Shown: one piece after another, positions 1 through 64,000 of the stretch
Layout: every line of letters begins with the position of its first letter
Position numbering within the stretch: position 1 is the first letter of the stretch
Translations under genes and position numbers: made by a program
Notes under the pieces: generated by a model
What the model was told of the DNA's origin: nothing
Databases searched by the model: none
What the model saw: only the letters and a program-made list of their open reading frames with translations
DNA from: Psychrobacter submarinus
Lineage (GTDB): Bacteria > Pseudomonadota > Gammaproteobacteria > Pseudomonadales > Moraxellaceae
DNA: 64,000 nt
Reading direction: 5' to 3'
Assembly: GCF_904846685.1 (NCBI RefSeq)
Contig: NZ_CAJHBQ010000002.1
Coordinates: forward strand, 434,001 to 498,000

Positions 1-70
1 ATAGCTCAACAGGATAGAGCAGTTGCCTCCTAAGCGATCGATCGGGGTTCGAGTCCCTGTGGGCGCGCCA
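1..70 (+). tRNA. tRNA-Arg (CCU), 5' end outside the window
   Basis: The sequence folds as a tRNA lacking its first six bases. There is a D arm, an anticodon arm whose loop reads CTCCTAA (anticodon CCT), a T arm with loop TTCGAGT between paired GGGG/CCCT bases, and a 3' acceptor strand ending in the encoded CCA at 68-70. Anticodon CCU decodes AGG arginine codons. The acceptor 3' strand TGGGCGC predicts that the missing 5' bases begin GCGCCC. Confidence 0.9.
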
Positions 71-386
71 ATCACTGTATTTAGAGCCAACCTCGCATTA
101 CCTAAAACCCTCCGACCCCCCCTATCATGACTAAGCGGCAGTCTTTATTAAATACTTTGAAGTATTCACCATTCTGGAAAAAAAGAGGCGCTCCCAAAAA
201 AGTAAATATAGCTATATTTGAGCGTTCACTTTCTCACTCAGAGATTGGGATAATTTAGTTTAGATAAAAAAGGCTTGCCCGCTCATATTGAAGCGGTAAC
301 CGATAACCATAAATAAAAGAACAGAACCTGCTATTTACACTGTTACTTACAGACCCCTTTTGCCTTATTATTTAGCTGGATGACCC
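71..386. other. Intergenic stretch between tRNA-Arg and the first gene
   Basis: No gene was recognised here. The only clear structure is a perfect 16-bp palindrome, AAATATAGCTATATTT, at 204-219, which could be a regulator site. The promoter of the gene starting at 387 must lie in this interval. No convincing ribosome binding site stands out just before 387. Confidence 0.5.
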
Positions 387-2555
387 ATGATCAAAAAGAT
401 AGTTTTAATAGTAGCCGTATTGGTGTTAGCCCTCGGCTTTTTTTACTTTGACCTCAATGAGTTGTTGACGCTTGAAGGTCTAAAGGGCTCAATGGCTCAG
501 TTCAATCAATACCAAGCACAGACGCCTTGGTTGGTCATTGGTGGCTTTTTTTTAGCCTATATTGTTGTTACCGCCTTATCCTTACCTGGCGCGGCGATTA
601 TGACTTTGGCTGCTGGTGCATTATTTGGGTTGGTACAAGGTCTGCTTATCGCCTCTTTTGCCTCAAGTATTGGGGCGACATTGGCTTTTTTGACCTCGCG
701 TTATTTATTACGAGACTCTATCAAACAGCGCTTCCCCGAACGCTTGGCCGCTATTGATGCTGGTGTAGAAAAAGAAGGGGGGTTTTATTTATTTACTCTA
801 CGCTTAGTGCCGATATTCCCCTTCTTCTTGATCAATCTGTTAATGGGCGTCACGGCGATCAAGGCTCGAACTTTTTATTGGGTCAGTCAACTCGGTATGC
901 TCGCAGGGACCTTTGTCTTCGTAAATGCCGGTACCCAACTGGCGCAAATTACGAGCTTATCCGGCATTTTATCGTTCGACTTAATAGCCTCATTTGCGCT
1001 ACTTGGGTTTTTTCCATTGATCGCTAAGGGCATACTCAATCTACTAAAAAAACGCCGCGTCTATAAAAACTATACTAAGCCCAAAACGTTCGATCGTAAT
1101 ATGATTGTGATTGGCGCTGGGGCTAGTGGACTCGTGACCAGCTATATTGCGGCCACAGTTAAGGCCAAAGTCACCCTCATCGAAGCAGGTGAGATGGGCG
1201 GCGACTGCCTGAACTATGGCTGTGTACCCAGTAAAGCTTTAATCAAAAGTGCCAAAGTTGCCGAGCAAATGCGCAATGGCGAGCGCTACGGCCTCGATAA
1301 TACCCAGCCAACCTTCTCATTCAATAATGTCATGAGCCGCGTGCATAAGATCATCGCAGATATCGCCCCAAACGATAGTGTCGAGCGTTATACTGAACTG
1401 GGTGTCGAAGTCCTCAAAGGCTATGCCAAACTCATCGATCCATGGACGGTAGAGATTACGCTGAATGAGGGTGGCACTCAAAGACTCACCGCACGCTCCA
1501 TTGTTATCGCAACTGGCGCGCGCCCGTTTATACCAGACTTACCAGGTTTAGAGGAAACGGGTTATGTGACTAGCGACACGCTTTGGAATACATTTGCTGA
1601 GCTTGAGGAAACTCCCAAAAAGTTGGTCGTCCTTGGCGGCGGCCCTATTGGCTCAGAGCTGGCACAAGCCTTTGCGCGCTTAGGCTCTAATGTGACGCAG
1701 ATAGAGCGAGGCGAACGCCTGATGAAAAAAGAAGATAGTGAAGTTTCAGAATTTGCCCAGCAAGCGCTCATTAACAGTGGTGTCACGGTCTTAACTTCAA
1801 GGCAAGCGACACGCTGTGAGATACGTAATGGTAAAAAATATATCATCGTTGAGGCCCATGGTGATCATACAGATCAGCAAGAAACCGCTATTGAATATGA
1901 CCAATTAATCTGCGCTGTAGGTCGTAGTGCCCGCTTAGAGGGCTACGGGCTTGAAGCTTTGGGTATCGAGACCGAACGCACCATAAGCACTGACGACTAT
2001 CTAGAAACCCTCTACCCTAACATCTATGCGGCAGGCGATGTCGCAGGTCCTTATCAATTCACCCATGTTGCCTCTCATCAAGCGTGGTATGCAGCAGTTA
2101 ATGGCTTGTTTGGGCAGTTCAAAAAATTCAAAGTAGATTACCGCGTCATTCCTTGGACGACCTTTATTGATCCAGAAGTGGCGCGAGTCGGTCTAAATGA
2201 GCAAGAGGCAATCGATAAAGGTATCGACTTTGAAGTGACTCGCTATGACTTTGCAGACTTAGATCGTGCGCTAACAGAAAGCGCGAACCAAGGCTTTATC
2301 AAAGTTATCACCCCAGCAGGCAAAGATAAGATATTAGGCGTCACTATTGTGGCTGAACATGCCGGAGACATCATGCCTGAGTTTATACTGGCTATGAAGC
2401 ATGGTTTAGGGTTAAATAAAATACTTGGCACCATTCATATGTACCCTACTTGGGCGGAAGCTAATAAATATGCCGCAGGTGAATGGAAACGCAATCATGC
2501 GCCCGAAAAAGTATTAAACTTACTTGAGAAGTACCATACGTGGCGCCGAGGTTAG
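387..2555 (+). CDS. VTT (DedA/TMEM64-type) membrane domain fused to an FAD-dependent disulfide oxidoreductase
   Basis: The 722-residue protein has two parts. Residues about 1-230 are strongly hydrophobic and resemble the TVP38/TMEM64 (VTT, 'SNARE-associated') membrane family, ending in a basic KKRR stretch. From about residue 239 a mercuric-reductase/lipoamide-dehydrogenase-like flavoenzyme follows. It has an FAD dinucleotide fold (VIGAGASGLV), the redox pair C274/C279 in GGDCLNYGCVPSK, an NAD(P) fold (VVLGGGPIGSELAQ), a second FAD motif (YAAGDVAG) and a C-terminal dimerisation domain with HMYPTWAE. It lacks the N-terminal HMA domain and the C-terminal vicinal cysteines of true MerA, so mercury reduction is unlikely. 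The substrate is unknown; a membrane-tethered quinone, thiol or lipid redox role is inference. A CDP-alcohol transferase gene follows 75 bp downstream. Confidence 0.85.
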   Translation: MIKKIVLIVAVLVLALGFFYFDLNELLTLEGLKGSMAQFNQYQAQTPWLVIGGFFLAYIVVTALSLPGAAIMTLAAGALFGLVQGLLIASFASSIGATLAFLTSRYLLRDSIKQRFPERLAAIDAGVEKEGGFYLFTLRLVPIFPFFLINLLMGVTAIKARTFYWVSQLGMLAGTFVFVNAGTQLAQITSLSGILSFDLIASFALLGFFPLIAKGILNLLKKRRVYKNYTKPKTFDRNMIVIGAGASGLVTSYIAATVKAKVTLIEAGEMGGDCLNYGCVPSKALIKSAKVAEQMRNGERYGLDNTQPTFSFNNVMSRVHKIIADIAPNDSVERYTELGVEVLKGYAKLIDPWTVEITLNEGGTQRLTARSIVIATGARPFIPDLPGLEETGYVTSDTLWNTFAELEETPKKLVVLGGGPIGSELAQAFARLGSNVTQIERGERLMKKEDSEVSEFAQQALINSGVTVLTSRQATRCEIRNGKKYIIVEAHGDHTDQQETAIEYDQLICAVGRSARLEGYGLEALGIETERTISTDDYLETLYPNIYAAGDVAGPYQFTHVASHQAWYAAVNGLFGQFKKFKVDYRVIPWTTFIDPEVARVGLNEQEAIDKGIDFEVTRYDFADLDRALTESANQGFIKVITPAGKDKILGVTIVAEHAGDIMPEFILAMKHGLGLNKILGTIHMYPTWAEANKYAAGEWKRNHAPEKVLNLLEKYHTWRRG

Positions 2556-2575
2556 TGATTTATATGAGCAGCCCC

Positions 2576-2625
2576 GCTAAAAATATAGACCTGCTAAAAG
2601 TATAGACCCGCTAAAAATATAAAAC
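2576..2625 (+). repeat. Three tandem copies of a 17-bp unit
   Basis: GCTAAAAATATAGACCT at 2576-2592 is followed by a copy with two changes at 2593-2609 and a partial third copy at 2610-2625. The array fills the gap between the oxidoreductase gene and the next start codon. It looks like slippage duplication of spacer DNA. Confidence 0.85.
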
Positions 2626-2629
2626 GATA

Positions 2630-3519
2630 ATGAAACCTCAAATGCACGTAATGAACGCTTTGCTAGCTTCACCGACCTTTCAGACACTCCGTCAATATAG
2701 TCGCTATAGCAGTTACGCTATCGCGCTTAGCTTTTGTCTAGGTATCTCTGCTAGTAGCGCCTCGACGACTCGCAGCGCGGCAGGTCGTAACGTACAGTCG
2801 TCTTGGGAGCAACTGTACGAGCGCGGCAAAAACCAAGACGTTTATTTTCATGCTTGGGGCGGTGATCCGCAGGTAAATGCTTATATACAGTGGGCGGCAG
2901 ACGCCGTTGAAGATAAATACCTAACGGCTATCATAAAACCAATACTAACGCCGATAGCCGCCACCTTACATAAGCGCGGCATCACGGCTGACCAATTGAC
3001 GCTAGCTGGGTTTCTTATTGGCATAGTAGCGCTACCACTACTGGCTTATCAGCTATGGTTGCGATTATACTCAACCGTGTTTTTGATGGCTTAGATGGCG
3101 CTCTTGCTCGTTATGCCAACCAAAGCACAAGCGCTGGTGGCTACTTAGATATTACCCTCGACTTTTTATTTTATGCCGCTATTCCGCTTGGCTTTATCTT
3201 CGCTGATCCTAAGCAAAACGTCATTGCCGGAGCGCTATTGCTTGCTGCCTTTATCGGTACTGGCTCTAGCTTTTTGGCCTTTGCCATAGCCGCTGAGAAG
3301 TTTGAACTCGACAAGCCGCAGTTTAAATACAAGAGCTTCTATTATTTAAATGGACTCACCGAAGGTACTGAAACCATAGCTTTATTTATTGCCTTTTGTA
3401 TTTGGCCACAGCACTTTGTGCTCTTAGCCAGTATCTTTGCTGCAGCCTGTGCTATCACTATCGTGACTCGTATCTACGGCGGTTACCATACTCTCAAACG
3501 TTTAGAAGCTAAATCGTGA
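2630..3519 (+). pseudogene. CDP-alcohol phosphatidyltransferase, broken by a single-base frameshift
   Basis: Two overlapping frames together make one protein. The first (2630-3094) gives an N-terminal segment ending in a membrane helix. The second (open from about 3055 to 3519) carries the complete family signature D-x2-DG-x2-AR-x8-G-x3-D-x3-D as DGLDGALAR ... GGYLDITLD, followed by further membrane helices. The join lies near 3055-3062, where one extra G in 'tggttgcgatt' would restore LWLAIILNRVFDGLDG without a break. Family members move a phosphatidyl group from CDP-diacylglycerol to an alcohol at the inner membrane. The first ~90 residues are not typical of the family, so the true start may be internal. 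The change may be a real loss or a sequencing error. Confidence 0.85.
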
Positions 3520-3538
3520 ATGCTGATAAGTACAATAG

Positions 3539-3577
3539 AAGGTCGACTCAAAATATAAGCTTTGAGTCGACCTTATT
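3539..3577 (+). terminator. Intrinsic terminator after the CDP-alcohol transferase
   Basis: A perfect 14-bp stem, AAGGTCGACTCAAA at 3539-3552 with its complement at 3561-3574, encloses an 8-base loop and is followed by T-rich sequence. It separates the + strand gene from the convergent tetR remnant and could act in both directions. Confidence 0.8.
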
Positions 3578-3597
3578 ACTGAACGAACGATAATGAA

Positions 3598-3894
3598 CTA
3601 GCCTACAGACTTATCGTTACGTAGCCCCTCTATTGAGAAAGCCATATCTTCAGCCAGTGCACGTACCGCGGCACTATCAACATCACGCTGCGCGAAGGCT
3701 CGCAAACCCATGACTTCTGCCTGCAATCGACGTGCTAACCTTAGCGGATCAAGCTCAGCATCAAGCTCCCCTAAACGCTGTGCCTCTACAAAACATTCAG
3801 CAAAACGCGACTCCATGCCAGCCAATAGTTTCTCGACTTTCTGTAATGCCGCCTGCTCGCGAGCGCCAAGCTCAAGTAAGCTTTTGACCAACAT
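3598..3894 (-). pseudogene. TetR-family regulator, C-terminal fragment only
   Basis: The 98-codon frame matches the ligand-binding C-terminal part of a TetR/AcrR regulator, ending in LARRLQAEVMGLRAFAQRD and a terminal helix. The N-terminal helix-turn-helix is absent: at about 3895, where it should continue, the sequence changes into the middle of a sensor-kinase gene on the other strand. A diverged second copy of the same C-terminal region lies at 6083-6225. It cannot bind DNA in the family manner and is best read as a remnant. Confidence 0.75.
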
Positions 3895-4861
3895 TTTACT
3901 TTTTAGTGTTTTGGCATGTTATTGGTTTAGTCGCACTTTGTCCAAACGGATTCGCCTCGTTCAACTTAAAGTACACCGTATGAGCGAAGGAAATTATCTA
4001 GCTGGGGATGACTTATCACAGTTAGGAGATGATGAGCTTGGCATACTCGCAAAAGATGTTGCAGGTTTGTCTAATAGACTGGCTGATAGCGAGATGTCTC
4101 GTAAGCAGATGCTCAGCGACATCTCTCATGAGTTACGCTCGCCACTAGCGCGTCTTGAAGTGGCGACTGAGCTGACTCGGGATTATGCACCCAATGCGAC
4201 GCATTATCTTGACCGTATTCAAAAAGAGTCCACTCGAATGAATGAGCTGATTGGACAAATTATTCATATTCAATCACTGCAAATGCAGCGCTATGTGGCG
4301 CGCCCTGAGGACTGCGAGTCGATAGATATAGCAATGCTCCTTGATGAGATTGGTCAGGACGTGAGTTTTGAGTTTTATGACAAGCACGTTGAATGGCAAT
4401 GTTTGAGAAATAAGGACAATAGTAGTGATGATGAGCTTTCATACCTTATAATCGGTAATCGAGAGCAACTGCATAGCGCTTTTGAAAATGTGATTCGTAA
4501 TGCCTTTATCCATTCAAACTCACATTCTATCGTCTCATCTAAGATTGAAACTATTAAGCTTACACATCAAACATCGACACTAAAAATAAGCATTATAGAT
4601 CAAGGAGCAGGCATAGATAATGATAACCTAGAGCGTATATTTCAGCCTTTTGTACGCCTAGATGCGTCCAGACAACGCCCAACAAGCCCTACTGCTAACA
4701 GCATTGCTAATAAAACCAGTAAAAAAGAAGACGGTTACGGGCTTGGACTGGCTATTGCCCAGGCGATTATTGCCGCGCATAAAGGACAGATTAGCGCGCG
4801 CAATCGTGAAGATGGTGTCACAGGGCTCGTGGTTGAGATAGTATTACCCGTATCTACTTAA
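3895..4861 (+). pseudogene. Sensor histidine kinase (CpxA/BaeS-like), 5' end deleted
   Basis: From about 3900 the + strand encodes the end of a membrane helix (LLFSVLACYWF), a HAMP linker, a HisKA dimerisation helix with the phospho-acceptor motif SHELRSPLARLEV, and a HATPase_c domain with N box (NVIRNAFIHS), G1 box (DQGAGI) and G2 box (GYGLGLAIAQ). The first membrane helix and periplasmic sensor are missing. The open frame continues upstream to 3710 only because it runs antisense through the tetR fragment, which is not kinase sequence. No partner response regulator is adjacent. The two 5'-truncated genes face each other at 3895, as expected from a deletion that removed both promoters. Confidence 0.8.
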
Positions 4862-4907
4862 CGATTATTTTAAGCGTTAAAAAAGGTTTTAGACATTAGC
4901 CATCAAG

Positions 4908-6047
4908 CTACCGCAAATCATCAACGACCGCTAACATAGCAAGTAATGAGGCTTCTCCCAGTTTCATAGAACGCTCAGGCGACCAACCTGTATCGGCATC
5001 AGGCACATTATCATTATCCTTAAACGGCATCTCTAAAGTATTGGCCAGACAGTCAAAATGCTCCGCTACCCAATTAGTGGCAACTGTCATGTTCGCTGTG
5101 CCCGGTGCATCAATCTCATAACCATATTCCGACTGAAAGTCAGCGCTAGCGAGTTTCAATACCTCGGTGAATCTATCACGCAAATGTGCGAGGCGCTCAC
5201 TATAACTTGGTGCCCCTTGAGAGCCTGCCAAAAACACATAAGGTAGCGCTTCATCACCATGCACATCATAAAACAAATCTACACCTGTGGCCTCCATTTT
5301 GTTGATGACGTGAAAGACCTCAGGGCTTCTCTCCAGACTTGGATTTGACCACTCACGGTTTAGATTAGCCCCTGCAGCGTTAGTACGTAGATGTCCGCGC
5401 ACACTGCCATCTGGGTTCATATTTGGCACGATATAGACATTCGCTTTTTCTAACAGCTGTTTAGCCGTGGCATTGTCCTCATCGAGTAGGCTGTACAGCA
5501 GTCCTTCAATTAGCCATTCGGCCATCGTTTCGCCCGGATGCTGGCGCGCAATGATCCAAATGCTGCGTTTATTTACATCACTACTGCTATCGCCATTACC
5601 TATTTTTACTAATGTCAAGTCGCGCTTATCAAGCGTTTCACCCAAATGCTCTAAAGTTGCTAACGGGTGCATTTGTACCGTCGCTAATAAATCTTGATGG
5701 CGCTCATAGCTGTATGGCGCAAAATAAACAATTTGTATATTGTCATAAGCCATATCCACAGTTATGCTCAACTTGCCGTCTTTGTAGGTAGTGGGCAGAC
5801 GAAACCAATCTTCGCGATCGTAGGAAGCGACCGCTTGGTAATTCTCCCAGCCCTTAACATAAGACGCCTCTCCTGCATTCATGATATTAAGAACATAATG
5901 GTCGCCAATCTCACCTGACAGGCGAAAGTTAAACCACTGAAAAAACTCGCCACCAGCGTCCGGTCGTATGGACAGTTGGATATCTTGTTTGTTCTCTAAA
6001 CTTATAACCTCGATGTTACCGGCATCAAAATTGGCAGTGATACGCAT
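4908..6047 (-). CDS. M14-family zinc carboxypeptidase (cytosolic carboxypeptidase-like)
   Basis: The 379-residue protein has an N-terminal beta-sandwich of about 120 residues followed by an M14 peptidase domain. Zinc ligands are visible in RQHPGETMAEW (H and E, near residue 168) and in DVHGDE (H, near residue 257). Other family marks are NPDGSVRGH, NLNREW (substrate arginine/asparagine positions) and the catalytic glutamate in LEMPFK near residue 335. There is no signal peptide, so it should act in the cytoplasm; the family removes C-terminal residues from peptides or proteins, and the substrate here is unknown. The start at 6047 is preceded by AAGGAAAAA. The gene lies between two tetR remnants. 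Confidence 0.85.
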   Translation of the reverse strand: MRITANFDAGNIEVISLENKQDIQLSIRPDAGGEFFQWFNFRLSGEIGDHYVLNIMNAGEASYVKGWENYQAVASYDREDWFRLPTTYKDGKLSITVDMAYDNIQIVYFAPYSYERHQDLLATVQMHPLATLEHLGETLDKRDLTLVKIGNGDSSSDVNKRSIWIIARQHPGETMAEWLIEGLLYSLLDEDNATAKQLLEKANVYIVPNMNPDGSVRGHLRTNAAGANLNREWSNPSLERSPEVFHVINKMEATGVDLFYDVHGDEALPYVFLAGSQGAPSYSERLAHLRDRFTEVLKLASADFQSEYGYEIDAPGTANMTVATNWVAEHFDCLANTLEMPFKDNDNVPDADTGWSPERSMKLGEASLLAMLAVVDDLR

Positions 6048-6082
6048 ATTTTTTCCTTAATATTACAGATAAATAGCACAGC

Positions 6083-6225
6083 TTAATGAGCAAATGCATT
6101 ATTTCGCAAACTTTCTATAGAGGTTGCCATATCCTCAGCTAATGCATACACCGCTATATTATCTACATCACGCTGAGCAAAAGCACGTAAACCCATCACC
6201 TCAGCTTGTACTCGGCGCCCAAGTA
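6083..6225 (-). pseudogene. Second TetR-family C-terminal remnant
   Basis: Read on the minus strand this short stretch encodes LGRRVQAEVMGLRAFAQRD, then a stretch ending SIESLRNNAFAH and a stop. It aligns without gaps to the end of the 3598-3894 fragment (LARRLQAEVMGLRAFAQRD ... SIEGLRN). An in-frame stop lies just upstream near 6235, so only about 46 codons survive. The two copies differ at many codon positions, which points to old paralogues rather than a recent duplication. Confidence 0.75.
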
Positions 6226-6351
6226 CAACAGGGCAACTAGCTTACGGCTGCTAACTTATGGCTACTCAGTATGACAGTGTCAAGCACTGAGCCAGCGTTA
6301 ACGCTACGGACTATCAGGCACAAAAGGTAAAAGGAGTTCATTGGACTGCTA
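6226..6351. other. Short spacer after phoR
   Basis: Nothing recognised. The spacer lies between the end of phoR and the tetR remnant and shows no hairpin followed by a clear T run. Confidence 0.4.
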
Positions 6352-7470
6352 CTATCTAGCAACAGGAGCCGCCCTGACATGATCAGCTGGGAAGTTGGCG
6401 CTAAAGGTTGAGCCCTTCCCTTCTACCGACTCAATCTGCAAAGTGGTGTCGTACTGATAGAGCACGTGCTTGACAATCGCCAGTCCCAATCCCGTGCCGC
6501 CCGTAGCGCGACTGCGCCCGCTATCCACTCGATAGAAGCGCTCAGTCAATCGGGCGACATGCTCTGGAGCAATACCAAGCCCATCATCGGTGACTGCAAA
6601 CTGGCAGCCATCTGATGTCTTAGTCCAACTGATGACGATGTTGCCAGCTTTTGGGGTATATTTGATAGCATTAATCACCAAATTGGATAACGCACTGTTC
6701 AAATACATCTCCGAGCCGTAAAGACCATCATAGGTATCTATCTGTAAATGCAGCGTATGGCCATATCCTTGGTTGTAAGCCTGCGCATCATCATAGACAT
6801 GCGTGAGCAGCTTGGTCATATCAATATAATGTAGCTCATGGGTCTCTTCAATCTCAATCCGAGACAGCAATAATAAATCGTTAACGACTCTATTCATCCG
6901 CGCAGTCTGCTGCGTCATAAGCTCAAAACCGCGTCGCCAGCGCGGCGGCATATCAGGCTGATCTGAGAAGTTTTCTAGATAGCCCATCAATACGGTTAAT
7001 GGCGTTCGCAGCTCATGAGAGACATTGGCCACAAAGTCGCGGCGCATCTGTTCTAAGTGCTGTAAACGAGTTACATCATAAATGATAAGTAACTTCTCGT
7101 CGCCAAAAGGCGTAAGCTCACATTTTAAATATCGATTGGGATCGCGCCATGACGCTATATGGACACCATCATTGGGTATCGTCATAGTCTGATAATATTG
7201 CCGGAACTCAGGAACGTCAATAAAGTCAAAAATACTTTTGCCATGGTCCGCTGACTGTAGCAATAATAAATCTTCGGCGGCCTGATTCCACCACTCCAAA
7301 CCATCATCGTCATTGAGCAAAATCACTGCATCTCGCAGAGCTCCCAAGGCGCTACTGATCTTTTTGAGTTGCTTGGTACTGTTCTGAGTAGATACTTGCT
7401 CCTGACTGTTTTTTTGCACATTGTCTTTTTGCATAGGTTTTGTCTCTACACTGACCTTCGGCGTTAGCAT
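6352..7470 (-). CDS. phoR: Phosphate regulon sensor kinase PhoR, without membrane segments
   Basis: The 372-residue protein has a PAS-like region (residues about 40-130, ALRDAVILLNDDDGLEWWN), a HisKA helix with FVANVSHELRTPLTVLMGYLE, and a HATPase domain with NLVINAIKYTP, DDGLGI and GGTGLGLAIVKHV. This order and wording are those of PhoR, which sets PhoB phosphorylation by phosphate status through PstSCAB-PhoU. The N terminus is hydrophilic (many Q, K, S and T), whereas E. coli PhoR begins with membrane helices. The start at 7470 is preceded by GGATAG, so the short form appears to be the encoded one. The gene lies 63 bp downstream of phoB and is presumably cotranscribed with it. Confidence 0.88.
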   Translation of the reverse strand: MLTPKVSVETKPMQKDNVQKNSQEQVSTQNSTKQLKKISSALGALRDAVILLNDDDGLEWWNQAAEDLLLLQSADHGKSIFDFIDVPEFRQYYQTMTIPNDGVHIASWRDPNRYLKCELTPFGDEKLLIIYDVTRLQHLEQMRRDFVANVSHELRTPLTVLMGYLENFSDQPDMPPRWRRGFELMTQQTARMNRVVNDLLLLSRIEIEETHELHYIDMTKLLTHVYDDAQAYNQGYGHTLHLQIDTYDGLYGSEMYLNSALSNLVINAIKYTPKAGNIVISWTKTSDGCQFAVTDDGLGIAPEHVARLTERFYRVDSGRSRATGGTGLGLAIVKHVLYQYDTTLQIESVEGKGSTFSANFPADHVRAAPVAR

Positions 7471-7533
7471 GTTTATTGACTATCCTTAATATTGGCTACA
7501 TTACAATCGATACGGTTTTAAACAGTACTCTCG

Positions 7534-8232
7534 TTATTCAATCAGACCAGAAAACCGATACCCTGTACCGCGCACCGTTTGAATAAACGTATGGCAGCCA
7601 AAGGGCTTTAGTAACTTACGTAAACGGCGAACGTGCACATCAATCGTTCGATCCTCAATATAGACATTGCCGCCCCAGACCTGATCTAGCAGCTGGGTGC
7701 GGGTATAAGCGCGCTCTGGATGGCTCATAAAAAACGCCAATAAACGATACTCTGTAGGACCTAAATCGATAACCTGATCATTCGCTGTCACTCGCTGGCT
7801 TTTGGGGTTTAGGCTCAGTGCACCTATTTCGATAAGTCTATCACTACTGAGTGCACTACTACGACGTAGTACCGCCTTGATCCTAGAGATCAATTCTCGG
7901 GTGGAGAAAGGTTTAGTCATATAGTCATCAGCGCCAGCATCGAGCCCGTGTACTTTGCTATCTTCTTCGCTTTTGGCAGTCAGCATAATGACGGGTATCT
8001 CAGCGAGCATCTCATCATTTTTTAGCATACGGCAAAAATCAATGCCGCTCTTATCTCCTGGCAACATCCAATCTAGCAAAATTAGCGCAGGCCTGTGATC
8101 AACGACTTGCTGATGAGCCTCTGAGATATCGGCCGCCTGCAAACTCTCAAAGCCTGCCATCTCTAGCGTCATCATCACCATCTCACGAATTGCAGGTTCA
8201 TCATCAACAATCAAAATTTGCTCGTTGTGCAT
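7534..8232 (-). CDS. phoB: Phosphate regulon response regulator PhoB
   Basis: The 232-residue protein is an OmpR-type response regulator. Its receiver domain has the acidic pair DDEP, the phospho-acceptor aspartate in LILLDWMLPG and the conserved lysine in TKPFS. The C-terminal winged helix contains LGPTEYRLLAFF and the recognition stretch YIEDRTIDVHVRRLRKLL, which is diagnostic of PhoB. It activates the pst operon and other phosphate-starvation genes. It is divergent from pstS across a 358-bp region carrying two Pho boxes, one oriented towards each gene, so autoregulation is expected. Confidence 0.95.
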   Translation of the reverse strand: MHNEQILIVDDEPAIREMVMMTLEMAGFESLQAADISEAHQQVVDHRPALILLDWMLPGDKSGIDFCRMLKNDEMLAEIPVIMLTAKSEEDSKVHGLDAGADDYMTKPFSTRELISRIKAVLRRSSALSSDRLIEIGALSLNPKSQRVTANDQVIDLGPTEYRLLAFFMSHPERAYTRTQLLDQVWGGNVYIEDRTIDVHVRRLRKLLKPFGCHTFIQTVRGTGYRFSGLIE

Positions 8233-8317
8233 ACTACAGCCTTGTTTTTTAACGTACTAATAGGAAATAAAAAGTCGATAAGTACTGATTAGCGTCTGTC
8301 CATTAAAAACAATAATT

Positions 8318-8336
8318 ATGACAGTTTAATGACAGT
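8318..8336 (-). promoter_or_regulatory. Pho box oriented towards phoB
   Basis: On the minus strand the sequence reads CTGTCATTAAACTGTCATA, two 7-bp CTGTCAT repeats spaced by 4 bp. This matches the known PhoB site. It lies about 85 bp upstream of phoB. Confidence 0.9.
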
Positions 8337-8441
8337 AATCCTATCGCCAAACCGCTCTCAAATAAATCTATCCCTGCCAACCTCATAAGAATGAAGCGTG
8401 ACATATTTTTTTGAGGCGATCTTTATTCATAAAAACACTCT

Positions 8442-8475
8442 ATGTCATCAAACTGTCATATTTGCTCGGCATAAT
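8442..8475 (+). promoter_or_regulatory. Pho box and -10 element of the pst operon
   Basis: ATGTCATCAAACTGTCATA at 8442-8460 contains two TGTCAT repeats 11 bp apart, as in PhoB-dependent promoters where the box replaces the -35. CATAAT at 8470-8475 sits 10 bp after the box and fits a -10. The pstS start is at 8591, leaving a leader of about 110 bases. Confidence 0.88.
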
Positions 8476-8590
8476 GTGCTCATCAACCGCCAAGACAGGT
8501 TGTCGAAAAACACAAGTAGCAATACCGCAGTAGCGGAAGTGTTAATTATAATTGCTCAATAATGACAAATAGTGAACTTTAGGAGAAACA

Positions 8591-9816
8591 ATGCGTTATT
8601 CATTTATGGCTGTCGCCATCATAAGCACTCTAAGTTTAACCGCTTGCAATAGATCTGCCGATAGTAACTCAAGCACTGAATCAACTGCTTCAGCCCAATC
8701 GAGCGCGGCCTCTACTCAGCGCGCTAATGCCGCATCAGCTGAAAACGTGTCGATGAATATCACCGGCGCAGGCGCATCGTTCCCACAGCCTATCTACGCT
8801 AAGTGGTCAGCGGACTACAATAGACTTCTTGCATAAGTCATTGCTAGCCCTTATAACTGCGTCAGTGGAAGTCAATAAACTGATACTTTTGCAAGAGGTC
8901 TAATGCAGCGACCAAAGGCCAAGTGAACTATCAGTCTATCGGCTCATCAGGCGGCATCAAGCAAATCACTGCAGGTACGGTTGATTTTGGGGCATCGGAT
9001 GCGCCAATGACGCCAGAAGAGCTAGAAAAAGAAGGCTTGATTCAGTTCCCAACCGTTATCGGTGGCGTGGTTCCTGTCGTGAACATCGAAGGCATCGAGC
9101 CTGGCGCACTAAAGCTTGACGGTAAAGTATTGGCAGACATCTATCTTGGCAACATCAGCAAGTGGAATGACGCGGCAATCAAAGCGCTAAACCCAGACTT
9201 GACGCTACCAGACAGCCCAATCACTACTGTATTCCGTTCAGACGGCTCAGGCACGACCTTTAACTTCACGGACTACTTGGCAAAAGTATCACCAGAGTGG
9301 CAAAGCAGTGTCGGTGTGGACAAAACCGTTAAGTGGCCAACCTCTGACCGCGGCGCGGCAGGTAAAGGCAACGAAGGTGTGGCAAGCTACGTGAACCGTA
9401 TGCAAAACTCTATCGGCTATGTGGAATACGCGTACGCGAAGCAAAACAACATGTCACACGCGACCTTGAAAAACGCAGCGGGTAACTTTGTACAGCCGTC
9501 AATCGACAGCTTTGCTGCTGCAGGCGACATCGATTGGTCTCAGCAAGAAGGCTTCTATAAAGTCATTACCAACTCAGAAACTGAACAAGCATGGCCAATC
9601 GCTGCGGCGACCTTTATCTTGGTTCACAAGCAGCCACAAGATCCAAAACAAGTGGCAGGCGTGCTGAACTTCTTTAACTGGGCGTACGACCAAGGCGACG
9701 CGGCAGCTACAGATTTGGACTACGTGCCATTCTCAGATACTGCTGTGGCACTGTTTAAAGACAGCTGGAAACAAGTGGTTGATAAAGATGGCAACCCTGT
9801 CTATACCCCACAGTAA
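8591..9816 (+). pseudogene. pstS: Phosphate-binding lipoprotein PstS, split by an 80-bp inverted-repeat element
   Basis: The first 77 codons encode a lipoprotein signal (MRYSFMAVAII ... SLTACN) and the start of mature PstS (ITGAGASFPQPIYAKWSADYN). After codon AAT at 8819-8821 an 80-bp insert brings a stop at 8834-8836. Downstream, from GCA at 8905, the frame continues as AATKGQVNYQSIGSSGGIK and runs to 9816 with the phosphate-binding loops (TVFRSDGSGTTFNFTDYL). Removing the insert and one copy of the duplicated AAT gives a continuous 380-residue protein of normal PstS length. PstS binds phosphate in the periplasm for the PstCAB transporter. As written, only an 81-residue N-terminal peptide would be made from the first start. 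The 5' end keeps a good AGGAG site. Confidence 0.92.
8819..8904. mobile_element. 80-bp MITE-like element with 3-bp target duplication, inside pstS
   Basis: The insert (8822-8901) begins AGACTTCTTGCATAAGT and ends with the complement of AGACCTCTTGCAAAAGT, giving 17-bp terminal inverted repeats with two mismatches. It is flanked by the direct repeat AAT at 8819-8821 and 8902-8904. It encodes nothing. The ends resemble those of IS5-type insertion sequences, from memory, so it was probably moved in trans by such a transposase. Confidence 0.9.
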
Positions 9817-9929
9817 GAACCGTTAACGCATGACGTCTGTAACCAAGCCGAGGGGCGGATCGCAGGCGTCGTTGCATCGCTTGTATTTAGCGCATTTATT
9901 CGAGTAATGAGAGCAACGTTGAGGTGACT

Positions 9930-10886
9930 ATGGCAGGGCACAATCTGCAAACACAATTGGCAAAACAAAAGCGCTGGGATGCTGTCTTTGTAAATACCAC
10001 CAAAGCAGCGGCGGTGTTTGTGCTGCTGAGCTTAGGGGCAATTTTGGTCTCCTTGATTGTTGGTGCATGGCCAAGTATGCAAACCTTTGGCTTTGACTTT
10101 TATACCAGCAACAACTGGGATCCTGTCGCAGGCGAGTACGGGGCGCTGGCACCGATTTACGGTACGGTGATGACCTCGATTATGGCGATTGTGATTGCAG
10201 TGCCTATTAGCTTTGGTATTGCCATCTTTTTGACTGAGCTGTGCCCAACCTTTTTAAAGAAGCCTTTGGGCATCGCTATTGAGCTGCTCGCGGGTATTCC
10301 CTCTATCATCTATGGCATGTGGGGTCTGTTCGTATTTGCGCCGTTTTTTGGTAATAACATCCAGCCGTGGCTGACCGAGCATTTGGGCGATTTGCCTGTG
10401 ATTGGCAAGCTGTTCGTCGGTGCGCCGATGGGTATTGGTCTGTTTACCGCCGCGCTTGTTTTGGCGATTATGATTATTCCCTTTATCGCCGCGACCATGC
10501 GTGATGTGTTCTCAGTGGTGCCCAATTTGCTCAAAGAATCAGCCTACGGTATGGGCGCGACCACATGGGAAGTGATGTTTAAAATCATCTTGCCTTACAC
10601 CAAAACAGGGGTGGTTGGTGGCGTAATCTTAGGTCTTGGCCGGGCGCTTGGCGAGACCATGGCGGTGACCTTCTTGATTGGTAATACCTTTAACATCAAC
10701 CCAAGTATGTTCGCCTCTGGCGTGTCGATTACCTCGGCGCTGGCTAACGAATTTGCCGAAGCCTCTGACCCACTGCACTTGGCGTCACTGCTACACCTTG
10801 GCTTGATTCTATTTATGATTACTTTCGTGGTACTGAGTATCTCGCGCTTGATGCTACGCAATATGGACAAGCGCGCAGGACACTAA
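9930..10886 (+). CDS. pstC: Phosphate ABC transporter permease PstC
   Basis: The 318-residue inner-membrane protein has several hydrophobic helices and the ABC permease coupling loop near GMGATTWEVMFKIILP, followed by GLGRALGETMAVTFLIGN, a signature of PstC/PstA-type permeases. It pairs with PstA to form the phosphate channel. GTG at 9924 is open in frame, but ATG at 9930 is preceded by GAGG at the better distance and is preferred. The gene lies 113 bp after the pstS remnant and should be transcribed with it. Confidence 0.93.
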   Translation: MAGHNLQTQLAKQKRWDAVFVNTTKAAAVFVLLSLGAILVSLIVGAWPSMQTFGFDFYTSNNWDPVAGEYGALAPIYGTVMTSIMAIVIAVPISFGIAIFLTELCPTFLKKPLGIAIELLAGIPSIIYGMWGLFVFAPFFGNNIQPWLTEHLGDLPVIGKLFVGAPMGIGLFTAALVLAIMIIPFIAATMRDVFSVVPNLLKESAYGMGATTWEVMFKIILPYTKTGVVGGVILGLGRALGETMAVTFLIGNTFNINPSMFASGVSITSALANEFAEASDPLHLASLLHLGLILFMITFVVLSISRLMLRNMDKRAGH

Positions 10887-10974
10887 GTCGCTGCGCACGG
10901 TTTACTACTTTTAATAAGCGTTATGTTGTATGAACGGTCAATCCAGCGACCGATGAATCAAAAGGAATATGTGC

Positions 10975-11868
10975 ATGTCTAGCTTGACTGCTGTGTCACC
11001 TGTCTCAACCCCGCCCGCGCAAAAGATTGACCGCGGCTTATACCGCCGCCGCCGTATGTGGAACAAGGTCGGACTGGGCTTTGCGTCTTTTGCCATGGTC
11101 TTTGGTTTGTTTTGGCTGCTTTGGATTTTGGTCACGCTCGGTATCGAAGGCATGAGCGGCTTGATTGAGATGCCAGTATTTACCGCAGACACGCCGCCGC
11201 CGATGACAGAGGGTGGTTTGCGAAACGCCATCGTGGGTTCAATTATGATTGCCAGTAGCGGTTTGTTTATCGGTGCGCCGATTGGCATGTTGGCGGGTAT
11301 TTATTTGGCGGAATTTTCAGACGGCAACAAGCTAGGTCAAGTCATTCGTTTTTTAAATGACATTTTGCTGTCGGCACCCTCTATCGTGATTGGTCTATTC
11401 GTCTATGCCTTGATGGTAAAAGGCGGCAGCTTTTCAGGTTGGGCAGGGGCGTGCGCTTTGGCACTTATCGTGATTCCTGTAGTAGTGCGTACTACTGAAA
11501 ACATGCTGCTGCTCGTGCCCAATACCTTACGCGAAGCGGCGTATGCGCTTGGTACGCCTAAGTGGAAGCTGGTGTTAAGCGTGACGGTAAAAGCAGCGCG
11601 TGCAGGCTTGACCACAGGGGTGCTGCTCGCATTCGCCCGTATCACGGGTGAGACCGCGCCTTTGCTATTTACAGCGCTGAACAACCAATACTTTAGCTTA
11701 GATATGAGTAACGCCATGGGCAACATGCCAAACACCATCTATCAGTTTGCCATGAGCCCTTATGACAACTGGCATGCTTTGGCTTGGGCAGCGGCGCTAT
11801 TGATTACCTTTACGGTGCTTGCGCTCAATGTCATCGCCCGTTATATCGGTGCGCGTGAGCGTCATTAA
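10975..11868 (+). CDS. pstA: Phosphate ABC transporter permease PstA
   Basis: The 297-residue permease has the PstA loop EAAYALGTPKWKLVLSVTVKAARAG and GVLLAFARITGETAPLLFTA, with about six membrane helices. ATG at 10969 is only two bases after the AAAGGA site, while ATG at 10975 is at normal spacing, so the latter is chosen (start MSSLTAVSP). It forms the PstC-PstA channel in the inner membrane and lies 88 bp after pstC in the pst operon. Confidence 0.93.
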   Translation: MSSLTAVSPVSTPPAQKIDRGLYRRRRMWNKVGLGFASFAMVFGLFWLLWILVTLGIEGMSGLIEMPVFTADTPPPMTEGGLRNAIVGSIMIASSGLFIGAPIGMLAGIYLAEFSDGNKLGQVIRFLNDILLSAPSIVIGLFVYALMVKGGSFSGWAGACALALIVIPVVVRTTENMLLLVPNTLREAAYALGTPKWKLVLSVTVKAARAGLTTGVLLAFARITGETAPLLFTALNNQYFSLDMSNAMGNMPNTIYQFAMSPYDNWHALAWAAALLITFTVLALNVIARYIGARERH

Positions 11869-11931
11869 TCACGGCCGCGACTCAGCCATTGCCACACAAA
11901 CGCATATCAGACAGAAAAAAAGGATACTCCC

Positions 11932-12855
11932 ATGACCGACACCGCTATCAAGACACCAAAGACCAAATCCGTATTTACAGAAGAAAGCACTGCCGTGAAC
12001 ACAAAAACCACCCAGCCACCTGTATCGGCCCCTGTTATCAACACACAAGCCAACACACAGACGCAGGCAGGTGCCAGCAGCACAACAGAAGAAGCAACGC
12101 CAGCAGCGAAAATGCAAATCCGTGATTTAAACTTCCATTACGGTGATTTTCATGCACTAAAAAACATCTCTATCGACATTCCAGATCGCAAAGTGACCGC
12201 GTTTATCGGGCCATCAGGCTGCGGTAAATCAACCCTGCTGCGCACCTTTAACCGCATGTATGATTTGTATCCCAACATGCGCGCGGATGGGCAAATCATC
12301 CTTGATGGGCAAAATATCTTAGACAAGTCGGTCGATGTCAATTTGCTACGCGCTCGTGTCGGCATGGTGTTCCAAAAGCCAACACCGTTCCCGATGTCTA
12401 TTTTTGATAATGTTGCCTTTGGTGTGCGTCTGTACGAAAAACTGTCTAAAGCGGATCTGGCCGAACGTGTCGAATGGGCACTTAAAAAAGCGGCACTGTG
12501 GGATGAGGTTAAAAACAAGCTAAACGCCTCAGGTCTGTCACTCTCAGGTGGTCAGCAGCAGCGCTTGTGTATCGCGCGCGGCGTGGCCACCAAACCTGAA
12601 GTATTGCTGCTCGATGAGCCAACCTCCGCCCTTGACCCCATCTCAACAGGCGCGATTGAAGACTTGATTGAAGATTTAAAACAAGACTACACCATCGCGA
12701 TTGTGACCCACAATATGCAGCAAGCGGCGCGTATCTCAGACTACACCGCCTATATGTATCTGGGTGATATGGTTGAGATTGGCAAGACCGACCAAGTCTT
12801 TACCAACCCTACGCAAAAAGCGACCGAAGACTACATTACAGGTCGTTACGGTTAA
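11932..12855 (+). CDS. pstB: Phosphate ABC transporter ATPase PstB, with an N-terminal extension
   Basis: The 307-residue protein contains a full ABC ATPase: Walker [13 protein letters not shown] loop [13 protein letters not shown] (the PstB-specific form), signature [14 protein letters not shown], Walker [14 protein letters not shown] and H-loop histidine in [11 protein letters not shown]. PstB is usually about 250-260 residues. Here about 60 extra N-terminal residues, rich in Thr, Ala and Gln, precede the core at [16 protein letters not shown] precedes the start at 11932. The ATPase powers phosphate import through PstCA. Confidence 0.95.
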
Positions 12856-12873
12856 GTTGCCATAATTGCTACC

Positions 12874-12901
12874 GATGCCGCTCTGTTGCGGCATCTTTTT
12901 T
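12874..12901 (+). terminator. Intrinsic terminator between pstB and phoU
   Basis: GATGCCGC at 12874-12881 pairs with GCGGCATC at 12888-12895 across a 6-base loop and is followed by TTTTTT. This should lower readthrough from pst into phoU, or terminate the main pstSCAB transcript. Confidence 0.85.
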
Positions 12902-12931
12902 GTCTTATTTTTGCCTTATGAGGACACCATC

Positions 12932-13660
12932 ATGCCGCATCAAATGGCGCACACCTCGCGCAGCTTTGACCATGATTTAAAAGAAACCACGACCTTATTT
13001 TTGCACATGGGCGCGCAAGTGGATGAGCAGGTAGCGCATGCCATGCGCGCCTTGATTGAGAGCGATAGCACGCTAGCGGAGCAGGTGATTGAGCACGACA
13101 GCCATATCAATCAAATGGAAGTGCAAATTGATGAGCATATTTTGCTGCTCTTAGCGCGTCGCCAACCTGCCGCGCGTGATTTGCGCTACGTGATGGCGAT
13201 GAGTAAAGGCGTAGTCGATATCGAGCGCATCGGCGATGAAGCGACCAAAATTGCGCATATGGCCAAACAAATCGCCGCCGAAAATCACAACACCTATTGT
13301 CACCATGAAGTACAGCACCTGAGCAACCAAGTACGCTTGATGCTGAACAATGCGCTGCTGGCTTTTGAAAAACTACACGCCAATGAAGCATTTGAAGTGA
13401 TGCGCGATGATGGTAGTGTTGACTTCGAGTACCAGTCGGCGGTAAGGGCGCTGATGACGTATGTCATGGCAGATGCGCGTCAAGTCACACAAGTGATGAA
13501 TTTGATGTGGGTACTGCGCGCGCTTGAGCGTATCGGCGACCATGCGCGCAACATCGCCGAGCTGGTAATTTATATCAGTAGCGGCACGGACGTGCGCCAC
13601 AGCGATTTTCATACCGTCAAGCAAGCGGTCGATGCGTCAAAAGACAAGGGGCTGTCCTAG
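12932..13660 (+). CDS. phoU: Phosphate signalling protein PhoU, last codons supplied by an insertion-sequence end
   Basis: The 242-residue protein has two PhoU repeats, with the metal-binding motifs RIGDEATKIAHMA and RIGDHARNIAELVIYI. PhoU links the Pst transporter to PhoR and keeps the Pho regulon off when phosphate is plentiful. An in-frame start upstream at 12866 lies inside the terminator, so ATG at 12932, preceded by GAGGA, is chosen. The final residues GLS and the stop come from GGGGCTGTCCTAG, which looks like the terminal repeat of an IS1595-type element at 13648. The natural C terminus has therefore been replaced, but total length is close to E. coli PhoU (241 residues), so function may be kept. 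Confidence 0.92.
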   Translation: MPHQMAHTSRSFDHDLKETTTLFLHMGAQVDEQVAHAMRALIESDSTLAEQVIEHDSHINQMEVQIDEHILLLLARRQPAARDLRYVMAMSKGVVDIERIGDEATKIAHMAKQIAAENHNTYCHHEVQHLSNQVRLMLNNALLAFEKLHANEAFEVMRDDGSVDFEYQSAVRALMTYVMADARQVTQVMNLMWVLRALERIGDHARNIAELVIYISSGTDVRHSDFHTVKQAVDASKDKGLS

Positions 13661-13745
13661 ATAAGCAAAATTATTTAGGATAGCACTATGAGAAAGAGTA
13701 AACTAAGTTGGCATAAACAAAACAGACTCATCGAGTTATTTAATT
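13648..13745 (+). mobile_element. 5' remnant of an IS1595-like insertion sequence
   Basis: GGGGCTGTCCTAGATAAGC at 13648 looks like a terminal inverted repeat. A start codon at 13688 then encodes MRKSKLSWHKQNRLIELF, which resembles the N terminus of IS1595-family transposases as I know them. After about 20 codons the frame leaves the family sequence, and no right-hand repeat was found before 14140. Only the left end therefore appears to remain. Confidence 0.65.
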
Positions 13746-14140
13746 TAAAAGGTTTACTAGGTACCATAAACACCCTTCTTGCTGGCACACGAACGGCTAA
13801 GTCTTTACCCCCACCGCTCCCAGAGCAAGCAAACATGAACGTCTGCATGCTCTGGAAGGCGCGCTGCGAGCATACAACCTGCCGAACCCCACCAACCACG
13901 ACATAATCAAATTCTATTTTGATATTCTTGTGGTATGCACGCTTGAATTATAATAGTAATTGTAATTACCTTATTGCTGGTTTATAACTATAAACTAAGC
14001 ATATTATTTACTGCTTTTATTCTAGATATCCCACTGACTTATTACAATAAAATGCTTTACAATGGTAACTGTTATTATCATCACTGAATAGTTTGAGCGA
14101 AAAGTTAGTTAAATAATGAGCCTATAAGGAACAATAAGAT
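13746..14140. other. Spacer with possible 3' gene remnant and two operator-like dyads
   Basis: Around 13800-13965 one frame reads as a short tail (HERLHALEGALRAYNLPNPT and on), with no start and no recognised family; it could be the end of a deleted gene. Further on are the dyads GTAATTGTAATTAC at 13956-13969 and the weaker GTAACTGTTATTAT at 14065-14078, upstream of the tetR gene at 14141. Confidence 0.45.
13956..14078 (+). promoter_or_regulatory. Two operator-like dyads upstream of the tetR gene
   Basis: GTAATTGTAATTAC (13956-13969) has perfect GTAAT/ATTAC half sites. GTAACTGTTATTAT (14065-14078) is a degenerate copy. The same dyad occurs twice upstream of the acyl-CoA dehydrogenase at 23004 and 23112. 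Autoregulation by the TetR protein encoded at 14141 is inferred. Confidence 0.6.
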
Positions 14141-14851
14141 ATGCCACCTACTCGATCAAAGCTGTCCTCTAACTCTAATCGTAAAAATAAAACTGACCAA
14201 CCAAAGAGCAGTAAACTTAAAAAAGACACGCGTACTACGCCTTTAGCTATAGCGCCTCTGAGTGATATGCGTCCTGCGACATTAGAGAAAGTAGAAAAAG
14301 CGGTTCGTCTGCTTTTTGCTGATAGTGATGCCAGCGATATTACTATGATACAAATTGCCAAGACGGCAAATGTGTCACTGCAGACGCTCTATAAGTACTT
14401 TGGCGATAAGCAAACGGTACTTTATACCATTATGGATTTAGTGCTAGGCAGACTTGCCACTAGAATGATGGATCATCTGCAAGGTATCGATAGCGTTGAA
14501 GATCGCCTGCGTAAAACACTATGGGTATGCTTAGATTTTGTCGATACGCATCCAGACGCGGTAATGGTGCTCTCTAAAGTCTCGATAGCGCGTTTTCATA
14601 ACATCGCAATTTATAACAATAAAGAGCTAATTAATGCATTTTTAAGCGTGCTTGAAGATGGTCAAAAGCGCGGAGTATTAGTAGACACTGTGCCACTACA
14701 TATCTTATTTGACGTGTTTATGGGCTTTATTAGTCGCCTAGGTATTATGCAAACCATTCGTCAAGCAGAAGCACCACTAAACGCAAATTTTGATGCTTTA
14801 TTTAGTATCTTGTGGCGCTCTATGTCGAAGCCCGAATTATCCGATTTATAA
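14141..14851 (+). CDS. TetR/AcrR-family regulator, probable controller of the beta-oxidation operon
   Basis: The 236-residue protein has about 50 basic, low-complexity N-terminal residues, then a TetR DNA-binding domain with ITMIQIAKTANVSLQTLYKYF as the helix-turn-helix and a GDKQTVLYTIMD helix after it. The helical C-terminal ligand domain is not assignable to a subfamily. AAGGAAC precedes the start. The gene converges on the 14936-22917 fatty-acid operon, and the same GTAAT-N4-ATTAC dyad is found before both, so it probably represses that operon in response to an acyl-CoA. This is inference from position and shared sites. Confidence 0.82.
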   Translation: MPPTRSKLSSNSNRKNKTDQPKSSKLKKDTRTTPLAIAPLSDMRPATLEKVEKAVRLLFADSDASDITMIQIAKTANVSLQTLYKYFGDKQTVLYTIMDLVLGRLATRMMDHLQGIDSVEDRLRKTLWVCLDFVDTHPDAVMVLSKVSIARFHNIAIYNNKELINAFLSVLEDGQKRGVLVDTVPLHILFDVFMGFISRLGIMQTIRQAEAPLNANFDALFSILWRSMSKPELSDL

Positions 14852-14874
14852 GCAGATCATTCATTCAAACCCAA

Positions 14875-14915
14875 CTATTAAAAAGCTAATTTAGTTAAAC
14901 TCAGCTTTTTAATAG
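14875..14915. terminator. Bidirectional terminator between tetR and the fadD remnant
   Basis: CTATTAAAAAGCT (14875-14887) and its exact complement AGCTTTTTAATAG (14903-14915) form a 13-bp stem with A and T runs on both sides. It suits the two convergent genes. Confidence 0.7.
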
Positions 14916-14935
14916 CCTTTAAACTAAAGCATTTT

Positions 14936-16068
14936 TTACGCTTTATTGGCCGCTTTTCTCAGCTCATGACGTAATATTTTACCGACAGTAGGTTTTGGCA
15001 GCTCGTCTATAAATTCGATATGGCGAGGACATTTATAGCCGGCTAGATTTTCTTTACACAGCATTTTTATATCCTCCGCCATTAAGTTTTCATCGGCCTT
15101 AACGATATAGGCTTTGACCGACTGTCCTTGGCTTTTATCAGCAATACCAACGACAGAGCACTCGGCAACTTTGGGGTGAGTCTCGATGACGTTTTCGACT
15201 TCATTAGGATAAACATTAAAGCCGCTGACGATGATCATATCTTTTTTGCGGTCGTATATTTTGATGGAACCTTGCTCATTCATCGAGGCGATATCACCGG
15301 TTTTTAGGTAGCCATCAGCAGTGAAAAATTTGGCATTATCGATATTATGATAGGTTGTGATGACGTTATCGCCTTTGATACACATCTCGCCCACCTCATT
15401 TAAACCTAGCACCTCATCCTCATCATTGCGAATACTAATATCCACACCAGGTAGCGGCAAGCCGACGTTGCCCGTGTACTCGGTACCATCAAATGGATTG
15501 GCAGTTCCTACGCCTAGTGTCTCAGACATCCCCCAGCCTTCCAAAATAGGCAGTCCTGTGATTTCAAGCCAGCGTTTGGCCGTCTCAGGCGTGGCTGCCA
15601 TACCGCCCACTACCGTTAATTTACATTCTGAGAAATCCAGTTTACGAAAGTCAGGATGGCTGATAAAGGCTTGAAACAGCGTATTCACCCCTGGCAGCAG
15701 ATGAAAAGGACGTTTGGCTAAAATTTTAATAAAGCTATCAATGTCACGCGGGTTAGTGACTAAAGTCAGATGCTGACCGACCGTTAAGCCGACTATCGAG
15801 CAGATAAAAGCATAGATATGATACAGCGGCAGGGCAATATAGCTATGACTGAGCCTTTAGCGAGTCCCAAATTTTGAATCCAAGCGGCAATCTGCAATGA
15901 CATGCTATCGATTTGCGCATAGGAGTAGCTGACGCCCATATTGCTAGTAAATTGACGATCAGCGAACGCTTGCAATTTATCGTCGAATATATCTAGCACG
16001 GTACTATGTGGTCGATCTATATGGGCATTAACTCCCGCTGGATAGCCCTGTGTCCAAACCTTATCCAT
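14936..16068 (-). pseudogene. fadD: Long-chain acyl-CoA synthetase (FadD-like) with a large internal deletion
   Basis: The minus-strand 5' part (16068 to about 15830) encodes the FadD N terminus (MDKVWTQGYPAGVNAHID ... LGLAKGSVIA). The 3' part encodes IALPLYHIYAFICSIVG, then NTLFQAFISHPDF, GWGMSETLG, GYLKTGDIA, DRKKDMIIVSGFNVYPNEVE and a C terminus with PTVGKILRHELR. The two are joined out of frame near 15830. The ATP/AMP-binding loop (TSGTTGxxKG type) and roughly 190-200 residues between are gone, judged against the ~560-residue family length. The enzyme would have activated fatty acids to acyl-CoA for the adjacent operon. An IS982 copy sits directly at its ribosome binding site. Confidence 0.9.
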
Positions 16069-16076
16069 AATTTACC

Positions 16077-17068
16077 TTCCTTACCCCACTCTCAACTTGA
16101 AATAAGCAAATCAAACTGAAGAGGCGGGTTACCAAGTTTTTTGTTGAGTACAAAGCACAGATTGTGTGAAAGAATCTTACGAATCAATCGATGAGACAAA
16201 TGCCATAAATCTCTTGCTCGTACCTTTTGTATATTAAATCGTTCTGATAACTGACCAATGACTGTTTCAACGATACGGCGGGCTTTCATTAGCCGCCTTA
16301 CCACAGGTTTGGGTCTATCCTCTTTCATGTTGGCTCTGAGTGGCGTTTGTAAATCCACGCCTTGAGCGTCGTAGTACGATGTCAGACTAGGGCTGATATA
16401 CCCTTTATCAGCGCCAAGTAGCCCATGAATATGAGTGGTGATTTCTGGGGCAACCGCTCTTTCATCAACATTGGCAGGAGCAAAGGTAAAGCCTTTAATC
16501 ATGCCCGATAAGTTAACAAGCAAATGTCCTTCAAAGCCATAGTACCTCTCTTGCTTAGCCGCACAGTAGCTAAAAGCCGCTAAGTCTTGATAGTTTTTAT
16601 GCCGATAAGCGCGTCCATAATGACAGACGGGTATCGGAAAGCCATCCATAAAATGAATGTTGTCACGGCCCTCAAGTTCACTGACTTTATCTTGTATCTG
16701 CTGTTTGACTTGCCACAGATTGGCGCAGTGCTTTGCGAAGTTAGGGTATGAGCCGATGGCTGGAAACCAGTCTTGCCAATGCTGGGTAAAGTATTGCCAA
16801 ATTTGTTTGTCTTGATCAAGGTGTAAAAATTCACCGACCATCTCCATGCAAATAACCTCAGGATCACTTAGCTTTGGCGCGTAACCTGCACTTCGCAAGG
16901 GTTTGGTGACGACTATTTTGTAATATTGCTCTACCATTAAATAGATATTGATGATAAATTCGTCTATGGGCATCTCACAACTCCATTGTATTCTTGGTCG
17001 AAAACAATAGATTAGTGAGGTGCTCTTCTTTTTTCAATCACTTTCGAAGTTGAGAGTGGGGTTTCCTT
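16077..17068. mobile_element. Complete IS982-family insertion sequence with 6-bp target duplication
   Basis: The element runs from 16083 to 17062 (980 bp), with terminal repeats ACCCCACTCTCAACTT at the left and its complement at the right. It is flanked by the direct repeat TTCCTT at 16077-16082 and 17063-17068. It lies within the ribosome-binding region of the fadD remnant. Intact ends, target repeats and transposase suggest recent arrival and possible activity. Confidence 0.92.
16092..16973 (-). CDS. IS982-family transposase
   Basis: The 293-residue protein has the layout of IS982 transposases: an N-terminal helical domain (MPIDEFIINIYLMVEQYYK), then a DDE nuclease core with FMDGFPIPVC, LLGADKGYIS and RRIVETVIGQLSERF supplying the acidic residues. 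It is uninterrupted and fills the element between its terminal repeats. It catalyses cut-and-paste movement of the element. Confidence 0.92.
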   Translation of the reverse strand: MPIDEFIINIYLMVEQYYKIVVTKPLRSAGYAPKLSDPEVICMEMVGEFLHLDQDKQIWQYFTQHWQDWFPAIGSYPNFAKHCANLWQVKQQIQDKVSELEGRDNIHFMDGFPIPVCHYGRAYRHKNYQDLAAFSYCAAKQERYYGFEGHLLVNLSGMIKGFTFAPANVDERAVAPEITTHIHGLLGADKGYISPSLTSYYDAQGVDLQTPLRANMKEDRPKPVVRRLMKARRIVETVIGQLSERFNIQKVRARDLWHLSHRLIRKILSHNLCFVLNKKLGNPPLQFDLLISS

Positions 17069-17126
17069 GGTAATCGATTTATAGTAGATAATGTTGACCC
17101 TGCATCCACAAAACCAGCTTTTAAAT

Positions 17127-18215
17127 TCAGTCTTTTATAACTTGCCATCCTAACGTTGTCTGGTGCTCATCTTGATGGGCAAATAATGGATGACTCTTGG
17201 CCTCCTCTAAGCTCAGTACTGGCGTTACACAGACATCGGCTGACGCGAATACTTGCTGCCAAAACTCAAGCGGTTGACTGGCAAATTTATCGCTGACTTT
17301 TGTGGCCGCCTCACGGCTTTCAGGCAGGTTTGGCATCACCCCGCGCTGCCAATGCGCGTCTTTGAGCTCAGGCAGCTCTAATACCTCACACAGCCCTTGC
17401 CAGAATTTTAGCTCAAGTGATCCTACCGCTATGTAGCGATTATCAAACGTTTGATATAAGCGATAACAAGGCAATAGTCCACCCAAAAAGTCATAATTTG
17501 GCGACGGGTTTTGTCCTGAGAAGCTTTTGACGAGCTCCCCTGTCGCTTTTGGCATGACCATATGGTTATACAAGCTATGAGTCATACTCACTGCAACATG
17601 GCGACCTTTACCTGTGCGCTGTGCGGCGAATACCGCTGCTAACAAGGCAATTACTGCCGTATCACTACCACCTGCCAAATCGGCAAACTGAATGTTAGGC
17701 ATGGCCTGCTCACCAGTTGCGGTACGCAGCTGATCAAGTACGCCACTCATCGCCATAAAGTTGATATCATGACCGGCTTTATCTGCCCAGTCGTGAGCGA
17801 TTTGAGCGTTATCACTATCGTTAGTCATGCCGTAACCCGTAATAGAGACGATAACCAATTTTGGATTAATAGCATGTAAGGTTTGGGCGTCTAACCCCAT
17901 CCCTTTTAGCACCCCAGGGCGAAAGCTATCGAGCATGACATCAGCGTCTTTGAGATGCGCTTTGATAACCTCTATGCCTTTGGGGTCGCGAAAATCAACC
18001 TTACCGATAGTTTTGCCGTGATTTAAAGCTTCAAACAAGCCGCCTAAAGCGCGGGCAGGATCGCCGCTTTTTGGCTCAACCTTGGTAATCTCAGCGCCCA
18101 AATCCGCAAGCAGACGCGTGGCAAAGGGCCCAGGTAGGTTGCGCGTCAAATCTACAACGCGCAGTCCTTGTAAGCAGTCGCTCATACCCTCTATTGCGTG
18201 AGCTAAATTAGCCAT
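17127..18215 (-). CDS. CaiB/BaiF-type CoA-transferase family protein (alpha-methylacyl-CoA racemase-like)
   Basis: The protein is about 362 residues, the length of racemase-like members. It shows LRVVDLTRNLPGPFATRLLAD, KVEPKSGDPAR, the family aspartate in QFADLAGGSDTAV and GKGRHVAVSM. Such proteins either move CoA between acids or epimerise 2-methylacyl-CoA so that branched chains can be oxidised; the operon context favours the latter. ATG at 18215 overlaps the stop of the FadB-like gene by 8 bp, suggesting translational coupling. An internal ATG at 18185 (MSDCLQGLRVVDL) is an equally plausible start. Confidence 0.82.
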   Translation of the reverse strand: MANLAHAIEGMSDCLQGLRVVDLTRNLPGPFATRLLADLGAEITKVEPKSGDPARALGGLFEALNHGKTIGKVDFRDPKGIEVIKAHLKDADVMLDSFRPGVLKGMGLDAQTLHAINPKLVIVSITGYGMTNDSDNAQIAHDWADKAGHDINFMAMSGVLDQLRTATGEQAMPNIQFADLAGGSDTAVIALLAAVFAAQRTGKGRHVAVSMTHSLYNHMVMPKATGELVKSFSGQNPSPNYDFLGGLLPCYRLYQTFDNRYIAVGSLELKFWQGLCEVLELPELKDAHWQRGVMPNLPESREAATKVSDKFASQPLEFWQQVFASADVCVTPVLSLEEAKSHPLFAHQDEHQTTLGWQVIKD

Positions 18216-20388
18216 CCACAAACTCCTCGCCACTTGCAGCCATATCTACCAAAATCTTAGCCGGTTCAAAACGCTCGCCATATTGCTTGGCTAGCTCACG
18301 GCTACGAGCGACAAAGCGCTCGACACCCATGGAGTTGATAAACTGCAAAGTGCCGCCTTGGTTTGGAGCAAAACCCCAACCAAAGATAGAGCCGATGTTG
18401 GTATCTGCGACCGAGCGCACCACGTTTTCTTCAAAACATTTCGCCGACTCGTTGGCTTGAATAAACATCAAGCGATCGACTAGATCTTGTTGCGAGGGCT
18501 GCTCGCTACTGGTTGGATAGAGCTCGGTCAGCTTAGGCCATAGATGCTTGTCGCCTTTGTCTGGATAGTCGTAGAAACCTTTACCGTTCTTTTTACCTTC
18601 GCGCTCATGCTCTTTGACTAAGGTTTTAAGAATGTCGTAAGAGGGACGCATCGCCATGGTCTTACCCTCGGCCTCCATATCTTTTTGCTGTTGCTCGCTA
18701 ACATGCAGCGCTAAGCTTAACGACACCTCATCTTGTAGCGCTAAGGGCGACATAGGCATACCCGTCTTTAGACCTGCGACCTCAATACTGCGGGGATGCA
18801 CGCCTTCGCCTAGCATAGCGATGCCTTCTGAGACATAAGTACCAAACACCCGCGAGGTATAAAAGCCGCGACTATCATTGACGACGATTGGGGTTTTGCC
18901 AATTTGCAATACATAATCAAAGGCTTTGGCTAAGGTCTCATCACTGGTTTGCGCGCCTACGATAATCTCAACCAACGGCATCTTATCAACTGGCGAGAAG
19001 AAATGCAGACCGATAAACTGCTGCGGGCGCTGGCTGGCCTCAGCCAGTCCGGTGATAGGCAGAGTTGAGGTGTTAGACGCATAAACGGCCGTTTGTGGTA
19101 TAACGGCTTCCGCTTGCTCAGTACACTTAGCTTTGATTTCACGGTTTTCAAACACCGCTTCAATTATCAAATCACAATCTTTTAGGTCGTCATAGGAGAC
19201 GGTTGGTTTAATACGAGCTAGCAGCGCTTGTTTTTTGTCCTCGGTAGAACGTTTACGGCTGATGGCTTTATCTAAAATAGTCTCAGAATAGGCTTTACCC
19301 TTTTCAGCTCCTGCTATATCTGTATCGAGTAAAACCACATCGATACCGACTTTAGCCGTGACATAAGCGATGCCTGCGCCCATCATACCCGCACCTAAGA
19401 TACCCACCTTTTTGGTTTGATAGCGCTCAAAGCTATCAGGACGTGATTGGCCTTTTTTGATGTTGTTAAGCTGCGTCCAAAGCGTGCTGATCATATTTCT
19501 AGATTCAGGCGATAGCACACAAGCGGCAAAATAGCGCGACTCAAGCTCAAGGCCAGTGTCGATATCGACAATGCAGCCTTCAAAGACGCAAGACATTATA
19601 TGGGTGATCGCCGGATAATTACCATGCGACTTTTGATTCGCCATCGCAGGCGCGATAGAGAATACTTGTACTACTTTTGGATGCTTGCTATCACCGCCGG
19701 GAATTTTAAAGCCCTTTTTATCCCAAGGCTGCTTTGCTTGCGGATTGGCTTTGATCCACGCTTTGGCTTGCGCTAACATATCTTCATTGTCCGTCGCTAT
19801 AGCGTCGATAAGACCGATATCCATTGCGGCTTTAGGCCGTAGCTCTTTGCCTTGGGTCATTAGCTCTAGCGATTTTTGAATGCCAACTAGCCTTGGTAGA
19901 CGCTGAGTACCACCGCCGCCAGGTAGCAAGCCAAGTTTGACTTCTGGCAGACCCAGCTTAGTCTTTGGCGAGTCGATCGCAATGCGATAATGACAAGCTA
20001 ATGCCAGCTCCAACCCGCCGCCAAGCGCCGTTCCTGTCATCGCAGCCACGACGGGCTTGCCTGCGGTCTCAAGCCTGCGGAGGCTGCCTTTTAATTCTTC
20101 AACCAAGTCAAAGGCTTGCTGCGCGGTTTGTATATTAGAGAGCTGATCGATATCTGCGCCAACCACGAAACTGTTTTTTGCCGAGGTTAGAATTAAGCCT
20201 TTCGCAGAATCATCACCAATAAAGCTGTCCGTCACAGTCGCAAAAGAGTCGTTAAAACCATCGCCGATAACGTTCATTTTACGATCGCTTTGATCGATAG
20301 ATAAGGTGATGATGCCCTCATCATCCCGCTCAGCTGAAAAATTTGCTAGCTTGTTTATTGCATCAATGCTGTCTGTAGTCGTTGTCAT
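18208..20388 (-). CDS. Bifunctional enoyl-CoA hydratase / 3-hydroxyacyl-CoA dehydrogenase (FadB/FadJ-like)
   Basis: The 726-residue protein has an N-terminal crotonase domain (oxyanion-hole and catalytic Glu regions in GTALGGGLELALACHYRIA and LGLPEVKLGLLPGGGGTQRL) and a 3-hydroxyacyl-CoA dehydrogenase domain with NAD fold VGILGAGMMGAGIAYVTA and catalytic His in GLHFFSPVDKMPLVEII. A C-terminal dehydrogenase repeat follows. It performs the second and third steps of fatty-acid beta-oxidation in the cytoplasm. ATG at 20388, preceded by AAGGGAC, is preferred to the upstream ATG at 20421. It lies 55 bp after the thiolase gene, its normal partner. Confidence 0.93.
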   Translation of the reverse strand: MTTTTDSIDAINKLANFSAERDDEGIITLSIDQSDRKMNVIGDGFNDSFATVTDSFIGDDSAKGLILTSAKNSFVVGADIDQLSNIQTAQQAFDLVEELKGSLRRLETAGKPVVAAMTGTALGGGLELALACHYRIAIDSPKTKLGLPEVKLGLLPGGGGTQRLPRLVGIQKSLELMTQGKELRPKAAMDIGLIDAIATDNEDMLAQAKAWIKANPQAKQPWDKKGFKIPGGDSKHPKVVQVFSIAPAMANQKSHGNYPAITHIMSCVFEGCIVDIDTGLELESRYFAACVLSPESRNMISTLWTQLNNIKKGQSRPDSFERYQTKKVGILGAGMMGAGIAYVTAKVGIDVVLLDTDIAGAEKGKAYSETILDKAISRKRSTEDKKQALLARIKPTVSYDDLKDCDLIIEAVFENREIKAKCTEQAEAVIPQTAVYASNTSTLPITGLAEASQRPQQFIGLHFFSPVDKMPLVEIIVGAQTSDETLAKAFDYVLQIGKTPIVVNDSRGFYTSRVFGTYVSEGIAMLGEGVHPRSIEVAGLKTGMPMSPLALQDEVSLSLALHVSEQQQKDMEAEGKTMAMRPSYDILKTLVKEHEREGKKNGKGFYDYPDKGDKHLWPKLTELYPTSSEQPSQQDLVDRLMFIQANESAKCFEENVVRSVADTNIGSIFGWGFAPNQGGTLQFINSMGVERFVARSRELAKQYGERFEPAKILVDMAASGEEFVDG

Positions 20389-20443
20389 TTTTTGTCCCTT
20401 AAATGATCTCTTAGTTATCACTATCTATTTAACAGGTAGAGTG

Positions 20444-21652
20444 TTATACGCGCTCAATGATGGTGGCAATACCCATACCACCGCCGACACATAAGGTAAG
20501 CATGGCGGTTTTAAGATCACGGCGCTCAAGCTCGTCGAGCACCGTTGTCATCAGCATCGCACCTGTAGCACCAAGCGGATGACCCATAGCGATAGCGCCG
20601 CCATTGACGTTGACGATATCAAGCGAGATGCCAAGATCATCCGCTGTATTCATAGGGACAGCGGCAAAAGCTTCATTAATCTCCCAAAGATCGATATCGG
20701 AGGCTTGCATACCCGCCTTGTCGAGTGCTTTTCTACAAGCAGGGGTTGGACCTGTGAGCATGATCGAAGGCTCAGAGCCTATGACTGAGGCCATCGTAAT
20801 CTTGGCTCGTGGTTTCAGACCGGCTTTTTTGCCTGCAGCAGCGCTGCCGACTAGGCATAACGCGGCACCATCGACGATGCCTGAGGAATTGCCCGCATGA
20901 TGCACATGATTGACAGTTTCGATAGTGGTGTATTTATCTAAAATCACACTATCAAAACCCATTTGACCAGGCATAGCAAAAGAAGGGTTTAGGCCTGCTA
21001 GCGTCTCAGGCGTCGTGCTGGGACGAATAGTCTCATCTTTCGCTAATAGCAGCATACCGTTGAGATCTTTGACAGGTACTACTGACTTATCAAAATAGCC
21101 GTGCTCCCAAGCTTTGGCAGCTCTTTGGTGTGACTGGGTAGCGAACGCATCGACATCGCTGCGACTAAAACCTTTGAGCGTGGCTATGGTATCCGCGCCC
21201 ACCCCTTGTGGGACAAAACCAGTACCGTCATTGACCCGTGGATCCATGTACCAAGCACCGCCATCAGAACCCATAGGTACACGGCTCATTGACTCGACGC
21301 CACCAGCGACGACCATGTCCTCCATACCCGACATGACTTTTGCTGCGGCAAGGTTGATCGACTCAAGCCCTGAGGCGCAGTATCTAGACAGCGTGACGCC
21401 TGCAACGCTTTGATCCCAATCGGCATCGAGCACGGCAATACGCGCGATATCAGAACCTTGTTCGCCAACGGGTGTCACACAGCCGAGTACCACATCATCG
21501 ACTAGACTTGTATCCAAATGATGACGCTGCTGCATCTCTTTTAATAAACCACGCACCAGCCAAATCGGCGATGCTTGATACAAAGAGCCGTCCTGTTTAC
21601 CCTTGCCGCGCGGCGTACGGATACTGTCAAAAATATAAGCCGTCTCAGTCAT
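20444..21652 (-). CDS. Acetyl-CoA C-acyltransferase (FadA/FadI-like thiolase)
   Basis: The 402-residue thiolase has the nucleophilic cysteine in [19 protein letters not shown], the motif [12 protein letters not shown], the substrate-binding NEAFAAVPM, the histidine motif [15 protein letters not shown] and the second cysteine in [10 protein letters not shown]. It cleaves 3-ketoacyl-CoA to acetyl-CoA and a shortened acyl-CoA. ATG at 21652 follows AAAAAGGGAA; an in-frame upstream start at 21718 has no such site. It forms the FadAB-type pair with the next gene. Confidence 0.92.
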
Positions 21653-21765
21653 AAAATTCCCTTTTTCTGTCTTTTGAATAAATAATAGTTTAAATCTAAA
21701 GCTGGACTTATTTATCATAAATCCAATTTTAGCTTTTATATTAGCGATAACGCCTATAAGAGCCG

Positions 21766-22917
21766 TTACATAAAGCGTGACGCCAGCTCTTTCATAATCT
21801 CATTAGTGCCGCCGTATATTTTTTGTACCCGAGCATCGGCATACATGCGAGCGATTGGATACTCTGACATATAGCCATAACCGCCAAACAGTTGCAGACA
21901 CTCATCCATCGTTTTGCACTGTTTCTCGGTTACCCAGTACTTAATGAGCGAGGCTTGCGCGGCATCAAGTTTACCTTCTATTTGTGCCTCTACTGCTGAA
22001 TCGCATAAGGTTTTTACCGCTAAATAATCCGCTTGCACCTCAGCGAGCTTAAAGCGCGTATTTTGGAACTTCCAAATCGGTTTGCCAAAGGCTTCACGCT
22101 GTTTGACATAATCAAGTGTCAGCTCTAAAGCCAGTTTCATAGCGCCGCAGCCACTTAGAGCAATAATCAGGCGCTCTTGCGGCAACTCCTGCATCATATG
22201 CATAAAGCCTAGACCTTCCATACCGCCGAGTACGTTTTTTTGGGGCACACGGACATTATCGAAGAATAGCTCTGAGGTGTCTTGTCCAGCAAGACCCGTC
22301 TTTTTGAGGTTACGACCCCGCGTAAAGCCCTCTAGACCATCCGTCTCAACAAGGATCAAAGAGACGCCTTGCGCGCCTTTGTCACGATCTGTTTTACACG
22401 CGAGTAGCACAACATTGGCATGCTGACCATTGGTGATAAAGGTTTTCGAGCCGTTAATGATATAATCGTCACCATCTTTTGTCGCATACGTCTTAATGGC
22501 CTGTAAGTCAGAACCCGTACCCGGTTCGGTCATCGCAATAGCACCGATATACTCGCCTGTTGCCATCTTTGGCAACAAGGACTTTTTCTGATCTTCGGTG
22601 CCAAGTTTATAGATATAGGGTGCCACAATACCTGAATGCACCATACCGCCATAACCAGCTTGGTTCGCTTGCGATTGCGCCAAAATGATAGCCGCTTCAT
22701 GACCAAAATCACCGCCACCGCCGCCGTATGCTTCTGGTATTGACGCACACAAAAAGCCCATCTCGCCCGCCTCTTCCCAAGCATCGCGATCGATCATGCC
22801 AGCCTCGCGCCATCCTTCGTCTCTGTCTTCCCAGCTTTGAAACATTTTTAGAGCACTGTCGTATACCATTTCGTGCTCTTCGGTCATCCACTTTGCTGAA
22901 AATGTTCTGATGCTCAT
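21766..22917 (-). CDS. Acyl-CoA dehydrogenase, long-chain (LCAD)-like
   Basis: The 383-residue flavoprotein shows the acyl-CoA dehydrogenase signature [28 protein letters not shown], and a C-terminal [16 protein letters not shown]. The position that holds the catalytic Glu in medium-chain enzymes (YEGT) is YGGT here. The base is instead expected in [12 protein letters not shown], as in long-chain and isovaleryl-CoA dehydrogenases. It introduces the trans-2 double bond and passes electrons to ETF. ATG at 22917 with AAGGAAAG upstream is chosen over TTG at 22935. It is the first gene of the operon 22917-14936, behind a large palindromic control region. Confidence 0.92.
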
Positions 22918-23003
22918 AATGTCTTTCCTTGACAAGGTTTTCTAGTAATAATTAAATCAATAATGATAGTGCAAAACTTTTTATGGCGGGTTAACAATAA
23001 ATA

Positions 23004-23144
23004 GTAATATTTATTACCCTTATAAATTCTTTGATACCGTCTTCAGATATCAAGCCATGCGATTTATACTAGAATAGTAAGTATTATGTTGCAACTCATA
23101 TTTAAACAATGGTAATTATAATTACCATTGTTTAAATATGAGTT
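23004..23144. promoter_or_regulatory. Operator region of the beta-oxidation operon: 14-bp dyad plus a perfect 52-bp palindrome
   Basis: GTAATATTTATTAC lies at 23004-23017, about 90 bp before the start codon. A perfect palindrome of 52 bp runs from 23093 to 23144, each arm beginning AACTCATATTTAAACAATGG, and its centre is GTAATTATAATTAC at 23112-23125. The same dyad precedes the tetR gene at 14141. The likely reading is a TetR operator set. The long palindrome could also form a cruciform or a hairpin in RNA. Confidence 0.75.
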
Positions 23145-23463
23145 AATAGTTTGTGTCAGTAACGCGATTACTCATACTGATTATGAAAAAGTAAATAGCC
23201 GCGGGGTAGCAGCATAGGTAGATAAAATTAGATAACTGAAATGAGACTGAGATGAGATTGCTGGAGCTTTAAGAATTCTATATTAAAAGTCTTAAGTAAA
23301 GATGCTTGGTTAAAGAAGCTTAGTTGTGGAAGCTCGATTAAAAAAATGAAAATAAATCAGCATATAAGGGCCATATCGTTGATAACCTATCAAAGAATAG
23401 ATAAGTAGCACAAGGTGAAAAAACAGGCCCTTTTGCATGAGATTTGAGAGATGAATTATAGGC
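23145..23463. other. Intergenic stretch between palindrome and thiolase 3' end
   Basis: No gene or strong structure was recognised in this A/T-rich interval. It lies downstream of the minus-strand thiolase gene, so it should contain that gene's terminator, but no clean hairpin with a T run was found. Confidence 0.4.
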
Positions 23464-24666
23464 TTAGACCCGCTCTATGACCATAGCCAGCCCTTGCCCG
23501 ATACCAATGCATAAGCTAACGACCGCGTATTGTCCGCCCGTGCGCTGTAGCTCGCGCGCCGTACTTAAGGCTATGCGAGCACCTGACGCACCAAGCGGAT
23601 GACCGACCGCAATCGCGCCGCCATTTGGGTTAACGCGGGTGTCATCAAAGTCGATATCCAAACCCTTTAGGCAGCCTAGTACTTGCGAGGCAAAGGCTTC
23701 ATTAATCTCAATGATGGACATATCATCAAGAGTCAAGTCAGCGCGTTTGAGTGCTAGCTTTATCGCCTCAACAGGACCCACGCCCATAATATTTGGCTCA
23801 ACGCCCATCGCGCCAGAGGATAAAATCTTAGCAATAGGTTTAAACCCTAACCTTTCTTCTGCCTGCGTTGAGCCAATAATTAGCGCCGCTGCGCCATCGT
23901 TAATACCCGACGCGTTGCCTGCTGTGACCACGCCATTCTCATTCAAAGGTTTCAGTTTTTGCAAAGCATCCACAGTAGAGCTAGCGCGAGGATGCTCATC
24001 TTCCATTATCGCTTCGTCTGGTAATTTTTTACCTTGCGATACCCTAATGGGCGTGATTTCATCGTCAAAGAACCCGGCTTGTTTAGCAGCTTGATATTTC
24101 GCTTGCGAGGCGGCTGCGAATTTATCTGCTTCTTCTCGGCTGATATCGTATTTGCGCGCGACATTATCGCCCGTTTGCGGCATACTGTCGCTACCAAATG
24201 CTTTGGTTAAAACAGGATTGGGAAATCGGCTACCAATAGTGGTATCAAATACTTTAAAGTCGCGACTAAAAGGCTGCTCAGTTTTGGCAAACACAAATGG
24301 CGCGCGGGTCATGGACTCAACGCCACCTGCCAAAAATACATCCCCCTCGTTACAAGTGATACTACGAGCGGCATCAATGACAGTAGATAGCCCTGACGCA
24401 CATAGACGATTGACGGTTTGACCGGGCGTTGTCACATCTAATCCCCCTAGTAATGCGGCATTGCGAGCAATATTGCGTGAGTCTTCACCCGCTTGGTTGG
24501 TATTGCCGATGAGCACTTCATCAAAGATATCGCTGGGCAGTTGGTGCTTTTCAATCAAAGCTTTGATCACTGCCGCGATCATATTATCGGGACGCACGGT
24601 GGCAAGTGCGCCGCCATGGCGACCAAAAGGGCTTCTTAAGCCATCATAAATATAGGCATCTAACAT
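23464..24666 (-). CDS. Beta-ketoadipyl-CoA thiolase-like acetyl-CoA acyltransferase (PcaF/PaaJ/DcaF type)
   Basis: The 400-residue thiolase has VNRLCASGLSTVIDAARSI around the nucleophile, the PcaF-like motif GGVESMTRAPFVFAK, EINEAFASQVLGCL, GGAIAVGHPLGASGARI and CIGIGQGLA. The wording is closer to 3-oxoadipyl-CoA thiolases than to FadA. It would release acetyl-CoA and succinyl-CoA from 3-oxoadipyl-CoA, or act on related dicarboxylic intermediates. GTG at 24669 is adjacent, but ATG at 24666 has the better spacing to AAGGA. It is the last gene of a three-gene minus-strand set with the dehydrogenase and hydratase upstream. Confidence 0.87.
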   Translation of the reverse strand: MLDAYIYDGLRSPFGRHGGALATVRPDNMIAAVIKALIEKHQLPSDIFDEVLIGNTNQAGEDSRNIARNAALLGGLDVTTPGQTVNRLCASGLSTVIDAARSITCNEGDVFLAGGVESMTRAPFVFAKTEQPFSRDFKVFDTTIGSRFPNPVLTKAFGSDSMPQTGDNVARKYDISREEADKFAAASQAKYQAAKQAGFFDDEITPIRVSQGKKLPDEAIMEDEHPRASSTVDALQKLKPLNENGVVTAGNASGINDGAAALIIGSTQAEERLGFKPIAKILSSGAMGVEPNIMGVGPVEAIKLALKRADLTLDDMSIIEINEAFASQVLGCLKGLDIDFDDTRVNPNGGAIAVGHPLGASGARIALSTARELQRTGGQYAVVSLCIGIGQGLAMVIERV

Positions 24667-24756
24667 CACTTATCCTTGTTGTGTTTTAAGAGTGTATTTG
24701 ATTAAAATATGGGATTTCGTAACTATACTTGGGCGCGCTAAGTCATTAATAAGCCA

Positions 24757-26337
24757 TTAACCTAAATAGTTGTTTTGTTGAGTAAACAGAGAAATACTAA
24801 GCTTAGCGCGGCGCTGTAGCCAAGGGCTGGGACGATAGCGCGGATCACCTGTTAGGGCGTAAATACGCTGTAAGATAAGTAAAATACGCTTGGCTCCCAG
24901 CGCATCGCCCCACGAAATCGGACCGTACGGATATCCCAAGCCAAGCTTGATAGCATTGTCGATATCCTTTGGTGTAGCTATGCCTTGCTGCGCCATATCA
25001 CAGCCCAAATTAATCACCATCGCCACCACTCGCTGCGCCACAAAGCCCGTGCTTTCTTTAATTAGCGAAGCACCATCTGAGCCTTCATCCAAACTTTTAC
25101 CGAATAAAGTATAAGCCTGCGTGACAAATTTGTCCTCTGTGACGATACTGGGCATCAACGTACGATGCTTAGATAAGTCCGTTAGCATATCGATAGCAAC
25201 TGCTTGCTTAGGATCAACTTGATAACGCATAGCGGCGTTGGTGGTATCTTCGCCATAAATTGCTAGTAATATTAAACTGTTAGGGTCTGGGGTATCGTTA
25301 TCGTCGATAGTGATGTCATTAGCGTTTAGATAATCAACCAGCTGTTGTTTATCTGCCGCTAAATCTGCGCCAATCCAAACTGAATTAACGGCTTTGTCAA
25401 ACACAGCGTTAGACAAAGACTCTTGAGCGATATCTGCTGTTGCTTTTTTACCGTCTTGCTTTTTACCATCTATGTACTGATAAAACCCTTCGTCAACTTT
25501 ACGACCAAGCTTGTTGCCTTCTAACATTTGCCGCGTCAACGGATGCGGGCGGTAGCGCGGCTCGAAGTAGTATTGGTTATAAATCGACTCCATGACGGGA
25601 TGGGAGACATCGACCCCTGTCAAATCCATCAGCTCAAACGGTCCCATACGAAAGCCTGCGCCATCGCGCAAAATACGGTCAATCTGCTCAAGACTGGCAA
25701 CGTCCTCGCCTAGTATTTTTAGCGCCTCTGTACCAAAAGCTCTACCACCATGGTTGACGATAAACCCTGGCGTATCTTTTGCCACGACACCTAAATGTCC
25801 CATACGTTTGGCTAAACTGGTCAGTGTCTCTACAACACAATGGTCAGTAGAGATGCCCGGAATCACCTCAACGATTTTCATTAGCGGCACAGGATTAAAG
25901 AAGTGAAACCCTGCTACCCGCTCTGGATGCTGACAAACCGAGGCAATGGCAGTCACTGATAGCGATGAGGTATTGGTTGCTAAAATGGTGTCGATAGGAA
26001 TAAGGCTGTCTAATTGCTTAAACAGCTGCTGTTTTATCTCTAAATTTTCAATAACGGCTTCGATAACGATGTCTACTTCAGCAATTTGCGCGATATCTTC
26101 AATCACGGTTAAGTTTGATAGAGTCGCTTGCAATTGCTCATCAGTAAACTTCCCCTTAGCCGCAAGTTTTTCAAGCGTCGCTTGAAGCGCTTGGCGTCCT
26201 TGCTTAGCGGATCCTGATTTGGCATCAAATAACAATACGTTAATGCCTGCTTGCGCGGCGATTTGGGCGATGCCCATACCCATGATGCCCGTGCCAATAA
26301 TGGCTAATGATTGCATATCTGATGATGTGATAGTCAT
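24757..26337 (-). CDS. 3-Hydroxyacyl-CoA dehydrogenase (PaaH/DcaH-like)
   Basis: The 526-residue protein starts with the NAD fold LAIIGTGIMGMGIAQIAAQAG and has FHFFNPVPLMKIVEVI with the catalytic histidine, KDTPGFIVNHGGR, and a second dehydrogenase C-terminal repeat (STGFVAQRVVAMVINLGCD). This double-C-domain architecture without a hydratase domain is that of PaaH/PaaC-type 3-hydroxyadipyl-CoA dehydrogenases. It oxidises 3-hydroxyacyl-CoA to the 3-oxo form with NAD. AAAGGAA precedes the start. Gaps of 45 bp to the hydratase gene and 90 bp to the thiolase gene support one operon. Confidence 0.88.
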   Translation of the reverse strand: MTITSSDMQSLAIIGTGIMGMGIAQIAAQAGINVLLFDAKSGSAKQGRQALQATLEKLAAKGKFTDEQLQATLSNLTVIEDIAQIAEVDIVIEAVIENLEIKQQLFKQLDSLIPIDTILATNTSSLSVTAIASVCQHPERVAGFHFFNPVPLMKIVEVIPGISTDHCVVETLTSLAKRMGHLGVVAKDTPGFIVNHGGRAFGTEALKILGEDVASLEQIDRILRDGAGFRMGPFELMDLTGVDVSHPVMESIYNQYYFEPRYRPHPLTRQMLEGNKLGRKVDEGFYQYIDGKKQDGKKATADIAQESLSNAVFDKAVNSVWIGADLAADKQQLVDYLNANDITIDDNDTPDPNSLILLAIYGEDTTNAAMRYQVDPKQAVAIDMLTDLSKHRTLMPSIVTEDKFVTQAYTLFGKSLDEGSDGASLIKESTGFVAQRVVAMVINLGCDMAQQGIATPKDIDNAIKLGLGYPYGPISWGDALGAKRILLILQRIYALTGDPRYRPSPWLQRRAKLSISLFTQQNNYLG

Positions 26338-26382
26338 AATATTCCTTTATATGATTTAGCAGTGTCTTAAACCCTTAAACGA

Positions 26383-27159
26383 CTACTGTCCTTTGTAGTT
26401 GGCATCGCGCTTTTCCAAAAAGGCTTTCGCGCCTTCTTTTTGATCTTCGGTATCGAATAAAATCTGAAAGGCTTTACGCTCTAAGGCCAATGCCGCGGGT
26501 AGTGGCATGTCCACCCCAAGGTTGGCGACTTCTTTGATTTGGGTTAAAGCAATGGGCGAATAGCTTGCCAACTGCTCAGCAATCTCGATAGCGCGTTTAA
26601 TTGTCGCCTCATCGTCCACCACTTCAGACACTAGGCCCATTTGATCCGCCTGATCAGCGCTTATCATATCGCCCGTTAAAATGAGCTTCATAGCTTTATG
26701 TTTACCAAGCAAGCGAAACAATCGCTGCGTGCCGCCCGCGCCTGGCATTAATCCTATTTTTATTTCTGGTTGTCCAAACTTAGCGGACTTGCCCGCGACA
26801 ATGATATCGGCATGCATGGCAAGCTCACAGCCACCGCCCAGCGCATAACCATTAACTGCGGCGATAATAGGCTTACGGCAATCAGTGATGGCATCCCAAT
26901 AGCGTTCGCTATGACGCAAATAAACATCGACGGTCTTTGTAGTCAAAAAGTCGTTAATATCCGCGCCCGCGGCAAACACTTTATTGCCGCCAGTGAGCAC
27001 AATAGCCTTGGTCTTTGGGTCATTGTTTAATTGGATAAACCTCTCTGCCATCTGTGCGCGTAACTCAGCGTTTAGGGCGTTGCGCACTTTGGGGCGATTG
27101 AGGGTTATGACACTTACGCCATTATCTAGCGTCTCACAAGTAATAATGAGCTCTTCCAT
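26383..27159 (-). CDS. Enoyl-CoA hydratase (PaaF/DcaE-like)
   Basis: The 258-residue crotonase-fold protein shows VFAAGADINDFL (oxyanion hole), AAVNGYALGGGCELAMHADII with the first catalytic Glu, and FGQPEIKIGLMPGAGGTQRL with the second. The length is that of single-domain hydratases. It hydrates trans-2-enoyl-CoA to 3-hydroxyacyl-CoA, supplying the next enzyme of the same operon. AAGGATAG precedes the start. It is divergent from the acyl-CoA dehydrogenase at 27522 across a 362-bp control region. Confidence 0.9.
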   Translation of the reverse strand: MEELIITCETLDNGVSVITLNRPKVRNALNAELRAQMAERFIQLNNDPKTKAIVLTGGNKVFAAGADINDFLTTKTVDVYLRHSERYWDAITDCRKPIIAAVNGYALGGGCELAMHADIIVAGKSAKFGQPEIKIGLMPGAGGTQRLFRLLGKHKAMKLILTGDMISADQADQMGLVSEVVDDEATIKRAIEIAEQLASYSPIALTQIKEVANLGVDMPLPAALALERKAFQILFDTEDQKEGAKAFLEKRDANYKGQ

Positions 27160-27197
27160 GATGCTATCCTTAATAGGTACTTGAGTAGTAGGTTTTT

Positions 27198-27334
27198 ATA
27201 GCCAATCCAATATAAGATAAATACAGTGCTACTGGGATGAATTTTGCGCAGCCTCTGGGAACGCAGCACGCAAGGAAAATTTGTACCAGTAGCACGCTAC
27301 TGTAGCTATACTCTTTTTATTTAAGATTAGCTAT
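27198..27334. repeat. 137-bp imperfect inverted-repeat element in the divergent promoter region
   Basis: The ends pair as ATAGCCAATC (27198) with the complement of GATTAGCTAT (ending 27334). An inner pair, GTGCTACTGG near 27226 and CCAGTAGCAC near 27282, gives a long hairpin. It has no coding content. It looks like a MITE or a REP-type element, and no second copy was seen in the window. Confidence 0.6.
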
Positions 27335-27521
27335 ATGACAATTATCCATAAATATCGCACTGCGGTTTTCATAACTGAAATCATTGTAATATGCTTTAGT
27401 ATAGATTATGCTATTTAGCTCATACAAGCGCTTTATGTAAAACAGTTATTTGTACTATTAGTCATAAACGTCAAACTTATCCAAATGTTTAACATTTACT
27501 CCCATCAGACAAGGAAGTCCT

Positions 27522-28676
27522 ATGATTAGAGATCAAGAAGTCCTCGACCACATCGTCGACACCGTGCGCCAGTTTGTCAATAACCAGCTGATACCTATGG
27601 AGGATTGGGTCGCAGAAAATGATCGCCTGCCAGAAGAGATTATCGATCAAATGCGCGAGCTGGGTCTATTTGGGCTGACCATTCCAGAAGAATACGGCGG
27701 TCTTGGACTCACGATGGAAGAAGAAGTGATTGTCGCTTTTGAGATGGGTCGTACCTCCCCTGCGTTTCGCTCACTTATCGGTACCAATAATGGTATTGGC
27801 TCTTCAGGTCTGGTCATCGACGGCACCGAAGAGCAAAAGCAAAAGTACCTCCCCAAACTTGCCAGCGGCGAGATCATTGGCTCGTTTTGTTTGACTGAGC
27901 CTGAAGCAGGCTCGGATGCTGCGTCGCTTAGAACCACCGCTATCAAAGACGGCGATACTTATGTCATCAACGGCACCAAGCGCTATATCACTAACGCGCC
28001 AGAGGCCGGTGTTTTCACTGTCATGGCACGTACGGACCCTGAAAACAAACGCGCGGGCGGCATCTCCGCCTTTATCGTTGAGAGCGATACCCCAGGTATT
28101 ACCTTAGGTAAGTGGGATAAAAAAATGGGGCAAAAAGGCGCCCATACTTGTGATGTCATCTTTGATAACTGCGTGGTGCCAGCGAGTGCTTTGATCGGCG
28201 GCGTCGAAGGTATCGGCTTTAAAACGGCGATGAAGGTGCTGGATAAAGGTCGCTTGCATATCGCAGCGGCCAGTACTGCCGCTGCCACGCGTATGTTAGA
28301 TGATGCGCTGCGTTATGCGGTGGATCGCAAACAGTTTGGTCAACCGATTGCCAGTTTTCAGCTCATCCAAGCAATGCTCGCAGACTCAAAGGCGGAGATT
28401 TATGCCGCCAAATCTATGGTGCTTGATGCCTCGCGCCTGCGTGATGAAGGTAAAGATGTGGTGACTGAGTCCTCCTGTGCTAAGATGTTCGCCACTGAGA
28501 TGTGTGGCCGCGTGGCGGATCGTGCGGTGCAGATACATGGCGGCGCAGGCTATATTGCGGATTATGGTATTGAGCGCTTTTATCGTGATGTGCGTCTGTA
28601 TCGTCTCTATGAAGGCACCACGCAAATCCAGCAAATCATTATCGCGCGCAACATGATAAAAGAAGCGAGCGAATAA
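27522..28676 (+). CDS. Acyl-CoA dehydrogenase (DcaA-like)
   Basis: The 384-residue flavoprotein has FCLTEPEAGSDAASLRTTA, KRYITNAPEAG, and near the C terminus YRLYEGTTQIQQIIIARNMI. The Glu of YEGT is the usual catalytic base of medium- and short-chain acyl-CoA dehydrogenases. It would supply the first oxidation step for the divergent hydratase-dehydrogenase-thiolase set. AAGGAAG precedes the start. An IclR regulator follows 36 bp downstream on the same strand. Confidence 0.9.
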   Translation: MIRDQEVLDHIVDTVRQFVNNQLIPMEDWVAENDRLPEEIIDQMRELGLFGLTIPEEYGGLGLTMEEEVIVAFEMGRTSPAFRSLIGTNNGIGSSGLVIDGTEEQKQKYLPKLASGEIIGSFCLTEPEAGSDAASLRTTAIKDGDTYVINGTKRYITNAPEAGVFTVMARTDPENKRAGGISAFIVESDTPGITLGKWDKKMGQKGAHTCDVIFDNCVVPASALIGGVEGIGFKTAMKVLDKGRLHIAAASTAAATRMLDDALRYAVDRKQFGQPIASFQLIQAMLADSKAEIYAAKSMVLDASRLRDEGKDVVTESSCAKMFATEMCGRVADRAVQIHGGAGYIADYGIERFYRDVRLYRLYEGTTQIQQIIIARNMIKEASE

Positions 28677-28712
28677 CCTTAACCTAGAATACTACCTACA
28701 ATACTACGCCCT

Positions 28713-29531
28713 ATGACGATTCGTAATACTACGAGCAGCGCTCTTGAGCTGCTAGAGCCTATAAGTGAGATGAAAGATCAAAGCGATCGGCAATTCGTCA
28801 CCGCGCTCGCTCGCGGGCTTGAGCTACTCCGATGTTTTACTCCGCAGCAGCCCATGCTTGGCAATCAAGAGCTCAGCCAATTAACGGGACTACCGAAAGG
28901 TACGGTGACTCGCCTGACCTACACCTTAGTCAAGCTTGGTTATCTAAAGCAGGCGACAAACAAAGGCAAATATCAGCTAGCGGCTGGAGTTTTAGGCTTT
29001 GGCTATACGATGATCGCAAATATGGCTATCAATAACTTAGTCACGCCTTACATGGAGGCGCTAGCAGATTATGCCGATAGCGCCGTCGCTATGGCAACCC
29101 GCGATCGGCTGATGATGGTGTATCTCAATGTGGTACAAGGCGCTAGCGCCACGACGATGCGGCGTAACGTTGGCTCATATCTACCTATGTACTCAACAGC
29201 TATGGGCCGCGCGTGCTTAGCAAGCATGCCACCTGCTGAACAAGATTTTATGATGAATGCGATACGTCATAAGTACGATAAAGACTGGTTAAACATCAAG
29301 TCAAGCCTAGAGCAAGCGTTTAAAGATTATGAGGATTTTGGCTACTGCTTCTCATTTGGTGATTGGCAAAAAGAGGTCAATGCCGTTGCCACAGCTATCA
29401 TGCACCCTACCGAGGGTCTACTCACCTTTAACTGCGGCGCGCCAAGTTTTGTACTGAGCTGTACTAAGATTGAAGAGGACATTGCGCCGCGTCTACTGCA
29501 TATGAAGTATAATATTGAAAGCAGCCTTTAG
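28713..29531 (+). CDS. IclR-family transcriptional regulator
   Basis: The 272-residue protein has an N-terminal winged helix (FVTALARGLELLRCF, LSQLTGLPKGTVTRLTYTL) and a C-terminal effector domain (MYSTAMGRACLASM, YCFSFGDWQKEVNAVATAI). It resembles PcaR/PcaU/DcaR-type regulators of aromatic and dicarboxylic acid genes. Being next to the acyl-CoA dehydrogenase and the divergent operon, it likely controls both; the effector is unknown. Confidence 0.87.
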   Translation: MTIRNTTSSALELLEPISEMKDQSDRQFVTALARGLELLRCFTPQQPMLGNQELSQLTGLPKGTVTRLTYTLVKLGYLKQATNKGKYQLAAGVLGFGYTMIANMAINNLVTPYMEALADYADSAVAMATRDRLMMVYLNVVQGASATTMRRNVGSYLPMYSTAMGRACLASMPPAEQDFMMNAIRHKYDKDWLNIKSSLEQAFKDYEDFGYCFSFGDWQKEVNAVATAIMHPTEGLLTFNCGAPSFVLSCTKIEEDIAPRLLHMKYNIESSL

Positions 29532-29568
29532 TTCAATCAAGAAAAACGAGCACTTACACTCAAACCAA

Positions 29569-30492
29569 CTACTGTAAATAACCGCCCTCAGACATAAGCT
29601 CAGGCGGCAGATCCGTTTCGCCCAGAGCTTCTAGCAAATTGATCTCGATAGTGCGAGAAATAGAAGTCAAAGCCAAATTATTAGCATCCACGCCAAATGG
29701 ATTGGTAATTTCCTCATTGAGAGCATCTAAGCCAAAAAAGGTGTACGCAATGACGCCGCAGACTAAAGGGGTGACCCAGCCTAAAGACGTCGCCAAGCCA
29801 AAAGGCAGCATAAAGCAGTACAGGTAAGTGGTACGGTGCACCAGCAAGGTGTAAGCAAATGGCAATGGCGTGTTATGAATGCGCTCGCAAGCTGCCAAAA
29901 CTATAGTCATCGAGGTGACGCGTTCGTCCATATTTTGGATCATAAGATCAGATGTCAGCTGCTCACGTCGACTACGGCTAAGCTCTTTGCCGATTAATCG
30001 CAAGAGATATTCAGGAAGGTTACCGGCTTTATGCATACTGGCGTGATGCTCCGGCGCTACAAAACGCTCAACATCTTTCCAAGGAGAAGTGCTGCGAAGT
30101 CTGTGCCTGAGGGCGTGAGTAAAAGCAATCGTCAGCTGCACCATAGAGCGCTGCGCGCGCTGTCCACTATCAGTGTCGTCTATAAAGGATAGTACCTGCC
30201 GAGTAAAGCTACGAGCATCGTATACCAACTGACCCCATAAGCAGCGACCCTCCCACCAGCGCTGGTAGCTGGCATTATTCCGAAAGCCGAGAAACAAAGA
30301 TAAAGCAATACCCAGTAAGGTAAAAGGCGCAGCACCATAAGAGGGAAAGGAGCCTGGAATCCAGTGCTGGACGGCTGAGATGACTGCGCTAAGTAAAGTA
30401 ATCAGTAAAACTTGCAGATAGATATGAGGAATGACAGAACCGCGTAAGGTGAAGAGTATTCTAAAGGCATTCGGTTTTTGCCAAACGATCAT
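29569..30492 (-). CDS. Bestrophin-like (RFP-TM, UPF0187) membrane protein
   Basis: The 307-residue protein shows the bestrophin family pattern: N-terminal FRILFTLRGSVIPHIYLQVLLI, the first helices with SLFLGFRNNASYQRWWEGR, and later TYLYCFMLPFGLATSLGWVTPL and FGLDALNEEITNPFG. Bacterial members form pentameric ion channels in the inner membrane. It is convergent with the IclR gene and shares no clear pathway with its neighbours. Confidence 0.87.
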   Translation of the reverse strand: MIVWQKPNAFRILFTLRGSVIPHIYLQVLLITLLSAVISAVQHWIPGSFPSYGAAPFTLLGIALSLFLGFRNNASYQRWWEGRCLWGQLVYDARSFTRQVLSFIDDTDSGQRAQRSMVQLTIAFTHALRHRLRSTSPWKDVERFVAPEHHASMHKAGNLPEYLLRLIGKELSRSRREQLTSDLMIQNMDERVTSMTIVLAACERIHNTPLPFAYTLLVHRTTYLYCFMLPFGLATSLGWVTPLVCGVIAYTFFGLDALNEEITNPFGVDANNLALTSISRTIEINLLEALGETDLPPELMSEGGYLQ

Positions 30493-30653
30493 GACAGCTT
30501 CCTATAAATCTGATATCGAGGTACGCGGGGTCAACTACTTGGGTGCTAGCTACTGAGAAATAATGACTGGCGATTTTAGCACGAAACTTTTCCATGCGGT
30601 GGCAGTGCTTAGGTAATAACTTGCATACCGTTATTAATCATTAGAATATTCGA

Positions 30654-31088
30654 CTAATCATGACAAGAATCATCCGCAAGCGCGTGTAGTATCCCGCACG
30701 ATTCAGCAGGTGCCTCTGTTGTACACTTTTGGCGCAGCTGTATTAAGTGCTGCTTTAATTGCCGCAATTCTTGCATGCGTGTCTCTACGGTTTCAATATG
30801 CTCCTCTAATAACTCATTGACCTCTCCGCAGTTTTTATCTGGAGTATCCCAGTACTGCAGTAACACGCGCACTTCATCCAAACTCATATCAAGCGTACGA
30901 CAGTGCAATATAAACTGCAGGCGCTCGATGTGCTCTTCACGATATAACCGATAATTGCCTTGGCTACGAAAAGGCTCCGGCAATAACTGCTCTTTTTCAT
31001 AATAACGAATGGTCTCAACCGTCGCCCCTGTGCGCCGAGCAAGCTCACCGATTTTAATGGGTGCTTTGATTGCTGCTTTGACTGCCAT
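30654..31088 (-). CDS. cadR: MerR-family Cd(II)/Pb(II)-type metal-responsive regulator (CadR-like)
   Basis: The 144-residue protein has a MerR helix-turn-helix (KIGELARRTGATVETIRYYEKE), a long dimerisation helix and cysteines at 87, 122, 131 and 142. C87 and the pair C122/C131 match the metal-binding positions of CadR/PbrR. It should bind the 19-bp-spaced promoter in front of the divergent ATPase gene and switch it on with metal. Confidence 0.87.
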   Translation of the reverse strand: MAVKAAIKAPIKIGELARRTGATVETIRYYEKEQLLPEPFRSQGNYRLYREEHIERLQFILHCRTLDMSLDEVRVLLQYWDTPDKNCGEVNELLEEHIETVETRMQELRQLKQHLIQLRQKCTTEAPAESCGILHALADDSCHD

Positions 31089-31184
31089 TACCCTCCCCTT
31101 TTATTGCTCAAATCTATATTGCTTAAATCTATGTAAGTAGCCGTAAGGTTCATTATAAAAATCTGGTGTGCTGCCATTAACACC

Positions 31185-31215
31185 TTGACCCTAAAGCCGC
31201 TATAGGGTTCATAAT
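31185..31215 (+). promoter_or_regulatory. MerR-type promoter of the metal-efflux ATPase
   Basis: TTGACC (31185-31190) and CATAAT (31210-31215) are separated by 19 bp, longer than the usual 17, as in MerR-controlled promoters. The spacer holds the dyad ACCCTA ... TAGGGT (31188-31208), the expected regulator site. Confidence 0.85.
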
Positions 31216-31240
31216 ACCTTTAATAAGAGGATAAATCACT

Positions 31241-33382
31241 ATGCAATATCATATTGAAGGTATGGACTGCGCCAGCTGCGTTAACAAGATCGAAACAGCT
31301 TTAACCCGTATGCCAGGCGTCTCTGACGTTCAGCTCAACTTTGCGACACAAAAGTTAGCGCTCACCCTAGCGCCTGATGCCACGACTGAGGTCAAAGATA
31401 TCGAAAGGACCATCAAACGCCTTGGGTTTGGTATATCAGAATTAACCGAACAACAAGACGAAGTCGTTGGTCATGAGGCCAATGTAGACGATCAGCACTG
31501 GTGGCAGACGATGAAGGGCAAGCAGGTCATCGGCATTGGCTTACTGATGAGCGCAGCCTATATGCTGTCTTTGGTATTTCCTGCATACGGCACTTGGGCT
31601 TTTATTATCGCTGTGGTGATTGGCGTGCTTCCTTTTGCACGAAAAGCCTCGACACTGGCTACAACAGGTTCTCCCTTTTCGATTGAGATGCTGATGTCTA
31701 TCGCAGCGCTTGGCGCCCTTATCATTGGCGAGGCTGAGGAAGCCGCTGCGGTTGTTTTCTTGTTCTCCGTAGGTGAATTATTAGAGAGCGTTGCCGCTGA
31801 TCGAGCGCGTGCGGGCATTAGAGCACTAGCCTCACTGGTGCCAAAAAGAGCCGTGTTACTTGATGAGCAAGGCGCGCCGCGTGAAGTTGCTGCCGCATCA
31901 CTACAGGTAGATGACCGAGTACTCGTCCGTCCTGGTGATAAAGTCTCTGCTGATGGCATTATTATTCAAGGCTCCTCCAGCTTAGATGATTCGCCGGTAA
32001 CAGGAGAGTCGATACCGGTTGTCAAAACCGTCGGCGATGAGGTGTTTGCAGGTTCCATCAACGTCGATAGCGCCCTACACGTACGCGTACAAAAAACAGC
32101 GGCTGATAATACTATTGCGCGTATTATTGAGCTTGTGGAGCAAGCACAAGCCTCCAAAGCCCCTACCGCTCGTTTTATTGAAAAATTTAGTCGATACTAT
32201 ACGCCCATCGTGATGGCTGTTGCCGCCTTAGTGATTATCATGCCGCCATTGTTGTTAGGCGGAGAATGGGGAACTTGGCTGTATCGCGGTTTGGCACTGT
32301 TACTGATTGCTTGTCCTTGCGCGCTAGTACTATCTACTCCGGCGGCCATTGCCTCAGGCTTAGCAGTTGGTGCGCGCCGCGGCTTATTAATCAAAGGCGG
32401 TAGCGCCCTAGAAATCATTGGCCGTGTCAATACCGTGGCCTTTGACAAGACGGGCACTTTAACCGAAGGCAAGCCGCGCGTCACTGACGTCGTTGCCTTT
32501 ACAGAAGGAGGCACTGAGGTAAGCGGGACAAATGAGGTATTAGCGTTGTTCGCTAGCGTTGAATCCGGCTCTAATCATCCGCTTGCCAAAGCTATCGTAG
32601 AGCGTGCAAAAGTAGCTAAGGTTGCCATTCCTATCGCTGCCAATGCCTCTGCAACTGCTGGTAAAGCGGTACATGCCACGGTCAATGGACGCTCTTTAGC
32701 CATAGGCTCTCCTATCTACGCCGCTGACGAGAGCTTACTTCTACCCGAGCAGCAGGTACAGATTGAGTCGCTGCAAAGTGAAGGCAAAACGGTTTCAGTG
32801 CTATTCGATGAACACAGCGCTGAAGTGATTGGTTTAGTGGCACTGCGCGATGAGCTGCGTGACGATGCGTGGCAAGGTGTGGCTCAGCTGAGCGCCATGA
32901 ACGTGCGCTCGGTGATGCTGACAGGTGATAACCATCTCACCGCGCAGGCGCTTGCTACGCCTTTGGATATAGAATGGCGAGCTGAGCTGTTACCCGAAGA
33001 CAAACTACGTTTACTCAGCGAGATGAGGGACAATAATAAAATAGCGATGGTGGGCGACGGAATTAATGACGCGCCAGCTCTAGCCAGCGCAGATGTCGGC
33101 ATCGCGATGGGCGGTGGTACCGATGTGGCTATCGAAACCGCTGACGTTGCTCTATTACAAAGCCGCGTCACTGACGTCGCTCATCTTATTGCTCTGTCAC
33201 GCGCGACCTTAGCCAATATACATCAAAACGTCATTTTTGCGCTCGGTCTAAAAGGTATCTTCCTTATTACTACCATACTCGGTATCACAGGTTTGTGGAT
33301 TGCGGTCTTAGCCGACACTGGCGCAACGATACTCGTGACCCTGAATGCCTTGCGTTTGCTGCGCTTTAAAAAGACCCTATAA
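31241..33382 (+). CDS. Heavy-metal P1B-type ATPase (CadA/ZntA-like)
   Basis: The 713-residue membrane pump has one N-terminal HMA domain (GMDCASCVNKIETAL), eight predicted helices, the metal-path motif CPCALV, phosphorylation site DKTGTLTEG, SGSNHPLAKAI, MLTGDN and MVGDGINDAPALASADVGIAMG. It exports Zn, Cd or Pb from the cytoplasm. AGAGGA precedes the start. The divergent CadR-like gene and MerR-type promoter support a cadmium/lead/zinc role over copper. Confidence 0.93.
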   Translation: MQYHIEGMDCASCVNKIETALTRMPGVSDVQLNFATQKLALTLAPDATTEVKDIERTIKRLGFGISELTEQQDEVVGHEANVDDQHWWQTMKGKQVIGIGLLMSAAYMLSLVFPAYGTWAFIIAVVIGVLPFARKASTLATTGSPFSIEMLMSIAALGALIIGEAEEAAAVVFLFSVGELLESVAADRARAGIRALASLVPKRAVLLDEQGAPREVAAASLQVDDRVLVRPGDKVSADGIIIQGSSSLDDSPVTGESIPVVKTVGDEVFAGSINVDSALHVRVQKTAADNTIARIIELVEQAQASKAPTARFIEKFSRYYTPIVMAVAALVIIMPPLLLGGEWGTWLYRGLALLLIACPCALVLSTPAAIASGLAVGARRGLLIKGGSALEIIGRVNTVAFDKTGTLTEGKPRVTDVVAFTEGGTEVSGTNEVLALFASVESGSNHPLAKAIVERAKVAKVAIPIAANASATAGKAVHATVNGRSLAIGSPIYAADESLLLPEQQVQIESLQSEGKTVSVLFDEHSAEVIGLVALRDELRDDAWQGVAQLSAMNVRSVMLTGDNHLTAQALATPLDIEWRAELLPEDKLRLLSEMRDNNKIAMVGDGINDAPALASADVGIAMGGGTDVAIETADVALLQSRVTDVAHLIALSRATLANIHQNVIFALGLKGIFLITTILGITGLWIAVLADTGATILVTLNALRLLRFKKTL

Positions 33383-33414
33383 GTTATCTTGAACTTATAG
33401 GGTCTTTTTAAAGC
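33363..33414. terminator. Bidirectional terminator overlapping the end of the ATPase gene
   Basis: A perfect 23-bp inverted repeat has arms at 33363-33385 and 33392-33414 (inner part ACCCTATAAGTT/AACTTATAGGGT) around a 6-base loop. It includes the last codons and stop of the ATPase gene. A and T runs flank the core, so it can serve both this gene and the convergent betT. Confidence 0.88.
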
Positions 33415-33429
33415 TATATTTATTAAGAA

Positions 33430-35475
33430 TTAACGCTCTAAATGTAGATACTGCAAATGGCGCTCATACTGATGCAGAATATCGACCAGCACCTGCTCTT
33501 TGGTGTAGCCTACCAAGTCGTACTCTTGCGAGCCATTGCTTAAAAACACCTCAGCACGGTAGTAAAACTCAGCATGTTTGGTTGAGGTATTCAGGGTAAA
33601 GTTTGGACGCTCAGCTTTGATGAGATTGACCTCATAAATAAAGTCATCTTCATCGCCATGACCGACGCGCAGCTTGATACCATCTATTTGACCATTGTCA
33701 TCGTCTAGACCTGCATCGAGATCGTCACCAATATTGGCCAGATTTCGCACATCCAATGACGTCTTTAGACCGCCAGCTCTTAGCTCTTTTTCGACATCAC
33801 TCATGGCAGGTTTGACAATATTTTGTAAAAACCGCTCGACTTGCGTATGGCTTGGAAAACTAACAATACGCTGCAGACGCGCTTTCCAGCTCTTACCACT
33901 GTCAAGCACGTTTGCGGTGCCGACCGTACTGGCTTTACGCTTATTGCCCTCTTCTTTTAGGCTGCGCCACATCGACATCATGTAAAGCACCAAAATCAGC
34001 GAAAATGGTAAACCTGCGATGACAGACACTGACTGCAATGAAGCAAAGCCGCCTGCGAACAGCAAACCTAAAGTGATAAGACCGGTCGCCGCTGCCCAAA
34101 ACAAACGCAGCCAAACCGGCGCATCAGTATCATTGGTCATACCTTTTGAGCTAAGATTGGCCAGTACTAGTGCACCAGAGTCCGCTGAAGTCACAAAGAA
34201 AATAAGCCCGATGACCACGCCAGCGAATGATAAAACATCACTAAAAGGGAAGTACTCAAACAAGGCAAACATGCCCATCGCCGCATCATTGATAGCGATT
34301 TCACCCAGCTCTGTCGCACCATTGGCGACCAAGTCTATCGCTGAATTACCAAAGATAGAGAACCAAGCAAAGATAAAGCCCAGCGGGATAAACATCACAC
34401 CAAAGACAAACTCACGTAAGGTACGGCCACGGCTGATACGCGCAATAAATAAGCCGACAAAGGGTGCCCAAGCAACCCACCATGCCCAGAAAAATATCGT
34501 CCAGCCTGATTTCCAATCGGCACCAGCGCTGCCGTCATAGGCATAGACGTCGAATGTTTTAAAAACGATGGTTTGGAAATACTGACCGATACTTTGGGTA
34601 AAGGTATTGAGCAAGTACACAGTATTGCCCATCACCAGTATCGCGATTAATAGCAATATCGACGAGAGCATATTGAATTCAGATAGACGGCGTACCCCTC
34701 GCTCTACACCAGTCATCGCTGAGATAGCCGCAGCTAAGACCACGCCCAATATAATCAGGCTCTGCACCATCTTGCTCGACTCGATACCGAAGACATGCGT
34801 CAAACCCGCATTAGCCTGCAACACCCCGATGCCTAAGCTGGTGGCAATCCCCATCAACGTGCAGACCACACCAAAGGTATCAATGCCATCACCCAGCCAG
34901 CCTTTGACTAGGCGCTCGCCAAAGATAGGCGTCAGCGGTGAGCGTAGCGCCAGTGGCATGTTTTTGCGATAGGCAAAGTACGCTAGCGCCATACCGATAA
35001 GCGCATAAATACCCCAGCCATGCAGACCCCAATGCAAAAAAGTCTGAGATAACGCTTCACGCATGGCCGCCTCACTGGCAGGCTCGAGTCCCGTATGCGG
35101 CGTCAAATAATGCATCAATGGCTCAGAGGCACCAAAAAACAATAAATCGATACCAATACCGGCCGAAAATAGCATCGCCGCCCATGCTAAAAAAGGAAAC
35201 TGGGCTTTTTCGTGATCTTGCCCAAGCTTGATATCGCCGTATTTTGAAAAGCCCACAAACAAAGCAAATATACTATAAGCAGCCACCACCAGCATGTAAT
35301 ACCAGCCAAAGCTCTCTGATACCCACGCCATGCTCGCGCTTAATAATGCCTCACTATAATCTGGCAAGGCAATCGTCCAGATAATCAATAAAATAGAAAT
35401 AATCGCAGAGCCTAAAAAAACTGTCTTATTTAGGCTCAAGGGTTTCGTCGCATCTTTTGATGGCGAGCTGTACAT
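33430..35475 (-). CDS. betT: BCCT-family choline/betaine transporter (BetT-like)
   Basis: The 681-residue protein has the twelve-helix BCCT core with the substrate-site tryptophans in WTIFFWAWWVAWAPFVGLFIARISRGRT, plus a C-terminal cytoplasmic domain of about 170 residues as in BetT proteins that sense osmolarity. It imports choline driven by a cation gradient. TTG at 35487 is open, but ATG at 35475 after GAGG is preferred. The downstream-oriented betBA operon converts the substrate to glycine betaine. Confidence 0.88.
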   Translation of the reverse strand: MYSSPSKDATKPLSLNKTVFLGSAIISILLIIWTIALPDYSEALLSASMAWVSESFGWYYMLVVAAYSIFALFVGFSKYGDIKLGQDHEKAQFPFLAWAAMLFSAGIGIDLLFFGASEPLMHYLTPHTGLEPASEAAMREALSQTFLHWGLHGWGIYALIGMALAYFAYRKNMPLALRSPLTPIFGERLVKGWLGDGIDTFGVVCTLMGIATSLGIGVLQANAGLTHVFGIESSKMVQSLIILGVVLAAAISAMTGVERGVRRLSEFNMLSSILLLIAILVMGNTVYLLNTFTQSIGQYFQTIVFKTFDVYAYDGSAGADWKSGWTIFFWAWWVAWAPFVGLFIARISRGRTLREFVFGVMFIPLGFIFAWFSIFGNSAIDLVANGATELGEIAINDAAMGMFALFEYFPFSDVLSFAGVVIGLIFFVTSADSGALVLANLSSKGMTNDTDAPVWLRLFWAAATGLITLGLLFAGGFASLQSVSVIAGLPFSLILVLYMMSMWRSLKEEGNKRKASTVGTANVLDSGKSWKARLQRIVSFPSHTQVERFLQNIVKPAMSDVEKELRAGGLKTSLDVRNLANIGDDLDAGLDDDNGQIDGIKLRVGHGDEDDFIYEVNLIKAERPNFTLNTSTKHAEFYYRAEVFLSNGSQEYDLVGYTKEQVLVDILHQYERHLQYLHLER

Positions 35476-35828
35476 AAAAGACCTCAATAGGTAAATGAAA
35501 CAGGATCTGATAGTGCTTTGTCCGTCATAACATAGTGCAGAGTTACCACGTTATCTATATAAGCGCAGGATGCACAAAGCAGTACCAATCAATAAAACCT
35601 GCTAAACAGTCCGCAGACTCCTTAGCAACACCGTTAAAAAACAATGAAAATATAGCCAGCACAAAATAAAGCCGATATGCTCATTTGCGTGCGGTACTGA
35701 TGATGTCAGTGCTCACAAGGGTGCCAGCAAAGTTGCACTGATAAAAAAGACCTTTACGTTGAAAGGCCTTTTATTTGAAATTGACGTTATATTATCCTTA
35801 TATCGTGCCTACTCGCTGGCACGTTTGT
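35476..35828. other. Spacer between betT and betA, holding the betT promoter and the betA terminator
   Basis: No gene was recognised. A hairpin at 35743-35774 (see separate entry) ends the betBA transcript. The rest, 35476-35740, must hold the promoter of betT, but no certain -35/-10 pair could be picked. Confidence 0.45.
35743..35774 (-). terminator. Terminator of the betBA transcript
   Basis: On the minus strand AAAGGCCTTT ... AAAGGTCTTTTTT forms a 9-bp stem with one mismatch and a T run. It lies about 55 bp after the betA stop. Confidence 0.75.
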
Positions 35829-37529
35829 TTATACAGTCGTATGATAAGCACGCATCGGCTCGGCTCGAAGTGATGCGCCATTGGCGACATAATAATCCGC
35901 TGTCGAGCGTGGTAATTGTCTACCGCGCATCTTGTCAACGATTTTTTCGGCCAGCATAATGGTGGTAGCATTTAAGTTACCACTGATGATATTTGGCATA
36001 ATCGACGCATCGACCACGCGCAGACCATCGATACCGTGTACCAGCCCTTCACCATTGACCACCGAATCATTACCCTCACCCATCGCACAGGTACACGACG
36101 GATGATAAGCGGTCTCGCTATGATTGCGGACATACTCATCGAGCTGCGCATCGGTCACCAGATCATCGGTCGGCGCGATAGCACGGCCGCGATATGGGTC
36201 AAGCGCTGGCTGATGCATAATCTCGCGAGTGATACGCATCGCCGCGCGGAACTCTTGCCAGTCCTGCTCGTGCGACATATAGTTAAATAAAATACTTGGA
36301 TGCGCATTTGGGTCTTTTGAGGTGAGCTTGACGCGGCCACGACTCGGTGATCGTAATGAGCCCACATGCGCTTGGAAGCTGTGCGATTTCACCGCACTAC
36401 GACCATCGTAACGCACCGCTAATGGCAAGAAGTGATACTGGATATTGGGGTGCGTAAATTTCTCATCAGTACGGATAAAGCCGCCACCCTCGAACTGATT
36501 GGACGCGCCAAGACCAGTACCATTAAACAACCACTCAGCACCAATCGCAGGTTTATTCCACCATTTATTGGCAGGGGCAATCGACACGGGCAGTTTACAT
36601 TCGTACTGCATATACAGCTCTAAATGGTCTTGTAGATTATTACCGACACCCGGTAACTCTAAAACCTCATTAACGCCTACGTCTTTGAGCCACTGACCAG
36701 GGCCAATACCAGAGCACTGCAATAATTGCGGCGAAGCGATCGCCCCTGATGAGACGATCACTTCACGAGCGGCATAGAATTTTTTGGTTTGACCTTGATG
36801 CTCAACTTTAACGCCGACCGCGCGCTTACCATCGAATAAAATCACATCGGTCAAGGCACCGGTCAAAATGGTGATATTGCTGCGCGGTTTGGCACGGTCG
36901 AGATACCCACGTGCCGTTGATGCGCGGCGACCATTTGGCGTGACAAAACGATCCATTGGCCCGAAGCCTTCTTGCTGATAGCCGTTTAGATCCTCTGTAC
37001 GCGGATAGCCTGCCTGCACGCCCGCTTCAATCATCGCTTCAAACAGCGGATTGACCCCAGGTTTTGAGGTGGTCATTTCTACCGGACCACCGACGCCATG
37101 ATAGTCGTTTTCGCCTGCGTCGCAGTTCTCTGATTTTTTAAAGTACGGCAAGCAGTCGAGATACGTCCAGTCTTCTAAGCCTTCGATTTTGGCCCAGTCG
37201 TCAAAATCGAGCGCATTACCACGGACATAGCACATGCCATTGATGAGTGATGAACCGCCCAGCCCTTTACCGCGGCCACAGTCCATGACGCGGTTATTCA
37301 TATATGGCTCGGGATCGGTTTTGTAGCCCCAGTTATAAGTAGTGCCTTGTAGCGGCATCGCGAGCGCCGCTGGCATCTGCGTACGAAAGTCTAGTCGATA
37401 ATCAGGTCGACCCGCCTCTAATAGCAACACCTTAATGTTGGCATCTTCGGTCAAGCGCGTGGCCAGCACGTTCCCGGCTGAGCCTGCACCGACAATGATG
37501 TAGTCATACTCAGGTGTGGTTGATGTCAT
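35829..37529 (-). CDS. betA: Choline dehydrogenase BetA
   Basis: The 566-residue GMC-family flavoenzyme shows the FAD fold [19 protein letters not shown], the GMC signature around [31 protein letters not shown] and the active-site histidine in [14 protein letters not shown]. It oxidises choline to betaine aldehyde at the inner membrane. ATG at 37529, with GGAG seven bases upstream, is chosen over in-frame starts further up. It lies 117 bp after betB. Confidence 0.93.
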
Positions 37530-37646
37530 AAAACGCTCCATAATATTGAAAAACAAATCGTTAAATATCAGTATGAATGAATCAAAAAGACAAATTAGCC
37601 CAAATAAATCACTCTCACTGATTAAGAGTTTTCTCAATACAAGTTA

Positions 37647-39161
37647 TTAAAATACCGACTCAAACTTACCCAGCTCGACTTGGATAGATTTGGTCTGCGT
37701 ATAATGCTCAAGGGCTTCGATGCCGTTTTCGCGGCCGATACCTGAATGCTTATAACCGCCAACTGGCATTTGCGCAGGCGACTCGCCCCAAGTATTTAGC
37801 CAGCAGATACCCGCCTCTATCTGTCCGATGACGCGATGCGCGCGGGTTAGATCTTTGGTTACCACCCCTGCCGCCAAGCCGTACTCGGTATCATTGGCAC
37901 GGCGAATGACTTCTTCCTCAGTCTCATAAGTCAATATCGACATCACTGGACCAAATATTTCCTCACGTACAATCGTCATGTCATCGCTGCAATCGGTAAA
38001 CACCGTCGGTGCGACATACGCGCCTTTAGCCAGCTCGTCGGTCGTCACGCGCTCACCGCCCGCCAATAGACGCGCGCCGCCTGCTTTACCTTGCTCAATA
38101 TAGCCAAGCACTCGCTCCATATGCGGGAAGCTCACTAGTGGTCCCATATTGATATCTTCATCCATCGGATCGCCGAGTTTGATACGTTTGACCCGCGTCA
38201 AGATCGCTTCTTCAAACTTAGCTTGTAGCGCTTTTGGGATAAATACACGCGTGCCATTGGTACAGACCTGACCGGTACTGTAGAAGTTCGCCATCATGGC
38301 GATATCTGCTGCCATATCGATATCGGCATCGTCAAAGATAATCAATGGCGACTTACCGCCCAGCTCTAAGGTTACGTCTTTGAGAGACGATGATGCCGCG
38401 CTTGCCATGACTTTTTTGCCCGTTGGCACGCCGCCTGTAAACGAGACTTTGGCAATATCAGGATGCTGAGTTAATGCTTCGCCTACTTTATAATCGCCTT
38501 GTACGACGTTAAATACGCCATCTGGCATGCCCGCCTCAGTAAAGATTTCCGCCAGTTTAAGCGCCGTCAGTGGCGTGACTTCTGAGGGTTTAAAAATCAT
38601 CGCGTTACCAGCAGCCAACGCTGGCGCAGCCTTCCACATCGCGATCTGAATCGGATAGTTCCATGCGCCGATACCAGCGACGACGCCGAGTGGCTCACGG
38701 CGCGTATAGACAAAGCTGCTATCACGTAGTGGAATCTGACGACCCTCAATCATTGGCGCAAGCCCTGCATAGTATTCAACAACATCGGCACCTGTGACGA
38801 TATCGACATACTTAGTCTCAGACAGCGCTTTGCCGGTGTCCTTGGTTTCAAGCAATGCTAGTACATCATTACGCTCGCGCAATATCGCAACTGCCTTTGA
38901 CAAAATACGGCCACGCTCAACTGCGGTCATTGCCGCCCACACTTTTTGCCCTTGTTGCGCCGCTTTTACCGCTTCATCGATTTGCTCGGCAGTGGTTTGC
39001 TGAATGCTCGCCAGCACTTCACCTGTCGCTGGGTTGATATCGTCAAAAGTCGTTAAAGAATCATCGACCGCTAGATAGCGACCGTTAATATAAGCGGTCT
39101 GCGTTTGTGTTAAGTCGATAATGTCTTGTAAATTATTTACGTTTGTCTGAGTAGTTGTCAT
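37647..39161 (-). CDS. betB: Betaine aldehyde dehydrogenase BetB
   Basis: The 504-residue aldehyde dehydrogenase has the catalytic glutamate in [13 protein letters not shown] and the nucleophilic cysteine in [11 protein letters not shown], plus the Rossmann motif [12 protein letters not shown]. It oxidises betaine aldehyde to glycine betaine, an osmoprotectant. AAGGAAAA precedes the start. It is upstream of betA and probably cotranscribed. Confidence 0.93.
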
Positions 39162-39296
39162 AAGTTTTCCTTAAGGCGACTGAGAATTTATAAAAAAGCG
39201 TTCAGTCAATCATGCCGTCATAGGTTAAAGATAAAATTTTCTATGTGCGTGTTATTGACCAAAGCTGTTTATCAAGTTATTGGTCAAAGTCATTTA

Positions 39297-39896
39297 TCAA
39301 AACGGTTTATCAAAGTCTTGCTGCGTCATATTTATCAAGCGCTCACGTATTGAGGCCTTGTCCGAGATATCGATACCCGAAAAGTCAGAGAGCCAAATAC
39401 CATCGGCGACCAGACGTACCATACATAGCGTTTCGCTATTGTCAGTATCCGCGTGTTTTTTTAGCTGCTCATTTGACCACTCAGCCCAGCGTTCGCGTAG
39501 CATCCGGTCTCCTAGCATCAACACATACAAAGTCGCTTGGCTATTAAACTCGGCCTGCCCTTTTTCGCCCAAGCTGATGGTAGCGTCGATATAAGCGCGG
39601 GTAAACGAGCCGTAGCTGACCGGATCCTTTGCCATGGCAGCATTGACTTCTGCCTTAAACTTGGCCATCGCATCATAAAACACCTCTAAGATAAGCGCGT
39701 CCTTGGTAGCAAAATGATGCATCACTCCGCCTTTGGTCACGCCGACGGCATCTGCCACCGCTTGAAAAGTCACTTTAGACAAGCCTTGCTCTAGCGTGAT
39801 ACGTGCTGCCTCATCGAGCAGCGCCCGCCGCACCAGCTCTGGCTGTTTTTTACGTTTATGCGCGTTTTTCGTTTCCATTTTTGTGTCCATGTTCAT
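39297..39896 (-). CDS. TetR/AcrR-family regulator, linked to an SMR efflux gene
   Basis: The 199-residue protein has a TetR helix-turn-helix (VTFQAVADAVGVTKGGVMHHF) and a C-terminal domain with MVRLVADGIWLSDFSG. It begins only 13 bp after the stop of the SMR gene, on the same strand, so it is most simply the regulator of that pump. It also lies upstream of betBA, where betI would stand, but it does not resemble E. coli BetI in its N terminus. Control of bet genes cannot be excluded. Confidence 0.8.
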   Translation of the reverse strand: MNMDTKMETKNAHKRKKQPELVRRALLDEAARITLEQGLSKVTFQAVADAVGVTKGGVMHHFATKDALILEVFYDAMAKFKAEVNAAMAKDPVSYGSFTRAYIDATISLGEKGQAEFNSQATLYVLMLGDRMLRERWAEWSNEQLKKHADTDNSETLCMVRLVADGIWLSDFSGIDISDKASIRERLINMTQQDFDKPF

Positions 39897-39909
39897 TTTT
39901 ACCTACTTG

Positions 39910-40254
39910 TCAGTGCACCACCGAGTTTGACAATACGTTCATCACCACCACGCCGCCGACGATCATCGCAATACCGACCACCGCCGCGGTATCGAGACTT
40001 TGCTTAAAAAAGAACACCCCGACTAGTGAGGTCAGCACAATCCCCAAACCGCCCCACAGCGCATAGGCGATGCCAAGTGGTATGGTCTTGATGGTCTGGG
40101 TCAATAAATAAAACGAGATGGCATAAAGCACGCCCATAATCAAGGTCGGCACCAAACGGGTAAATTGCTCTGACTTGACCAAAAAGGTCGTGCCAACCAC
40201 TTCACAAATGATAGCGATGGCGAGATAACCGTAAGCAATGATGGTAGGACTCAT
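39910..40254 (-). CDS. Small multidrug resistance (SMR, EmrE-like) efflux protein
   Basis: The 114-residue protein has four membrane helices and the SMR marks: the essential Glu in AIICEVVGTTFL, a GIAYALWGGLGIVL motif and a C-terminal VVGIAMIVGGVVVMNVLS. Such proteins exchange lipophilic cations, guanidinium or quaternary amines for protons. Upstream in-frame starts exist, but ATG at 40254 matches the family's short N terminus. Close linkage to a TetR gene and to bet genes is notable, since betaine and choline are quaternary amines. Confidence 0.88.
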   Translation of the reverse strand: MSPTIIAYGYLAIAIICEVVGTTFLVKSEQFTRLVPTLIMGVLYAISFYLLTQTIKTIPLGIAYALWGGLGIVLTSLVGVFFFKQSLDTAAVVGIAMIVGGVVVMNVLSNSVVH

Positions 40255-40670
40255 AGCTAAAACACCTGTGTTAAATCCAGCGTACACGCTTGATTGAGTG
40301 AAATGGATAAGCAATAAATAATAGAATGCAGCCCCCAAAGAAACCACACGGTCGGTATTTTATAGAAATAATCCAGCAATGTGAAGGGCTGGTATGCCGT
40401 TTAGCTGACCTAGACAGTATTTATGCCATACAGTCATACCTATTCAATCTATTTTAACGACCAATTTATACGATATAAAAAAACCGATCTACTTATAGAT
40501 CGGCTGTTAGCTTCAAAGATAAAACTATTTAGAGGTAGTATTTTGGAATCTGCTGTATTGCGTCAACATGCTGGATGTGTACGTTGTAACCAATGTCTGC
40601 GGTGGTATGGCCTAAATTGCACAGCATAAATTCAATACGTTTTATAAAAAGTTGAAACTGTTAAACGCAC
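40255..40670. other. Intergenic region with a minus-strand terminator
   Basis: No supported gene. A 68-codon + strand frame at 40423 has no ribosome site and no family resemblance. At 40484-40503 CCGATCT/AGATCGG forms a hairpin that, read on the minus strand, is followed by TTTTTTT, and would end the transcript coming from the ltrA remnant. Confidence 0.5.
40478..40503 (-). terminator. Intrinsic terminator, minus strand
   Basis: Read on the minus strand, a 7-bp stem CCGATCT/AGATCGG with a 6-base loop is followed by a run of seven T. It lies about 170 bp beyond the ltrA remnant stop. Confidence 0.75.
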
Positions 40671-41573
40671 TTAGTGTCTAACTTGCGGCTGCCATTTTTT
40701 GTTGTCTTGTTTAAAGTACCAAGTCATGATGGTAGGCGCAAGAATGCTCAGCCAAATACCGTAGGTAATAGGTAAGCCTTGAGTGACTGCCAGATAACTT
40801 AAGCCAACGATAATAGTGGCAAAGATAAGAGCGATGAGATTGTGACTTGATTGTCGGCACATTAAGCTGCGAAGTAAGGTTAAGCTCATTAAAAACGCCA
40901 ACAGCATAACCATTAATAGCCCCATAGCATAAGGCTGCGTAATGCTCTGATCCATCGTATCCGCCCGAGCATTAGTCACTAAGTCCAATGCGCTGCCAAG
41001 AGCCGCAAGGGTTGCTAAAACAAAAAAGTGCCCATAACCGAATAAAAAAAAGTCATAACGGCGGCGCACATTATCTAAGATAGTACCAAAGGGAATAGTA
41101 AAGTATAGCCACCATAATGCAAACACTAGTGCCACTAGGCTTGAGCCTACTAAAATAATGACACTAGCCGCTGAATCGGAGTTCACTAAAAAGTACTGAA
41201 TACTATTGCTGACGCCGAGCACGCCCTCGCCTAAAACAATAATAGTCAACAAACCATAACGCTCGGCAATATGACGGGGGTGCCAATTGAGGTTCTGCGC
41301 TGCACGCTCCCATAGCGGCATCACCAACTCAGCAATGATAAAGATAAATAACGCTGGCATCTGCATCGAAACAGGTAAAAACAGCCAAAGGATCCACAGG
41401 CTTTGTAAAAGAAGTAATCCGACAATACTGCGGCCTGCGACCCGCTGATGACCGTCGACTTGTTTATAGACGCGCCACCACTGACTACAGCTGGCAAGGC
41501 GCATAATCGCGTAACCAGTGACCCCTATCCACGTCAGACCCTGCTCAAAAAACTGCTTGCTTTTGCTTATCAC
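40671..41573 (-). pseudogene. Low-temperature-requirement A (LtrA)-family membrane protein, 5' truncated
   Basis: The frame encodes about 300 residues of an LtrA-family membrane protein, with the hallmark WHPRHIAERYGLLTIIVLGEGVLGV. Full members are about 380-400 residues and begin with an ELFFDLVFV-type helix. Here the first ~80-90 residues are missing, and the frame opens with a weak GTG 11 bp after the end of the lysR gene. It is probably a fragment, although a functional short form cannot be excluded. Confidence 0.7.
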
Positions 41574-41796
41574 TTATCCGCACTTATAGAGGGTTATCCC
41601 AGTAAGGATCATCACCCAAACGCTCAGCAATAAAGTCAATTAAGTAGCGGCAGCGCTGCGACAAAAATCGATTTTTTGGATAGACAGCATAAGCATTTAA
41701 GGTCGGCAGTTGATAGTCCTCAAGCAAAGATACCAAATCACCGCTTGCCAAGGTCTTATAGGTAATAAAAGTAGGCAAAAAAGCAATACCTTGACC

Positions 41797-41961
41797 GTTC
41801 CAAAAATCTTACTCAAACCTAGCCAATATTGACTATTAGATAGGTTTGACGTTTTCTTTCTGCTTCATTGTCACGCGCTATTTCTCATTTGAGATTTAGA
41901 CTGACCACGACTCCACAGACTTTTTTAATTGGCGATGGAACTCACCGTCCAATAAACAGGA
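41797..41961 (-). ncRNA. Candidate omega RNA (reRNA) of the TnpB system
   Basis: TnpB elements encode their guide RNA from the tnpB 3' region through the right end. Here the 165 bases after the tnpB stop are non-coding and contain a stem, TCAAACCTA (41813-41821) with TAGGTTTGA (41841-41849), close to the element end. The expected guide is the adjoining lysR sequence at 41796 and below, beginning GGTCAAGG on the minus strand. This is inferred from the known family arrangement. Confidence 0.6.
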
Positions 41962-43116
41962 TTATGCAGCTGTTAAAATAACAGTCGCGTTATTTAAAAT
42001 ATTGATGCTGGCGTTGAGGTCACGGTCATGAGAAACCTGACAGTTAGGGCACAACCACTCACGCATTTTCAATGTTAGCTCATCTTTACCAAGGATATGA
42101 TTGCAGTTTGAACAGGTTTTTGAGCTTGGGTAGAAGGGTCCGACTGATTTCACAACCTTGCCTTGCTCAGTGGCTTTGTAGATAAGCTGTCGCTTAAACT
42201 CAAAGAAACCCAAGTCACTGATAGCTCTTGATAGCCGCCTGTTCTTAACCATACCTTTGACATTCAAATCCTCAATCGCAATCACATCGAACTCATTAAC
42301 CAGACTTGTTGTGATTTGATGGAGAGAATCTTGCCTAATACACCTGATCTTATAGTGCAAACGAGAGAGCTTGGTTTTCGCTTTTTCTCTGTTTTTACTG
42401 CCTTTTTTAGTGCGACTGAGCGCTTTGTTTAGCGTTCTTAGTTTTTTAAGGTTTGCTTGAAGTGGTTTTGGCGCTTTAATTTTAGTGCCGTCTGATAAAA
42501 CCAGTAAGTCGGTAATACCAAGATCAACACCAACGCTTTTACCTGTCTTTTTAGTAGGAATTACAGCTTTTTGTATTTCAACAGCCACACTAACAAACCA
42601 CTTACCGCCACGTTTAGAGATGGTGGCTGACATGATCTTGCCGTCAAAACGTAAAGCTTCTTTTAAGCGAACCCAGCCCAAGTTTGGGATACGAATGGAT
42701 TTACCTTTAATGGCAAATTGGTCGTTGGATAAACTGAATCTATCGTCACGGCCTTTTTTACGAGCGGTTGGGTATTTCGCTAAGCCTTTAAAGAAGTTGT
42801 TATAAGCATCACCCAACTGCATGATTGCCGCCTGCGGAGCGCATTTGGTCACTTCCAGCATATAGGGGAATAATTCACGCTTAATGGCGTTCAATTCGCG
42901 TCTGAGCTTCGCCTGTGAGGGCTTGTTTAGATTTTTAGTATCAACCTCAACGCCTGCGGCCAAACACGCATCACGGTACGCTTTGTCAAGCGCATACTGC
43001 CGCTGCCACTCATGCAAAGCCCAGTTGTAGGCTTTTCTCGCCACGCCACAAGCACGAGCAAGGTGATTTGCCTGTACGTTGTTTGGCTTGAGTTCGATAA
43101 TGTGTCCACGGATCAT
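41962..43116 (-). CDS. tnpB: TnpB, RNA-guided nuclease of the IS607 element
   Basis: The 384-residue protein has an N-terminal helical region, a split RuvC nuclease with its three acidic residues visible in VGVDLGITDL, VIAIEDLNVKGM and HDRDLNASINI, and a zinc finger (CSNC ... CPNC). All catalytic positions are kept, so nuclease activity is plausible. ATG overlaps the stop of the recombinase gene (ATGA), implying coupled translation. TnpB cuts DNA matching its guide and helps keep the element in the population. Confidence 0.93.
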   Translation of the reverse strand: MIRGHIIELKPNNVQANHLARACGVARKAYNWALHEWQRQYALDKAYRDACLAAGVEVDTKNLNKPSQAKLRRELNAIKRELFPYMLEVTKCAPQAAIMQLGDAYNNFFKGLAKYPTARKKGRDDRFSLSNDQFAIKGKSIRIPNLGWVRLKEALRFDGKIMSATISKRGGKWFVSVAVEIQKAVIPTKKTGKSVGVDLGITDLLVLSDGTKIKAPKPLQANLKKLRTLNKALSRTKKGSKNREKAKTKLSRLHYKIRCIRQDSLHQITTSLVNEFDVIAIEDLNVKGMVKNRRLSRAISDLGFFEFKRQLIYKATEQGKVVKSVGPFYPSSKTCSNCNHILGKDELTLKMREWLCPNCQVSHDRDLNASINILNNATVILTAA

Positions 43117-43724
43117 AATGCTTTTTTAACCGCCTCTATTAATTGTTGGTTTTTCTTGCTGCGAGAGCCGTATAGCCTCGCTGAAAATACGGTGATAATC
43201 TCCAATACATCTTGGGCTAATTCTTGCTCAAAACTCAACTCTTCACCTTGATTGATTATTACCACTTCAACGTCACGAGCCTCACACAACATGAAAACCA
43301 GTTCTGCACCAAATCGTAAAAGCCTGTCTTTATGGGTAATTACCAGCCGTTCAACTTTATTGCCCAGTATGTCATCAAGCAGGTTTTTTAAGCCTTTCTT
43401 TTTATAATTCATTCCACTACCAAGATCGGTAATCGTCTCAAAAGTCCAGCCTTGCCTGGCACAATAAAGTTCCAAAACTTGAGACTGGCGAAGTAAGTCG
43501 TCTTTTTGATCACGACTCGACACACGAGCATAAGCAATGGTTTTTCGGTCTAATTTAGGTGGTGTATTCAAGGAATGCGGTCTGATTTCACTTAAATCAT
43601 ATCGCCTATGCCCGTTTTCGGTTCGCTTGGCGACTAACGTACCATCCTCATCCCAACGTCTTAATGTGGATTGAGCAACCCCGAAATGTTTGGCAGCCTC
43701 CCCAATACTAACCAGTTTCCCCAT
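43113..43724 (-). CDS. IS607-family serine recombinase (TnpA)
   Basis: The 203-residue protein has an N-terminal MerR-like helix-turn-helix (VSIGEAAKHFGVAQSTLRRWDEDG) and a small serine recombinase domain with the catalytic serine in IAYARVSSRDQ and the arginine helix KDRLLRFGAELV. It moves the element by a circular intermediate. It is complete and starts 86 bp inside the left end. Confidence 0.92.
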   Translation of the reverse strand: MGKLVSIGEAAKHFGVAQSTLRRWDEDGTLVAKRTENGHRRYDLSEIRPHSLNTPPKLDRKTIAYARVSSRDQKDDLLRQSQVLELYCARQGWTFETITDLGSGMNYKKKGLKNLLDDILGNKVERLVITHKDRLLRFGAELVFMLCEARDVEVVIINQGEELSFEQELAQDVLEIITVFSARLYGSRSKKNQQLIEAVKKAL

Positions 43725-44620
43725 AACTTGCTCTCTATATTATAGATATAATCTATCTATTATAGTAATAAATAGGTAGTTTTGTATATATTTTATTTAA
43801 CTATTTGCAACCCTTTACTGCCATATCGAGTAAAAAGTCGCCGTTATTGGCTTTTACTTTTGATTGAGTAGCGACTGTATGCGTTTTACCTTCGGCGTCC
43901 GTTAGCGCTATGCTGCTATCTTTGCCAAGGCCATACTGCAAAAACTGATGCTCCTTGAGATCTTCTAAAGTTTTTGGCGTGCCCATTTTTTTTAGATAAT
44001 CAGGACTCGCGCACAGAGCGTAACGAATCAGCGCTAAACGCTTGGCTTGATGTGTAGAGTCTTGCAATTCTCTAATACGAATGGCCAACTCAAAGCCCTC
44101 TTCGACCAGATCTACATGACGATCAGAGAAGTCCAGCTCAAAGCTCAAGCCGGGATGCTGATTGGCAAAATCATCAATTACACCGCTAAGATGCATCAAA
44201 CCAAAAGTCAACGGCGCGGTCATCTTCAGTGTACCTTCGATACGCGTAGGCGAGCCGCTGGTCTGCTCGTTGAGCGCGTCAACTTCGTTCAATATACTGC
44301 ACGCTCGCTGATAGTACTGCTCGCCAGCCTCAGTCAGATTAGATTGACGCGTGGTTCGGCTGATAAGCTGATTACCTAAGCGCATCTCTAAATCTTTTAG
44401 GCGCCGACTTACCGCTGACTTAGCGATATTTAATTGCTCAGCGGCTTTGGTGATACTACCTGCTTCGACAACACGTACAAACATCGACATGTCTTCAAAC
44501 TGTCCCATGTTAACCGCCTTATTATGGTTTATTTCAAAAAAGTAAGGGAGATTCTATCTAGAGAACCTCCCTTACTCAATCAAAAGTTAGCTGACAAACT
44601 AAGTTAGCACTTAAAAGCGG

Positions 44621-45229
44621 CTATTTGAGATCAGCTTGTTTGCTACCCTCAACCTGCACCACTAGCTTGACGTTTTTCATGATACCGCCGTCTGTGTAGG
44701 TATCGATACCCCATTTGGTTCTGTCGATAGTGGTTTCAAAATCACCACCGCAAGCCTCGACGCCTAATACTGGGCTGTCGTAGCAATTGAACTTAGTGGC
44801 TGTCAAAGTTACCGGATGCGTCTCCCCTAGTAAGGTCAGATCGCCGGTGACTGTTTTGACTTTATCACCATCAAACTGCCAGTTGGTAGATTTGAAATAT
44901 GCCGTTGGATATTCTTTGACATTAAAAAAATCTTCAGATTTTAGATGATTATCAAAGGCTTTGAGTCCTGTGCTCAAGCTGCCCATAGGAATAGTAATGC
45001 CAACGAAGCCCTTTTGTGCTTCAGGCGCGTACTCAAGGATACCTGACAAATCGTAGAAACCGCCTGCATTGGTAGAAGTACCGAAGTGATCTACGCTAAA
45101 GCGTACCGCAGTGTGCTTGGGATCGAGCTCATAAGTTGCAGCGTGTCCAACTGTGCTAAGTACACCAAGACCACTGACAGCGGCGATAGCGACAGCGCGA
45201 TTGGCTTGTTTTAAAAATTGTGAGGCCAT
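44621..45229 (-). CDS. YceI-family periplasmic lipid-binding protein
   Basis: The 202-residue protein has a signal peptide (to about GHA at residue 30) and then a YceI lipocalin-like barrel: ATYELDPKHTAVRFSVDHFG, GGFYDLSGILEY, and a C-terminal DRTKWGIDTYTDGG. Family members bind polyisoprenoid-like lipids in the periplasm. Two cysteines near the end (FNCYDSPVLGVEACGG) may form a disulfide. No operon partner is evident. Confidence 0.88.
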   Translation of the reverse strand: MASQFLKQANRAVAIAAVSGLGVLSTVGHAATYELDPKHTAVRFSVDHFGTSTNAGGFYDLSGILEYAPEAQKGFVGITIPMGSLSTGLKAFDNHLKSEDFFNVKEYPTAYFKSTNWQFDGDKVKTVTGDLTLLGETHPVTLTATKFNCYDSPVLGVEACGGDFETTIDRTKWGIDTYTDGGIMKNVKLVVQVEGSKQADLK

Positions 45230-45670
45230 ATTAGATCATCCTTTTATTGAGTACAGACTAATTAAGTCAAACCGTTTAAGTACAAATCAGTTAAGTGCAG
45301 TTAAGTTAAGTTAAACGAGCTAAGCACAGAGATTTGCATTCATGTAAATGCACGCTTTATTAAGCATGCCTAATAGATTAAGACACTAATTTTAGCAAAA
45401 ACTAGAAAAAATAAATGCCGAACCTGCTAAAGATATGTGTCATTGCGTTGCTTTTTGTATGGTTTTACCAAAGCCACTTGTCAAATGTTTATTCTTACTA
45501 TATAAGCCCTATACTAATTGCTTAACTACTATATTAGTAGCGCAATTAATAATGCAATTTCAGTATCTTTAACACACATAACTTTTGGCACTTATAACTT
45601 AAAACACATCAAAGCTTGATATCTCGCAGAAGCGCTATTTTTGACCGCTTTTATGATTGCAACAAGAAAA
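45230..45670. other. Upstream region of yceI
   Basis: No gene was recognised. It contains short GTTAAGTTAAGTTAA repeats near 45292-45310 and should hold the yceI promoter. The rest is A/T-rich without clear structure. Confidence 0.4.
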
Positions 45671-45697
45671 GAAGCCATGATTCGTCATGGCTTCTTT
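45671..45697. terminator. Bidirectional terminator
   Basis: GAAGCCATGA, a TTCG tetraloop and TCATGGCTTC form a perfect 10-bp stem, with A-rich sequence before and TTT after. On the minus strand it follows the acetyltransferase gene and ends in TTTTC. Confidence 0.82.
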
Positions 45698-45754
45698 GTT
45701 GGCTATTACTATCGTACTATCTATATCGGCTTAGCAGCTTAAGTTAGTACCTTG

Positions 45755-45806
45755 ATACCTTAGCTTAATACCTTAGCTTAATACCTTAGCTTAATACCTT
45801 AAGCTG
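45755..45806. repeat. Four tandem copies of a 13-bp unit at the end of the acetyltransferase gene
   Basis: ATACCTTAGCTTA is repeated exactly three times (45755-45793), with a fourth, altered copy to 45806 that includes the stop codon of the minus-strand gene. The original copy is probably the one inside the gene, expanded by slippage. Confidence 0.9.
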
Positions 45807-46125
45807 TTGCGTCATGAAATACCGAATTGGCTTGGTATTCTGGATGCTTGTCGATATAGGACTTTACATAAGGACAAGTGGGTTTGACCCGTAAACCTTT
45901 AGCCGCTGCATCGTCTAAGATATATTTGACTAAGTAGCCTGCGATACCTTGGCCGCTAAGCGCATCAGGCACTTCAGTATGTTTATACTCAATACCCTTC
46001 TCGCCTTGAGAGGTGGTAAAGAATTCGTAATCCTCTAAAGCGATTTGATCATCGATATGAATTTCAAAACGTTTTTTGTCTTTATTATCAATAACTTCGT
46101 AATTCATCTCACCTTGATTCGACAT
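45799..46125 (-). CDS. Small GNAT-like N-acetyltransferase (YidJ/GCN5-related type)
   Basis: The 108-residue protein matches the short acetyltransferase family with FEIHIDDQIALEDYEF, HTEVPDALSGQGIAGYLVKYILDDA (the acetyl-CoA loop, here SGQGIA) and LRVKPTCPYVKSYIDKHPEY with its conserved cysteine. The function is unknown. The gene stands alone between an inverted-repeat element and a terminator. Confidence 0.82.
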   Translation of the reverse strand: MSNQGEMNYEVIDNKDKKRFEIHIDDQIALEDYEFFTTSQGEKGIEYKHTEVPDALSGQGIAGYLVKYILDDAAAKGLRVKPTCPYVKSYIDKHPEYQANSVFHDATA

Positions 46126-46170
46126 TGTTATTCTCTTTTTATGGTTTGGATTTAATACGCCAATTCATAT

Positions 46171-46344
46171 TAGGGCGTGTCCCTATTTCAAAAATGATGA
46201 TGAAAATGAGATAAATCGCAGGCAAACAAGGAAAATAGCGCAGGTAATATCAAGATATTGACCAGCTATTTGACACCGTTTGCCAAAGATTTAGCCATTT
46301 TTAGCCCATTTAGTCATAAACGCTTGAATTAGGGACACGCCCTA
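46171..46344. mobile_element. 174-bp MITE-like element with TAGGGCGTGTCCCTA-type ends
   Basis: TAGGGCGTGTCCCTA at 46171-46185 and its near-perfect complement TAGGGACACGCCCTA at 46330-46344 bound a non-coding interior. The outermost TA on each side may be a target duplication, as for IS630/mariner-like elements. A single end of the same kind lies at 57561-57579. Confidence 0.82.
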
Positions 46345-46472
46345 GTAGCTTATGTCAACAACAGCGCAGATATTATAGTACGTCAATTGTATGCTTTTTT
46401 TAGCTTAGCCTCTTTAAACTTGATAATAGCGATAAGCGTTTGATAACGGACTAAAATAACAATCATCACTAA

Positions 46473-47258
46473 TCATAGCTCCCCTGCAAACTGATAGCGC
46501 TCGCCGGCATGCCACATCTTTACCACCGTTAGCACCTTACCCGCTGAATAAGTCTGGCGCTGGAGCATTAAAGTTGGCGAATTAGGCGCTATTTGTAGAG
46601 CTTGAGCGATATCTTTAGGCGCCGCTAGCGCTTGAATAGTATAGCTACCTCGCTCTAATGGAGTCTGCTCAATCAGATAGTCACTAGTATTCACGGCCCT
46701 AAAATCTTGCTCTATAAAATCAGGCAACTGCTGCGCGTCAACCCAGCGCTCTTCGAACTGTATTGGTAGCCCATCAGCCAAATGGATAATTTTCACCTCA
46801 TATACTAGTGCTTCTGGCAGATCCTCTTTTGCTAACTGAGCGCTATTACTTTGCTTAGACTTTACTAGGATATCGCTAAACCTATCGTGCACTTCTTTAG
46901 GCAACTCGTTTGCTAAAGTTTCTTGGGTAAGACTTCGCGTGCTCACCACTTGCGCTTGATAATCGCGATTGGCGGACTTTAGATCCTCAGCGATATTACG
47001 CACCTCGACAAAGGTATGATTAAACTGCTGCTGCGCTACAAAGGTGCCAGAGCCTTGGCGGCGCTCTAATACCCGCTCTTCACTGAGCTCTTTTAACGCC
47101 CGGTTGACCGTCATACGCGACACCCCAAACTCTTCTGCGAGCGCCATCTCGGTCGATATCGCCTCTCCTGCCTGCCATTTACCGCTATGAATGTTATGCA
47201 GAATTGCTGTCTTAATACGCTGATACGCCGGGCTTTTTTTACTATTTTTGGTAGTCAT
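46473..47258 (-). CDS. hutC: Histidine utilisation repressor HutC (GntR family)
   Basis: The 261-residue protein has a GntR winged helix (EMALAEEFGVSRMTVNRALKEL) and a UTRA effector domain (QFEERWVDAQQLPDF, YTIQALAAPKDIAQAL). HutC represses the hut operon until urocanate binds. It is divergent from hutU across a 244-bp region that contains a TTGTATATACAA site. Confidence 0.92.
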   Translation of the reverse strand: MTTKNSKKSPAYQRIKTAILHNIHSGKWQAGEAISTEMALAEEFGVSRMTVNRALKELSEERVLERRQGSGTFVAQQQFNHTFVEVRNIAEDLKSANRDYQAQVVSTRSLTQETLANELPKEVHDRFSDILVKSKQSNSAQLAKEDLPEALVYEVKIIHLADGLPIQFEERWVDAQQLPDFIEQDFRAVNTSDYLIEQTPLERGSYTIQALAAPKDIAQALQIAPNSPTLMLQRQTYSAGKVLTVVKMWHAGERYQFAGEL

Positions 47259-47420
47259 TTCAATTATACCTATTGCTTCGCCCTGTCGTTACAGGGCATC
47301 AGCCTGCACTGAGAGCACATTCTTATGAGATTATGAGCCTTACTATAACCATCATTATACGATTTTGACAGAGTCAATAATGATAAAAAGTACTTGCAAG
47401 CCGATTCAATTATTGATAAT

Positions 47421-47432
47421 TTGTATATACAA
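47421..47432. promoter_or_regulatory. Probable HutC operator
   Basis: TTGTATATACAA is a perfect palindrome of the TTGTAT-N-ATACAA type reported for HutC. A degenerate copy (GTACAAATATGTATAG) lies next to it at 47440-47455. It is 70 bp upstream of hutU. Confidence 0.8.
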
Positions 47433-47502
47433 CTTTTCGTACAAATATGTATAGCGTAATTATTTACTAATACCGAAACTGCTTTTTAGATAATCATAAG
47501 GA

Positions 47503-49224
47503 ATGATGATGACTACTCCATTAGCCCCTCAAGAGTCTACCTTTACTCGCCGTGATGACAGCCGTGAAATCGCTGCGCCTACTGGTAGCGAGCTGCACTG
47601 TAAAAGCTGGCTGACCGAAGCGCCGTTTCGTATGCTACAAAATAACTTACATCCCGATGTCGCCGAAAACCCAAAGAGCTTAGTCGTTTATGGCGGTATC
47701 GGCCGCGCGGCGCGCAATTGGGAGAGCTATGATCAGATATTAGAATCTCTCAAAGAACTTGAAGATAACCAAACGCTGTTGGTGCAATCTGGCAAACCGG
47801 TGGGCGTATTTCAAACTCATGAAGACGCGCCGCGCGTCTTGATTGCCAACTCAAACCTAGTACCGCGCTGGGCGACATGGGAGCACTTTAACGAACTCGA
47901 TCGTAAAGACTTATTTATGTATGGGCAGATGACAGCGGGGAGCTGGATCTACATCGGGACTCAAGGCATTGTACAGGGCACTTACGAGACCTTTGTCGAG
48001 GCAGGTCGTCAGCATTATGATGGCGACTGGAGCGGACGCTGGATCTTGACTGCTGGACTTGGCGGCATGGGCGGCGCGCAGCCGCTAGCGGCGACTTTTG
48101 CCGGCGCAACCTCCTTGAACATCGAATGCCAGCAATCAAGCATCGATTTTCGTTTGCGTACCGGTTACGTCGATAAGCAAGCGGACGATCTCGACCATGC
48201 CTACGAGCTGATCAAGCAGCACACTGCCGCAGGCGAAGCGATCTCTATCGCCCTACTCGGCAATGCCGCCGATATTTTACCCGAGATAGTTAAGCGCGCT
48301 CGTGAAGGAGACATCAAACCTGATTTGGTGACCGATCAAACCTCAGCGCATGACCTGATCAATGGTTATCTGCCAAGCGGCTGGAGCGTTGATGAGTGGA
48401 AGGCGGCGCAAGAAGACCCAAGTCAACACCAAGCTCTGACCAAAGCGGCGGCGCAGTCTTGCGCGGTGCATGTACAGGCCATGCTAGATCTACAAGCGAT
48501 GGATATTCCAGCGACTGACTACGGTAACAATATCCGCCAGGTCGCGTTTGATGAAGGCGTCAAAGATGCCTTTAATTTCCCAGGCTTTGTCCCTGCTTAT
48601 ATCCGCCCGCTGTTTTGCCAAGGTAAAGGGCCGTTTCGCTGGATCGCCTTATCAGGAGATCCTGAAGACATCTACAAAACCGATCAGAAAATCAAAGAGC
48701 TGTTCCCAGAAAACACCCACGTACATCGCTGGCTTGATATGGCAAAAGAGCGTATCCACTTTCAAGGCTTGCCGGCGCGGATCTGTTGGCTTGGTCTTGG
48801 TGAGCGTGACAAAGCGGGTCTGGCCTTTAACGAGATGGTCAAAAACGGCGAGCTCAAAGGCCCCATCGTCATCGGCCGTGACCATTTAGACACCGGTTCG
48901 GTTGCCAGCCCCAACCGTGAGACCGAAAGCATGAAAGATGGCACGGATGCGGTCTCTGATTGGGCGCTACTCAACGCTATGCTCAACGTTGCAGGCGGCG
49001 CCACTTGGGTATCGCTGCATCACGGCGGCGGCGTTGGTATGGGCTACTCACAGCACTCAGGTATGGTGATTGTCGCTGATGGTACAGATGCCGCAGCCAA
49101 ACGCTTGTCACGCGTGCTCGTCAATGACTGCGGTTCAGGCGTTATGCGTCATGCCGATGCAGGTTATGAGCTGGCGATCAAAACCGCTAAAGACTACGGC
49201 TTAAATTTGCCAATGATGAAATAA
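47503..49224 (+). CDS. hutU: Urocanate hydratase HutU
   Basis: The 573-residue protein carries the urocanase NAD site [39 protein letters not shown] and the C-terminal [17 protein letters not shown]. It converts urocanate to 4-imidazolone-5-propionate using tightly bound NAD. Three ATG codons in a row (47503, 47506, 47509) follow AAGG; the last has the best spacing. It is the first gene of the hut operon. Confidence 0.95.
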
Positions 49225-49298
49225 GTAGCAGTCGACTGCCCTATAACATACTCATATTAATTGAAATTCTAAAAAACCTACTTACCAGGATAGCTTTC

Positions 49299-50861
49299 AT
49301 GACCACTATAAAGAAAATGACCCTAACGCCTCGCAAGCTTAGCTTTGCTATGCTCCGCGATATTTATGACAATCCGGTGACGCTAACCCTACCTGAGAGT
49401 GCTTACGCGGATATTGACGCCTCTCATAACAATGTCAAAACCATTATTGAGCGTGATAAGAGCGCCTACGGCATTAACACCGGCTTTGGTCTGCTTGCCA
49501 AAACCCGCATCAGTGATGACCAGCTTGAGCTGCTACAGCGTAACCTAATCATTTCTCACTCGGTAGGTACGGGTGACGCGCTACCAGAGGGCGTGGTGCG
49601 CCTGATTATGGTGATGAAAGTTGCTAGCCTAGCACAAGGTGTGTCTGGCGTACGTCGCGAGGTGGTAGATAGTTTACTTGGTTTAATCAACAATCAAATC
49701 ACCCCAAATATCCCAGCCAAAGGCTCAGTTGGTGCCTCTGGTGACTTAGCGCCACTATCACATATGACACTTGCGATGATGGGCGAAGGTGATGTGTTTG
49801 TCGCTGGTAAAAAAGTGCCAGCTGCTGATGCCCTAGCAAAGCATGGACTTGAGCCTATTACTCTTGCAGCCAAAGAAGGGCTGGCACTGATCAATGGCAC
49901 TCAAGTGTCGACCGCTTTGGCACTACGCGGTTACTTCTTAGCGCGTGACCTACTCGAGACCGCTACTATCATAGGCTCGATGTCGATCGATGCTGCTAAA
50001 GGTTCAGATGCCCCGTTCGATGCGCGTATTCATGAAGTGCGTGGTCATCATGGGCAGATTCAGATTGCTCAGGCGCATAGAAGCTTGATCGAAGGCAGCG
50101 CAATTCGTGCCTCACACGCGGGCGAGCAAGATGATCGCGTACAAGATCCCTACTGTCTGCGCTGTCAGCCGCAAGTGATGGGTGCTTGCTTGGACATTAT
50201 CAATCAAGCCGGGCAAACGCTACTTATCGAAGCCAATGCAGTGACTGATAATCCGCTGATTTTCAATAATGAAGATGGCCCCGTGGCAATCTCTGGCGGT
50301 AATTTCCATGCCGAGCCGGTGGCTTTTGCCGCTGATATCTTGGCATTAGCGATCGCTGAGATCGGCTCGATGTCAGAGCGCAGAGTTGCCCTACTGATCG
50401 ATGCGACTTTATCCGCAGGCTTGCCGCCATTCTTGGTTGAGAACGCGGGAGTCAATTCAGGCTTTATGATTGCTCATGTCACTGCCGCAGCGCTAGCTTC
50501 AGAAAACAAATCTATCGCCCATCCTGGTAGCGTCGATAGCATCCCAACATCTGCTAACCAAGAAGATCATGTATCGATGGCAACGTATGCAGCGCGCCGA
50601 CTATATGAGATGGTACAAAACACATCGACCATTGTCGGTATAGAGCTGCTGGCTGCCGGACAAGGTATCGATTTTCGACAAGGTCTTGATACCTCAAAGC
50701 CCCTGCAAACCGCTCATAACAGCTTGCGTGATAAAGTGAGCTTTTATGATAAAGACCGCTATCTTGCGCCTGATATTGAAGCGGCCAAACAGCTGGTATT
50801 AAGTGGTGAGCTCACGCGCCACTGGCAAGATTTGCGCGCAGACTGGTATCTATCAAAGTAG
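49299..50861 (+). CDS. hutH: Histidine ammonia-lyase HutH
   Basis: The 520-residue enzyme contains the Ala-Ser-Gly triad that forms the MIO cofactor in [14 protein letters not shown], and [20 protein letters not shown] and NQEDHVSMA. It removes ammonia from histidine to give urocanate. It begins 74 bp after hutU with AGGA upstream of the start. Confidence 0.96.
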
Positions 50862-50892
50862 CGCCTTGTATTAGCAGCGCCTTGTATTAATA
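50861..50892. repeat. Two tandem copies of a 16-bp unit after hutH
   Basis: GCGCCTTGTATTAGCA and GCGCCTTGTATTAATA follow each other directly after the hutH stop. Confidence 0.8.
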
Positions 50893-50915
50893 GAGCATTG
50901 TAAAGGAGCCCGATC

Positions 50916-51968
50916 ATGCCAGCCATCATGGTACAGCATACAAAAGCGGATATGAGTCTGTGGACAGGCCGCGTTGAGCCATTCGAGACACAGCGCGCCC
51001 GCTATTGGTATCAGCTTGCTCAGCCCTATGATTTTGATAAAGCAGGTCAGCGCGTTGGCTTAGTAGGCTTTGCTTGCGATCAAGGCGTGCGCCGCAATCA
51101 AGGTCGCATTGGCGCACGGGCTGCACCGCCACTACTAAAAAGCACTTTTGCTAGTCTCCCTGTTATCAAAGAGATTCAAGACAGCTTTGAGGGTAAGCTG
51201 ACAACTTTAATGGCTGATGCCGGCGACATCGAGTGTGAGGACAATGATGAGTTTGCTGAACAAATCTTGGAGGAGGCGCAGCAGCGCTATGCTGATGTCA
51301 TTACAAGTGTGATTAAACAAGGCAGCCTAGCGATCGGGCTTGGCGGTGGTCATGCCATAGCTTATGGTAGCTTTTTGGGTCTATGGCAGGCGCTGCAAAT
51401 AAAGCATAATAATCAAGATCAGATAAAGGCTCAAGCGATGCCTACTATTGGTATTATTAATTTTGACGCGCACCTTGATATTCGTGCCTCTGATGTTGCC
51501 ACATCCGGTACGCCTTTTCGGCAAATTGCTGAGCATCTACAAGCCTTTAATCAGCCTTTTCATTACTGTTGCATTGGCGTCAGTCGTCTATCAAACACTG
51601 CTGCCCTATTTGATCGCGCCGATGATTTAGGCGTGCAAATCATTAGCGATGAAGACTGTAATCATAAAAAATGGAAAAAGCTAGCGTCGCAAATCACTCA
51701 CTTTATCGAGCAAGTGGACATTATCTATCTTACGATTGATATGGATTGTATGCCAGCAAGCGTGGTGCCTGGTGTTAGCGCTCCGGCAGCTTATGGTATC
51801 AATTTGGGTTTTGTGGAGCGCGCGGTCAAACTCATCATGGACTCAGGCAAAGTTAAAATAGCAGATATTGCCGAGATTAATCCCACTTATGATATTGACA
51901 ACCGCAGTTGTAAGGTGGCGGCGCGTCTATTATCTACCATCGTTGAGCGCTACTTACTGACTATATAA
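50916..51968 (+). CDS. hutG: Formimidoylglutamase HutG (arginase family)
   Basis: The 350-residue protein shows the arginase-fold metal motifs GGGHAIAYGSF, NFDAHLDIR and DMDCMPASVVPGVSAP. In hut operons this enzyme hydrolyses formimidoylglutamate to glutamate and formamide, so no HutF step is needed. AAGGAG precedes the start. Confidence 0.94.
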   Translation: MPAIMVQHTKADMSLWTGRVEPFETQRARYWYQLAQPYDFDKAGQRVGLVGFACDQGVRRNQGRIGARAAPPLLKSTFASLPVIKEIQDSFEGKLTTLMADAGDIECEDNDEFAEQILEEAQQRYADVITSVIKQGSLAIGLGGGHAIAYGSFLGLWQALQIKHNNQDQIKAQAMPTIGIINFDAHLDIRASDVATSGTPFRQIAEHLQAFNQPFHYCCIGVSRLSNTAALFDRADDLGVQIISDEDCNHKKWKKLASQITHFIEQVDIIYLTIDMDCMPASVVPGVSAPAAYGINLGFVERAVKLIMDSGKVKIADIAEINPTYDIDNRSCKVAARLLSTIVERYLLTI

Positions 51969-52002
51969 TTTAATAAAACCTGAATAATTTAATAAAACCT
52001 GA
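51965..52002. repeat. Two tandem copies of a 19-bp unit overlapping the hutG stop
   Basis: ATAATTTAATAAAACCTGA occurs twice without change, the first copy overlapping the hutG stop codon. Confidence 0.85.
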
Positions 52003-52091
52003 GTTAAATAGTGCATGAAATGCACTCTACCCCGTTTCGATTGAAAACTATAAACGCGCTAGCTTTCACCTAAAATAAGCAGGAGCATATT

Positions 52092-53387
52092 ATGACCAAC
52101 TCTACCAAACAGATCAATAATGATAACGCTATGACATCGTTTGACAGCCTTATTATAAATGCCAATCTCGCGACTTTTTCGGCTGAGTATGGCTTTGATA
52201 TAAGTGCAGATAATAACAGTCATAATATGCCCTACGGTCAGCTAGAAAATGCCGCTATCGGTATTAACAATGGCAAAATTGCTTGGATAGGCGCTCAAAA
52301 TGAGATATCAAGCTTTTTATCTAGCTATCAAAACCAGCAGATTACTGATGCTAAGGGCAACTGGATAACGCCAGGTCTCGTTGATTGTCATACTCATCTG
52401 GTATATGCCGGTAACCGCAGCAACGAGTTTGAAGCGCGCCTACATGGTGCCAGCTATCAAGATATCGCCGAGCAAGGCGGCGGTATCGTCTCAACAGTGA
52501 GATCTACCCGCGCGGCTAGTATTGATGAGCTATTCGCGCAAAGTGAGAAGCGGCTACTTGCACTCATGCGCGAGGGCGTGACTAGTATCGAGATCAAGTC
52601 CGGCTATGGTTTAGATTTGGAGACTGAGCGTAAAATGCTCACCGTCGCCCGTCAGCTTAGCGAAAAACATCATATCGATGTCAGCACCAGCTATCTTGCC
52701 GCCCACGCCTTGCCTCCAGAGTATACAGACCGCGCTGATGAATATATCGAGCAAGTGTGTGAGTGGTTGCCTATCTTGCATCGTGAGGGCTTAGTCGATG
52801 CTGTCGATGGCTTTTGTGAAGGGATAGCTTTTAGTAGTGAGCAAATCAGAAAGGTTTTTGGAGTGGCGCGCGCGCTTGAATTGCCGGTCAAGCTGCATTC
52901 AGAGCAGCTCTCTAATATTGGCGCGAGTGCACTGGTCGCTGATTATCAAGGACTATCTAGTGATCACTTAGAGCATTTATCAGAGGACGATATCAAGAAG
53001 ATGGCCGCAAGCGACACCGTCGCAGTATTATTACCCGGCGCATTTTATACGTTACGTGATACTAAGCTGCCACCGATAGAGACTTTGCGTCAGCACAAGG
53101 TTTCAATGGCTATCTCCACCGATTGCAACCCTGGCACCTCACCCCTAACTTCTTTGCTGCTCGCGATGAATATGGGCTGTACGTTGTTTTACTTAACGCC
53201 AGAAGAGGTGCTCGCAGGAGCTACGGTTCATGCGGCCAAGGCACTAGGATTAAACAACAAGGGCAGAATCGCTGTCGGCTGCGATGCAGACTTAGTACTG
53301 TGGGACATCGCCCGCCCTGCTGATCTGGCTTATCAGATCGGGCTCAATCCTATCTTAGGAACGATGTATCAAGGTCAATGGCGCTAA
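52092..53387 (+). CDS. hutI: Imidazolonepropionase HutI
   Basis: The 431-residue amidohydrolase has VDCHTHLVYAGNR with metal and substrate residues, IKSGYGLDLETERKML, LHSEQLSNIGA and STDCNPGTSPL with the metal aspartate. It opens imidazolonepropionate to formimidoylglutamate. AGGAG precedes the start. The N terminus is about 20 residues longer than usual, and a later in-frame ATG at 52131 is possible. It is the last gene of hutUHGI; no histidine transporter gene lies in the operon. Confidence 0.94.
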   Translation: MTNSTKQINNDNAMTSFDSLIINANLATFSAEYGFDISADNNSHNMPYGQLENAAIGINNGKIAWIGAQNEISSFLSSYQNQQITDAKGNWITPGLVDCHTHLVYAGNRSNEFEARLHGASYQDIAEQGGGIVSTVRSTRAASIDELFAQSEKRLLALMREGVTSIEIKSGYGLDLETERKMLTVARQLSEKHHIDVSTSYLAAHALPPEYTDRADEYIEQVCEWLPILHREGLVDAVDGFCEGIAFSSEQIRKVFGVARALELPVKLHSEQLSNIGASALVADYQGLSSDHLEHLSEDDIKKMAASDTVAVLLPGAFYTLRDTKLPPIETLRQHKVSMAISTDCNPGTSPLTSLLLAMNMGCTLFYLTPEEVLAGATVHAAKALGLNNKGRIAVGCDADLVLWDIARPADLAYQIGLNPILGTMYQGQWR

Positions 53388-53431
53388 TTTATAACCATAA
53401 GACTTATGACTTAGGTCTTGTTGAATATAAT

Positions 53432-53469
53432 AACCGCTTGACGCTATCGTTAAATAGCGCCAAGGGGTT
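53432..53469. terminator. Terminator between hutI and the lipoprotein gene
   Basis: AACCGCTTGACGCTAT (53432-53447) pairs with ATAGCGCCAAGGGGTT (53454-53469) with two mismatches. It lies between convergent genes and probably works for both. Confidence 0.72.
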
Positions 53470-53499
53470 TAGTTTATACTTAGAGTTTAGCTAAAACCG

Positions 53500-55365
53500 C
53501 TACTCTGCAACCTCTTCCTCAACAGCTTCTAGGTTCGTCTGTTGATACTGTGCTGGCTTTACGATTCCACTGTACATGGTCTTGGCCATAGGCAAAGTGC
53601 TATAGAGCATTTTCCCAATTGCAGTACCATTGCCTTCTTCATAATACTGCATCAGTTCACGCCCGTACTTCCTGATATCGATACTATTACTAGCATTGGG
53701 GATTTGTTTATCCGCTGGCAAGTTTGGGAACGCTATAGCTGAGGAGACAGGCATATATTGCTGCAGAACATCGATTGTCAGCCCTTTATTGACTTTTTGT
53801 GAGTCTGCATATTGGCTACGCTGATGCTGCCATTGTATCTGCCCGCGTGGGCTCAAACCATATAGCGTTTGAATCATTGGCTGCTGGTTTGCAACTTTAT
53901 TATTCATCGCTTCATTATCAGAACGCGCTGCGCCTTCGAATACGTCATTGACGATACTATCTGCTTGTCGATCGGTGACGTTTTTCATCAAGGATAAAGC
54001 TTGCTGCACGAGTACTTTGCTAGTGAGCTTAGTCGCATCAGGGCGAGGAGCGCTTGGCTCATAAGCCTTGGCTTCTTTTATAAGCTCAGGATACTGATTA
54101 GTCATCCGCTCATAAAAGATACTGACGTAATCTTTATAAAACTGCTCATAGCTCTCAGCACTTTGTACGCGGCGGATGACTTGCGGCGTTTGCTGCATAG
54201 TATTTAGCTGCGGCGTAGGCAGTTTGGGCGATAGAGTCGCTAAAGTCGTCGGCGCAATATAGTCAAACTGACTCTCGGGCGCCGCTTCATAAGTGCGGTC
54301 TAAGGCTTCAAAGTGCGCCTTAATCACTGACTTACCGAAGCCTTTGGGCAAGCTACCATCATCAAGCGCTAAGCGTAGCCATTTGTTTTGCCACTGAGTG
54401 CCAAGCTTATCATCGGCAAATTCAGAGGTCAGTAGTGCAAAGTTATCAGCCCATAGATAGATATTACCGGTCTTAAAATCGACATAGATAGGCTGACTAA
54501 TAGTAGTACGATTATTACGCGCATGATACTGAGCGCTCATCAGCATCGTAAACCTGCCAGCTAGCGGCTGATAAACGCCTTGCGCATTGATGGATAAAGG
54601 CTTGAGCAAATACGCGTCAAGCAATTGCGCTTTTTTAATATCGAGTGGCGTTGATTTATCCTCATAGTTATCAAATAGCTGCTGATAATAAGGGCTTACC
54701 GCCTGTGAAGTACTTCCATTCTGTTTTTCATTAAGAGGATTGCCCTTTATCGTACTGGTTTCAAGGATAGTGGCGCCCTCTTGCCCTTCCGCTTCGATAG
54801 CTAACGGTTCACTGACTTCGACTATAGCTTCATTCTCGTCACTGTCATAGTCATCATAATAGTCATCATAGCTATCATAATAGTCATCAGCTCTCTTAGC
54901 CTGCCAAGCTTGATAAGCGTCCCTACACGCTAAATATTTGTTTTTAAGTGCGCTGCGCTGTACCTTATACTGCGGTGCGGACAGCTCTAAGTTTTGCGCT
55001 TGTGCTTGGGCAATCAAATCTGCATAGGCCTGATCATGGGTCTCTTCACAATACCTGGCGGCAGTCTCTGCGGCGACTAGTTGCATTTGGTCTACATTGG
55101 TAAACTGCTGCTCATTGCTGATCTCAATGTTGCTATGGTAACTAAACGAGCTACGGCGCTGTTTTTTTAGAGCGCTCTCTAAGCTTGTTTTTGCCGCGTT
55201 TTGACTGGCGGCAACATTAGTCACACTGCTTGGGTTGGTACTCATAGACTGGCAACCCGTTAGCGCTACACTACCGACCAACAAGGCGCTACTGACTAGC
55301 GAGCGCTTAGCCATAATGGTATTTGTAGCTACAGATAACGCTACTGGCTTGATTTGAGTTTTCAT
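53500..55365 (-). CDS. Large lipoprotein of unknown function with a Tyr/Asp-rich tract
   Basis: The 621-residue protein has a lipoprotein signal (VGSVALTGCQ, cysteine near residue 38). Then come a helical region with AARYCEETHDQAYADLI and KNKYLACRDAYQAWQAK, a low-complexity acidic tract of Tyr and Asp (residues about 160-176), and a long globular part with IYVDFKTGNIYLWADNFALL. No family was recognised. The Cys pair flanking the helical region resembles small periplasmic helical domains. It would sit on the outer or inner membrane, facing the periplasm. A second gene of the same plan lies 51 bp upstream, so the two likely form an operon. AAGGAT precedes the start. Confidence 0.8.
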   Translation of the reverse strand: MKTQIKPVALSVATNTIMAKRSLVSSALLVGSVALTGCQSMSTNPSSVTNVAASQNAAKTSLESALKKQRRSSFSYHSNIEISNEQQFTNVDQMQLVAAETAARYCEETHDQAYADLIAQAQAQNLELSAPQYKVQRSALKNKYLACRDAYQAWQAKRADDYYDSYDDYYDDYDSDENEAIVEVSEPLAIEAEGQEGATILETSTIKGNPLNEKQNGSTSQAVSPYYQQLFDNYEDKSTPLDIKKAQLLDAYLLKPLSINAQGVYQPLAGRFTMLMSAQYHARNNRTTISQPIYVDFKTGNIYLWADNFALLTSEFADDKLGTQWQNKWLRLALDDGSLPKGFGKSVIKAHFEALDRTYEAAPESQFDYIAPTTLATLSPKLPTPQLNTMQQTPQVIRRVQSAESYEQFYKDYVSIFYERMTNQYPELIKEAKAYEPSAPRPDATKLTSKVLVQQALSLMKNVTDRQADSIVNDVFEGAARSDNEAMNNKVANQQPMIQTLYGLSPRGQIQWQHQRSQYADSQKVNKGLTIDVLQQYMPVSSAIAFPNLPADKQIPNASNSIDIRKYGRELMQYYEEGNGTAIGKMLYSTLPMAKTMYSGIVKPAQYQQTNLEAVEEEVAE

Positions 55366-55416
55366 TTTTTATCCTTAAAAAGCTTAATACTAATTTTAAA
55401 TTAGTTATATCCTTTA

Positions 55417-57387
55417 TTAATCTGCGCTATTAGTAGCGTTATCCATGTCGTTGTCATCGTCAGCACTTTCATAGCCATTTTCGTATGCATCTTCATAAGC
55501 GTAGTCATAACGTGCGTAGCGAGCCTGCTCTAATCTTTGTTTTTGTTGATGTTGCTCGGCAAGCCAAGCGTTGCCATCAAGTGCGGGCTGCGAGTTTGCG
55601 CCAAATGTTTGCGTCAGTAGTGGAGTTAATGGACTACTCTCAAAGCTGCGGCGATCATAGCGTACTTGGTTCAATACAGTCGTGTTTGAGCCCATCAAGT
55701 CGCCACCGAAATTGATCCGTTGCTGCTTAGCCAGTAACTCATCTGAGCTATCAAGGTAGTAGTAATTCACTTGATTAAAGGAGATAGGGAAGATCGCTTC
55801 TACCAGCTGCAATAAGGCACCGACATCAGCGCTTTGATAGCCCTTATTGTAGAGCTGTATTTTATCTATTGCCTTTTTTAGCATAGCGTTATCTGGGTAC
55901 TGAACAGGATTAGCGTCGACATATTGTTGTAGCGACTGGCTCATATATTTGAGCATTTTGCCGATGATCTCGCCTGTTTGCTTGCTACCAAAGTTAACTT
56001 TGACTGCTCGCGCGGCGCCCACTTGTTTTGCAAATTCATCTTCTCGAATATCAACGGCGCTGAAGTGTTCGGGCGCCAACTCTGCCATGCTTGCCTGCAT
56101 AGCATTGATAGCAGCGTCATAGATGACTGCAGTTGGCACTTGAGAAGTGATAGCCTCAGGTAAACCAAAGTCCACCGTATGCGCTGTCATCTGCGTTGGC
56201 GTATCCTCAGGATTGGCTAAAGCCACTAGCGGCATGATAAGCGCTGGATCTAAGGTGACTTTACTGGTATTGAAATCTAAAGCTAACGGCAACTGCACCG
56301 ATGAGCTGATAGTAGGTGCAGCGTAATCGTAGCTGTAGACGCTCTTAAACTGGCGCTGTTTTGGTAGATATTGACTAACGCTATTAAAGGTCAAATATTT
56401 ATACTGATAAGCGTTGGTAGCTGCGACTTGCTCGGGGGTTTTATGCAGCATATCTAAAACCATACTGATAGCGCCAGGAGTGGAGGATTTGACCGGATTG
56501 GCTGCAGGGTTGGTTGGTTTAACCTTCTCGCTTTGTTTGGCCGCTTGCAGTGCTTCAAAATCTGCCAACCACTGTTTTGGATTGTTACTGGCTATACGCG
56601 CGCGCAAGCTAGTATCGCGGCTGCCATTGTTATAACCCTCTGCGGTTTCACCGTAGTAATCATAGCCGCTGCGATCATAACCGTATTCGTCATAACCATC
56701 GATATCGTAGCCATCGCTATCATACTCATAACCATCCACTTCATAAGCGACTTCAAAGTCAGCCGCTGCGCTCACTGCATCTGCAGCGGTTTCGTTATGG
56801 CTTTCATAGTCGTTATAGTTATTATAGTCATCATAGTCATAATCGCTATGATTTTCGTAATCATCATTCTCTTGCGCTTCGCGATGGCCGTAGACTTCAA
56901 GAATCGTTCTGAGTAACCCTGTCGAGCCAGCATCGATACTATCGGCATCGATAAAAGGCACGGCATTATAGTTAGCCTGTGCCACCGCGACATGCTCAGT
57001 CGCTAAATGTTGACGAATAGCACTTATTAAATGACGTTTGGCTTGGCTATCACTATTAGGGAAGCGGGTTTGATCGAAGAGCTGCTCATAACGCTCGTCG
57101 TGCGCTTGTAGGCTTTGATTAAAAGCTTCACTTTGTGCTTGCATAACCGCAGGGTCGACAACGCTAAAATCGATGAGCGCAGCGGAGCTGTGATTAGAGC
57201 TATCTAACGACTTATTAGACTGACAACCGCTCATAACCGCAGAGCTACTCGCTAATAGTAACGTATAACTGGCGCGCGATAGCCATTTGCGTTTGGTACG
57301 CTGCGGATGCGCCATCGGCATAGAAATTGGCATCAACTTTAGCATTGAAAGTGAATATGGTGATTTCTTGTGATGAATAACTGACAT
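55417..57387 (-). CDS. Second large lipoprotein with long Tyr/Asp/Gly-rich tract
   Basis: The 656-residue protein has an unusually long leader before its lipobox (AVMSGCQS, cysteine near residue 55); an internal start at MPMAHPQRTKRKW is possible. Between about residues 170 and 245 there is an acidic, tyrosine-rich repeat with DYDDYNNYNDYE and GYDIDGYDEYGYDRSGYDYYG. The C terminus returns to the theme (YDYAYEDAYENGYESADDD). The globular part contains LPLALDFNTSKVTLDPALI, similar in pattern to PIYVDFKTGNIYLWADN of the next gene, which suggests distant paralogy. Function is unknown; such tracts suggest cation binding or surface exposure, as inference only. Confidence 0.78.
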   Translation of the reverse strand: MSVIHHKKSPYSLSMLKLMPISMPMAHPQRTKRKWLSRASYTLLLASSSAVMSGCQSNKSLDSSNHSSAALIDFSVVDPAVMQAQSEAFNQSLQAHDERYEQLFDQTRFPNSDSQAKRHLISAIRQHLATEHVAVAQANYNAVPFIDADSIDAGSTGLLRTILEVYGHREAQENDDYENHSDYDYDDYNNYNDYESHNETAADAVSAAADFEVAYEVDGYEYDSDGYDIDGYDEYGYDRSGYDYYGETAEGYNNGSRDTSLRARIASNNPKQWLADFEALQAAKQSEKVKPTNPAANPVKSSTPGAISMVLDMLHKTPEQVAATNAYQYKYLTFNSVSQYLPKQRQFKSVYSYDYAAPTISSSVQLPLALDFNTSKVTLDPALIMPLVALANPEDTPTQMTAHTVDFGLPEAITSQVPTAVIYDAAINAMQASMAELAPEHFSAVDIREDEFAKQVGAARAVKVNFGSKQTGEIIGKMLKYMSQSLQQYVDANPVQYPDNAMLKKAIDKIQLYNKGYQSADVGALLQLVEAIFPISFNQVNYYYLDSSDELLAKQQRINFGGDLMGSNTTVLNQVRYDRRSFESSPLTPLLTQTFGANSQPALDGNAWLAEQHQQKQRLEQARYARYDYAYEDAYENGYESADDDNDMDNATNSAD

Positions 57388-57736
57388 AAAAATCCCTTTT
57401 TTTGTTTTAAGTTATCTAGTGCTATACAGGGTTGCTACCATTTGCTTCGGTTAATTTAGCTCCATTGTAGTTGCTTGATACAATAAACGTTACGATTGAG
57501 CAACATATCAGCAAGTTTAAGGGATATTACGAAAAAAAGGAGATATTTATTCAAAAAAATATTAGGGACACGCCCTAATTCTGTTCATACAAAAATTGGC
57601 TAAATAATCCCTAGAACTAATGTTTGATTTTATTTATCTTAACGCTTTATAGTTGTGGTAGGATTTGTTAGTACTTTTACATCTGCGCTTATTGGTCAGT
57701 TGTCATTTTATCACTCGTATCTGAACCTTATTGACT
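57388..57736. other. Divergent control region with a single inverted-repeat end
   Basis: No gene. The promoter of the lipoprotein pair (minus) and of the three-domain gene (plus) must lie here. ATTAGGGACACGCCCTAAT at 57561-57579 matches the right end of the element at 46171-46344. Confidence 0.5.
57561..57579. mobile_element. Solo end of the TAGGGACACGCCCTA-type element
   Basis: ATTAGGGACACGCCCTAAT contains the 15-base end found at 46330-46344 of the 174-bp element. No partner end is seen within several hundred bases, so it is a remnant or a chance-conserved site. Confidence 0.6.
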
Positions 57737-60454
57737 ATGTCTATATATCAGCTAAAGACTCAATTTCAAAATCAGTTGCGGCCTATCAGTGATGCCTTGG
57801 TAAGTTTTGGCGTGAGTGCCAATCAAGTCACTGTTAGCGCTATTGTGCTTAGTGCTGGTAGCGCTTATGTTATAGCCAATATAGCGCCGCAAGCGAATAA
57901 TAACACCCTAACGAACAACCCTACTGAGCGAAATGCGCGTATCTGGCTCATATTACCTGTAGCGCTCTTTATACGTATGGCATTAAACGCCATCGATGGC
58001 ATGATGGCAAAGGAGCACCAGCAAGCCTCAAATCTAGGAGCGGTGCTCAATGAAGGTGGTGATATAGTCTCAGACTATTTATTAATAGCGAGTTTGTCCC
58101 CGCATATACCTACCACTACTGGCAACAAGCTATATTTTAGTCCTAAGGCTTTACAGCTTCCACAGGATCTGTCTTCCGCCAAACTCTCCAATCACACTCA
58201 TCTAAAGCTCATTAATAGCTTAAGTATGCTAACGGAAGTGGTGGCCATTAGTGCCAGTCTAACCACTGGTGAACGCGCCAATCATGGGCCATTGGGTAAA
58301 AGCGATCGAGCCTTTGAGTTAGGCGCTATTGGGTTTTTTATGGCCTTTGCTCAGCCTTGCGTTAATTGTATGGCTCATCGTCAGCCTCGTATTGGTTATA
58401 TAAAGCCTTTATTTTTGCTCAATCAGCTATTACTCATCAAGACCTCGCTTAATCGCCTCGCTTTTATCGCAAAGTTTTACTTCAACCACTATCATCCGCC
58501 GCCAATAGCCAAGTCTGTCGAGGCCTCTTCCACCATTCGTTCACAAGGACGCGCTAATATGCCAACCGAACCTACTCATAAAGCTGAAAAAAACTCTGTC
58601 AAAGCATCAGCCAATACCGCTAACATATCAGCTCGTATTATCACTGAGCACAGCTGCTTTAATGCTTACGATGGTACGGCGCTCTATTATCGCTATTGGT
58701 TAACCATGCCATTAGCGCAATTGGCTAATCTATCTAAGCAACAGTCCGAGCAAAAGCAAGTCATCCTCTTGCACCGAGGTCATGAGCATTCGGGACGTTT
58801 AACAGAGTTAGCAGAGCGCTTTGTCCAAGCCGGTTATCAAGTGTTTGCTTGGGATGCACGCGGTAATGGGCGCTCAGGCGGTATCAAAGACCACGCCGAT
58901 AGCGTTACAGAGCTTGAGCGCGACCTCAATGACTTTGTGACCTTAGTCACTCAGCAAACAGGTATTGGCTTAGAAGATACTGTGATCGTGGCCAGTAGTA
59001 TAGGAGCGGTATTAGCCGCGGCTTGGGTGCATGATTATGCGCCAAATATTCGCGGTATGATCCTTGGCACGCCGGCGCTCAGCATCCGTCTATATATTCC
59101 CTTTGCGATTCCGGCTCTTAAAGTCGCGCGTAAATTTGGTTTGATGTCCAGAGTATCGAGCTATGTCAAAGCGCAAGTCCTGACCCATGATAAAGACGCG
59201 CAAGCCGCTTATAATGCAGACCCACTGATTTCAGGATCAATATCAAGTGACTTGCTTATTGACACTCATGCAACCGGTCAACGTCTGCTTGATGATGCTG
59301 GCGCTATTACCGCGCCAACTTTTATACTATGCGCGGGCAAAGACTATGTGGTCGACAAGCAAGCTGAACGTCAGTTTTATGAGCAATTAAGCTCACCTAA
59401 TAAGCGCTGGCAGCTATACCCAGATAGCTTTCATGCGATATTTCATGAGACTAATAAGGCTGATATCTTCGCTGATTGTATCGACTTTGCCGATAGCTTA
59501 TTCGCGAACAGCACTGATAAAGTGGATCTAACCGGCGCTCACCTCAATAGCGCCAGTAAAGATAAAGTCGATCGCCTCGCGATTAAACCCTTTAACCCAA
59601 GCTTTGCTATGACCCGCTTTGCTATGCAAAAATTCGGCCATGTCAGCGATGCTATCGCTACCGGCCTAGAGCATGGTTTTGACTCTGGCAGCTCGCTTGA
59701 CAAAGTCTATGCCAACACGCCGAAAGGTAGCAATGCTTTTGGTAAAGCGGTCGATAAGTTTTATCTGAGCAATATCGGTTGGCAAGGGATTCGGATACGC
59801 CGTCAGCATTTGTTAGAGCTTGGGCGAAAGGCACTGGATCAGCGTATGCAAATCCTGACTATAAACAGCGAAACCGAAAATAATGAGTCAACGTTAAGTA
59901 TTCTCGATATTGCTAGTGGTAATGGTTATTACGTTTTTGATTTATTAGCAGAGTATGAGCAACTACAAGCTGAGATGCGCGATTATGACGCGCACAATGT
60001 GCAAGTGATCACAAATAAGGCAGTCAAATTAGGCTTAGATAATCGGGTCAATGCGGTGCAAAAAGACGCTTTTGATGATGCCAGCTATAAAGATAATCAA
60101 GGCAATAATTTACCAAATGTCAAAAATAGTGCCGCAAACGCCTTCGATGTAGCAATCGCTTCAGGGGTGTTTGAATTATTCTCCGACAATACCTTGGTCA
60201 GTACTGCGCTCGCAGGTATAAATGACAGCTTAGCGCCTAACGGTTATTTGCTTTATACCAATCAGCCATGGCATCCTGAGCAAGAGTTTATCAGCAAAAC
60301 CTTAAACAATCATCGCGGCAGTAGCTGGGTGATGCGCTGCCGCTCGCAAGCAGAGATGGATCAGCTTGTCACGCAGGCAGGGTTTAAAAAGATTGATATG
60401 CGCATCGATCGCTTTGGTATTTTTACCGTATCTTTGGCGATAAAAGTGGACTAG
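57737..60454 (+). CDS. Three-domain YnbA-YnbC fusion: CDP-alcohol phosphatidyltransferase, alpha/beta-hydrolase, methyltransferase
   Basis: TTG at 57731 is open, but ATG at 57737 gives MSIYQLKTQFQNQLRP, the usual start of YnbA-like transferases. Numbering here counts from TTG. Residues about 1-260 are membranous, with the transferase motif in the variant form NAIDGMMAKEH ... GAVLNEGGD: D89 and D111 are present, but the first and third Asp are Asn (N86, N107) and the usual Arg is Lys (K94). Residues about 320-605 are an alpha/beta-hydrolase (VILLHRGHEHSGR, nucleophile in VASSIGAV, histidine in FHAIFHE). Residues about 640-907 are a SAM methyltransferase (LDIASGNGYYVFDLL). In E. coli these parts are separate ynbA and ynbC genes. 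The likely role is making and remodelling a membrane lipid or head group. The next gene starts 6 bp after the stop. Confidence 0.88.
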   Translation: MSIYQLKTQFQNQLRPISDALVSFGVSANQVTVSAIVLSAGSAYVIANIAPQANNNTLTNNPTERNARIWLILPVALFIRMALNAIDGMMAKEHQQASNLGAVLNEGGDIVSDYLLIASLSPHIPTTTGNKLYFSPKALQLPQDLSSAKLSNHTHLKLINSLSMLTEVVAISASLTTGERANHGPLGKSDRAFELGAIGFFMAFAQPCVNCMAHRQPRIGYIKPLFLLNQLLLIKTSLNRLAFIAKFYFNHYHPPPIAKSVEASSTIRSQGRANMPTEPTHKAEKNSVKASANTANISARIITEHSCFNAYDGTALYYRYWLTMPLAQLANLSKQQSEQKQVILLHRGHEHSGRLTELAERFVQAGYQVFAWDARGNGRSGGIKDHADSVTELERDLNDFVTLVTQQTGIGLEDTVIVASSIGAVLAAAWVHDYAPNIRGMILGTPALSIRLYIPFAIPALKVARKFGLMSRVSSYVKAQVLTHDKDAQAAYNADPLISGSISSDLLIDTHATGQRLLDDAGAITAPTFILCAGKDYVVDKQAERQFYEQLSSPNKRWQLYPDSFHAIFHETNKADIFADCIDFADSLFANSTDKVDLTGAHLNSASKDKVDRLAIKPFNPSFAMTRFAMQKFGHVSDAIATGLEHGFDSGSSLDKVYANTPKGSNAFGKAVDKFYLSNIGWQGIRIRRQHLLELGRKALDQRMQILTINSETENNESTLSILDIASGNGYYVFDLLAEYEQLQAEMRDYDAHNVQVITNKAVKLGLDNRVNAVQKDAFDDASYKDNQGNNLPNVKNSAANAFDVAIASGVFELFSDNTLVSTALAGINDSLAPNGYLLYTNQPWHPEQEFISKTLNNHRGSSWVMRCRSQAEMDQLVTQAGFKKIDMRIDRFGIFTVSLAIKVD

Positions 60455-60460
60455 TCTCCA

Positions 60461-61651
60461 ATGAATAACGATAGCTTACTTGAGTCCAAACCTTATCAAC
60501 GCGTGCAGCTATTCTCGGGTGGTGGCTACCGTTTTGGCTACTATTTAGGCAGTTACGCCGCTTTGTGTGAGTACGGCCTAAAGCCTGATTTGATACTAGC
60601 CACTTGCGGCGGGAGTCTAGCCAGCCTTTTAGTCAATATCGCCCCAGACCCAGAAGATCTAAAACTATTAATTGAGAGTAAGGCGCTCTATAACGTCGTA
60701 AAATCCAGTCGGCATCGGCAAGATTTTACGCTAAGCGCAAAACAACGAAAACCTAGCTATTTTTATCAAGGGCTAAAACGCTTAGGACTATCAACAAGCG
60801 CTTCTAGGACTTTAAAATTACATCAGCGCGAAACTTATGATGAGCTGTTGGCAGAATTACATAATTTTGCCATGTTTGAGATTGCCGACGAGACGACTTG
60901 GCTAGATGAATTGATCCAGCTACAACCAAGCCTTGACATGAATGCTTTTCCTGATACTGCGATTATTGCTAGCCGTCTTGTGCCCACAGAAGACTCGCTA
61001 AAACAAATGCATCAAGCAAAAAACCTGCAGCTGGCTGCCAAATTACAAGAAGTGTTATTCACCCCAGATCATCTGCGCGCTTGTATCGATAAGCAAACTT
61101 TAGCTTGCCCTACTCATCGCTATGCTCCTATGCGTATTATGCAAGCGCTTCATCTTGTTACGGATTGGGATATTGCGCAAGCGGTCAGAGCATCGATGGC
61201 AGATATGTACTATCTGCAGCCGACGTTTATCGAAGGGCTGGGTTGGAGCTTAGGCGGCGTTATAGATTTGACACCTATCGAGTTGGCAGCTCAGTTTGGC
61301 AATAGCGTATTTGCTGAAACCAAAGCGGGCTATGATAGAGTACTAGCGGCACCTGCGATTCAGCGTATTTTTGGCTTTGATCCTAATGAAAGATTAGCTG
61401 AGGTTTTGTCCTTTAAGGCTGATAAGAATAGTACTAACGATATTGAGCAAAATAAGATTCATTGGTTGCCCTTCGCTGATAATGGCAAAGCCCTAGCCGG
61501 TCAACATGCACGTAAACGACTTAATGTACGGCAAGGACGAATTGATCTCATTCATGCTGATTACGACGACTTTGTACAGCAAATGCAAGCGCAGTGGCAC
61601 TATGGCCATCAGCGTACGCTTAAATATTTACAGGCGAATGACTTGGCTTAG
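60461..61651 (+). CDS. Patatin-like phospholipase family protein with altered active-site motifs
   Basis: The 396-residue protein has the oxyanion loop FSGGGYRFGYYLGSYAAL (GGG at 20-22) and a nucleophile elbow CGGSLAS with S52, where the usual GxSxG ends in Ala. The second catalytic motif, normally DGG, appears as S263-L-G-G (WSLGGVIDLTP). The catalytic Asp is therefore missing at its normal place, though D269 lies nearby. It could be a divergent lipase/acyltransferase or a pseudoenzyme. There is no signal peptide. It follows the three-domain gene by 6 bp without its own ribosome site, implying translational coupling and a shared lipid pathway. Confidence 0.82.
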   Translation: MNNDSLLESKPYQRVQLFSGGGYRFGYYLGSYAALCEYGLKPDLILATCGGSLASLLVNIAPDPEDLKLLIESKALYNVVKSSRHRQDFTLSAKQRKPSYFYQGLKRLGLSTSASRTLKLHQRETYDELLAELHNFAMFEIADETTWLDELIQLQPSLDMNAFPDTAIIASRLVPTEDSLKQMHQAKNLQLAAKLQEVLFTPDHLRACIDKQTLACPTHRYAPMRIMQALHLVTDWDIAQAVRASMADMYYLQPTFIEGLGWSLGGVIDLTPIELAAQFGNSVFAETKAGYDRVLAAPAIQRIFGFDPNERLAEVLSFKADKNSTNDIEQNKIHWLPFADNGKALAGQHARKRLNVRQGRIDLIHADYDDFVQQMQAQWHYGHQRTLKYLQANDLA

Positions 61652-61763
61652 TTATTTTTATCTCCTATAGAGCGCGTCCTCATTTTGAGAGGATATAAAC
61701 TCTATCGTTAACTAAAATACCTGCTCGCTAGCCTCTACTCTAACTCGTTAAAAGGACGTTACG

Positions 61764-63665
61764 ATGATACCTTCAAAAATCAATTTTAACAGGGCTACTT
61801 TACTTCTGAGTAGTACCCTTTTGCTAGCAATATCTGCTCACAGCGCGGAAAACCGCCCAGTAGTGACGAATAACACCGCTATCAATACTAGCGCTATCAA
61901 CTTAGCGGCTATGACTGAGAACCCAACCCTCATCTCTGAAACTCAGCGCGTAACTGTAGCTAAGTCAAATGCGGCACCCAACGCTTTGTCCTCTCCTGCT
62001 ACCGCTAAAGCCGAACAAGCTATCTATTCAGGCGCGGCTATTCAGCATCCGTTATGGGCCAAAAACGGCATGGTCGCAAGCCAAGAAGCACTGGCCTCAG
62101 ATATAGGGCTACAAATTCTAAAAGACGGCGGCAATGCTGTTGATGCAGCGGTCGCGGTAGGTTTTGCTTTGGCCGTGACCCTGCCGCGAGCCGGTAATAT
62201 TGGCGGCGGCGGTTTTATGATGATTTATGATGCCAAGCAAGATAAGACCATTGCCCTTGATTACCGCGAAAAAGCGCCTAGTCGTGCGACGCGCGATATG
62301 TATTTGGATGCTAATGGCGAAGCAATCAGTGATTTGTCGCGTTATCACGGCTTAGCGGTTGGCGTGCCGGGTACCGTTGCCGGACTACTTAAAGCGCTTG
62401 AGGATCACGGCACTATGACGCGCCAGCAAGTGATGGCACCTGCTATAGCGCTGGCAGCTGATGGTATTGACGTCACCGCAGGCTTGTCTGAATCTTTGGA
62501 GGCTTTAAAAGAGCGGCTACAAAAGTGGCCAAGTACCAAAAAGATATTCTTCAAACCTGATGGCAGTACCTATCAGCCTGGTGAGCGTTTGCGTCAGCCA
62601 GAGCTTGCGCGCTCGCTACAGCTTATTGCTGATAAAGGCGCAGATGGTTTTTATAAGGGAGATACTGCAAGCAAAATCGTGAAAGCGGTCAACGCGGCTG
62701 GCGGTGCTATGAGCTTGCAGGACTTAGCAGATTATGAGGCCATTGTTCGCGAGCCTGTGACCGGCAACTACCGCGGCTATGAGATTGTCTCTATGCCGCC
62801 GCCGTCCTCTGGTGGCATTCACATCGTACAGATATTAAATATCCTAGAAGGCTATCCGCTCAAGGACTATGGACAAAATAGCGCGCAAACGATTCATCTG
62901 ATGAGCGAGGCGATGCAGTTGGCTTATGCCGATCGAGCGGAGTATTTAGGCGATTCTGACTTTGTCGATGTGCCGACTAGCGGACTGACCGCCCGTCCTT
63001 ACGCCAACAAACTACGCAGCCTAATCGATCCTAATAAGGCCACGCCAGCGGCTAGTATCAAAGCCAATAACCCACTGCCCTATGAGAGCGATCAAACCAC
63101 GCATTTTTCTATCGTTGATCAAGCCGGTAACGCAGTAGCCAATACCTATACGCTCAATTTCTCTTATGGCACCGGCCTTGTCGCCGAAGGTACAGGCATA
63201 CTGCTCAACAATGAGATGGATGATTTCTCTGCTAAGCCTGGCACCCCAAACGCCTATGGACTTATCGGCGGCGCGGCAAACGCCGTTGAAGCGGGCAAAC
63301 GTCCTTTATCTTCTATGAGCCCGACCTTAGTATTTAAAGACAGTAAGCCCTATATCGTCACTGGCAGTCCCGGTGGTAGCCGTATCATCACTACCGTTAC
63401 CCAAATCATCTCAAACGTTATCGACCACGATATGAATATCGCTGAGGCCACGCACGCGCCGCGTATCCATGATCAGTGGCTGCCTGATGAGATTCGTGTT
63501 GAGAAAGCTCTCAATATCGATACGGTAAAAAAGCTAGAATCTATGGGGCATAAAGTCAGCCCCAAAGACACTATGGGCTCGACGCAGTCTATTATGCTGA
63601 CACCTACTGGAATTTATGGTGCTTCTGATCCACGTATTGTCGATGCGGCGGTGGTTGGCTATTAG
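61764..63665 (+). CDS. ggt: Gamma-glutamyltransferase
   Basis: The 633-residue precursor has a signal peptide (LLLSSTLLLAISAHSA), then a ~50-residue linker, then the GGT domain: MVASQEALASDIG, GNAVDAAVAVGFALAVTLPRAGNIGGGGFM. Autocleavage is expected before the threonine of QTTHFSIVDQAGNAV, and the substrate motifs are NNEMDDFSAKPG, PLSSMSPTLVF and GSPGGSRIITT. It is periplasmic and transfers or hydrolyses gamma-glutamyl groups, mainly of glutathione. AAAGGACG precedes the start. It is probably a single-gene unit. Confidence 0.94.
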   Translation: MIPSKINFNRATLLLSSTLLLAISAHSAENRPVVTNNTAINTSAINLAAMTENPTLISETQRVTVAKSNAAPNALSSPATAKAEQAIYSGAAIQHPLWAKNGMVASQEALASDIGLQILKDGGNAVDAAVAVGFALAVTLPRAGNIGGGGFMMIYDAKQDKTIALDYREKAPSRATRDMYLDANGEAISDLSRYHGLAVGVPGTVAGLLKALEDHGTMTRQQVMAPAIALAADGIDVTAGLSESLEALKERLQKWPSTKKIFFKPDGSTYQPGERLRQPELARSLQLIADKGADGFYKGDTASKIVKAVNAAGGAMSLQDLADYEAIVREPVTGNYRGYEIVSMPPPSSGGIHIVQILNILEGYPLKDYGQNSAQTIHLMSEAMQLAYADRAEYLGDSDFVDVPTSGLTARPYANKLRSLIDPNKATPAASIKANNPLPYESDQTTHFSIVDQAGNAVANTYTLNFSYGTGLVAEGTGILLNNEMDDFSAKPGTPNAYGLIGGAANAVEAGKRPLSSMSPTLVFKDSKPYIVTGSPGGSRIITTVTQIISNVIDHDMNIAEATHAPRIHDQWLPDEIRVEKALNIDTVKKLESMGHKVSPKDTMGSTQSIMLTPTGIYGASDPRIVDAAVVGY

Positions 63666-64000
63666 TGGTATCAAGCTATGAATGTGGCCTATAAAATAAA
63701 CGTAACGAGCCCTCTTTACTATGCAGGTATAGAAGGCAGGTATAGAAGGCAGGTATAGAAGGCTTTTGTCGTCGCTAATAAGCATAGAACACTCATACGT
63801 TTAGATGCGCTACTGGTATGAACTTTACTTATTTTCTATTTGCTTGCTGCTTGCTTCCTACCTGTCTTTGATGCTGCGCAAGCTTTATTGAAAATTAAAC
63901 CTCTCAGTCGTACGTTATCGTTTATAGTGTATTCACTATATGTTATCCATTTATCTTCTGAGCTTCTTACGCCATCAATAGCGTTTGAAAATGTAGCTGT
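63666..64000. other. Region after ggt
   Basis: No gene was recognised before the window ends. It contains the 13-bp tandem repeat listed separately. No intrinsic terminator with a clear stem was found. Confidence 0.4.
63725..63763. repeat. Three exact tandem copies of a 13-bp unit
   Basis: AGGTATAGAAGGC occurs three times in a row, about 60 bp after the ggt stop. Confidence 0.9.

Follow-up and report, generated by a model that had tools for sequence, protein, structure and literature searches.

One of the closest described relatives of the locus analysed here is ynbABCD of Escherichia coli K-12 (b1408-b1411). E. coli YnbB makes CDP-diacylglycerol (CDP-DAG) in vitro and supports MPIase rather than bulk phospholipid synthesis (PMC6362211, PMC7018664); overproduced YnbB increases the amount of MPIase and brings it back in CdsA-depleted cells (PMC6362211, PMC7018664), while knockout of ynbB leaves MPIase unchanged (PMC6362211) and phosphoglyceride-linked ECA does not need the gene (PMC8609368). 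YnbD has no ascribed function and is no substitute for PgpB toward PG or C55-P (PMC7413402), which is consistent with a different substrate. No biochemistry or demonstrated activity was found in the literature searched for any YnbA or YnbC, including those of E. coli. Canonical CDP-alcohol phosphotransferases carry the signature D-x2-D-G-x2-A-R-x8-G-x3-D-x3-D.

Both YnbA and YnbC of E. coli are homologous over their full length to the Psychrobacter product, and homologues of ynbB and ynbD were found in clusters related to the Psychrobacter locus. The E. coli genes differ in that ynbA and ynbC are separate, as the sequence-only reading had said, with ynbB between them, and that neither a patatin gene nor an SDR gene is present. 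Other proteobacterial ynb clusters (L117-L134), presumably including those of Pseudomonas and Acinetobacter, share the order ynbA-ynbC-ynbD with ynbB nearby, but are unfused, contain a PlsC-type acyltransferase and often a protein of ~145 aa in place of the patatin and SDR genes, and encode YnbC proteins of a clade other than that of Psychrobacter and Moraxella.

Results

The window, a stretch of 64,000 nucleotides of Psychrobacter submarinus DNA, contains a single YnbA-YnbC open reading frame on the forward strand, running from an ATG at 57737 to a stop at 60454 (905 codons, no internal stop). Its domain order is YnbA, alpha/beta hydrolase and Methyltransf_20, so that the proposed three-domain polypeptide is indeed one ORF of 905 aa. 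E. coli YnbA aligned to residues 1-203 (35% identity, E 4e-31) and E. coli YnbC to residues 298-905 (40% identity over 615 columns, E 3e-157); since E. coli YnbC is already a two-domain protein, the new junction is only that between YnbA and YnbC. Median identity was 18% for the linker, 54% for the YnbA part, 82% for the hydrolase and 69% for the methyltransferase. The AlphaFold model of the fusion was of low confidence (pLDDT 57.7, pTM 0.37, from an alignment of 22 rows), with pLDDT below 50 at residues 252-298, and it places predicted helices of the YnbA region at residues 28-49, 62-93, 99-123, 146-177, 189-204 and 222-251.

Table 1. Features of the fusion and patatin-fold genes, with positions in the window
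Feature	Position	Strand	Basis or remark
YnbA domain, residues 1-245	57737..58471	+	Divergent CDP-alcohol phosphotransferase-like membrane domain; 35% identity to E. coli YnbA
Variant CDP-alcohol signature, N84-x2-D87-G-x2-A-K-x8-G101-x3-N105-x3-D109	57986..58063	+	Motif comparison
Second YnbA motif GPxGKSDRA, residues 184-192	58286..58312	+	Invariant in 17 diverse YnbA
Linker, residues 246-300	58472..58636	+	Fast-evolving, probably flexible; low identity, low pLDDT
Hydrolase_4 domain, triad Ser421/Asp536/His566	58637..59482	+	Pfam, PDB match
Methyltransf_20 domain (class I SAM), motif DIASGNG, and stop codon	59483..60454	+	Pfam
Patatin-fold protein, 396 aa	60461..61651	+	Pfam Patatin PF01734, E 1.1e-12; 6 bp past the fusion stop
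Cys49 codon, nucleophile position (normally Ser of GxSxG)	60605..60607	+	Alignment
Leu264 codon, catalytic dyad Asp position (DGG)	61250..61252	+	Alignment

The survey of related loci revealed one ORF of more than 800 aa in 45 Psychrobacter loci, and the fusion is therefore not an isolated assembly artefact; three further loci with broken frames (L053, L055 and L056) were left out of this count. In Moraxella, E. coli and other lineages ynbA and ynbC are unfused, and in Moraxella and the other lineages they lie co-directionally in the order ynbA-ynbC. Long open frames among the hits had made genomes G765 and G377 candidates for independent fusions, but these were rejected: at L132 a double stop lies between the two genes, and at L122 the long ORF crosses the ynbA region out of frame.

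The patatin gene starts 6 bp after the fusion, as had been read from the sequence (stop at 60454, start at 60461), and its neighbourhood is conserved: it adjoins ynbA/ynbC in 50 of 51 loci, those of unfused Moraxella included. Within Psychrobacter, 18 genomes had both the fusion and the patatin gene, one had the fusion only, none had the patatin only and 22 had neither. P. coccoides keeps ynbAC and ynbB and is missing the patatin gene, and no patatin ortholog was found in seven genomes of another Moraxellaceae genus having ynbA/ynbC, which together indicate that the patatin is dispensable. From the conserved fusion, the adjoining patatin and the strong co-occurrence of the two, a common membrane-lipid pathway, as initially proposed, can reasonably be inferred.

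The YnbA part of the window matched Pfam CDP-OH_P_transf only under the cut-off (E 0.08); the family profile (PF01066) was matched by 16 of 17 YnbA sequences at E<=0.01. A profile of YnbA relatives matched PIP synthase 6h53 (E 7.6e-10) and AF2299 4o6m (E 8.7e-8), and also CPT1. Profile homology and signature spacing are common to YnbA, PIP synthase and AF2299, but the first and third signature Asp of the latter two are Asn in all YnbA. All 96 matched YnbA ORFs showed this, some genes among them having been fetched twice, while the canonical control L005 has Asp at both positions; the signature Arg was replaced by Lys in 9 of the 96. YnbA thus departs from the canonical signature while retaining PF01066 homology, and because two of the four metal-site aspartates are missing in all YnbA, catalysis is not assured. 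The alignment of 17 very divergent YnbA showed N84, D87, N105, E106, D109 and D113 to be invariant, together with G184, P185, G187, K188, S189, D190, R191 and A192.

In the YnbC part, Pfam matches were obtained for Hydrolase_4 at residues 337-573 (E 2.6e-58) and for Methyltransf_20 at residues 583-902 (E 4.9e-86), two domains that in this order cover the whole of E. coli YnbC; as in the YnbC family, both the triad and the SAM motif are there. The two domains are joined in all YnbC. Among 84 YnbC, the Ser-Asp-His triad was kept wherever the aligned rows have a residue at the position, and the SAM motif glycines were kept in 84/84 and 83/84, the one exception being Gly to Ala. The hydrolase domain was matched by the monoacylglycerol lipase (MGL) 7p0y (E 1e-18) and shares with MGL and lysophospholipase L2 the alpha/beta fold and the triad, but differs from them in its A-x-S-x-G nucleophile motif and its fusion to Methyltransf_20. 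Searches of the PDB with the methyltransferase domain returned nothing or weak generic relatives only; BioC was weakly matched (E 0.0065). The branch between the Psychrobacter/Moraxella YnbC and the E. coli type is long (2.15 changes per column), and function may therefore differ.

The AlphaFold model of the patatin-fold protein (pLDDT 81.8, pTM 0.86) had CapV (2.1e-7) and PlpD (4.5e-7) as best Foldseek matches. It shares the fold and the oxyanion loop, an intact GGGxR, with PlpD (5fqu), VipD and CapV, but unlike these it lacks the Ser-Asp dyad (GxSxG, DGG/DGA) of patatin-like phospholipases. Cys49, which falls at the GTSMG motif in PlpD and at GASAG in VipD, is Cys in 50/50 rows covering the position, and residue 264, which lines up with the DGG Asp of PlpD, is Leu in 48, Met in 2 and Phe in 2 of 52 relatives and never Asp. 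An assignment of the nucleophile to Ser52, which is Ala in Moraxella, was rejected as the template alignments put it at Cys49. D248, within the segment RASMADMYYLPP, is invariant among the relatives. With the normal active site lost and both dyad positions substituted in all relatives, an ordinary acyl-removing or acyl-transferring role, which the sequence-only reading had suggested, is doubtful and finds no support. Literature searched for Cys-patatins or for a lipidome of Psychrobacter gave nothing usable, and a cysteine-acyltransferase kind of patatin was not found in it.

The earlier picture of a lone fusion-patatin pair proved incomplete, as the clusters of relatives also have an SDR gene and ynbB, a CdsA paralogue, and those of Moraxella ynbD as well. 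ynbB lies inside the cluster region in 50/51 loci, and a YnbB ortholog is present in 19/19 surveyed fusion-bearing Psychrobacter. In this genome ynbB is found on a contig other than that of the window (G000:C3:50274-51242), where it has kept its ancestral lysO-nadB position with the remains of an SDR gene next to it; ynbAC and the patatin gene are elsewhere. ynbD is present in 13/19 of the surveyed fusion-bearing Psychrobacter, and this genome gave no match to Moraxella YnbD. With ynbD absent and the SDR gene decayed, the pathway here is either incomplete relative to that of relatives or uses other enzymes. Clusters of other lineages also carry a PlsC-type acyltransferase and YnbD (PAP2 plus dual-specificity phosphatase), so that acyltransferase, CDP-DAG synthase, CDP-alcohol transferase and lipid phosphatase types are co-clustered.

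Discussion

The Psychrobacter locus is a new variant of a Ynb-type cluster that is itself already known, though uncharacterised. We tentatively favour, at somewhat less than an even chance, its being the relocated core of a Psychrobacter/Moraxella-type cluster for a second phosphatidyl head-group pathway. Such a pathway would run parallel to the CdsA-PgsA-Pgp route at the cytoplasmic face of the inner membrane. YnbB, encoded elsewhere in the genome, would supply CDP-DAG, by analogy with the activity reported for the E. coli protein, and the YnbA domain, whose nearest solved relatives are PIP synthases and whose metal site is altered, may pass the phosphatidyl group of CDP-DAG on to an acceptor, either an alcohol or an alcohol-phosphate. 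Where present, YnbD might take off a phosphate. The YnbC hydrolase and methyltransferase, on their probably flexible linker, would, from their domain classes, tailor this putative product through a single serine-hydrolase cleavage and a single SAM-dependent methylation. Given its Cys for Ser and lack of the dyad Asp, the patatin-fold protein may be, instead of an ordinary phospholipase, an accessory protein for lipid or acyl binding or for acyl transfer through a thiol. The more specific proposal of an undescribed bacterial membrane phospholipid with a methylated head group, made by a CDP-DAG route with an Asn-site transferase and a cysteine acyltransferase as patatin-fold partner, is improbable.

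It is unlikely, though with a real chance of being right, that the YnbA domain has no catalytic role and serves as a membrane anchor or a pseudoenzyme that binds lipid, the actual activity being that of YnbC on a membrane lipid, by lysophospholipid or monoacylglycerol cleavage and methylation. The Asn substitutions in all 96 ORFs, the faster evolution of the YnbA part than of the hydrolase and the fit of the hydrolase class to monoacylglycerol lipase and lysophospholipase L2 agree with this, but the invariance of the signature-region residues and of GPxGKSDRA exceeds the needs of an anchor, and the CDP-DAG synthase paralogue ynbB remains with YnbA. For the patatin only, and compatibly with a head-group pathway, activity as an acyl hydrolase or transacylase on the YnbAC product is rather unlikely: the fold, the intact oxyanion loop, the conserved thiol at the nucleophile position, the invariant D248 and the tight coupling to ynbAC point to it, against which stand the replaced dyad Asp (52/52) and Ser (50/50) and the retention of ynbAC in P. 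coccoides without the patatin gene.

BioC and BioH make and remove a methyl ester on malonyl-ACP, and the two YnbC domains could be opposed in the same way, as a switch or a protecting-group cycle for a single lipid intermediate with a carboxylate. Their fusion in all YnbC and the weak BioC match accord with this distinctly improbable arrangement, but MGL and PldB were closest to the hydrolase in the searches run, and the methyltransferase profile finds weak generic relatives only. Highly improbable is synthesis or tailoring of an MPIase-like glycolipid via YnbB, for which the effects of YnbB overproduction on MPIase, including rescue under CdsA depletion, would speak (PMC6362211, PMC7018664), but not the unaffected MPIase of the ynbB knockout (PMC6362211), the independence of phosphoglyceride-linked ECA from ynbB (PMC8609368) or the lack of a glycosyltransferase among the recognised genes of the partly annotated clusters.

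The minimal set of ynbAC and ynbB, as in P. coccoides, is open to expression and assay, and two residue-level predictions, the Asn/Asn site of YnbA and Cys49 of the patatin-fold protein, make the question of function directly testable.

The YnbA-YnbC fusion and its distribution

By its closest relatives, the genome that holds the window is a Psychrobacter. An uninterrupted 905-aa ORF runs from an ATG at 57737 to a stop at 60454, without internal stops. E. coli YnbA aligns to residues 1-203 (35% identity) and E. coli YnbC to residues 298-905 (40% identity over 615 columns), confirming the sequence-only reading that both lie in one polypeptide; likewise, the patatin-like gene reported 6 bp downstream proved to be a 396-aa patatin-fold ORF starting six bases past the fusion stop. 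Since E. coli YnbC is already a two-domain protein, the novel junction is that of YnbA to YnbC. Pfam analysis found Hydrolase_4 and Methyltransf_20 in the fusion, while its YnbA part, taken alone, falls under the cut-off of CDP-OH_P_transf, a family matched by 16 of 17 aligned YnbA. The linker is fast-evolving and of low confidence in the AlphaFold model of the fusion, which is poor overall (pLDDT 57.7, pTM 0.37), and thus suggests tethering rather than a rigid unit.

A scan of GTDB species contigs, with peptide patterns that restrict its reach to close relatives, gave 51 loci, every one from Psychrobacter or Moraxella. The fused architecture recurs, as a single ORF of >800 aa, in 45 related loci. 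Moraxella keeps ynbA and ynbC as two genes, each in its own frame, in one contiguous run with patatin and SDR genes; ynbB and ynbD are convergent to this block. In the other proteobacteria sampled, which include one large genus belonging to that family (presumably Acinetobacter) and another family within its order (presumably Pseudomonas), ynbA and ynbC are also separate, and the clusters add ynbD, a PlsC-type acyltransferase, ynbB and often a ~145-aa protein; genus names are presumed except where a genome matches a named locus, and the species surveyed are a sample. Two further genomes seemed to carry fusions as well, but these were checked and rejected. Because of this rejection and the unfused genes elsewhere, the fusion is, on the sample examined, a Psychrobacter feature. 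The YnbC tree joins Psychrobacter and Moraxella (100/100) at a clear distance from the presumed Acinetobacter-Pseudomonas group, with long branches on several rows and unsure deep joins; this separation makes the patatin/SDR cluster type a lineage of its own.

The fusion frame is broken in loci L053, L055 and L056, as is the patatin frame in L053 and L056, through either draft-assembly errors or decay. The ~145-aa gene is conserved in several clusters between ynbD and the acyltransferase, or in locus L086 between ynbB and ynbD; the L117 and L129 copies matched no Pfam family.

Features located in the window, its genome (G000) and related loci
Feature	Position	Strand	Remark
CDP-alcohol phosphotransferase-family gene (L005)	window 3037-3459 = G000:C2:437037-437459	+	E 1.3e-9
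ynbB	G000:C3:50274-51242		between lysO and nadB
SDR relic (pseudogene)	G000:C3:49911-50238 (L059 5912-6239)		two fragments at ancestral ynb site
Two large lipoprotein-like genes	window 53500-57387	-	621 and 656 aa
~145-aa membrane-protein-like gene	L117 10533-10988; L129 5810-6235; L086 6021-6485		

Linkage to the patatin gene and history of the cluster

Conservation of the patatin neighbour was upheld, the gene lying downstream in 50 of 51 loci, mostly a few bases apart or overlapping. The family survey included 41 genomes of Psychrobacter: 18 had fusion and patatin, one the fusion only (P. coccoides), none patatin only and 22 neither (Fisher p 9e-11, a statistic that ignores shared ancestry). 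Patatin was present in all four Moraxella with ynbA/ynbC and missing from seven presumed Acinetobacter genomes with these genes; across a sample of 340 genomes of the class, its profile matched nothing further at E<=1e-8.

The typical Psychrobacter order is lysO-like, ynbAC, patatin and SDR, with ynbB and nadB on the opposite strand. In the window's genome, ynbAC and patatin lie together on a contig other than that of ynbB, between the two lipoprotein-like genes and ggt; the SDR relic beside ynbB consists of residues 14-55 in one frame and 203-273 in another, its central part gone. P. coccoides ynbAC shares this new context and its ynbB is at the old site, where no SDR trace was found; patatin was found nowhere in its genome. 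We infer that ynbAC and patatin relocated as a single segment. From the two genomes together, ynbAC and ynbB are the retained core, and patatin and SDR are evolutionarily accessory.

Both lipoprotein-like genes, which have a lipobox-like GCQS, Asp/Tyr-rich stretches and no Pfam family, are conserved next to the ynbAC gene of P. coccoides (50 and 58% identity); their mutual similarity is weak (55 aa only, E 0.001). Two Psychrobacter genomes (G778 and G752) carry orphaned ynbB orthologs, without ynbAC or patatin.

Active sites and proposed pathway

The YnbA motif N-x2-D-G-x2-A-[RK]-x8-G-x3-N-x3-D occurred in 96/96 matched ORFs (some genes fetched twice), and a further CDP-alcohol transferase of the window's genome has D and D in place of N and N. 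Among solved structures, the YnbA profile comes nearest to a PIP synthase, and this enzyme carries the canonical motif, of which that of YnbA is a variant. That this N/N variant and GPxGKSDRA are both kept in divergent YnbA suggests that the altered site still works. The L005 gene, also in the window, carries the canonical DGLDGALAR...G...D...D.

Of 84 YnbC rows, practically every one that has a residue at the position in question keeps the nucleophile Ser, the acid Asp, the His and the methyltransferase motif. The patatin-fold protein keeps the oxyanion GGGxR loop, but alignments with PlpD and VipD place its invariant Cys49 at the nucleophile position, and Leu/Met/Phe264 takes the dyad Asp position of PlpD; D248 is invariant. 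In the AlphaFold model (pLDDT 81.8), Cys49 ends strand 44-49 ahead of helix 50-60, a predicted placement at the expected nucleophile elbow.

The usual six-helix topology would place the YnbA C-terminus in the cytosol, a location that suits the attached YnbC methyltransferase as a user of SAM. E. coli YnbB synthesizes CDP-DAG in vitro and contributes to MPIase, though not to the synthesis of phospholipid in bulk (PMC6362211, PMC7018664), and YnbD does not substitute for PgpB or C55-PP phosphatases (PMC7413402). In the broader clusters, enzymes of the acyltransferase, CDP-DAG synthase, CDP-alcohol transferase and lipid phosphatase types occur together, which is most simply explained by a second head-group pathway based on CDP-DAG.
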